Assembly (NCBI GenBank): GCA_949300355.1
Contig: CASGDY010000005.1
Location: 1-33,299 of the forward strand
Reading direction: 5' to 3'
DNA from: an uncultured Brachyspira sp.
GTDB taxonomy: Bacteria > Spirochaetota > Brachyspiria > Brachyspirales > Brachyspiraceae
Length of the DNA stretch: 33,299 bases
Shown in pieces: positions 1 through 33,299 of the stretch (positions within the stretch are counted from its first letter, which is position 1; each line of letters opens with the position of its first letter). Below the pieces are notes generated by a model. That model saw nothing but the letters and a program-made list of their open reading frames with translations. It was not told the origin of the DNA and searched no databases. The translations under genes and the position numbers were made by a program.

Positions 1-2
1 AT

Positions 3-71
3 AAACGAATACATTCAGCTTTAAATTATGATACACCTATGTTATACTTCAAAAAGATAAGGAATACTTAA
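3..71 (+). CDS. IS3-type transposase, C-terminal end only (cut by window edge)
   Basis: The frame entering from the left edge reads KRIHSALNYDTPMLYFKKI and ends in TAA at 69-71. The pattern R-x-H-S-A-L-x-Y-x-T-P is the usual C-terminal end of the integrase-core (rve) domain in IS3-family OrfB transposases, just past the catalytic glutamate helix. Only 22 residues are visible, so the DDE residues and the start lie outside the window and it cannot be said whether the gene is intact. No matching terminal inverted repeat could be paired here because the left end is missing. The call rests on this one motif. Confidence 0.7.
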   Translation, partial: KRIHSALNYDTPMLYFKKIRNT

Positions 72-139
72 ATGCAATATGTATGGAACCCATGCAATTA
101 TAATCAAAACTTTACATTTTATTTTATAAAAATAATTCT

Positions 140-167
140 TTGACTTTTTTTATAATTTAATTATACT
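140..167 (+). promoter_or_regulatory. Sigma-70 promoter for galE
   Basis: TTGACT at 140-145 and TATACT at 162-167 are separated by 16 bp, about 38 bp upstream of the galE start codon. A ribosome-binding site (TTGGAG, 192-197) follows. galE therefore does not depend on the upstream IS remnant for transcription. Confidence 0.6.
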
Positions 168-204
168 TTATTTATAAATAAAACTTTTAATTTGGAGTAT
201 TAAT

Positions 205-1197
205 ATGGCTGTTTTAGTATGCGGAGGAGCCGGATATATAGGCTCACATGTAGTTAATGAGCTTTTAAAGCAGAATATAGAAACTGTTGTAATAGATTCA
301 TTGGAATATGGACATAAAGACGCTATTAAAGACTGCAAAAATTTTTATTATGGAAACATAGGAGACAGTGATTTACTTGATAAAATTTTTAAAAGTCATA
401 ACATTGATTCTGTAATGCATTTATGTGCTTATATAGAAGTAGGAGAAAGCGTACAAAATCCCGCTAAATATTATCATAATAATGTATCTAATTCAATCAA
501 CCTTCTTAATGCAATGCTTAAAGCAAATGTTAAAAACTTTATATTTTCTTCTACAGCTGCAGTTTACGGAGAACCTGAAAAAATTCCTTTGGAAGAAGAT
601 TGCAGAAAAGAACCTACAAATCCTTACGGAGACAGTAAATTGGCATTAGAAAAAATACTTTCTTGGTATAGCAAAGCTTATGATTTTAATTATGTAGCTT
701 TAAGATATTTTAATGCTTCAGGTGCACATCCAGACGGACATATTGGAGAGGATCATAAACCTGAATCACATTTGATACCATTAATACTTCAAGTACCGCT
801 TGGTAAAAGAGATTCAATAAAAATATTTGGTGATGACTACCCTACTCCTGATGGAACTTGCCTAAGAGATTATATACATGTATGCGATTTAGCTTTAGCT
901 CATATTGCTGCTATGAATTATTTGAAGAAAGGCGGAAAAAGTATATCATGCAATTTAGGTAATGGAAATGGATTTAGTGTAAAAGAAGTTATTGAAGTAG
1001 CAAGAAAGGTTACAGGACATCCTATACCTGCAGAAGTTTGTCCTAGAAGAGCAGGAGATTCATCAGAGCTTATAGCAAGCAGTAAGAGAGCTAAAGAGAT
1101 TTTAGGCTGGACTCCTACTATAGATTCATTAGAAACTATAGTACAAACTGCTTGGAATTGGCATAAGAACCACCCTAACGGCTATAATGACAGATAA
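205..1197 (+). CDS. galE: UDP-glucose 4-epimerase
   Basis: GalE interconverts UDP-galactose and UDP-glucose in the cytoplasm (Leloir pathway and supply of UDP-galactose for surface glycans). It is an extended short-chain dehydrogenase with an N-terminal Rossmann fold: GGAGYIGSH at 7-15 binds NAD, SSTAAVYG at 115-122 carries the catalytic Ser/Thr, and Y141-x3-K145 is the catalytic pair. At 330 residues it has the usual family length and ends with the typical C-terminal substrate domain (LGWTPT near 300). The ATG has a GGAG site 8 nt upstream. The gene is monocistronic, with its own promoter and terminator, next to an IS remnant. Related NDP-sugar epimerases are possible, but the overall match to GalE is close. 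Confidence 0.93.
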   Translation: MAVLVCGGAGYIGSHVVNELLKQNIETVVIDSLEYGHKDAIKDCKNFYYGNIGDSDLLDKIFKSHNIDSVMHLCAYIEVGESVQNPAKYYHNNVSNSINLLNAMLKANVKNFIFSSTAAVYGEPEKIPLEEDCRKEPTNPYGDSKLALEKILSWYSKAYDFNYVALRYFNASGAHPDGHIGEDHKPESHLIPLILQVPLGKRDSIKIFGDDYPTPDGTCLRDYIHVCDLALAHIAAMNYLKKGGKSISCNLGNGNGFSVKEVIEVARKVTGHPIPAEVCPRRAGDSSELIASSKRAKEILGWTPTIDSLETIVQTAWNWHKNHPNGYNDR

Positions 1198-1222
1198 TAT
1201 TATTTATAAACAATAAAAAATT

Positions 1223-1250
1223 AAAGGGGCTTAAATTAAGTCCCTTTTTT
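1223..1250 (+). terminator. Intrinsic terminator of galE
   Basis: AAAGGGGCTTAA (1223-1234) pairs with TTAAGTCCCTTT (1236-1247) with one G-U pair, and the T run continues to 1250. It lies 25 bp after the galE stop. Confidence 0.85.
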
Positions 1251-1255
1251 ATAGC

Positions 1256-1594
1256 TTTATTCTAATTCCCCGCCCTCTATGCTTTTCAATTAATTTATAA
1301 AATTTTTGTTTTTATTTCCTTTACAGCTATAATTAAAAAAACATGCCCGCCCTAGATTATTTAAAATATACAGATTTACAAATACGCACGTTTAGTAATT
1401 CTAAATATATAAATTAATTAATCATTCAAATTTAAATTATATAATAAAAATCTTCTCACCGTGCGTTGAGATGAACAAAAAATCTAATCAAAAGCTTGGG
1501 TGGGTTGTGCTTTTTTGTATTGAGTTAAAAGAATAAAGAATATTAATATGTGAAATAAAGGCAATAAATATAGAGGGTGGGGAGTTAGAATAAA
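1256..1594. repeat. Spaced G/C-block element, copy 1 (complete symmetric dyad)
   Basis: The ends at 1256-1280 and 1570-1594 are inverted repeats matching at 23 of 25 positions. Inside, reading inward from both ends, are CCCCGCCC (1268-1275) and its opposite GGGTGGGG (1575-1582), then CCCGCCC (1346-1352) opposite GGGTGGG (1498-1504), then CGCACG (1385-1390) opposite CGTGCG (1460-1465). All pairs share one centre, near 1425. The AT-rich DNA between blocks is not obviously inverted-repeat. The element fills the space between the galE and khpB terminators. I see no coding frame in it. It could be a MITE-like repeat or a protein-binding dyad. Confidence 0.8.
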
Positions 1595-1605
1595 ATTTTA
1601 ATATA

Positions 1606-1635
1606 ATAAAAAAGGAGGCTTTTAAAAGCCCCCTT
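1606..1635 (-). terminator. Intrinsic terminator of the rpmH-khpB operon
   Basis: On the minus strand AAGGGGGCTTTT (1635-1624) pairs with AAAAGCCTCCTT (1623-1612), followed by a T run to 1608. It sits about 20 bp beyond the khpB stop. Confidence 0.85.
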
Positions 1636-1654
1636 AAAATTAAATCATATAAGA

Positions 1655-2359
1655 TTATCTGTTTCTATAATATGATTTATTATAACCGCCTCTGTCATTA
1701 TATCTCTTATTGTTATAACCGCCTTTTCTTTTTGAATATACTTTTACGCTTCTGTATGGCGGTTCACCATCACTCTTAGTTTCAACATCATTATCATTTT
1801 GAAGTTCTAAGTGTATGATTCTTCTTTCATAAGGCGACATAGGATCCAAAGCTACAACTCTTCTAGTCTTTTTAGCCTGCTGAGCAGCCTGACGGGCAAT
1901 ATGCTTTAAAGTCTCTTCGCGTCTTTCTCTGTAGCCGTCAACATCTAATATAATATGCCTTTCAGTATCATCATTGAATTTTTTAGAAGCTATCAATGAG
2001 ATTATGAACTGTAAAGCCTCTAATGTAGCACCTTTTTTACCTATTAGTACACCAGAATCCTCTGTAGAAATATTAATATAAATTCTTTTTTCGCTCTCTT
2101 CCTTAGCAGTAACTTCAGCCTCAACCCCCATGTATTTTAATATATTAGATACTATAGATTGAAATTCACCCAAATTTGTAGAAATTTCCTCATAATAAAC
2201 TCTTATAATAGTAGGAGATTCCTCTCCAAATCCTAAAATTTTTTGTTTACCCTTATCTATTACCTCAATTCTAACCTGATCCTCCGTAAGATTAAGTTCC
2301 TCAAGTGCCTTACTAACGGCTTCCTTTTCTGATTTACCACTAAACTCTTTTACTAACAT
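1655..2359 (-). CDS. khpB: Jag/KhpB RNA-binding protein (Jag-N, KH, R3H)
   Basis: This cytoplasmic RNA-binding protein is widely encoded beside yidC, and in other bacteria it is implicated in cell-envelope and cell-division control. Residues 1-50 form the Jag-N domain. A KH domain spans about 75-145 with its GKKG loop at 107-110. An R3H domain spans about 150-212 with R180-x2-H183. The tail (211-234) is rich in Arg, Gly, Tyr and Asn, resembling an RGG-type RNA-binding extension, and is longer than in many homologues. The ATG has a strong AAAGGAGG site. It is last in the rpmH-rnpA-yidD-yidC-khpB cluster, 62 bp after yidC, and is followed by a terminator. Confidence 0.92.
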   Translation of the reverse strand: MLVKEFSGKSEKEAVSKALEELNLTEDQVRIEVIDKGKQKILGFGEESPTIIRVYYEEISTNLGEFQSIVSNILKYMGVEAEVTAKEESEKRIYINISTEDSGVLIGKKGATLEALQFIISLIASKKFNDDTERHIILDVDGYRERREETLKHIARQAAQQAKKTRRVVALDPMSPYERRIIHLELQNDNDVETKSDGEPPYRSVKVYSKRKGGYNNKRYNDRGGYNKSYYRNR

Positions 2360-2421
2360 AGTATCCTCCTTTCTATATGATAAAGTAATTTTTATATTAC
2401 TTTTAATTTGTTAAATAACCA

Positions 2422-4284
2422 TTATCTTTTTTTTCTTTTTTTCTTTTTTCCAGTTTGTTTTATTTCTTCTTCTTCAACTATCTCATTTGTATTAGATTTA
2501 TCAAGTTTTGAAGTTATAAACTGCTGAGCAACTCCAAATATATTCTGTGCTGTCCAATATAAAGCAAGCCCACTTGCAAAGTTATAGAACATAAGAAGCA
2601 TCATAAGCGGGAAAATAGTAGTCATCATCTTCATCTGTGTAGCTGCTGTAGCATTACCTGCAGAAGATGAAGGCTGCAATTTCATACTTAAATAACTAGT
2701 TAATGCCATCACTATAGGAAATAAGTTAAAATTAAACCCTCCTAATATAGGTATGCCTGCCGGAAATACGAATAATTTATCAGGCGAAGAAAGGTCTGTT
2801 ATCCATAAAAATGGAGTATTCCTTAATTCTACCATAGACTGCATAAGATAGAAAAATGCTATCAATAATGGGAATGGCAATAACATAGGAAGACAGCCTC
2901 CTAATGGATTAATCTTCTCTTTCTTATAAATAGCCATTATTTCAGCATTTAACTTATCAGGATTATCTTTATACTGCTCTCTTATACGTTCTATTTTAGG
3001 ATTAACTAATTGCATCTTCTTCATAGATTTATAAGAAGCATGATTGAGCGGAAAAGTTATAAGCTTAAATAAGAACGTAAACAATAATATAGCCCAAGCA
3101 TAATTTTTTGTAATATTATACAAAGCATTAAGAATAATATCTAATATATAAGTTAAAGGTCTTAAATTAAGTCCTAAAAAAGATTCTTGGAATATGGATT
3201 CATAAGATTCTTCTAAATAATATTTAGAGAAAGTTCTTCTTACTTTAGGTCCCATAAATACAGAATAATTATCTGTTATAGAAGAACCGCTTTTAATAGT
3301 ATGTTTAGATACTAAATTTGCTATATGAAAATCATTTCTATATTCATTAGTTGATGGCTTAGAAAAAGTCATAGTTTCAAAAACTGTATTATTAGATTGA
3401 GCAGGAGAAGAAATAATAGCAAAATACCTATTATTTAAAGCTACCCATTTATCCTCGCCTTCATATACAGCATATCTCATCTGATTAGTTTTTATTCCTT
3501 TTGAAGAAGAACCAAATAATCTAGAGAAAATATTATCTTTTAGTATATCTCCTGTCAATAGGATTTTAGATTTACCATTTCCTTTTATCAAATATTGTGC
3601 CTTAGTAGCATCCTCTCTTACAGAATTTTTATCAGTTCTGTAAGGTCCTATACCAGTAGCTAAAAAATATGAATAGAATAAAGAAAGGTCTTTTTCTCCG
3701 ATATTTTCTATGCTAACAGAGTTTTTTAATTGATAAGGGTCCTCTCCAAAAGTGAAAGTTTTTGTTATTTTCACTTCTGTATTATCTATAATAGCATTAG
3801 CAGAAAATGAAACTTTGTCACCGCTTTCTTCTGTCAATTGATAATCTAAATTTTCAGGTATTGCTATAGAATTTGAAAGATTCTGAAAAGTTACGGTAAA
3901 AGGATAAATTCCATCGTAAACCTGTTCTACCATATCAATAATTTCATTTGTAGCATCAGCACCTAAATCCTGCGGATAATAATTTTTTAATTTATATGAA
4001 TGTAAAGCTCCATTTTTAAAAGTTGCTATAACATAGTCATTTTCAAGTACTTTTTCATTATTAATAGCTGCATTTGTATTTTCTATCTTTTCTATTTTCT
4101 GCATTTGATCAGTATTTAATAGAGTGTTTTCAGAAGTTGTATTATTACTTACAGTATTTGAATTTGTATTTACATTATTAGAATTATAAACAGGCTTCAT
4201 TGTTTTTGCCTGATAGAACATGTATAGTAACATTATTATAGCGGAAAGTCCAATAGCTATAACCATTCTTTTATTATTGCTCAT
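2422..4284 (-). CDS. yidC: Membrane protein insertase YidC
   Basis: YidC inserts and folds inner-membrane proteins, alone or with SecYEG. At 620 residues this is the Gram-negative type: an N-terminal membrane anchor (about 8-26), an Asn/Thr-rich linker, a large periplasmic beta domain (about 65-345) and the conserved C-terminal five-helix insertase core (about 375-590). The core includes the hydrophilic-groove helix with FPLNHASYKSMKKM and the hairpin loop INPLGGCLPML. The C-terminus is a dense Lys/Arg tail (KKKKRKKR), of the kind that can contact ribosomes. The ATG has a GGAG site about 11 nt upstream. An 89-bp gap separates it from yidD. Confidence 0.95.
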   Translation of the reverse strand: MSNNKRMVIAIGLSAIIMLLYMFYQAKTMKPVYNSNNVNTNSNTVSNNTTSENTLLNTDQMQKIEKIENTNAAINNEKVLENDYVIATFKNGALHSYKLKNYYPQDLGADATNEIIDMVEQVYDGIYPFTVTFQNLSNSIAIPENLDYQLTEESGDKVSFSANAIIDNTEVKITKTFTFGEDPYQLKNSVSIENIGEKDLSLFYSYFLATGIGPYRTDKNSVREDATKAQYLIKGNGKSKILLTGDILKDNIFSRLFGSSSKGIKTNQMRYAVYEGEDKWVALNNRYFAIISSPAQSNNTVFETMTFSKPSTNEYRNDFHIANLVSKHTIKSGSSITDNYSVFMGPKVRRTFSKYYLEESYESIFQESFLGLNLRPLTYILDIILNALYNITKNYAWAILLFTFLFKLITFPLNHASYKSMKKMQLVNPKIERIREQYKDNPDKLNAEIMAIYKKEKINPLGGCLPMLLPFPLLIAFFYLMQSMVELRNTPFLWITDLSSPDKLFVFPAGIPILGGFNFNLFPIVMALTSYLSMKLQPSSSAGNATAATQMKMMTTIFPLMMLLMFYNFASGLALYWTAQNIFGVAQQFITSKLDKSNTNEIVEEEEIKQTGKKKKRKKR

Positions 4285-4373
4285 AAAATGTTAAAGCTCC
4301 TTAAATCAATTATATACAAACAAGAATTCTTTAAAGCAATTAAAAAAGGAAGATGGACTAACACATAAAAATA

Positions 4374-4583
4374 CTATGGCACAGGATCATATATTTTTTT
4401 TGCTAGCGGATTACATCTCAGTACTCTGGCAATTGCAAGAAAACTTCCCTTTACAGCTCCATACTTAATGACAGCCTGTTTAGCATATTCAGAACAGGAG
4501 GGTATATATCTGCAGGAAGGTTTTAAATAAGGGGAAATAGCTTTCTGATACAAAAAAATCAAAAATAAAAGAATCTTTTTCAT
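4374..4583 (-). CDS. yidD: Membrane protein insertion efficiency factor YidD
   Basis: A 69-residue member of the YidD family, small proteins thought to help YidC-dependent insertion at the inner face of the membrane. The family signature is present: an N-terminal amphipathic stretch (ILLFLIFLYQKAISPYLKP), the Cys-containing CRYIPSCSEYAKQA segment, and VLRCNPLAK near the C-terminus. Its ATG overlaps the rnpA stop in an ATGA arrangement (4583-4580), so translation is probably coupled to rnpA. Length and position between rnpA and yidC are both canonical. Confidence 0.93.
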   Translation of the reverse strand: MKKILLFLIFLYQKAISPYLKPSCRYIPSCSEYAKQAVIKYGAVKGSFLAIARVLRCNPLAKKIYDPVP

Positions 4584-4933
4584 ATATACAAAACCTTCTG
4601 AAATAATTTTAATAAGTCTTTTTTATAATCATCAAATGAAGGCAGCTTATAACTATCAAACCTATTAACTATAATAAAATAATCATATCCAGCAGGAATT
4701 TTATCTTTTTGAGTTCTATATATTTCTCTAACTATTCTCTTAGCCCTATTTCTGCCCACAGAATTAGCTTTGTTTCTTTTTATAGTTACAGCAAACCTAG
4801 AATACGAGCGATTATTTTCTAATAAGAGCACAGTGTATTTAGAATTATAAATTCTTTTAACACTGCTGCTATTATTAAAGAAAGCTGATATATCGCTTCT
4901 GTGCTTTAAACGCTCTTTAGTATATAATTTCAA
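4580..4933 (-). CDS. rnpA: Ribonuclease P protein component
   Basis: RnpA is the basic protein subunit that binds the RNase P RNA and aids tRNA 5'-end processing. The 117-residue sequence has the family hallmark RNRAKRIVREIYR (near residues 57-69) and an early K-x-R-x-x-x-F-type segment. The start codon is TTG (4933-4931), supported by AGGGA 8 nt upstream; no suitable ATG lies in frame nearby. It follows rpmH by 56 bp and overlaps yidD by 4 nt. The non-ATG start may keep expression low relative to L34. Confidence 0.93.
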   Translation of the reverse strand: MKLYTKERLKHRSDISAFFNNSSSVKRIYNSKYTVLLLENNRSYSRFAVTIKRNKANSVGRNRAKRIVREIYRTQKDKIPAGYDYFIIVNRFDSYKLPSFDDYKKDLLKLFQKVLYI

Positions 4934-4989
4934 TGAGTATTCCCTGTAACAGTTTTTCCATAAGTACTGCTTAATAATTGCTTGATATT

Positions 4990-5133
4990 TTACTCATCTG
5001 CTGCAGTTAAGCGATATCTGCCTTTTCTTCTTCTACGTTTTAAAACATCTCGTCCATGTTTAGTTGCCATACGTTTAAAAAATCCGAATTTTCTAGCACG
5101 ACGCAACTTACTTGGCTGATAAGTTCGTTTCAT
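4990..5133 (-). CDS. rpmH: 50S ribosomal protein L34
   Basis: A 47-residue protein, rich in Arg and Lys, that starts [18 protein letters not shown] and continues with [20 protein letters not shown]. This is the complete L34 sequence pattern; L34 is a small basic protein of the large ribosomal subunit. The ATG at 5133-5131 has an AAGGAGA site about 5 nt upstream. It is the first gene of the minus-strand operon running through rnpA, yidD, yidC and khpB. It is preceded by a consensus promoter. Confidence 0.97.
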
Positions 5134-5208
5134 ATATGTCTCCTTAAAGATTATATTTCTTTATTAATCATTTTCATAGCAAAAAAATTTATACAAATAT
5201 ACTCAAGT

Positions 5209-5237
5209 ATTATACTATACAACTTTAGTTTTGTCAA
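5209..5237 (-). promoter_or_regulatory. Perfect consensus promoter of the rpmH operon
   Basis: On the minus strand TTGACA (5237-5232), a 17-bp spacer and TATAAT (5214-5209) match the sigma-70 consensus exactly. The leader to the rpmH ATG is about 70 nt. It is the strongest promoter visible in the window and fits a ribosomal protein operon. Confidence 0.9.
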
Positions 5238-5308
5238 GCGTATAAAAAGGTTCAAAAAAACAGCTATATATAGATATATTATAAACAAAATGTATATTAT
5301 TTATAAAT

Positions 5309-5336
5309 TTGATATTATATTATTTAATGATATAAT
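5309..5336 (+). promoter_or_regulatory. Possible promoter giving a near-leaderless mRNA
   Basis: TTGATA (5309-5314), a 16-bp spacer and TATAAT (5331-5336) end only 6 bp before the ATG at 5343. Transcription would start at or next to the start codon. No Shine-Dalgarno-like sequence other than a weak AGAGA is present. The surrounding DNA is very AT-rich, so chance resemblance is possible. Confidence 0.4.
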
Positions 5337-5342
5337 AAGAGA

Positions 5343-5822
5343 ATGAAAAAATATTTACTTGAGAATAAACTAGAAGATATTACCCCATTAATAGAAAATT
5401 TATCTGCTGAAGTAAAAAAATACATACCGAATAATGAAATGGATTTATTTGCTGCTGCATTATATGAAGTGATTATGAATGCAATTGAGCATGGAAATCT
5501 TAACATTTTATACGAAACTAAAAAAAATTGGCTTAAGAAAAATATTTACCATAAAAAATTAAAAGAACTTCTAAAAACTGAAAAAGCTAAAACAACTCAT
5601 GTAGAAATAACATTGCAAATAGAAGATGATAATATTATTATTGCTGTTAAAGATCAGGGACTTGGATTTAAACCTAAACAGGAAGCTAAAAAAATAAACA
5701 GCGATGGATTTGCAAGAGAAAGCGGAAGAGGAATTATGATGATTAAATCATACTTTGATGAAGTGAAATTTAATAAAAAAGGCAATGTTATAACTTTAAT
5801 AAAAATAATAAAAAAAGAGTAA
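5343..5822 (+). CDS. RsbW-type anti-sigma/serine kinase ATPase domain protein
   Basis: A single HATPase_c_2 domain, the GHKL fold used by anti-sigma factor kinases such as RsbW and SpoIIAB. The N box is YEVIMNAIEHGN with N46, the G1 motif is KDQGLGF with D104, and the G2-like loop is ESGRGIMMIKSYFD (126-139). A Lys-rich insert of about 30 residues (56-86) separates the N box from G1, longer than in typical RsbW. No membrane segment is seen. Members of this family bind a sigma factor or phosphorylate a STAS-domain antagonist, but neither partner is encoded nearby. It is divergent from rpmH and lies 101 bp upstream of the Nudix-kinase gene in the same direction. Confidence 0.75.
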   Translation: MKKYLLENKLEDITPLIENLSAEVKKYIPNNEMDLFAAALYEVIMNAIEHGNLNILYETKKNWLKKNIYHKKLKELLKTEKAKTTHVEITLQIEDDNIIIAVKDQGLGFKPKQEAKKINSDGFARESGRGIMMIKSYFDEVKFNKKGNVITLIKIIKKE

Positions 5823-5923
5823 TATTTTACAATAATAAATTTTATTTTTTACAATAAACAATAAAAATTTCAAAATGCTTTATTGAAAGCAGGGATAAAA
5901 TAATTTTTAAAGAGATTCAATTT

Positions 5924-7474
5924 ATGTCTAATGATAAAAAAATAAAAAAAGTAAAAAACACTAAATACTTCCGTAAATCTCCTCCTATACAGTTAGATAC
6001 AGGATTTGTGAGTTTAGAGAGATTTATGGCTATTAATGAATATGATGACGGCTCTTTTTCCAGAGAATATAACTGCGATATAATTAACAGAAAAGGAAGA
6101 GATGCTGTTATTATAGTTCCATATACTTATATAGATAATCAAATACATGTTCTTATGATTAGCACTTTCAGGCCTGTTGTTTATTATAGAGAAAAAGTAA
6201 TGACAGGAAAAAAACCGGAAGAAATAGACGAATATATTATGAATTTTCTAGAGTTTCCTGCCGGTATGCTTGAAGAAGATGAAATTAATGAAAAGAATCC
6301 TAATCAGGGAATAAAAAGATGTGCTAAAAGAGAACTTGAAGAAGAAACGGGATACAATGTAGATTTAAAAAAGATAAATGTATTAGGACATAGATATTAT
6401 AGTTCTTCAGGAATTATAACAGAAAGAATTAATATTGCCACATGCGACATAACAGGATTAACTCCTAAAAAAGAAATTCAAACAGATGGTTCTGTAATGG
6501 AAGAAACTATAGAATCTTTTTTCGTACCATTTGACAAGGCTATGAGATGGTGTAAGGAAGGCGTAATAAAAAATGCCGGTACAGAAATAGGACTTCATAG
6601 ACTTTATTTCTCCATACTATATGAACATCAAAAGAATCATAATTTAATACTTCAAAAAAGGCTTCATGCTCTTTTGAATGAAATAAATTCTCTCAAAAAA
6701 AGTGCTGAACATTACAATAAATTAATAAGAGAATTCAAAGCAACTGTTTCTCATGAATTAAGACATCCTTTCACAGAAATTATGGGATACATTAATTTGC
6801 TTAAAAAGAATAATATGCCTGAAGAAAAAAGAGAGGAATTCTTTAATATCGTTTCAAGAAGCATTAAAAAACTTTATGATACTAATAACAATCTTATACA
6901 AATAGCTTTAAAAGATGATGAAAGTTCTAAATATGTATCTGAATTTAATATTAAAGAAGAACTTGATATTATCATAGAAGGTTATAAATTCATTTACCCT
7001 AAAAATATAAATATAGAAATGAATATAGAAAAAAACTGCACAACATTGATAGGATATCATGAAAGATTCAGGCTTATAATGGAAGGCATAATATCTAATG
7101 CTTTCAAATTTACAAAATCCGGAACTATATCAATAAATGTAAGAACTTTAGATACTATAGAAAAAAAAGAGCTTGATTTCTCACCTGACTTATTCAATTA
7201 TCATACCATGAAAAATATTATACCGAATGAAATTGAGATAATAGTAAAAGATACAGGAAAGGGAATAAAGCCCAGCAAATTAAAAAAAGTATTCATACCA
7301 TTTTATCAAGCTGATTCGAGATTTGAAAGAGAGTACGGCGGAATGGGTATTGGTTTATCTGTTGTAAAAGATTTGCTTGATACTATGCAGGGAACAATAA
7401 GTATAGACAGTTCGGAAGGTGCCGGTACTATAGTAAAATTAAGAATGCCTTTTGGTATTCCTAGCAAAAACTAG
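5924..7474 (+). CDS. Nudix domain-histidine kinase fusion (soluble)
   Basis: Residues about 55-235 form a Nudix hydrolase domain resembling ADP-ribose/NDP-sugar pyrophosphatases. The box begins at G114 with E120 and ends RELEEETGY (136-144), but the central loop is about 8 residues longer than the canonical seven. A short helical linker (about 235-270) leads to a HisKA dimerisation domain with SHELRHPF and phospho-acceptor H277. A HATPase_c domain follows, with N392, DTGKGI (443-448) and GGMGIGL (472-478). There are no membrane segments and no receiver domain. The likely role is a cytoplasmic sensor kinase whose Nudix module binds or hydrolyses a nucleotide ligand, which is inference. No response regulator is adjacent. 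The ATG is weakly preceded by AAAGAGA. Confidence 0.85.
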   Translation: MSNDKKIKKVKNTKYFRKSPPIQLDTGFVSLERFMAINEYDDGSFSREYNCDIINRKGRDAVIIVPYTYIDNQIHVLMISTFRPVVYYREKVMTGKKPEEIDEYIMNFLEFPAGMLEEDEINEKNPNQGIKRCAKRELEEETGYNVDLKKINVLGHRYYSSSGIITERINIATCDITGLTPKKEIQTDGSVMEETIESFFVPFDKAMRWCKEGVIKNAGTEIGLHRLYFSILYEHQKNHNLILQKRLHALLNEINSLKKSAEHYNKLIREFKATVSHELRHPFTEIMGYINLLKKNNMPEEKREEFFNIVSRSIKKLYDTNNNLIQIALKDDESSKYVSEFNIKEELDIIIEGYKFIYPKNINIEMNIEKNCTTLIGYHERFRLIMEGIISNAFKFTKSGTISINVRTLDTIEKKELDFSPDLFNYHTMKNIIPNEIEIIVKDTGKGIKPSKLKKVFIPFYQADSRFEREYGGMGIGLSVVKDLLDTMQGTISIDSSEGAGTIVKLRMPFGIPSKN

Positions 7475-7475
7475 A

Positions 7476-7675
7476 TACCCCCCCTTTTAATTTTTTAATC
7501 AACTTAAAAATATACAATTTTCTATTTCATTATTGCCTATTTTGAAAATATAGCACCCACCCAAGCTTTTTAAAAAAGTATGACACTCAACGCACGTTAA
7601 GCTAAACTATAAATATTAATAATATTAAACTTCAATCTTAATTATATTAAGGAGTACTTCTCACCGTGCGTCAAT
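7476..7675. repeat. Spaced G/C-block element, copy 2 (left half plus inner dyad)
   Basis: Blocks in plus orientation are a C7 run (7478-7484), CCCACCC (7556-7562), CGCACG (7591-7596) and CGTGCG (7665-7670). Start-to-start spacings are 78, 35 and 74 nt, nearly the same as copy 1. The mirrored outer blocks expected to the right are absent; the outermost would fall inside the gene ending at 7779. The remaining 7676-7778 shows only AT-rich sequence and weak stems. Confidence 0.75.
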
Positions 7676-7778
7676 GAAAATTCTAAATTTAATCATCACT
7701 ATTAGCAGCATGATTATTCTTTTAATACCAGAAAATACAAATTGAATTCGGACAATTTTCATTAGCAATAATAAAAAA

Positions 7779-8210
7779 TTAATTTATATTTTTAATTATT
7801 ACTATCTTTCTTCCATTATCCTCAAAATAAAAATCATCTGTATATAAAGAAATAAGAAAGATTCCTCTTCCGCTGTCTTTGTAAATATTATCCTGCGATT
7901 CTGTTAAACATATCATAGCAGAAAAATAATCAAATCCATCACCTTCATCTTCTATTATCACTTTAATCATTTCATCATTGATATAAAAATATATATTTAC
8001 ATTTTTATTATAATCATTTTTATTTCCATGAATGATAGCATTAGTTAAAGCTTCCTCAAAAGCTATTTGAAATGCCCCGCATTCATCTACTCCATTAGAA
8101 TGTAAAAAAGATAAGAAATCATTGGAAACTTTAGGTACCAATAATTTATCACTAGGAATTTTTACACATAATCTTTTCTCTACTTTATTTTCACAATAAT
8201 CTCTGCACAT
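7779..8210 (-). CDS. RsbW-type anti-sigma/serine kinase ATPase domain protein
   Basis: A second single-domain HATPase_c_2 (RsbW/SpoIIAB-like) protein of 143 residues. The N box is FEEALTNAIIHGNKND with N57, G1 is EDEGDGFD with D88, and the lid is KDSGRGIFLISLYTDD (111-126). It lacks the Lys-rich insert of the homologue at 5343. An in-frame TTG lies 6 nt further upstream, but the ATG at 8210 is preferred because an AGAG-like site sits about 8 nt before it. The N-terminus contains three Cys (2, 6, 15). It converges on the Nudix-kinase gene across repeat copy 2 and is divergent from the aminotransferase gene. The sigma factor or antagonist partner is unknown. Confidence 0.75.
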   Translation of the reverse strand: MCRDYCENKVEKRLCVKIPSDKLLVPKVSNDFLSFLHSNGVDECGAFQIAFEEALTNAIIHGNKNDYNKNVNIYFYINDEMIKVIIEDEGDGFDYFSAMICLTESQDNIYKDSGRGIFLISLYTDDFYFEDNGRKIVIIKNIN

Positions 8211-8258
8211 AGTCAACTCTATTATTACTATAACTAGTTACATTATATTTAACTATAA

Positions 8259-8286
8259 AGTATAGTAAAATAAGCTTCATTGTCAA
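8259..8286 (-). promoter_or_regulatory. Promoter of the RsbW-like gene at 7779
   Basis: On the minus strand TTGACA (8286-8281), 16 bp, TATACT (8264-8259). It stands back to back with the promoter at 8308-8335, the two -35 boxes being 21 bp apart, so one regulator could affect both. Confidence 0.65.
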
Positions 8287-8307
8287 GTTTTTTAAAATAT
8301 AAAAGTA

Positions 8308-8335
8308 TTGACATTAATTATATTTTGAATACAAT
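8308..8335 (+). promoter_or_regulatory. Promoter of the aminotransferase/RM operon
   Basis: TTGACA (8308-8313), 16-bp spacer, TACAAT (8330-8335), followed by a short leader and AAAGGA before the ATG at 8371. Confidence 0.7.
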
Positions 8336-8370
8336 TTAATTGTTATTTTATTTTTTATAAAGGATTTTTT

Positions 8371-9489
8371 ATGAAATATATGAACCTTTACAGAGGATAC
8401 GAAAAACGAAAAGAAGCTATTGATAAAAAAATATCCTCCATTATAGAGAGAAGCCAATTTATATTTGGCGAAGAATTAGAAATGTTGGAAAAAGAATTGT
8501 CAAATTATACAGGAGCTAAATATGCTGTAGGAGTTTCATCTGGGCATGTTGGTTTGCTCCTATCCCTTTTAGCATTGGGGTTTAATGCAGGAGAAGATCA
8601 TTCTCAAAAAGAGGTAATAGTACCTGCTATGACATTCTTTTCTACTGCTGAAGCTCCGGCTTTTTTAGGAATGAAAGTAAGAGTTTGCGATATTGATGAA
8701 TATTTTAATATGGATGTAAAAAAGCTTGAAAGTTTAATCAATAAAAATACTGCTGCTATTATACCAGTTAATTTATTCGGACAATGTGCTAATTTTGATG
8801 TTATACTAGACATTGCCAAGAAAAATAATATATTTGTTATAGAAGACGCCTGCCAATCATTCGGAGCTAGTTATAAAAATATAAAATCATGTTCTGGAAA
8901 ATTAGGTGATATTGCTGTAACATCATTTTTCCCAGCTAAACCATTAGGATGTTTTGGAGACGGCGGAATGGTGTTTACTAATAATGAAGAATTATATAAA
9001 AATCTTAAACAGCTTCGTCATCATGGAGATGAAGGCGGAATGATACATGTTAAATTAGGAACTACAGGAAGACTTGATAATTTACAGGCAGGTATTTTGT
9101 TTGAGAAATTTAAAGGATTTGATGCTGATATGGACTATAGAAGAAAAGCAGCTGAATACTATAATGAAAAATTAAAAGATGTAGTAAAAGTTCCAGAAGT
9201 AGCAGAATATACTCAAAGCGTACATGCTCAGTATGTTATACAGGTAGAAAATAACAGAGATGAAGTAAGAGCTAAATTAAATGAATTAGGAATACCTACA
9301 GCACTTTATTATCCTCACCCTATACATTTAGCTCCTATACTTGTAAAAAAATTAGGCTATAAAGAAGGAGATATGCCTGTATCTGAATATGCTTCAAAAC
9401 ATAATTTGGCTTTGCCTATAGATAATGATATTCTTAAAGAAGAACAGGATATGGTTATAGAGGCTGTCAAAAAGGCAGTTAATAAATAA
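8371..9489 (+). CDS. DegT/DnrJ/EryC1-family PLP sugar aminotransferase
   Basis: A PLP-dependent enzyme of the DegT/DnrJ/EryC1/StrS family (372 residues, typical length). These enzymes usually transfer an amino group to a keto sugar nucleotide for surface polysaccharide synthesis. PLP-site features are VGVSSGHVGLLLSL (53-66, phosphate-binding turn), EDACQSFGA (158-166), and SFFPAKPLG with Schiff-base lysine K190. The C-terminal YYPHPIHLAP segment is also typical. The substrate cannot be told from sequence, and no other sugar-nucleotide gene is adjacent. The methylase gene begins 6 nt after its stop, an unusual operon partner. Confidence 0.85.
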   Translation: MKYMNLYRGYEKRKEAIDKKISSIIERSQFIFGEELEMLEKELSNYTGAKYAVGVSSGHVGLLLSLLALGFNAGEDHSQKEVIVPAMTFFSTAEAPAFLGMKVRVCDIDEYFNMDVKKLESLINKNTAAIIPVNLFGQCANFDVILDIAKKNNIFVIEDACQSFGASYKNIKSCSGKLGDIAVTSFFPAKPLGCFGDGGMVFTNNEELYKNLKQLRHHGDEGGMIHVKLGTTGRLDNLQAGILFEKFKGFDADMDYRRKAAEYYNEKLKDVVKVPEVAEYTQSVHAQYVIQVENNRDEVRAKLNELGIPTALYYPHPIHLAPILVKKLGYKEGDMPVSEYASKHNLALPIDNDILKEEQDMVIEAVKKAVNK

Positions 9490-9495
9490 TTAATT

Positions 9496-10485
9496 ATGAG
9501 TGATTTTTCTATTATTTCTCTTTTTTCTGGTGCAGGCGGCTTAGATTTAGGTTTTAAAAATGCTGGATTTAAAACAATATGGGCAAATGAATATGATAAA
9601 ACTATTTGGGATACATTTGAATATAATTTTCCTGATATAGAATTAGATAAAAGAAGTATAACTGATATAGAAAGTAAGGATATACCTGATTCAATTGGCT
9701 TAATAGGAGGACCTCCATGTCAAAGCTGGAGTGAAGCAGGTGCTGGAAGAGGTATAAACGATAGCAGAGGAAAACTATTTTATGATTATATTCGTATTTT
9801 GAAAGAAAAACAGCCTAAATTTTTTTTAGCAGAAAATGTAGTTGGTATATTAGCTAAAAAACATAATGAAGCATTTAATAATTTTTTATTAGAATTCAAA
9901 AATGCTAATTATAATATATCCTGTAAATTATTAGATGCCAATGATTATGGAGTGCCTGAAACCAGAAAAAGAGTAATAATAGTAGGATATCATAATAGCA
10001 TTAATAAGACTTTTGTATTTCCTACTCCAGAAAAATATAAGCCTACTTTGAAAGATGCTATATATGATTTGCCTCCTGCTGTTTCAGCTAAGGAAAAAAA
10101 TAAAACTAATGATAATTTAAAAATAGCAAATCATGAATATATGAACGGTGGATTTTCAACTATATATATGTCTAGAAATAGAGTCCGTTCTTGGGATGAA
10201 CCTTCATTTACAATACAAGCAGGAGGAAGACATGCTCCTATACACCCTCAGGCACCTAAAATGGTATTTGTAGAAAAGGATAAATATATTTTTGCTAAAG
10301 GATATGAAAATCAATATAGACGTTTAAGTGTTAGAGAATGTGCAAGAATACAAACTTTTCCAGATTCATTCATATTTAAATATACAAATATTTCTGATGG
10401 ATATAAAATGATAGGGAATGCTGTTCCTGTTAATTTAGCTTTTCATATAGCTAAAAAAATTATGAAAGATTTGGAGAATATATGA
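9496..10485 (+). CDS. DNA (cytosine-5) methyltransferase, type II RM
   Basis: This enzyme methylates C5 of cytosine in the recognition site of the adjacent endonuclease. Motif I is SLFSGAGGLDLGFKNAGF (8-25, AdoMet binding). Motif IV is GGPPCQSWS with catalytic C75. Motif VI is ENV (113-115). Motif VIII is VPETRKRVIIVG. Motifs IX and X are the C-terminal RRLSVRECARIQTFPDSF and the GNAVPVNLA segment. At 329 residues it has the size of GGCC-type methylases such as M.NgoPII and M.HaeIII, which fits the neighbouring endonuclease. No Shine-Dalgarno sequence is visible before the ATG, so translation may be coupled to the aminotransferase gene. Its stop overlaps the endonuclease start. Confidence 0.92.
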   Translation: MSDFSIISLFSGAGGLDLGFKNAGFKTIWANEYDKTIWDTFEYNFPDIELDKRSITDIESKDIPDSIGLIGGPPCQSWSEAGAGRGINDSRGKLFYDYIRILKEKQPKFFLAENVVGILAKKHNEAFNNFLLEFKNANYNISCKLLDANDYGVPETRKRVIIVGYHNSINKTFVFPTPEKYKPTLKDAIYDLPPAVSAKEKNKTNDNLKIANHEYMNGGFSTIYMSRNRVRSWDEPSFTIQAGGRHAPIHPQAPKMVFVEKDKYIFAKGYENQYRRLSVRECARIQTFPDSFIFKYTNISDGYKMIGNAVPVNLAFHIAKKIMKDLENI

Positions 10486-11345
10486 TGCATACTAATTTAA
10501 TAAGAGCTATTATAAATATAGTAAATAACCCTGTTATAAAATTAAAAACTTACACAAAAGGAAGTAATCGTATTAATAATGTAGGAGATTCATTGGAAGA
10601 ATACATAAAAGATATGTTTGCCTCTACTATGTTTGAAAATGATGAAAATATACGAAATCATAAAATATCAGAATGTTTTAGTTATACCGGAAATAAAAAT
10701 AATCCGCCAGATATTATTATAAAAAGAGGAGATGCTATAGAGGTAAAAAAAATAGAAAATATAACCGCTGATTTAGCTCTTAATAGTTCATATCCTAAAT
10801 CTAAGCTATATTCTGATAGCGATATGATAACAGAAGCATGTAAAAATTGCGAAAATGGCTGGAGAGAAAAAGATATTATATATGCAGTTGGTACAGTAAA
10901 TAAAACTAACGAATTATACCAATTATCATTTGTATATGGAGAGGACTATGCTGCTAGTAATAATGTTTATGAAAGAATAAAAAATACAATAAAAAACGGG
11001 ATAATTAGTATAGAAAATATAGAATTTTCTCAAACAAATGAACTTGGTAAAGTGAAAAGAATAGATCCTTTAGGTATAACTTCTTTATGTATAAGAGGCA
11101 TGTGGCATATACAAAATCCTATAAAAACTTTTTCGTATGTCTATAATAGAAATGAAGAAGCTAAATTTAATTTAATGGCTATAATAAATGAAACTAAATT
11201 CAATTCTTTTGAAAAAAATGATGTAAAAAAATTAATAGAAATATCAAAAAATAACAATAATTTATCAATAAAAGATATTTATATAAAAGATCCAAATAAT
11301 CCTGCCAAATTAAAAAAAGCTAAAATCATTATTTTTTATTTATAA
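10482..11345 (+). CDS. NgoPII-like type II restriction endonuclease
   Basis: Cleaves DNA that is not methylated at the recognition site. The PD-(D/E)XK core is visible as [16 protein letters not shown], with D77 and E87-V-K89. It is followed by [17 protein letters not shown] and an [14 protein letters not shown] segment that I recognise as typical of the NgoPII family, whose known members cut GGCC. The specificity is therefore a family-based inference. The gene overlaps the methylase by 4 nt (ATGA) and has a GGAG site inside the methylase end. Low G+C and many Asn/Lys codons resemble its surroundings. GGCC sites do exist in the window (for example 12416, 13232, 23154), as expected if they are protected by methylation. 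Confidence 0.82.
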
Positions 11346-11425
11346 AAGTAAAATATAAGCACTATTTTTTTATTTTAAATGATTTTAATAAATTAATTTA
11401 TATACTAATAATATATAATATAAAT

Positions 11426-11454
11426 TTGACAAATAGAACAATGTTTTATATCAT
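11426..11454 (+). promoter_or_regulatory. Promoter of the deoC-phosphorylase-bmp operon
   Basis: TTGACA (11426-11431), 17 bp, TATCAT (11449-11454). The -35 lies exactly on an in-frame TTG that could otherwise be mistaken for a deoC start, which supports the downstream ATG. Confidence 0.6.
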
Positions 11455-11473
11455 ATTTAATAGAGGAGAAAAT

Positions 11474-12124
11474 ATGAATAATCTTAATAAATTAATAGAC
11501 CATACCATTTTAAGACCAGATGCCACAATAGATGATATAAGAAAGCTATGCATAGAAGCTAAAGAATACGGATTTTATTCTGTATGTGTAAATTCAGCCT
11601 ATGTAAATGTAGCTTATAATTTTCTTTTGCATTCAGATGTAAAGGTATGTTCAGTAGTAGGCTTTCCCTTGGGTGCTATGATGAAAGAGGCAAAAGCTTA
11701 TGAAACAAAAGTTGCAGTGGATAGCGGAGCTGATGAAATAGATATGGTTGCAAATATTGGTTTCTTAAAAAGCAAAAAAATAGATCTTTTTGAAAGAGAT
11801 ATAAAAAAAGTAAGAGATGCATGCCATGCCAGCGTATTAAAAGTAATTATAGAAACTTGTCTTCTAACAGATGAAGAAAAAGTATTGGCATGTAAAATAG
11901 CTAAAGAATGCGGTGCCGATTTTGTTAAAACTTCCACAGGATTTTCTACAGGCGGAGCAACAGAACATGATGTAAAACTTATGCGTGAGGCTGTAGGAAA
12001 AGAAATGGGAGTTAAAGCTTCAGGAGGCATAAAAACTTATGAAGATGCTTTAAAAATGATTGAAGCAGGAGCAAGCAGACTAGGAACTAGCAGCGGCATA
12101 GCGATAGTTAAATCTTCTATGTAG
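11474..12124 (+). CDS. deoC: Deoxyribose-phosphate aldolase
   Basis: DeoC cleaves 2-deoxyribose-5-phosphate to acetaldehyde and glyceraldehyde-3-phosphate, the last step of deoxynucleoside catabolism. The 216-residue TIM barrel shows the Schiff-base lysine K152 in FVKTSTGF, the second active-site lysine K181 in [14 protein letters not shown] (88-93), and the phosphate-binding [10 protein letters not shown] near the C-terminus. The start chosen is the ATG at 11474 with AGAGGAGAA 3 nt upstream. A longer TTG-initiated frame from 11426 overlaps the promoter. It heads an operon with two nucleoside phosphorylases (next start 42 bp downstream). Confidence 0.95.
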
Positions 12125-12166
12125 TATTTATAATAGTATGCATATAATCAGAGGAGATAATCATCT

Positions 12167-12985
12167 ATGGAATATAAAGAACCTAAAGCATTCTATGATG
12201 AAGAGGCATTTAAAAATAATCTTCTTCAATACCATATAAAATTAAAAAAAGGCGATGTAGCAAGATATGTACTTCTTCCGGGCGACCCTAAAAGAGTAGG
12301 ATATATCGCAAAATTTTTGGATAATCCTGAATTAAAAGCTGATTACAGAGAATATGTTACTGTAACAGGTAAATATAAAGGAGCAGATGTTTCTGTAACT
12401 TCCACAGGTATAGGAGGCCCTTCAGCTTCGATAGCTATGGAAGAACTTATTAAAGTAGGTGCCGATACATTTATAAGAGTGGGAACTGCAGGCGGACTTA
12501 GCCTTAAAGTAAAGCCTAATGATTTGGCAATAGCTCAGGCTGCAATAAAAGATGAAGGCACAACAAAAGAATATATACCTCTTGAATATCCTGCTATTGC
12601 AAATACTGATGTTATGCTTGCATTGAGAGATGCCGCTAAAAAAATAAATGCTAATTATCATATAGGCGTTGTTCATAGTAAAGACTGTTTCTATGGAGAA
12701 TTAGAACCTCAGAATTCTTTTTTCAGAGAAAAGTTTGAAAATAATCTTAAATATTATACCTTATGCGGTGCTATAGCCTCAGAGATGGAATGTGCCGCTC
12801 TTTTTTCCTGTGCTTCTTTAAGAAAGGTGAGAGCCGGCGGAATAATGCATATAGTAGAAAATACTATGATTGAAAGAATGGGGACTCATTTAGAATACAG
12901 CGATAATATAGAAAATATGATATTAACAGCATTAGAAGCTATTATTTTATTAAATGAGAAAGACCAAAAAACTGAAAAGAAATAA
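12167..12985 (+). CDS. Uridine phosphorylase-family nucleoside phosphorylase (first copy)
   Basis: Belongs to the PNP/UDP hexameric nucleoside phosphorylase family, splitting a nucleoside with phosphate to base and (deoxy)ribose-1-phosphate. PGDPKR (38-43) and RVGTAGG (104-110) are phosphate-site motifs. SEMECAALF (205-213) carries the ribose-binding Met-Glu pair. The TSTGIGGPSASIAMEEL segment is characteristic of the uridine phosphorylase branch. At 272 residues it has a short charged C-terminal extension. Purine specificity cannot be excluded without modelling. It follows deoC and is 18 bp upstream of a paralogue. The ATG has an AGAGGAGA site. Confidence 0.87.
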   Translation: MEYKEPKAFYDEEAFKNNLLQYHIKLKKGDVARYVLLPGDPKRVGYIAKFLDNPELKADYREYVTVTGKYKGADVSVTSTGIGGPSASIAMEELIKVGADTFIRVGTAGGLSLKVKPNDLAIAQAAIKDEGTTKEYIPLEYPAIANTDVMLALRDAAKKINANYHIGVVHSKDCFYGELEPQNSFFREKFENNLKYYTLCGAIASEMECAALFSCASLRKVRAGGIMHIVENTMIERMGTHLEYSDNIENMILTALEAIILLNEKDQKTEKK

Positions 12986-13003
12986 TTAAAGAGGTAATCA
13001 AAT

Positions 13004-13789
13004 ATGTTTCCAAAAGCCTATTATCAAGAAAATGAAAATCTAGTTCATCATTTGAAATTAAAGAAAGGGGATGTCGGAAAATATGTTATTATGCCGGGAG
13101 ATCCTAAAAGATGCGTGAAAATTGCTAAAAGATTTGATGATGCCAAATTAATAGCTGATTATAGAGAATATGCAACTTATACAGGATATATAAACGGAGT
13201 TAAAGTTTCAACTACTTCTCATGGTATAGGAGGCCCTTCAACTGCTATAGCTTTGGAAGAACTTATCAAAGTTGGAGCTGATACATTTATAAGAGTTGGT
13301 ACCTGCGGTGGTATGAATATTGATGTATTACCTGGCGATGTTGTTATAGTTAATGGTGCTGTAAAAGGCGGCGGTACAATGGACAATTATATACCTAAAG
13401 AGTTTCCATGCGTGCCTAATATAGATGTTCTTGAGGCTATGATCGAAGGAGCTGATAAAGTAAAAACAAGAACTCATGTTGGTGCGGTACAATGCAAAGA
13501 CGCTTTTTATGCTCAGCATGCACCTGAAAGTATGGCTGTTGACAAAGAATTATTATATAAATGGGATAGTTATATTAAAGCAGGCTGCTTGGCTTCTGAA
13601 ATGGAATCAGCTACATTATTTGCAGTGGGTGCTTGCAAAAATGTAAGAACAGGAGCTGCTATGCTAGTTTTACATAATCAGGAAAGAATAAAAAATAATA
13701 TTAATGACCCAAAAGATTATACAGGAGAAGAAGCAATAGATTTGATAATAGAATCAATTAAAATTTTGATAGATAAAGATAAAAAATAA
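13004..13789 (+). CDS. Uridine phosphorylase-family nucleoside phosphorylase (second copy)
   Basis: A 261-residue paralogue of the upstream phosphorylase with the same motifs: MPGDPKRC (30-37), TTSHGIGGPST, FIRVGTCGG (96-103) and SEMESATLF. It differs from its neighbour in the base-site region (KDAFYAQHAPESM against KDCFYGELEPQNS) and at the C-terminus. The two copies have therefore probably specialised for different nucleosides, for example uridine and deoxyuridine/thymidine, which is inference. AGAGG lies 9 nt before the ATG. It is followed after 47 bp by the bmp lipoprotein genes, with no terminator between. Confidence 0.85.
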   Translation: MFPKAYYQENENLVHHLKLKKGDVGKYVIMPGDPKRCVKIAKRFDDAKLIADYREYATYTGYINGVKVSTTSHGIGGPSTAIALEELIKVGADTFIRVGTCGGMNIDVLPGDVVIVNGAVKGGGTMDNYIPKEFPCVPNIDVLEAMIEGADKVKTRTHVGAVQCKDAFYAQHAPESMAVDKELLYKWDSYIKAGCLASEMESATLFAVGACKNVRTGAAMLVLHNQERIKNNINDPKDYTGEEAIDLIIESIKILIDKDKK

Positions 13790-13836
13790 TAACAATATAA
13801 ATAACAATAATAAAAAAATAATTTTAGGAAGGAATT

Positions 13837-14919
13837 ATGATTAAAAAAATTATGTTATGTGTTTTATTTATCGTTTCTTTGTTTGTATTATCATGCGGTC
13901 AGAATGCAAATAAAGATACAAATACTTTTGAAATAGCTGTACTTATAGATTTAGGACCTATAGATGATAAATCTTTTAATCAGGGTTCTTGGGAAGGTGT
14001 AAAGGATTATGCAGAAAATTATGGTATAAGTTATAAATACTATAGAGTTCCTGATAAGGATATAGATTCTTATTTAAACACTATAGACCTTGCCGCTAGA
14101 TGCGGGGCTAAACTCATAGTAACACCTGGATATATGTTTGAGCCTGCTATCTATAAGGCACAGGATATTTACACAAATGTACATTTTATACTGATAGACG
14201 GAGAACCTCAGGACGGAACTTATACAGACTACAAAACATCATCTAATACACTTGCTATTCTCTACTCTGAAGAAGAAGCAGGTTTCTTGGCAGGATATTC
14301 AATAGTAAAAGAAGGATATACTAATTTGGGATTTATGGGAGGTGTTGCTCATCCTGCAGTTGTAAGGTTCGGATATGGATTTGTACAAGGTGCTGATTAT
14401 GCTGCTGTTGAATCAAAATTACCTAAAGATTCTTTCAATATAAAATATACTTATGTAGGTAATTATGACCCTACTCCTGAAAATCAAACTTTAGCTACTT
14501 CTTGGTATAAAAGCGGGGTACAGGTAATATTTGCTGCTGCCGGTGCTGCAGGAAATTCTGTTATGAGTGCTGCTGAAAATAATAACGGATTGGTTATAGG
14601 GGTTGATGTTGACCAGAGTTTTGAATCTCCTTCTGTTATAACTTCTGCTATGAAATTAATAAGAGAATCAGTTTATAATGCCGTTGCCTCTTATTATAAT
14701 GGTAATTTCAGCGGAGGAAAAACTACCGTATTAGGTGCTCAGGTTAAAGGTATAGGACTTCCTATGAATACTTCAAAATTTAAAGTTTTCACAGAAGATG
14801 ATTATAATATAATATATGATTCTCTTGTAACAAAAACTATTAAAGTATTAAAAGATACTGATGCTGAAAGTGTAGAAAAATTGCCTTTAAATTTAGTAAA
14901 AATTAATTACATAAAATGA
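13837..14919 (+). CDS. BMP/PnrA-family nucleoside-binding lipoprotein 1
   Basis: Substrate-binding lipoprotein of the BMP family, the same family as purine nucleoside receptor PnrA of Treponema and the Bmp proteins of Borrelia. The signal peptide ends in the lipobox FVLSC with lipidated C20. Family landmarks are IDDKSFNQGSWEG near the N-terminus, DGEPQDGTYTDY, EEEAGFLAGYSIVKEGYTNLGFMGG, FGYGFVQGADYA and GVDVDQSFESPSVITSAMK, whose Asp and Lys correspond to ligand contacts in PnrA. It is first of four tandem copies. A good AGGAAGG site precedes the ATG. It probably delivers nucleosides to the ABC transporter encoded at 18435-23125. Confidence 0.9.
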   Translation: MIKKIMLCVLFIVSLFVLSCGQNANKDTNTFEIAVLIDLGPIDDKSFNQGSWEGVKDYAENYGISYKYYRVPDKDIDSYLNTIDLAARCGAKLIVTPGYMFEPAIYKAQDIYTNVHFILIDGEPQDGTYTDYKTSSNTLAILYSEEEAGFLAGYSIVKEGYTNLGFMGGVAHPAVVRFGYGFVQGADYAAVESKLPKDSFNIKYTYVGNYDPTPENQTLATSWYKSGVQVIFAAAGAAGNSVMSAAENNNGLVIGVDVDQSFESPSVITSAMKLIRESVYNAVASYYNGNFSGGKTTVLGAQVKGIGLPMNTSKFKVFTEDDYNIIYDSLVTKTIKVLKDTDAESVEKLPLNLVKINYIK

Positions 14920-14967
14920 TTATATTCTATAATAAAAAAATTAGATATTAATAGGTGAATCATAGAT

Positions 14968-16041
14968 ATGAACAAGTTTTTTACTTTTCTTACTATAACT
15001 GTTTTTTTATACGCTGTTGCCTGCGGTGACATAGGCGGTGAAGATTCAGTTGGTTATGAAATAGCTGTTATTGTAAGAAATATAGATGATAAATCATTTA
15101 ATCAAAGTACTTGGAAAGGTGTAAAGGATTATGCTGAACATTACGGCATAAGCTATAAATATTATAAAGTTTCTGATAAAAATGTAGAATTAACATTAAA
15201 TGCTATAGATATAGCTGTTCGCATGGGAGCAAAATTGATAGTAACACCGGGACATATATTTGAAACCGCTATTTATAAAGCTCAAGATATTTACACAAAT
15301 GTACATTTTATACTTATAGACGGAAAGCCTCAGGATGGAACTTATACAGATTATAAGATAGCAAAAAATACTATTTCTCTTCTTTATGCTGAAGAGGAAG
15401 CGGGATTTTTAGCAGGATATGCTATAGTAAAAGAAGGATATACTAATTTAGGAGTTATAGGCGGTATGGCTGTTCCTCCTGTCATAAGATTTGGATATGG
15501 GTTTGTACAAGGGGCAGAATTTGCCGCGAATGAATTAAAAATGCCTGATAGAAGCATAAAAATAAATTATACTTATGTAGGTAATTTTGATGACAATGAT
15601 GAAAATGAAGAACTTGCTTCTTCTTGGTATAGAAATGGAGTACAAGTAATATTTGCTCCTGCAGGCGGTGCTGGAAAATCTGTTATAAGAGCTGCTGAAA
15701 ATAATGGAGGTTTAGTTGTAGGTATTGATGTTGATCAAAGTTTTGAATCTCCTACTGTTATTACTTCTGCTATAAAATTGATAAGGGAATCTGTTTATAA
15801 TGCTGTTGCTTCTTATTATAATGGTACTTTCACTGGAGGAAAAACCACTGTATTAGGGACTCAGGTTAAAAGAGTAGGACTTCCTATGAATACTTCAAAA
15901 TTTAAAGTTTTTAAACAATATGATTATGATATCATATATGACTCTCTTGTGAAAAAAACTATTAAGGTATTAAAAGATACTGATGTCGAAAGTGTTGATA
16001 AACTACCTTTAAATTTGGTAAAAATTACCTATGTAAATTAA
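14968..16041 (+). CDS. BMP/PnrA-family nucleoside-binding lipoprotein 2
   Basis: Second tandem BMP lipoprotein (357 residues). The lipobox is YAVAC with C19. It keeps NIDDKSFNQSTWKG, DGKPQDGTYTDY, FGYGFVQGAEFA and GIDVDQSFESPTVITSAIK. Differences from copy 1 include loss of the Gly residues after the N-terminal strand (VIVRNIDDKSFN) and DDNDENEELASSWYRNG in the hinge region, features shared with copy 3. The C-terminal 60 residues are nearly the same as in copy 1 (FKVF...YDSLV.KTIKVLKDTD). This mosaic similarity suggests recombination between copies. It starts 48 bp after copy 1, with AGGTGA before the ATG. Confidence 0.88.
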   Translation: MNKFFTFLTITVFLYAVACGDIGGEDSVGYEIAVIVRNIDDKSFNQSTWKGVKDYAEHYGISYKYYKVSDKNVELTLNAIDIAVRMGAKLIVTPGHIFETAIYKAQDIYTNVHFILIDGKPQDGTYTDYKIAKNTISLLYAEEEAGFLAGYAIVKEGYTNLGVIGGMAVPPVIRFGYGFVQGAEFAANELKMPDRSIKINYTYVGNFDDNDENEELASSWYRNGVQVIFAPAGGAGKSVIRAAENNGGLVVGIDVDQSFESPTVITSAIKLIRESVYNAVASYYNGTFTGGKTTVLGTQVKRVGLPMNTSKFKVFKQYDYDIIYDSLVKKTIKVLKDTDVESVDKLPLNLVKITYVN

Positions 16042-16054
16042 TTAGGAGGTTTGT

Positions 16055-17131
16055 ATGAAAAAATATTACAGCTTTATAGTAATAATAACAGTTTTTATAT
16101 TAATAATTTCATGCTCTAAACCTGAAAAAAAAGGCGGCGAATTCGATATAGCTTTGATTACAGAAGGTGAAATAGATGATAAATCATATAATCAGGGAGC
16201 TTGGGAAGGATTAGTAAGATATGCTGAAAATTCAGGAAAATCATACAAATATTATAAAGCTGCTGAAAGGAGTACAGAAGCATATATTGAGGCTATAGAT
16301 TTAGCAGCTTCTGAAGGTGTGAAATTAATAATAACTCCTAATTATTTATTTGAAACAGCGGTATATAAATCTCAAGATAAACACCCAGATGTAAATTTTA
16401 TAATTATAGATGGTGTTCCTCAAGACGGAACTTATACTGATTTCAAATTGGAAGACAATGTTCATGCAGTACTTTATGCTGAAGAGCAGTCTGGATTTTT
16501 GGCAGGATATTCAATAGTAAAAGAAGGCTATACTAATTTAGGTGTTATAGGAGGTATGCCTGTTCCTCCTGTTATAAGATTCGGATATGGATTTGTACAA
16601 GGTGCTAATTATGCAGCTAAAGAATTGAATATGCCTACTAGAAGCATTAAAATAAATTATACTTACATAGGTAATTTTGATGATACTCTGCAAAATGAAG
16701 AACTTGCCTCTTCTTGGTATCAAAACGGTGTACAAGTAATATTTGCTCCTGCAGGCGGTGCCGTTAAATCTGTTATAAGTGCAGCTGAAAAAAATAATGG
16801 ATTGGTTATAGGTGTTGATGTTGATCAAAGTTTTGAATCTCCTGTTGTTATTACTTCTGCAATAAAAAGAATAAGAAATTCTGTTTACAATACCGTTGAT
16901 TCTTTTTATAATGGTACTTTCAAAGGAGGAGAAATTGCTGTATTAGATGCTAACGTTAATGGTATAGGACTGCCTATAAAAACCTCTCAATTTAAAAACT
17001 TTACTGAAAATGATTACAATACAATATATAAAGAAATTTCAGACGGCAATATACAAATATTAAAAGATAGAAGTGTTAAAACAGCGGAAGAGTTGCCTGT
17101 AGACATAGTAGGGATTGATTATATAAAATAA
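16055..17131 (+). CDS. BMP/PnrA-family nucleoside-binding lipoprotein 3
   Basis: Third tandem BMP lipoprotein (358 residues), lipobox LIISC with C20. It has EIDDKSYNQGAWEG (Tyr in place of the usual Phe after Lys-Ser), DGVPQDGTYTDF, FGYGFVQGANYA and GVDVDQSFESPVVITSAIK. The Phe-to-Tyr change falls in the segment that contacts the base in PnrA, so ligand preference may differ. The central part resembles copy 2 and the region around KELNMP resembles copy 4. It begins only 13 bp after copy 2, with a strong AGGAGG site, so the two are surely co-translated from one mRNA. Confidence 0.88.
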   Translation: MKKYYSFIVIITVFILIISCSKPEKKGGEFDIALITEGEIDDKSYNQGAWEGLVRYAENSGKSYKYYKAAERSTEAYIEAIDLAASEGVKLIITPNYLFETAVYKSQDKHPDVNFIIIDGVPQDGTYTDFKLEDNVHAVLYAEEQSGFLAGYSIVKEGYTNLGVIGGMPVPPVIRFGYGFVQGANYAAKELNMPTRSIKINYTYIGNFDDTLQNEELASSWYQNGVQVIFAPAGGAVKSVISAAEKNNGLVIGVDVDQSFESPVVITSAIKRIRNSVYNTVDSFYNGTFKGGEIAVLDANVNGIGLPIKTSQFKNFTENDYNTIYKEISDGNIQILKDRSVKTAEELPVDIVGIDYIK

Positions 17132-17198
17132 TCATTAATTATATATGGCTTTAATAATTTTTAGCAAATAAATTATAAAAAATAGGAGACATCATATT

Positions 17199-18281
17199 AT
17201 GAAAAAAATTCTTGTTTCAATTATTGCTGTAATGAGCTTCATTCTAGTAGTTTCATGCGGCGGCGGAGGCGGAAAAAAGTCTGGAGGATATGAACTAGCA
17301 TTAATAACAGATGTTGGTACTATAGATGACAGATCTTTCAATCAGGGTTCTTGGGAAGGATTAACAAAGTATGCACAAGAGAAAGGCATATCTCATAAAT
17401 ATTATCAGCCTGCTCAAAAAACTACTGATGCTTATGTTGATGCTATAGACTTAGCAGTATCAGCAGGTGCTAAATTGGTAGTTACTCCTGGATTTTTATT
17501 TGAGCCTGCAGTATATAAAGCTCAAGATACCCATCCAAATGTAAGTTTTGTACTTTTGGACGGAACTCCTCAAGACGGAACTTATACTGACTTCAGAATA
17601 GAGACTAATGTTTATTCTGTACTTTATGCTGAAGAACAGGCCGGGTTTTTAGCAGGATATGCTATAGTAAAAGAAGGCTACACTAATTTAGGAGTTATGG
17701 CTGGTATGGCTGTTCCTGCTGTTATAAGATTTGGTTACGGATTTGTACAAGGTGCTAATTATGCAGCTAAAGAATTGAATATGCCTGTAGGAAGCATAAA
17801 GATCAACTATACTTATATAGGTAATTTCAATGCTACTCCTGAAAATCAAACTTTAGCTACTTCTTGGTATCAAAGCGGAATACAAGTTATATTTGCTCCT
17901 GCAGGCGGTGCTGGAAACTCTGTTATGAGTGCTGCTGAACAAAATAACGGTTTAGTTATAGGCGTTGATATTGATCAAAGTGCTGAATCTCCTACTGTTA
18001 TTACTTCTGCTATGAAAATGCTTGGAGAGTCTGTTTATAATGCTATAGACGATTTCTATAACAATAAATTCCCTGGAGGAAAATCTGTTATACTTGATGC
18101 TAAAGTTAATGGTATAGGACTCCCTATGGCTACTTCTAAATTCCAAAAATTCACTCAAAATGATTATGATATGATATATCAGAAATTAAACAACGGAGAA
18201 GTAAAAGTTCTTACTGATAAAGATGCTAAAGATGTTAATCAATTACCTTTAGATATAGTTAAAGTTAATTTGATACAATAA
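17199..18281 (+). CDS. BMP/PnrA-family nucleoside-binding lipoprotein 4
   Basis: Fourth and last BMP lipoprotein (360 residues). The lipobox LVVSC has C20, followed by a Gly-rich linker (GGGGGKKSGG). It has TIDDRSFNQGSWEG (Arg for Lys), DGTPQDGTYTDF, FGYGFVQGANYA and GVDIDQSAESPTVITSAMK (Ala in place of the Phe conserved in the other three). An AGGAGA site precedes the ATG. A strong terminator 26 bp after the stop closes the deoC-bmp transcription unit. The ABC transporter genes that should use this receptor start 153 bp further on under their own promoter. Confidence 0.9.
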   Translation: MKKILVSIIAVMSFILVVSCGGGGGKKSGGYELALITDVGTIDDRSFNQGSWEGLTKYAQEKGISHKYYQPAQKTTDAYVDAIDLAVSAGAKLVVTPGFLFEPAVYKAQDTHPNVSFVLLDGTPQDGTYTDFRIETNVYSVLYAEEQAGFLAGYAIVKEGYTNLGVMAGMAVPAVIRFGYGFVQGANYAAKELNMPVGSIKINYTYIGNFNATPENQTLATSWYQSGIQVIFAPAGGAGNSVMSAAEQNNGLVIGVDIDQSAESPTVITSAMKMLGESVYNAIDDFYNNKFPGGKSVILDAKVNGIGLPMATSKFQKFTQNDYDMIYQKLNNGEVKVLTDKDAKDVNQLPLDIVKVNLIQ

Positions 18282-18307
18282 AAGTATTAATTACAAAATA
18301 TATTCAA

Positions 18308-18346
18308 AGAGATACTGGATATAAATCTGGTATCTCTATTTTTTTT
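18308..18346 (+). terminator. Intrinsic terminator after the bmp cluster
   Basis: A 13-bp stem (18308-18320 with 18325-18337, including two G-U pairs), ATAA loop, then a run of eight T. It separates the receptor genes from the transporter genes. Confidence 0.9.
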
Positions 18347-18354
18347 ATAAATAT

Positions 18355-18383
18355 TTGACAATTCAAAATCATTTAACTATATT
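18355..18383 (+). promoter_or_regulatory. Promoter of the nucleoside ABC transporter genes
   Basis: TTGACA (18355-18360), 17 bp, TATATT (18378-18383), directly after the bmp terminator and about 50 bp before the ATPase start. Confidence 0.75.
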
Positions 18384-18434
18384 TTATATATAATTGTTTT
18401 TAAATTATTATATAAAATTATAATAGGAAATATA

Positions 18435-19964
18435 ATGGAAAATTCAGAATATGTAGTTGAAATGCTTAATATTACTAAACGTTTTAAAGGCATAGTGGCA
18501 AATGATAATATCACTATACAATTAAAACGAGGTGAAATACATGCTTTGCTTGGTGAAAACGGTGCAGGAAAATCTACTTTAATGAGTGTTCTTTTTGGAC
18601 TTTATAAACAGGAAGAGGGTATCATTAAAGTTAATGGCAAAGAAGTAAATATTGATAATCCTAATACTGCTAATGCTTTAGGCATTGGTATGGTGCATCA
18701 GCATTTCAAATTAGTTCATAATTTCACTGCTTTAGAAAATATTATGCTTGGGGTAGAAACCGTTAAAAATGGAATACTTCAAGTTGATGATGCTAGAAAG
18801 AAAGTAATGGAATTAAGCAAAACTTACGGTCTTGAAATTTATCCTGATTCTTTGATAAGTGATTTAACTGTAGGTATGCAGCAGAGAGTAGAAATTCTAA
18901 AAATGCTTTATAAAGATAATAATATACTTATTTTCGATGAGCCTACTGCCGTACTTACTCCTAGCGAAATAGAAGAGCTTATGAAAATTATGAAATCCTT
19001 AACTAAAGAAGGAAAATCTATTCTTTTCATCACTCATAAATTAAATGAAATTAAAGAAGTTGCTGACAGATGTTCCGTACTTCGTAAGGGCAAATACATA
19101 GGCACTATTGATGTAAAAAGCACTAGCAAAGAAGAAATGTCTGAAATGATGGTTGGAAGAAAGGTATCTTTAGTAGTAGAAAAGACAGAAGCAAAACCTA
19201 AAGATATAATATTATCAGTGAAAGATCTCAATGTTAAATCTCCGCATAGTGAAAAAAATATTGTTAAAAATGTTTCTTTCGATGTTCGTGCCGGAGAGAT
19301 AGTATGCATTGCTGGTATTGATGGAAACGGACAAAGCGAGCTTATATATGCACTTACAGGTTTAATTGAGATGTCAAGCGGAAGCATTCATTTAAATGGC
19401 AAAGACATTACTAACCTATCTATAAGAAATAAAACTTTAAGCGGAATAGGTCATATTCCAGAAGACAGACATAAACATGGACTTGTACTTGATTATACTC
19501 TTGGAGAAAATACAATACTTCAAACTTATTTCACAGAAAGATTTCAAAATAAAGGCTTCTTAAAATTCAAAGAAATAGAAAATTATGCTAATGAACTTAT
19601 AAAAAGATTTGATATAAGAAGTGCGGAGGGTGCTAAAACTATAGCTAGAAGTATGTCAGGAGGTAATCAGCAAAAGGCTATTATAGCAAGAGAAATAGAC
19701 AGAAATCCGGATTTACTTATAGCGGTTCAGCCTACAAGAGGATTGGATGTTGGTGCTATAGAATATATACATAAAGAACTAATAAAACAACGTGATAATG
19801 GAAAGGCTGTTTTACTTGTTTCTTTAGAGCTTGATGAGGTTATGAATTTAAGCGACAGAATACTTGTCATATATGAAGGAGAAATAGTAGCTAATGTTAA
19901 TAACAAAGATTTAACTATTAATGAACTTGGCCTTTATATGGCAGGCTCTAAGAGAAGTGCATAA
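18435..19964 (+). CDS. Nucleoside ABC transporter, double ATP-binding subunit
   Basis: A tandem ATPase (509 residues) of the sugar/nucleoside type (RbsA, NupO/YufO), powering uptake through the two permeases downstream. The first half has Walker A GENGAGKST (40-48), signature LTVGMQQR and Walker B ILIFDEPTAVLTPSE. The second half starts near 255, with a degenerate Walker A GIDGNGQSE, signature MSGGNQQK and Walker B region LLIAVQPTRGLDVG. Degeneration of the second site is normal in this family. With the BMP receptors next door, a nucleoside substrate is the best inference. The Rpn-type gene separates it from its permeases. Confidence 0.9.
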   Translation: MENSEYVVEMLNITKRFKGIVANDNITIQLKRGEIHALLGENGAGKSTLMSVLFGLYKQEEGIIKVNGKEVNIDNPNTANALGIGMVHQHFKLVHNFTALENIMLGVETVKNGILQVDDARKKVMELSKTYGLEIYPDSLISDLTVGMQQRVEILKMLYKDNNILIFDEPTAVLTPSEIEELMKIMKSLTKEGKSILFITHKLNEIKEVADRCSVLRKGKYIGTIDVKSTSKEEMSEMMVGRKVSLVVEKTEAKPKDIILSVKDLNVKSPHSEKNIVKNVSFDVRAGEIVCIAGIDGNGQSELIYALTGLIEMSSGSIHLNGKDITNLSIRNKTLSGIGHIPEDRHKHGLVLDYTLGENTILQTYFTERFQNKGFLKFKEIENYANELIKRFDIRSAEGAKTIARSMSGGNQQKAIIAREIDRNPDLLIAVQPTRGLDVGAIEYIHKELIKQRDNGKAVLLVSLELDEVMNLSDRILVIYEGEIVANVNNKDLTINELGLYMAGSKRSA

Positions 19965-20000
19965 AGTTAATGAAGATATGATATTTTATATAATTGAATT

Positions 20001-20861
20001 ATGAGATGTAATAAAGATTTTAATGTTTTGAATGATTATTTTGTGAGATATCTTTTTTCTGATAAAGGAAGTGAGTCTATATTATTGGATTTCATCAACT
20101 CTATAATGCTTGATTCTGGCATGAAAACTTTTAGATCAGTAGAGATATTAACTCCATTCAATTATAAAGAGAATTACGAAGATAAAGAAACAATTGCCGA
20201 TGTAAAATGTATTACACAAAATGGTTCGGTTGTTATAATAGAAATTCAGCTTCAAGGCAATTCAAAATTTCCAGAGAGAATATTATACTATTGGGCTTCT
20301 AATTACAGCAAACTTTTAAAACAGGGAGAAAAATATGATGCCCTAACTCCAGTAATAAGTATTAATCTTCTTAATTTTAATTTAGATGAAAGTAATAATA
20401 TACATTCCTGTTATATGATTTATGATACAGTTAATCAAAGACTTTTGACAGATCATTTACAAATACATATAATAGAACTTAAAAAATTTCAGTATAATTT
20501 ATTAAAACCTGATTTAAATTGCTGGTTAAAGTTTTTTACTATGAAAGAGAAAGATAATAAGGAGAAAATTATGTCCGAATTAGTTAAAGAAAAAACAATA
20601 ATGGAAGAAGTTCAAAGAAAATATAATAATTTTATAAAAGACAGACTTATGATGAATGAATATGATAAAAGACAAGCATATTTATATGGAAATCAAATAA
20701 TGCTTGAAGAAGAAAGAAGATTAGGAATTGAAGAAGGCATAGAAAGAGGTAAAAAAGAACAGCAAATATATATAGCTAGAAATTTAAAAAAATCAGGAAT
20801 AGATACAAAAATAATTAGTGAGAATACAGGTTTGAGCATAGAAGAAGTAGAAAAACTATAA
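20001..20861 (+). CDS. Rpn-family PD-(D/E)XK nuclease (recombination-promoting, transposase-like)
   Basis: Belongs to the Rpn/PDDEXK_2 family, often annotated as putative transposase, whose E. coli members promote RecA-independent recombination. The nuclease core is at D67 (ADVKC) and E81-x-Q83 (IIEIQLQG), followed by FPERILYYWASNYSKLLKQGEKY, a family hallmark. The C-terminus carries the usual charged stretch EEGIERGKKEQQ and a small helix-turn segment (IISENTGLSIEEVEKL). At 286 residues it looks complete. No convincing ribosome-binding site precedes the ATG. It sits between the ATPase and permease genes of one transporter, so it is probably an insertion. It is followed by a stem-loop. Confidence 0.85.
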   Translation: MRCNKDFNVLNDYFVRYLFSDKGSESILLDFINSIMLDSGMKTFRSVEILTPFNYKENYEDKETIADVKCITQNGSVVIIEIQLQGNSKFPERILYYWASNYSKLLKQGEKYDALTPVISINLLNFNLDESNNIHSCYMIYDTVNQRLLTDHLQIHIIELKKFQYNLLKPDLNCWLKFFTMKEKDNKEKIMSELVKEKTIMEEVQRKYNNFIKDRLMMNEYDKRQAYLYGNQIMLEEERRLGIEEGIERGKKEQQIYIARNLKKSGIDTKIISENTGLSIEEVEKL

Positions 20862-20874
20862 TAAAAAATTATGA

Positions 20875-20904
20875 GGCTATTTTGAGTTTACTTAAAATAG
20901 CCTA
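20875..20904. terminator. Stem-loop after the Rpn gene
   Basis: A perfect 10-bp stem (AGGCTATTTT, 20875-20884, with AAAATAGCCT, 20895-20904) and a 10-nt loop, 14 bp past the stop. On the plus strand the T run comes only after a further 14 nt, so termination may be weak and the permeases may still be transcribed. Confidence 0.5.
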
Positions 20905-21024
20905 AAAACTGAATAATTTTTTATAGATAAATAAATAAAAAATGTGTGAGCAACAGCGAACAAGTTTTTATAAAAAATACTAGATAAAATTATTAATAAT
21001 GTATTGTTATAAAAGGAGTGCTTA

Positions 21025-22140
21025 ATGGATTTCAAAAACAAATTGGCTGGTATTTTGGAGAAAGAAGGATTTGTTAATATATTTTCTTCTTTTCTCGCTA
21101 TTATCATAGGGCTGCTTCTGGGTCTTATAATACTTCTTATAAGTAATGTTCATGATGCTTTCCCAGCTTTTATGACAATACTTTCAGGAGGATTCTCTGG
21201 AGGCTCTAGAGGAATGGGACAGGTTATATACACTGCCACTCCTTTAATACTAACAGGGCTTTCGGTTGGATTCGCTTTTAAAAACGGACTCTTTAATATA
21301 GGAGCTCCCGGACAATTTATAGTAGGTGCTTATGCTGCTGTATTAGTAGCAGTAAAATGCACATTCCTTCCGCCTGCTCTACATTGGTTTGTAGCTTTAA
21401 TAGTTTCTTTTATAGCCGGAGGACTTTGGGCTTATTTACCGGGTTTTTTGAAGGCTCATTTCAATGTTAATGAAGTTATTTCAAGCATTATGATGAATTA
21501 TATTGGTATGTATTTAGTTAATTATCTTGTTACGCTTACAGTTTATGATATGCTTAAAAACCAGTCGCAAAATATACCTCCTTCTTCTATGATTCCTACT
21601 ATGGGACTTAATGTCATATTCAGAGGTTCAAGTGCTAACGGAGGATTTTTCATTGCCGTTATCGTAGTAATAATAGTGTATATAATTCTTTCTAAAACTA
21701 CATTCGGTTTCGAGCTTAAAGCATGCGGACTCAATAAAGATGCAAGTAAATATGCCGGCATCAACGAAAAAAGAAACATAGTTCTTTCTATGGTTATAGC
21801 AGGAGCTTTGGCAGGACTTGGCGGAGGTCTTCTATATCTTTCCGGTGTTGGAAAGCATATAGAAGTAGTTGATATACTTGCAGAAGAAGGATTTATGGGA
21901 ATACCTATTGCATTGCTTGGACTATCTCACCCTATAGGGATATTAATTGCTGGGCTTTTCATTGCTCATATTACTGTGGGCGGTTTTTATATGCAGATAT
22001 ATGATTTTACTCCTGAAATTATAGAAATGATTATATCGTCTATAATATATTTCAGTGCTTTTGCTTTGCTTTTCAAATCTATTGTTGGATTTATATCAAA
22101 AAAGATAATAAAAAAAGAAGAAAAGAATGCTAATGAGTAA
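21025..22140 (+). CDS. Nucleoside ABC transporter permease 1
   Basis: A multi-pass membrane protein (371 residues) of the branched-chain/ribose permease superfamily (BPD_transp_2), of the NupP/YufP type. About nine to ten hydrophobic segments are visible. The stretch GLSVGFAFKNGLFNIGAPGQFIVGAYA is characteristic, as is the cytoplasmic loop ELKACGLNKDASKYAGINEKRN that docks on the ATPase. It forms the channel with the next gene, 31 bp downstream. The ATG has an AAAAGGAG site. The 163 bp upstream contains the Rpn stem-loop, AT-rich DNA and a short richer patch near 20945-20965; no clear promoter is seen. Confidence 0.9.
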   Translation: MDFKNKLAGILEKEGFVNIFSSFLAIIIGLLLGLIILLISNVHDAFPAFMTILSGGFSGGSRGMGQVIYTATPLILTGLSVGFAFKNGLFNIGAPGQFIVGAYAAVLVAVKCTFLPPALHWFVALIVSFIAGGLWAYLPGFLKAHFNVNEVISSIMMNYIGMYLVNYLVTLTVYDMLKNQSQNIPPSSMIPTMGLNVIFRGSSANGGFFIAVIVVIIVYIILSKTTFGFELKACGLNKDASKYAGINEKRNIVLSMVIAGALAGLGGGLLYLSGVGKHIEVVDILAEEGFMGIPIALLGLSHPIGILIAGLFIAHITVGGFYMQIYDFTPEIIEMIISSIIYFSAFALLFKSIVGFISKKIIKKEEKNANE

Positions 22141-22171
22141 AGAATAGAAAATATAAAAGGAGATTTTTTTA

Positions 22172-23125
22172 ATGGAAACAATTTATTTTTTAGTACAGCA
22201 GACAATGTTTTTTTCTATTCCGCTTTTACTTGTAGCATTAGGCGGAATGTTCTCTGAAAGAAGCGGTGTAGTTAATATTGCACTTGAAGGCATAATGATA
22301 ATCGGAGCTTTTGCAGGAATATTTTTTATAAGCAGATTAGGAGCTAATTTCCCTCCTATGATCACATTATTTTTAGCTATGATTATATCTGCTTTATCCG
22401 GTCTTATATTTTCTCTTCTTCATGCTTATGCTGCTATTAGTATGAGTGCTGATCAGGTTATAAGCGGTACTGCTTTAAATATATTTGCTCCTGCATTTGC
22501 TATATATGTTACAAGAGCTATTCAGACAGTTCAGCAAATAAGTTTCGTTAATAATTTTAGAATAGAATCTGTACCTATACTTGGAAGCATTCCTATAATA
22601 GGCGGATTATTCTTCAAAAACACATACATAACTACATATATAGGATTCATAATATTGGCTTTATCTTGGTTTGTACTTTATAAAACTAGATTCGGACTTA
22701 GACTTAGAAGCTGCGGAGAGCATCCTCAGGCTGCAGATTCTGTTGGTATTAATGTTTATAAGATGCGTTATATTGGTGTTGCCATATCAGGAGCTTTAGG
22801 AGGTTTGGGAGGACTAGTATTTGTTATTCCTACTTCTACAAACTTTAATGCCACTGTTGCTGGTTATGGATTCTTAGCTTTAGCAGTATTGATATTCGGA
22901 CAATGGAAGCCTATGAAGATACTTTATGCAGCTTTCTTCTTCGGGCTTATGAAAACATTGGCTTCTGCTTATTCTGGAATACCTATACTTGCAAGTCTTC
23001 CTATATCGAATAATATATACAAAATGATTCCTTATATAACAACTATAATAGTGCTTGCATTTACTTCTAAAAACTCACAAGCTCCTAAGGCATTGGGTAT
23101 TCCTTATGATAAGAGTGTAAGATAA
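22172..23125 (+). CDS. Nucleoside ABC transporter permease 2
   Basis: The second permease (317 residues, NupQ/YufQ type) of the same transporter. Hallmarks are GGMFSERSGVVNIALEGIMIIGAF at the N-terminus and the ATPase-coupling loop RLRSCGEHPQAADSVGINVYKMR. About eight hydrophobic segments are seen. A strong AAAAGGAGA site precedes the ATG. It ends the transporter operon and is followed at once by a strong terminator, then by repeat copy 3. Confidence 0.9.
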   Translation: METIYFLVQQTMFFSIPLLLVALGGMFSERSGVVNIALEGIMIIGAFAGIFFISRLGANFPPMITLFLAMIISALSGLIFSLLHAYAAISMSADQVISGTALNIFAPAFAIYVTRAIQTVQQISFVNNFRIESVPILGSIPIIGGLFFKNTYITTYIGFIILALSWFVLYKTRFGLRLRSCGEHPQAADSVGINVYKMRYIGVAISGALGGLGGLVFVIPTSTNFNATVAGYGFLALAVLIFGQWKPMKILYAAFFFGLMKTLASAYSGIPILASLPISNNIYKMIPYITTIIVLAFTSKNSQAPKALGIPYDKSVR

Positions 23126-23148
23126 TCTATAATTACCGCATATAATAT

Positions 23149-23184
23149 AAAAAGGCCGAGAGTCTTATGGCTCTCGGCTTTTTT
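23149..23184 (+). terminator. Intrinsic terminator of the nucleoside transporter operon
   Basis: GCCGAGAG (23155-23162) pairs with CTCTCGGC (23171-23178) around an 8-nt loop, followed by six T. The A run before the stem could make it partly bidirectional. Confidence 0.93.
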
Positions 23185-23194
23185 ATTATGAGTT

Positions 23195-23410
23195 AAACGC
23201 ACGATTAATACGTTTTATATATAAATAAAATTCTACTAATAAACAGGCCTATATTTATAAATTTTATTCTTCGTGCGGTAAATATACAGCAAATTTAAAA
23301 AAATCCTGGGCGGGCAGCTAAAATAACAGTGAAAGCAAAAAAGAAAAATAATACAAAAATATCAAAAATAAACTATAAGCCTAAAGGGTGGGCAAATGTA
23401 ATTAAATTTT
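23195..23410. repeat. Spaced G/C-block element, copy 3a (inverted half element)
   Basis: In plus order: CGCACG (23198-23203), CGTGCG (23272-23277), GGGCGGG (23308-23314) and GGGTGGGC (23386-23393). Read on the minus strand, the order and spacing (79, 37 and 74 nt) are those of copies 1 and 2. The left outer blocks are missing and the operon terminator occupies their place. Confidence 0.75.
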
Positions 23411-23624
23411 AAAACTTAATTTACATACCCCTCCCTTTATACATTACAGCTAACTTTTGACTTTCAATATTAACTATCTTTATAGCTTAATTAGAAATTT
23501 CAGCACCCGCCCAAGCTTTAAATAAATTTTTAACTTATTTAAACGCACGATTAAAAAAAATAAAAAATATAATAAAATTTGAATTATAAATAAATCTATC
23601 TTTTTAGCTTCATTTTGCATGCGT
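23411..23624. repeat. Spaced G/C-block element, copy 3b (head to head with 3a)
   Basis: CCCCTCCC (23428-23435), CCCGCCC (23506-23512), CGCACG (23544-23549) and a one-mismatch CATGCG (23618-23623), spaced 78, 38 and 74 nt. It abuts copy 3a in opposite orientation, producing an imperfect 56-bp palindrome at 23383-23438. Confidence 0.75.
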
Positions 23625-23647
23625 CTGGAAAAAAGAAGAATAAAAAA

Positions 23648-23699
23648 TTGACAAACTCTAAAATTTTCAGTATATACCTAAACAACTATATTTTGTCAA
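23648..23699. promoter_or_regulatory. Symmetric bidirectional promoter sharing one -10 box
   Basis: TTGACA (23648-23653), 17 bp, TATATA (23671-23676), 17 bp, TGTCAA (23694-23699). The palindromic TATATA serves as -10 for a consensus -35 on each strand at optimal spacing. The plus arm points into the GC-rich island at 23725-23832. The minus arm points into repeat copy 3b. No protein gene begins in either direction nearby. Confidence 0.6.
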
Positions 23700-23847
23700 A
23701 AATAAAATTACATTTTTGTTTTTGTATCTGGGACTTTGATGCGAAGCACACAGTTGTGCCAGAACCATAGTTCTTTTATTGGTATAAGCGAAACCGTAGT
23801 GAGTGCCTTTTAGGTTATGTATGGCGTGTGTATCAAAAAAGTTGATA
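23683..23847 (+). ncRNA. Candidate small RNA or repeat remnant with hairpins
   Basis: Downstream of the plus-strand promoter, 23725-23832 is clearly richer in G+C than nearby intergenic DNA. It has compact hairpins: GCACA-CAGT-TGTGC (23746-23759) and GAAC-CATA-GTTC (23762-23773). A TATCAA/TTGATA stem (23831-23847) follows, but with no T run, so it is a poor terminator. No open frame of note is present on either strand. It may be a small RNA, antisense to the 3' end of the glycosyltransferase mRNA, or a fragment of a dispersed repeat. The identity is unknown and the end points are guesses. Confidence 0.3.
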
Positions 23848-23903
23848 ATAATTATATAATGTGCAGTAGTTGGAAAAATGAAATCGTTTAAGCATACACT
23901 AAA

Positions 23904-25700
23904 TTATTTCTTTTTTATAAATCCTGTTATAAAACCTTTTATAAAAAATAGACCATAAGTAAGATGTGATAAAAATATACCTACAGCCTTACAAAAACCC
24001 TTTATAGGAGATAATGTACTAACCCAGCTTCCAAGCAAACATAATGCATAAAAACTATGAGGAAATAATAATAAAGCTAAAAATATATTTTTATTAATAG
24101 CCGGAATATAAGTATTTAAAACTTGGGGTAAATTAAAATATAAAGCAAAAGGCACAAAAATAGTATAAATCAAAAATATTGAAGGAATGAAGTACGATAA
24201 ACTTAAAGAATTTCCTCCGAATCTTTTAACAAAATATCCTCTATGCCAAGCATAACCTTTTAACTGCTTGAAATGTCCGAAAAATAAATCCCTTCTATGA
24301 TGATAAACTAATGCTTCAGGAGTATATAATATTTTTTCATTTTCTTTCATGATATTATTGCAAAGTATAGTATCTTCACCAGGCCAATACTCACTGTCAA
24401 ATCCCCCTACTCTATCATAAAGCTCCCTTGTAATGATAAAATTGCAGCTAGGATAATCATTAACATACTGAACTTTGTCAGGTATATATCTTGCTTTATG
24501 CTTTCCGCTCATAAGAGTAGAACTGTAAATGAGGCCGCTTATCTGTTTTGAAAAATTGTCTTTAGGAGTATTAATAGCAGGACCGCCTAAAGCAGAAACC
24601 TTTGTGCTTTCCATAGCCCTCAATGCATTTAAAAGCCAATCTTTTTCAGGATATGTATCATCATCTAAAAATGCTAATATATTGCCATTAGATTTTTTTA
24701 CTCCTATACCCCTTTTTATTGCAGGCGGAAGTTCTCCTGTTTCTATTATTCTTATTCTGCTGTCTTTAAATAACTCTATATTTATTTCATCTTCTGTATA
24801 TTTGTCTGGAAGTATTATAACCTCAAAGTTTGTATATATCTGTTCAAGTAAATATTCTGTTTCTTCTTTGATATAATCATTGATTTTTTTTAAAGGTATT
24901 ATAATACTTACAAGAGGTTTTTCCTTTAACTCACAAAATAAATCTTTATAAAAATGAACAATATTAAGTCTGTAAAATATTGCCAATGTATCAATGAATG
25001 TTCTCCAAAGAATGGGAAATCTAATAAATCCAAAATGCCTATTAGGATTAACTATAACAGGAGCAGATACTATTTTTTTACCATTAGAATTACATGCAAC
25101 CAACACTTCCAAATCATAAGCAAATGCTTTAACTAATATTCTAGGAAAAATATTTATAATAGCATCTCTTTTAAAAAGTTTTAATCCTGTTTGAGTATCT
25201 TGTATAGGAAGATGAAAAAATACCTTTACAAACATAAAATATATAAAAGATATTAATTTTCTTATATTAGAATAATTAACTATAGAATCCTTATGCCTTT
25301 TAGAACCTATAACAACATCAGCATTTTCCTTTTGCATAATCACAAAGAAATTTTCTAATTGAGCAGGATCTATTTCCATATCTCCATCGCAAAATATTAT
25401 ATATTCGCCGCTTGACATTTCGCATGCTCTTTTTAAAGCATGTCCTTTACCCTGATTTTCTCTAGCATAAATACCTATTATATTTTTTAAATTTTTATTT
25501 GTATTATTATTTTGAAAGTTAGTGCATAATTTTTTTATTTCTTCTTTTGAATTATCACTGCTTCCGTCATCAGATATAATGATCTCAAAGTTCATTAAAA
25601 ATGGAGAAACTTTTTCTATAAGTATATTTATATTTTTTTCTATCGTTTTTTCTATATTATATACAGGAATTAATATAGACACTAATTCATTTATTATCAT
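23904..25700 (-). CDS. Tandem-domain family 2 glycosyltransferase with C-terminal membrane helices
   Basis: Two complete GT2 (GT-A fold) domains lie in one 598-residue chain. Domain 1 (about 4-250) resembles dolichol-phosphate-mannose-synthase-like enzymes: ILIPVYN, ISDDGSSDNS (42-51), NQGKGHALK (82-90) and metal-binding D105-G-D107, then the QDTQTGLKLFKRD signature (167-179). Domain 2 (about 262-480) has VSIIIPLK, FLDDDTYPEKDW with D346-D348, and the acceptor-side GEDTILCNN (441-449). Three hydrophobic segments (about 505-590) follow, so it acts at the cytoplasmic membrane face. Surface glycan or glycolipid assembly is the likely role; the sugars are unknown. The ribosome-binding site is weak. 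Confidence 0.87.
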   Translation of the reverse strand: MIINELVSILIPVYNIEKTIEKNINILIEKVSPFLMNFEIIISDDGSSDNSKEEIKKLCTNFQNNNTNKNLKNIIGIYARENQGKGHALKRACEMSSGEYIIFCDGDMEIDPAQLENFFVIMQKENADVVIGSKRHKDSIVNYSNIRKLISFIYFMFVKVFFHLPIQDTQTGLKLFKRDAIINIFPRILVKAFAYDLEVLVACNSNGKKIVSAPVIVNPNRHFGFIRFPILWRTFIDTLAIFYRLNIVHFYKDLFCELKEKPLVSIIIPLKKINDYIKEETEYLLEQIYTNFEVIILPDKYTEDEINIELFKDSRIRIIETGELPPAIKRGIGVKKSNGNILAFLDDDTYPEKDWLLNALRAMESTKVSALGGPAINTPKDNFSKQISGLIYSSTLMSGKHKARYIPDKVQYVNDYPSCNFIITRELYDRVGGFDSEYWPGEDTILCNNIMKENEKILYTPEALVYHHRRDLFFGHFKQLKGYAWHRGYFVKRFGGNSLSLSYFIPSIFLIYTIFVPFALYFNLPQVLNTYIPAINKNIFLALLLFPHSFYALCLLGSWVSTLSPIKGFCKAVGIFLSHLTYGLFFIKGFITGFIKKK

Positions 25701-25728
25701 AATTTACTTTTTAATAAAAAATTATTAT

Positions 25729-25775
25729 AGTTATCAGTTATCGAGTATTATACAAAAACTATTAATCAAAGTCAA
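25729..25775 (-). promoter_or_regulatory. Promoter of the glycosyltransferase gene, with heptamer repeat
   Basis: On the minus strand TTGACT (25775-25770), 17 bp ending in TG, TATAAT (25752-25747). Just after the -10, the heptamer AGTTATC (plus-strand reading) is repeated in tandem at 25729-25735 and 25736-25742, a possible but unproven regulator site. Confidence 0.6.
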
Positions 25776-25803
25776 ATATTTATCATATTAAAGTTTAATA
25801 ATA

Positions 25804-26466
25804 TTATTTATTATTAAGAACAATATTAACACTTGAATGATTTTCAAAATCATGTATTTCAGAAAGCACTATATTAAGCGGCTTTTTAAATATAGGTCCG
25901 TCATATACTAAAGTGTGAAACTCTCCGGATTCCCCGGCAGGATCTATACCTATAGAAATAAATTCATCAATAAGCTCATTAGTAAAATCAAGTCCCAAAT
26001 ATTTTTTATCAAGTTTATCTGTATCAATTATTTTTATTTTAGCTTTAAAACCGGCATTAACAAATTCTCTTGCTAATGACATTCTTGCCTCCTGCCATAA
26101 AGGAAACTTCGATTCAAAATCCGATTCCTTACATAAAGCTTCAGCCCAATCTCTATGCATTTGAATATCTATATCTCCAAAAGCACAAATATTAATCCCT
26201 TCTTCTTTAACTTTTTTTAATTCCTCTATAAAATTCACCCTATAAGTATAATGCGTAGTATTAATTGAAATATGAGGAATTTCTAAACATTCGCTCAAAG
26301 CCTGAAATAATTCTGCTGATATGCCATGAAACCATGAATGTTCATTTTCTTCATTTATTGTAGTCATTATGTATTTAGGAATATACCCGTTTTTAATCAT
26401 TCTGTATAATGCTAAAGTACTGTCTTTTCCTCCGCTGTATGACATAACAAATTTTTTATTATCCAT
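25804..26466 (-). CDS. PP-loop ATPase, ATP_bind_4/DUF71 family (diphthine-ammonia-ligase-like)
   Basis: An N-type ATP pyrophosphatase with the PP-loop SYSGGKDSTLAL (S11-S16 core). The family includes eukaryotic diphthamide synthetase Dph6, which adenylates and amidates a substrate. Bacteria lack diphthamide, so the bacterial substrate is unknown. Conserved features are the HSWFHGIS segment, FGDIDIQMHRDWAEALC and the C-terminal DPAGESGEFHTLVYDGP typical of the family. The start is taken at the ATG at 26466, with AGAGG 8 nt upstream; an in-frame TTG two codons earlier is too close to that site. Length (220 residues) is normal. It lies 68 bp downstream of the thioesterase gene. Confidence 0.8.
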   Translation of the reverse strand: MDNKKFVMSYSGGKDSTLALYRMIKNGYIPKYIMTTINEENEHSWFHGISAELFQALSECLEIPHISINTTHYTYRVNFIEELKKVKEEGINICAFGDIDIQMHRDWAEALCKESDFESKFPLWQEARMSLAREFVNAGFKAKIKIIDTDKLDKKYLGLDFTNELIDEFISIGIDPAGESGEFHTLVYDGPIFKKPLNIVLSEIHDFENHSSVNIVLNNK

Positions 26467-26534
26467 ATTCAATCCTCTAATAAAAATAAAATAGTTATTA
26501 TATTAGTATAAATTCATTTTTTTAAACATTATCA

Positions 26535-27047
26535 TTAAGGTATATTTATTGTTTTAGGATCAGTATCTTTTTTCTCTACAGTCCAATCTTCTTCGTTATT
26601 AGGATCCATTTCAGCTATTTTTTCTAATCCCATGCATATATATGTACCTTTAGCAGTTACAGCCACTTTATCATCATTCAGAAGTATATAACCTTCGCCT
26701 TCAAAAATTCTACCGTCTCCTGAAGTAATTTTTCCTATTATTCTTATTTCTTCATTAATAGGTACAGGTTTTTTATATTTTGTAGTAAGCGTCATAGTAA
26801 CGCCCCATTTATCTTCCCCCGTATACGGCATCATAGCTCTGCCTATAGTCTCATCTAAAATCGCTGCAAGTATCCCTCCATGAACTCTTGAAGGATAACC
26901 CTGATGCACATCTTTAAAAGTTACCAAAGCACATAATGATTTGTCTTCTAATTCATAAAATTCAGCCTTCAAACTTAAATCATTTTTAAATCCGCATACT
27001 AAACACATTCTTGAATTGTTTTGTTTATTTAATACTTTTAATTCCAT
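26535..27047 (-). CDS. PaaI-like hotdog-fold thioesterase
   Basis: A single hotdog domain (170 residues) resembling acyl-CoA thioesterases of the PaaI/4HBT group. The active-site helix region reads RVHGGILAAILDETIGRAM (the HGG and D/E positions), followed by the strand TMTLTTKYKKPVP. A C-x-x-C pair (C15, C18) near the N-terminus could bind a metal or form a disulfide. The tail after about 135 is a charged extension of unknown role. The start is the ATG at 27047 with AGGAG 5 nt upstream; a longer TTG-initiated version would run through that ribosome-binding site. The acyl substrate is not predictable. Confidence 0.82.
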   Translation of the reverse strand: MELKVLNKQNNSRMCLVCGFKNDLSLKAEFYELEDKSLCALVTFKDVHQGYPSRVHGGILAAILDETIGRAMMPYTGEDKWGVTMTLTTKYKKPVPINEEIRIIGKITSGDGRIFEGEGYILLNDDKVAVTAKGTYICMGLEKIAEMDPNNEEDWTVEKKDTDPKTINIP

Positions 27048-27128
27048 AATAACTCCTATTATTGTCAATAAAAATTTATATTTGATAAATACCTTAAATT
27101 AGCTGAAAAATTGACTGCATAAGTTACA

Positions 27129-27156
27129 TCTATATTTTAATAAAATAATTTGTCAA
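27129..27156 (-). promoter_or_regulatory. Promoter of the thioesterase gene
   Basis: On the minus strand TTGACA (27156-27151), 16 bp, TATAGA (27134-27129), leading to a leader of about 75 nt. The -10 is imperfect. Confidence 0.5.
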
Positions 27157-27250
27157 ATTAGTATTATTTATAATTATTAGTAAATATTAAGGCTTTTTAT
27201 ATAAAAAAACAATATTACTTATTACTTTATTTACAGTTTTTAATTATAAA

Positions 27251-27294
27251 TACATTTTTGATTAGTTGACAAAAATGTAAATTAAATTTAATAT
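27251..27294 (+). promoter_or_regulatory. Promoter with overlapping dyad, YtxH-like operon
   Basis: TTGACA (27266-27271), 17 bp, TAATAT (27289-27294). A perfect inverted repeat, TACATTTTTG (27251-27260) and CAAAAATGTA (27270-27279) with a 9-nt centre, covers the -35 box, the position expected for a repressor operator. The DNA between this promoter and the one at 27156 is plain AT-rich sequence. Confidence 0.55.
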
Positions 27295-27328
27295 TAAAGC
27301 TAAGTTATGTAACTAGGAGGATATTATT

Positions 27329-27595
27329 ATGTCTAAAGAAGTATCAGGTATGTTTTCATTCTTATTAGGTTTAACTGCTGGTGTTGCTTTGGGAGTATTA
27401 TTTGCCCCAAAAGCCGGAGAGGAAACTAGAGAAGATATTAAAGAAACTATGGATAATATTAAATATAAAGTAGATGATATTTATCATAGAAGCGTATTAA
27501 AAACTTCAGAATTAGTAGAAAAAGGAAAAGAAAAAACTAATGATTTCTTTGAAAAAAGAAGAAAAAAATCTTCTGAAGAAACAGTTGAAGAATAA
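27329..27595 (+). CDS. YtxH-like small membrane/stress protein
   Basis: An 88-residue protein with a glycine-rich hydrophobic N-terminal segment (FSFLLGLTAGVALGVLFAPKAGEETRED, residues 9-36) that matches the YtxH/gas-vesicle-like family. It continues as a strongly charged helix (about 35-85) with a Lys/Arg cluster (EKRRKKSS). The family is associated with general stress in Bacillus, but its molecular role is unknown. A strong AGGAGG site lies before the ATG. It is first in an operon of four genes with gaps of 8, 25 and 15 bp. The pairing with a short membrane protein carrying a coiled region is also common for YtxH in Gram-positive bacteria. Confidence 0.75.
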   Translation: MSKEVSGMFSFLLGLTAGVALGVLFAPKAGEETREDIKETMDNIKYKVDDIYHRSVLKTSELVEKGKEKTNDFFEKRRKKSSEETVEE

Positions 27596-27603
27596 TAATT
27601 AAT

Positions 27604-28011
27604 ATGCAAGATATTACATTTCAAATTAATGTTATAGCTATATCTTTAGCTTTCATAGCTATTTCTATATTGATATTAGTTTTAGGTATATTTTTTGTTT
27701 TACTTGCAGGTTATTTTAGATTTACTAATAGATTCGATAGAATACTTGAAAATATCGAATCTATTAGTGAAAAAATAGGAAGCATTGCAAATACAGCAGA
27801 TGATCAAGCTAATAAAGTTAAACTAACTTTAGACAGCATACACGATTCTTTTAATAGTTTATCTAGCAGTATTAATAATTTCAGCTCAATGACTTCAAAT
27901 ATATCTAATAATTTTAGTATTATTAATATATTTAAATCTATATTTGCTTTATTTACTGGTAAAAATAGAAAAAGAGATGATTTCACCGAAAATGATGATG
28001 AGGATTTTTGA
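27604..28011 (+). CDS. Small membrane protein with helical domain, DUF948-like
   Basis: Residues 8-34 form one membrane segment rich in Ile and Leu. They are followed by a long helical stretch (about 40-105) with repeated FNS/SI heptad-like spacing, probably a coiled coil, and an acidic C-terminus (DDFTENDDEDF). This architecture and its place after a YtxH gene resemble DUF948 proteins, but the sequence match is only general. Function unknown; an envelope-associated scaffold is possible. It has no clear Shine-Dalgarno sequence and starts 8 bp after the previous stop, so coupling is likely. Confidence 0.6.
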   Translation: MQDITFQINVIAISLAFIAISILILVLGIFFVLLAGYFRFTNRFDRILENIESISEKIGSIANTADDQANKVKLTLDSIHDSFNSLSSSINNFSSMTSNISNNFSIINIFKSIFALFTGKNRKRDDFTENDDEDF

Positions 28012-28036
28012 TTTATAATTTAGGAATTGTTTAGTT

Positions 28037-29110
28037 ATGATAAAAAAAATATTTGTTTCAATTTTTTGTATAGTTTTATTTTCTTCTTTCTTATATTCAC
28101 AGGATACTAATTGGGTAATTAGAATAAGAGACGGCGAAGGAAATATAAAAAAACTTATAACTGTTGAAGAGTGCTTATCTGCAATATCTAATCTTACCAT
28201 TTTAAGAGGAGCACCTGAAGAAGCTGTTAATACTCTTCTTACTAATGATTTTCAATTATGGCAGTTTGCTTCTCAGATTATAGAACAGGAAGTCATATAC
28301 TTAAAGGCTGTTGAAGAAGGTTATGATAAGGATGAAGAAGTATTAAAATTAATTGCTAAAGAAAGAGATAATCAGTTATCTCAAATTTATATGCAAAGTA
28401 AAGTATCAGACACTTTTGCTGTTGTAACAGATGCTGAAAAAAGAAAATTCTTCAATAACAACATAGCAAGAATAAGAGCAGCTGTAGGTCCGAATGTAAC
28501 TTATGAACAGGTTGCTATGGAAATAGAAACAACAATTCTTCAAGAGCGTATGAGAAATGAATATGACAAAATTATTGAAACAGGAAAGACTAAATATAAT
28601 TTAAAATATTCGTTCAATACTGATCCATGCATTACCATAGAAGAAGAAACAGTACCTTTATCAGAATTTAATGATATGTTTAATGAATCTATAAAACAGG
28701 CAGGAGCAAATATTCCTGCTGCTTTAAAATTACAGGCTAAAGAGGGAATGTTCAAAGCTTTTGTAGCTAGAGAAATTATGATGTATGAAGCTAAAAAAGA
28801 AGGATTTTATGATACTCCGCAAGCTAAATCTATAGAAAGTTTCTTAACTAGAAATGCTGTTAATGCAAATTATATAGATAAAACTATAAGATCAACTATA
28901 CCTGCTCCTACAGAAGAAGAAATTAATTTAGCATATGAAAGATATGGTAAAATGTATAATATAGATTCTTTGCCTTATGCAGATGCTCAAAAAGCATTAG
29001 CTAGTTTAGTTGTAGAAGCTAAAACACAGCAAAAATATCAAATATTAGTTACAGATTTAAGATACAGATACAATATAGAAAAAAATATTGATTTATTATT
29101 AAAAAAGTGA
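28037..29110 (+). CDS. Periplasmic SurA-N-like protein of unknown function
   Basis: A signal peptide (MIKKIFVSIFCIVLFSSFLYSQ) suggests export, with cleavage near residue 22. The mature part is almost wholly helical and charged. LTVEECLSAISN..., EAVNTLLTNDFQLWQFASQIIEQEVIYLKAVEEGYDKDEEVLKLI resembles the helical N-terminal chaperone domain of SurA/PrsA-type proteins, and the pattern recurs near 210-270 (FKAFVAREIMMYEAKKEGFYDTPQAKS). No PPIase (parvulin) domain is evident. A role in chaperoning exported or outer-membrane proteins is inferred from this and from the adjacent barrel-like gene. It is third of four genes in the operon. Confidence 0.6.
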   Translation: MIKKIFVSIFCIVLFSSFLYSQDTNWVIRIRDGEGNIKKLITVEECLSAISNLTILRGAPEEAVNTLLTNDFQLWQFASQIIEQEVIYLKAVEEGYDKDEEVLKLIAKERDNQLSQIYMQSKVSDTFAVVTDAEKRKFFNNNIARIRAAVGPNVTYEQVAMEIETTILQERMRNEYDKIIETGKTKYNLKYSFNTDPCITIEEETVPLSEFNDMFNESIKQAGANIPAALKLQAKEGMFKAFVAREIMMYEAKKEGFYDTPQAKSIESFLTRNAVNANYIDKTIRSTIPAPTEEEINLAYERYGKMYNIDSLPYADAQKALASLVVEAKTQQKYQILVTDLRYRYNIEKNIDLLLKK

Positions 29111-29125
29111 TTACTAACTAATATT

Positions 29126-30019
29126 ATGAAAAATAGATTATCAATCATATACTTTATATTTTTTATATTATTCTGTTTTTCTCAAATATCTTTTGCAAGA
29201 AAAAATGATTTTGATTTTGATGTAACTCCTCTTATAGAAAAAAATAAAATGTTTTCTGTAGGCATAGGAGGAATATTTTCTGAATATAACAGCTGGTTTC
29301 AAAGCGGAAAATTACAAACATTAGATCCTAATAATCCAAATATAAGCAGAAGAGATTTATATTTTACATTTATGCCTTATTTTAAGGTAAGACCTATTAA
29401 ATATTTGGAATTAGGAATATCAACAAGCTTCACATATCAAAGGCAGGATTGGAGGAATGACATAACAAGTATAACAAATATGACTGATGATTTTAATTTT
29501 GACTCTATTAATGCTACTATGAAAGCTACTCTTTTGGATTGGTATTTATCTATAGGTGTTAAAGTAGGATTAAGTTATAGTTTTATGAAAAATAATCATA
29601 TATATTCTGATCCTAAAGACCCTTTTAATATATACACAACAATAATGTTTGCCGGAATTCCTAAAGTAATACCGATTAATTTCTTCTTTTGTTATACATT
29701 TGATACTAGAGATAATCTATTAAAAGATATTCTTAATACAGGTGAGATATCAGGAGGTGTAGAGATTATAACTTCGCCTTTCATCACTTTATATACAGGG
29801 GTTAATTATATATTTCCATACACAAAACAGTCAAGTCTCTCTTATTTAGATATATTCGTAAAATTCAAAGCTACAATATCAGACTTCTTATATATGACTG
29901 TATCGTATCAAAAAACCGTATATGGTTTTGGTAATGCCCCTAACACATCAACATTCAATTTTGGTATAGAATATATGTTCTATACTCCTAAAGGCGGTTG
30001 GTGGAGTTTAAATAGATAA
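29126..30019 (+). CDS. Probable outer-membrane beta-barrel protein
   Basis: A signal peptide (about 1-24, ending ISFA) is followed by a 270-residue mature region. That region is rich in alternating aromatic/polar strands, such as YLELGISTSFTYQRQDW, WYLSIGVKVGLSYSFM, VIPINFFFCYTFDTRDN and GGVEIITSPFITLYTGVNYIFPY. It ends in another strand close to the C-terminus (TFNFGIEYMFYTPKGGWWSLNR). No known family is recognised. The pattern fits a small beta-barrel of about 10-12 strands, but strand number is a guess. It is last in the operon and follows the SurA-like gene by 15 bp. It converges with the protease gene, leaving only 5 bp and no visible terminator between them. Confidence 0.55.
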   Translation: MKNRLSIIYFIFFILFCFSQISFARKNDFDFDVTPLIEKNKMFSVGIGGIFSEYNSWFQSGKLQTLDPNNPNISRRDLYFTFMPYFKVRPIKYLELGISTSFTYQRQDWRNDITSITNMTDDFNFDSINATMKATLLDWYLSIGVKVGLSYSFMKNNHIYSDPKDPFNIYTTIMFAGIPKVIPINFFFCYTFDTRDNLLKDILNTGEISGGVEIITSPFITLYTGVNYIFPYTKQSSLSYLDIFVKFKATISDFLYMTVSYQKTVYGFGNAPNTSTFNFGIEYMFYTPKGGWWSLNR

Positions 30020-30024
30020 AAATA

Positions 30025-30762
30025 TCATATAGAAAATATAATATTAATGCTCTTTCCTAATAAATGCTGAGATATAGTCTGTATAAATGCCAATATAGTT
30101 CTTAATATTCCAAAGAAAAGCAATGCATAAAGTATTAAAAAACCGTAAGGATATATTTTATCATAAGTGTCTTTACCTTTTGGAGATAGGAAAAATCTTA
30201 ATATCCATCCGCCGTCTAATGGAGGAAAAGGCAATAAATTAAAGAACATAAGCATTATATTAATCATATAAAACATAACTAACATTGTTAAAACTATAGG
30301 TAAAGCATTGAGCATAAAATTTGAGAAACCATTATTACTATGCTCTAGAAACATCATTATTTTATATATTATAAAAGTACCATCAACTGTGAATGTGAGT
30401 ATTTTTATTATGATAAATGATACAGCTGCTATCATAAGATTAGCAAAAGGGCCTGCAAATGATACTAAAGCCTGATCTCTTTCAAAATTATTAAAATTAT
30501 TAGGATTGACAGGAACTGCTTTCATCCAGCCTATAACGGGAATACCTGTAACTGCCGCAATTATAGGAAGAATCACGCTTCCCAATATATCAATATGTGC
30601 TAAAGGATTTAGAGTAAGTCTTCCAAGCCTCATAGCAGTTCTATCGCCAAAAGTAAATGCTGTTCTTGCATGAGAATACTCATGTGTGCTTGCTGATATT
30701 ATAAATACAACATAGGATATGATGCCTATTGAAAGTTTGTTAGAAAATATTTCATAAACCAT
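30025..30762 (-). CDS. Site-2-protease-like M50 zinc metalloprotease
   Basis: An intramembrane zinc protease-like protein (245 residues) of the small M50 group without a PDZ domain. The zinc site is H27-E28-x2-H31 (HEYSH) in the first hydrophobic segment, and the third ligand D183 is in FPPLDGG. About five to six membrane segments are present. The DILGSVILPIIAAVTG and GPFANLMIAA segments are typical of the family. Members of this subgroup are common and mostly uncharacterised; regulated cleavage of membrane-bound factors is the general role. The upstream 167 bp to the ABC gene is AT-rich with no clear promoter or terminator. AAGGA precedes the ATG. Confidence 0.85.
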   Translation of the reverse strand: MVYEIFSNKLSIGIISYVVFIISASTHEYSHARTAFTFGDRTAMRLGRLTLNPLAHIDILGSVILPIIAAVTGIPVIGWMKAVPVNPNNFNNFERDQALVSFAGPFANLMIAAVSFIIIKILTFTVDGTFIIYKIMMFLEHSNNGFSNFMLNALPIVLTMLVMFYMINIMLMFFNLLPFPPLDGGWILRFFLSPKGKDTYDKIYPYGFLILYALLFFGILRTILAFIQTISQHLLGKSINIIFSI

Positions 30763-30929
30763 TATTTGTTTCCTTAAAAATATATGTTATTTAAATATAA
30801 AAAATTTTTATTATTATTGATTATAAAAATTATTTTTTATTTTACTAATTTAAGGTTAAAACATATAAAACTGTTATATGATAAATTATATATTAAAAAT
30901 AAAAAGTTTATAGCCAGCAATAATAAGAA

Positions 30930-31658
30930 TTAATGATTTAATACTTTATATAAGAATTCTCTAACTCTGTCATGTTTAGGATTAGAGAAGAACTCATTAG
31001 GCTTCTCATCTTCAAGTATTTTTCCGTCATTCATAAAAAGTATTCTAGTAGCAACATTCTTAGCAAAACCCATTTCATGAGTAACAATGATCATAGTCAT
31101 GCCTTCTCTTGCAAGCTCTATCATAACATCTAAAACCTCTTTAATCATTTCAGGATCCAATGCAGAAGTAGGCTCATCAAAAAGCATAATATCAGGCTCC
31201 ATAGCCAAAGCCCTAGCTATAGCTATTCTCTGCTTCTGTCCACCGGAAAGTTTGCTTGGATAAACATCTTTTTTATCTACTAACCCCACTTTATTAAGAA
31301 GTTCTATAGCCTTTTTCTCAGCATTTTCTTTTGAAATTTTTTTTACTTTCATAGGGGCTAAAGTGATATTTTCCATAACGGTTTTATGAGGAAATAAATT
31401 GAAATGCTGAAATACCATTCCAAGTTCCTCTCTTATAACATTAATATCAGTGTCTTTATCCATGATATTTTTGCCTTTTATTATAATATCACCTTGAGAA
31501 GGTTCTTCAAGTCTGTTTAAGCATCTTAAAAATGTTGATTTACCGCTTCCTGAAGGCCCTATTACAGCAATAATCTCTCCTTTTGCAATATCAACATCAA
31601 TACCTTTAAGAACTTCCAATTTTCCGAATTGTTTATGTAAATTTCTCACCTTAATCAC
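30930..31658 (-). CDS. Polar amino-acid ABC transporter ATP-binding protein
   Basis: A GlnQ/HisP-type ATPase (242 residues) that drives amino-acid import with the upstream permease and binding lipoprotein. It has Walker [11 protein letters not shown] loop [19 protein letters not shown], signature LSGGQKQR, Walker [16 protein letters not shown] and switch His in VTHEMGF. The start codon is GTG (31658-31656), and it overlaps the permease stop by 8 nt inside AGTGATTAA. A GGAGG lies about 12 nt upstream within the permease gene. Translational coupling is expected. Specific amino acids cannot be assigned. Confidence 0.93.
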
Positions 31659-32364
31659 TTTCTCTCAAACCCTCCTCTACTATTTTCATAATCATAGCAA
31701 ATACAGAAGTGAGTATAAAATATATTATTCCAACAGCAATTAAAGGCTCAACTCCTCTATATGTTTGGCTTGTGATGATGTTTGCCGATCTAAGCAAATC
31801 AACTCCGCCTATAAATCCAACAACAGAAGTTTCTTTAAGCAATGCTATAAACTCGCTTACAAGAGGAGGAAGTATTTTTTTGATAGCCTGAGGTATTATG
31901 ATTTCTTTCATAGACATAGAATAATTCATACCTAAAGCCCTTGCAGCTTCCATTTGTCCTTTATCCAAACTTTGTATGCCTGCCCTTATAATTTCAGCAA
32001 CATAAGCACCGGAGTTTATTCCGAAAGCAATTGCAGCTATAATAAGTATAGGAGTATTTCTTAAACTATCAACAAAAATAACATTAGCCCATATCATGAG
32101 CTGTACTACAACAGGAGTTCCTCTTAAAATATTTACATACCAGAATGCCAATTTTGATAAAGGATTGAAATCTTTGAACTTTTTAGAGTTTTTGAACGGA
32201 TAAAATTCGGAAAGCTGAAGCAATGCAACCAATATACCTAATATAACACCTATTATAGTAGAGCATGCTGTTGTTCCTACAGAAAATAATAATCCTTTTA
32301 TAATATAAATGTATCTTTCATTTGATATGAATATTAACTTTAGAAGTTCTAAATATTCAAGCAT
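31651..32364 (-). CDS. Polar amino-acid ABC transporter permease
   Basis: An inner-membrane permease (237 residues) of the HisM/GlnP type. About five membrane segments are present. The family signature reads [12 protein letters not shown] and, in the ATPase-docking EAA loop, [30 protein letters not shown]. As only one permease is encoded, it probably works as a homodimer. An AAGGG site lies before the ATG. It is separated from the binding-protein gene by an 85-bp gap holding a long stem-loop, and it overlaps the ATPase gene. Confidence 0.92.
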
Positions 32365-32380
32365 ATAATAAAACCCTTAT

Positions 32381-32440
32381 AAAAAATATATCTTCTTCTT
32401 ATAATCTCATAAAAAAACGAGAAAATAAGAAGAAGATATA
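32381..32440 (-). terminator. Long stem-loop and T run between binding-protein and permease genes
   Basis: A perfect 16-bp stem (32425-32440 with 32387-32402), with further pairing of TCTC and GAGA inside, is followed on the minus strand by six T (32386-32381). It has the form of an intrinsic terminator in mid-operon, likely letting only part of the transcripts through, or protecting the 3' end of the binding-protein mRNA. Confidence 0.75.
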
Positions 32441-32449
32441 AAATATATA

Positions 32450-33193
32450 TTATTTCCCAAAATACTTGCTTATTAAAGCATCATAAGTGCCGTTTTCTTT
32501 AAGTGTTTTTAAAGCATCATTCAATTGAGCAAGAAGTTCTGTATCTTCTTTTCTCATAGCAATAGAATACTCTTCAACAGCAGCATCAGTTTCTACCAAT
32601 TTTAATTCAGTATTCTGAGCTACATAATTTTTAGCAGGCTCATAATCTAATACAACAGCATCAACTTTCTGAGATTTCAAAGCCAATATTGTTTTTGAAG
32701 CATTATTAAATTTTTGAACTTCTACATTAGGCATTTCGCTTACTAATATGTCGCCTGTATATCCTAAAACAACACCTATTTTCTTACCTGTAAAATTATC
32801 AAAAGAAGTTATATCTGTATTTGCAGCCTGAACTACTATAGACTGTTTTGAATTATAATAAGGCTCTGTAAAATTAACAAACTTTTTTCTTTCTTCAGTT
32901 GCTGTCATACCTGCAGCAATAATATCTATCTTTTTAGCTTCTAAAGCAGGAAGAAGTCCGTCAAACTGCATATCCACTATTTCTATTTCTTTACCTATTA
33001 ATTTAGCTGCTTCTGCTATTAAATCCATATCAAAACCAACTATTTTATCACCTTCTCTGTATTCAAAAGGCTCAAATTCTGCATTAGTACCTACATATAA
33101 TTTATTTTTTTCTTCTTTCTTTTGACAGCTTATGAATAGAACTAAAACTATTGATAAAGCCACAACTATTTTTATAATATTATTCTTAAACAT
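32450..33193 (-). CDS. Polar amino-acid ABC transporter substrate-binding lipoprotein
   Basis: A family 3 solute-binding protein (SBP_bac_3, 247 residues). The signal peptide ends with lipobox LFISC and lipidated C23. Typical elements are VGTNAEFEPFEYREGDKIVGFDMDLIAEAAK, the Arg-containing ATEERKKFVNFTEPYY that binds the ligand carboxylate region, GKKIGVVLGYTG and DAVVLDYEPAKNYV. The ligand is probably a polar amino acid; which one is unclear. It is the first and probably most strongly expressed gene of the importer operon. An AAAGGG site precedes the ATG. Confidence 0.93.
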   Translation of the reverse strand: MFKNNIIKIVVALSIVLVLFISCQKKEEKNKLYVGTNAEFEPFEYREGDKIVGFDMDLIAEAAKLIGKEIEIVDMQFDGLLPALEAKKIDIIAAGMTATEERKKFVNFTEPYYNSKQSIVVQAANTDITSFDNFTGKKIGVVLGYTGDILVSEMPNVEVQKFNNASKTILALKSQKVDAVVLDYEPAKNYVAQNTELKLVETDAAVEEYSIAMRKEDTELLAQLNDALKTLKENGTYDALISKYFGK

Positions 33194-33227
33194 AATAAAA
33201 CCCTTTACTTTCTAGATTTTTGAAATA

Positions 33228-33255
33228 ATTCTATACAATAATGTAAAAAAGTCAA
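33228..33255 (-). promoter_or_regulatory. Promoter of the amino-acid importer operon
   Basis: On the minus strand TTGACT (33255-33250), 16 bp, TAGAAT (33233-33228), about 35 bp before the ATG at 33193. Confidence 0.55.
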
Positions 33256-33299
33256 GGTAAAATATATGCTTTTCAAATACCTGTAAAAGAAGTTGTGAC

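Follow-up and report, generated by a model that had tools for sequence, protein, structure and literature searches.

A Nudix domain fused to a histidine kinase throughout the Brachyspirales: a candidate cytoplasmic sensor of a nucleoside-diphosphate metabolite

The transcription factors NrtR and AraR use a Nudix domain as their ligand sensor, with ADP-ribose and L-arabinose as ligands, and their output is DNA binding (PMC6800001, PMC4666351). In TRPM2, a eukaryotic ion channel, the NUDT9-H domain is a Nudix ADPRase domain that serves as an ADP-ribose sensor and is enzymatically active in invertebrates (PMC6461439). Nudix enzymes of the AdpP-type fold bind the ligand between two protomers, with the other monomer covering about half of the ligand's buried surface, and they count helix alpha-3 among the elements of their sugar-recognition module (PMC4629899). 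On the signalling side, histidine kinases can act through a receiver-PP2C phosphatase on RsbW, a cascade established in M. smegmatis (RsfS-RsfR) and described for B. cereus (RsbK-RsbY; PMC10950880). Literature searches turned up no account of a Nudix-histidine kinase, and the order-wide protein reported here is real and apparently undescribed.

The window, that is, the whole stretch of DNA analysed, comprises 33,299 nucleotides; features lie on the forward strand unless noted otherwise. The Nudix-histidine kinase gene (5924..7474) begins with ATG and encodes 516 aa, arranged as Nudix (about residues 10-232), HisKA and HATPase_c with the catalytic motifs complete. Pfam matched all three domains: NUDIX at residues 110-206 (25.9 bits against a cut-off of 21.1), HisKA at residues 269-330 (34.9 bits, above the cut-off) and HATPase_c at residues 380-510 (74.1 bits, above the cut-off). 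The HisKA (DHp) domain lies at 6728..6913, with the phospho-acceptor His277 at 6752-6754, and the HATPase_c kinase domain at 7061..7453. The kinase boxes of the window protein are His277 (HELRHP), the N-box SNAFKFT, G1 DTGKG and G2 GMGIGL; the H-box and the N, G1 and G2 motifs of a HisKA-type kinase were found in all 31 orthologs, the N-box reading TNALKFT in L038. Neither the sequence nor the predicted model gave an apparent transmembrane region. The winged-helix DNA-binding domain of NrtR-type regulators was not detected by Pfam in the Nudix kinase, which has kinase domains instead. The first-pass annotation had described a soluble histidine kinase with an N-terminal Nudix domain and with catalytic motifs in both halves. 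The Pfam domains, the order-wide fusion and the lack of an apparent transmembrane region bear out the architecture, and the four catalytic residues of the Nudix box (31/31), together with H277 and the ATP motifs, bear out the motifs. The ATP-binding domain also carries an insertion (7157-7210, residues about 412-429) that was modelled with low confidence and contains an [SM]PDLFNYH motif near-invariant in every aligned kinase ortholog.

Brachyspirales is an order of gut and environmental spirochaetes. An uninterrupted full-length ortholog was present in 26 of 26 genomes of the genus, and the fusion was single-copy and uninterrupted in all 31 Brachyspirales genomes (two families, five genera), with identities of 42-99%; its recurrence in 31 genomes rules out chance or an assembly artefact. 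The nearest named records over the Nudix part were from uncultured Brachyspira (99%). The search for Nudix and HisKA architectures across spirochaetes, which had been proposed as a check, gave no further match over the Nudix part in other Spirochaetota (296 phylum genomes, 138 genera). The one extra phylum match, in G066, was a kinase whose N-terminus is unlike this one and apparently spans the membrane. When GTDB as a whole was scanned with the Nudix alignment, the kinase fusion turned up in no group outside Brachyspirales, the scan being built on patterns of this Nudix subfamily, with kinase fusions of other Nudix subfamilies beyond its reach. Phylogeny of the Nudix part grouped the fused copies in one clade (support 100/100), which is most simply explained by a single fusion event. 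A viral origin was rejected, with no relative among viral contigs, as was a horizontal origin via plasmid, with no plasmid record covering 80% of the protein.

Profile comparison and the predicted model assign the Nudix part, its N-terminal beta domain included, to the AdpP/NudK fold group (AdpP/YffH, NudF/NudK). It matched positions 13-184 of the 188 positions of TIGR00052 with 61.6 bits (E 7e-17), below the curated cut-off of 79.55 bits, and hhalign aligned it with E. coli NudF over 175 columns beginning at NudF residue 24 (E 1.1e-15). The protein is a HisKA-family kinase with a new input domain, which is a relative of TIGR00052 but is not scored into that family. The top PDB profile matches of the Nudix part were NudK and ADP-ribose pyrophosphatases. 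AlphaFold gave a pLDDT of about 90-96 across most of the Nudix domain, and Foldseek placed the model with NudK bound to GDP-mannose (TMt 0.79) and the K. pneumoniae ADPRase (0.77), so the structure prediction that had been suggested yielded a region resembling substrate-bound NudK and an ADP-ribose diphosphatase. The N-terminal beta domain of the AdpP/NudK-type fold (5951..6091, residues 10-56) has strands E10-17, E29-40 and E49-56 in the model and is followed by the Nudix core (6092..6619, residues 57-232), with Arg83 at 6170-6172. The initial placement of the Nudix domain at residues 50-235 captured the core, but the unit is larger, with the N-terminal beta domain starting near residue 10.

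The kinase Nudix domain is like NudF (1G0S/1KHZ) and NudK/YffH (3O61) in the Nudix-box Glu residues, the phosphate Arg, the ribose Gly/Glu and the L9 Glu; it differs from them in a loop 8 residues longer, in Cys-Asp in place of the base-recognising Arg-Glu, and in its fusion to a kinase. The Nudix box (6263..6355, G114-Y144, with Arg136, Glu137, Glu140 and Glu141) reads G114-x5-E120-x15-R136-E137-L-E-E140-E141-T-G143-Y in the window protein, which satisfies the consensus GX5EX7REUXEEXGU except that x7 is x15. R136, E137, E140, E141 and G143 were kept in 31/31 fused orthologs, and E137 aligns with NudK Glu100, which had been altered in 3O61, a structure with bound substrate. DGSVMEE (6485..6505, residues 188-194), the catalytic-base loop L9, aligned with the L9 Glu of NudK/NudF, and the pattern DGS[VP]MEE was invariant apart from V/P in 31/31 fused and 61/61 stand-alone proteins. 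Alignment to published residue roles (PMC4629899) identified R83 as the beta-phosphate Arg and G163 and E167 as the distal-ribose Gly and Glu, all of them invariant; the metal residues are retained as well. Gly163 and Glu167 lie in SSSGIITE (6401..6424, residues 160-167), where the proline of SPG is replaced by Ser in Brachyspira; other genera have SPG or APG. The L1 aromatic residue is probably F28, and the Nudix domain as a whole is probably still catalytic, as judged from its residues.

An intact active site also bears on whether the domain could be a pure ligand-binding sensor in which catalysis is lost or barely used, as in NrtR factors. NrtR is the best-known Nudix regulator, MsNrtR answers ADP-ribose without hydrolysis (PMC6800001), and the kinase Nudix lacks the base-stacking Arg, all of which would agree with such a sensor. 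However, the loss of activity in MsNrtR came with a damaged Nudix box, whereas the Nudix box and L9 glutamates of the kinase are intact in 31/31 orthologs despite identities ranging over 42-99%, and we consider a purely binding domain unlikely. The same invariance, extending beyond the interface to the pocket residues over 31 genomes, makes it very improbable that the domain is a mere dimerisation scaffold, with a partner protein or nothing as the signal, even though Nudix enzymes of the AdpP type form stable, domain-swapped dimers (PMC4629899). The preferred reading of a sensor that probably hydrolyses its ligand would be comparable, by analogy, to NrtR as an inactive sensor and to invertebrate TRPM2 as an active one. 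It differs from the former in that MsNrtR has a degenerate box and NrtR/AraR act on DNA, whereas the box here is intact and the output is a histidine kinase; TRPM2 belongs to another Nudix subfamily.

The Nudix-box loop had been noted as about 8 residues longer than usual, and this is correct, the E-to-R linker being x15 against x7 in GX5EX7RE. The extra length was +8 in 28 of the 31 fused orthologs, +9 in one and +5 in two. The accompanying idea that the loop alters hydrolysis and favours sensing did not hold, since the stand-alone relatives are also long-looped (+4 to +8 over the standard box, 61/61), and a sensor adaptation is ruled out. Because the stand-alone relatives have it too, the long loop is, by this comparison, a subfamily trait and gives no argument for sensing over catalysis.

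For the ligand, Cys51-Asp52 stands where the beta-3 Arg-Glu base-recognising pair of known members aligns. Helix alpha-3 starts with NAGTE (6572..6586, residues 217-221; PMC4629899), so that N217-A218-G219 occupies the position of D-x-K in GDP-mannose-type NDPSases (NudK, Bd3179). The DxK motif of NudK is thus absent from the kinase Nudix, and the alpha-3 start in the kinase orthologs is N-[AG]-x, which is ADPRase-like, as in DNAAS of NudF. ADP-ribose, one of the candidate signals put forward by the first-pass annotation, fits the distal-ribose and phosphate residues and the NAx motif, but is qualified by the exchange of the base-binding Arg-Glu for Cys51-Asp52. With Cys51 in place of the base-stacking Arg, plain ADP-ribose is unproven and only one candidate ligand, and for the same reason the ligand may be unusual.

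The GTDB-wide scan returned, besides the fusions, 61 loci (L093-L153) of Nudix relatives, whose frames end 0-40 residues past the match and which therefore have no kinase downstream. These stand-alone proteins, found in Planctomycetota, Myxococcota and Deltaproteobacteria, are uncharacterised and are the closest sequence relatives of the kinase Nudix (29-37% identity over about 200 aa). They share DGS[VP]MEE, the longer loop and, in most cases, Cys-Asp with the fused domain. In contrast, the Nudix-box Arg is absent from 61/61 stand-alone relatives and kept in the fused copies, which thus have the more canonical active site, and nearly all relatives have D-x-K-T-E where the fused copies have N-[AG]-x-T-E. 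Given these two differences, the ligand of the fused proteins is probably not the same as that of the free ones.

The signalling helix (6575..6709, residues 218-262) is Nudix alpha-3 running toward the kinase, and its first turn bears the sugar-specificity motif. In the AlphaFold monomer model the helix is unbroken over residues 218-293, the last Nudix helix leading straight into the kinase helix; its pLDDT is 79-94 up to residue 260, and that of the DHp part is low (55-67). The spacing from R226 to H277 was 51 residues in 30 of 31 orthologs and 52 in one. The Nudix domain, which had been proposed as the apparent sensor, does sit at the sensor position, has a confident NudK/ADPRase-like predicted fold and is joined directly to the kinase helix. 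Since AdpP-type enzymes hold the ligand between protomers and alpha-3 belongs to the recognition module, occupancy of the interface could plausibly move the kinase helices, and a two-protomer ligand site would be a plausible natural route to the control of a dimeric kinase.

We propose a substrate-sensing, probably hydrolysing cytoplasmic kinase, with a dimeric input of the AdpP/NudK fold, that feeds a partner-switching circuit; we rate the chances of this model as about even. Two Nudix protomers would hold the substrate between them, this being ribose linked to a nucleoside diphosphate or a comparable NDP-X, and the recognition end of alpha-3, on the same helix as the DHp coiled coil, would then shift and set the kinase/phosphatase balance. 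Hydrolysis would remove the ligand and end the signal. As the likely output, the kinase would pass its phosphoryl group to the orphan receiver-PP2C, which in turn would control the co-encoded RsbW-like ATPase via a STAS protein. The sensing and hydrolysing half of this model is well supported by sequence; we infer the output half, as well as catalysis, ligand class, dimerisation, coupling and the receiver partner. Because the ADPRase activity of invertebrate TRPM2 is uncoupled from gating (PMC6461439), catalysis and signalling need not be coupled. The most far-reaching version, in which the kinase reads and destroys its own signal, has a new base preference, uses the substrate helix as the signalling helix and controls RsbW order-wide, is doubtful.

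The flow could also be reversed, with the kinase half controlling the Nudix hydrolase as a phosphorylation-regulated enzyme. The intact active site and the rigid helical link would permit such control, and no receiver gene lies beside the Nudix kinase; however, all kinase motifs are kept, the phospho-acceptor helix included, the Nudix domain occupies the N-terminal position of an input domain, and the neighbours are signalling genes. We regard a reversed flow as very unlikely and retain the Nudix domain as the input.

The next gene upstream encodes an RsbW-like ATPase (5343..5822; HATPase_c_2 by Pfam) and ends about 100 bp before the kinase gene starts. Of the 29 genomes of the family, 28 (in 3 genera) have this gene immediately before the kinase gene and in the same orientation, while other flanking genes vary. 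G020 has the Nudix kinase and the receiver-PP2C without an ortholog of the RsbW gene, and the other Brachyspirales family has no RsbW gene beside the Nudix kinase. The best homologs in that family are 7TMR-DISM/PAS membrane proteins with an RsbW-like domain as the C-terminus (L154 4202-6508, reverse strand; L155 3193-5415, forward strand), so that RsbW is fused there to its own sensor. A second RsbW-like ATPase gene of the window (7779..8216, reverse strand) is convergent and occurs at that place only in 11 Brachyspira genomes, so that it is probably no part of the core unit. A zinc-finger anti-sigma/ECF sigma pair was likewise rejected as a fixed partner, being present in only 9/29 genomes of the family. 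In eight Brachyspira genomes and one of another genus (L035, L023-L030, L041 and L042), the kinase gene is faced by convergent genes for the anti-sigma factor, the ECF sigma factor and a small secreted protein, an arrangement that is probably ancestral. Functional ties to GlgC (the divergent gene in L035, named from sequence) and to the sugar-nucleotide genes of the window were ruled out, as neither is conserved across the other loci.

The statement that no receiver is adjacent proved accurate, as 0/15 Response_reg matches of the genome fell on the kinase contig. The Brachyspira genomes searched each have about 15 receivers, several without an adjacent kinase, and five HisKA matches. A receiver gene lies no more than about 4 kb from each of the four remaining kinases of the complete genome G010, whereas the Nudix kinase has none at such a distance. 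The receiver-PP2C phosphatase is single-copy in 31/31 Brachyspirales genomes, and no kinase gene lay beside it in the loci examined. With the adjacent HATPase_c_2 gene, this phosphatase and several STAS genes, the parts for partner switching are encoded. RsfS-RsfR and RsbK-RsbY, in which a histidine kinase acts on a receiver-PP2C above an RsbW switch, have the same parts list (PMC10950880); their inputs are CHASE3 or GAF, whereas that of the Brachyspirales kinase is Nudix and its pairing is inferred. Because such cascades are known in M. smegmatis and B. cereus, the receiver-PP2C is our best guess for the output, although we put it forward as the phosphotransfer partner only tentatively. The same sensor may instead phosphorylate a stand-alone receiver or an orphan NtrC-type regulator, with the RsbW neighbour being separate. 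The several receiver genes without an adjacent kinase and the presence of the kinase without the RsbW gene in G020 make this a serious possibility, though one somewhat short of even; against it stand the conservation of the RsbW neighbour in 28/29 genomes with otherwise variable flanks and the known logical tie of an orphan receiver, the receiver-PP2C, to RsbW (PMC10950880). In G000, G010 and G152 (L169, L170 and L172), which cover both families, the receiver-PP2C gene directly follows genes that resemble those for PBP2 and RodA, named by sequence inspection, and this position hints at partner switching tied to cell elongation.

Taken as a sensor, the Nudix kinase suggests that Brachyspirales gauge a nucleotide-sugar-type molecule by binding and perhaps destroying it. 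If true, a nucleoside-diphosphate metabolite would be read directly by a two-component system with signal removal built in, and signalling in this kinase-poor order would gain a first point of access. A Nudix subfamily with an altered base-binding site is thereby defined, and one soluble protein offers a direct way to study whether catalysis by the enzyme part is coupled to control of the kinase.

Much of the stand-alone subfamily (L093-L153) is missed by the Pfam NUDIX model, and many of its planctomycete and deltaproteobacterial loci adjoin genes for a Gfo/Idh/MocA oxidoreductase and a radical SAM protein; its substrate and pathway look undescribed. In the window, 9496-11345 encodes a C5 cytosine methylase and an NgoPII-type restriction endonuclease. 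These genes are missing from the corresponding site in L043 (G007), where the genes that flank them lie side by side, which points to a strain-specific restriction-modification insertion.
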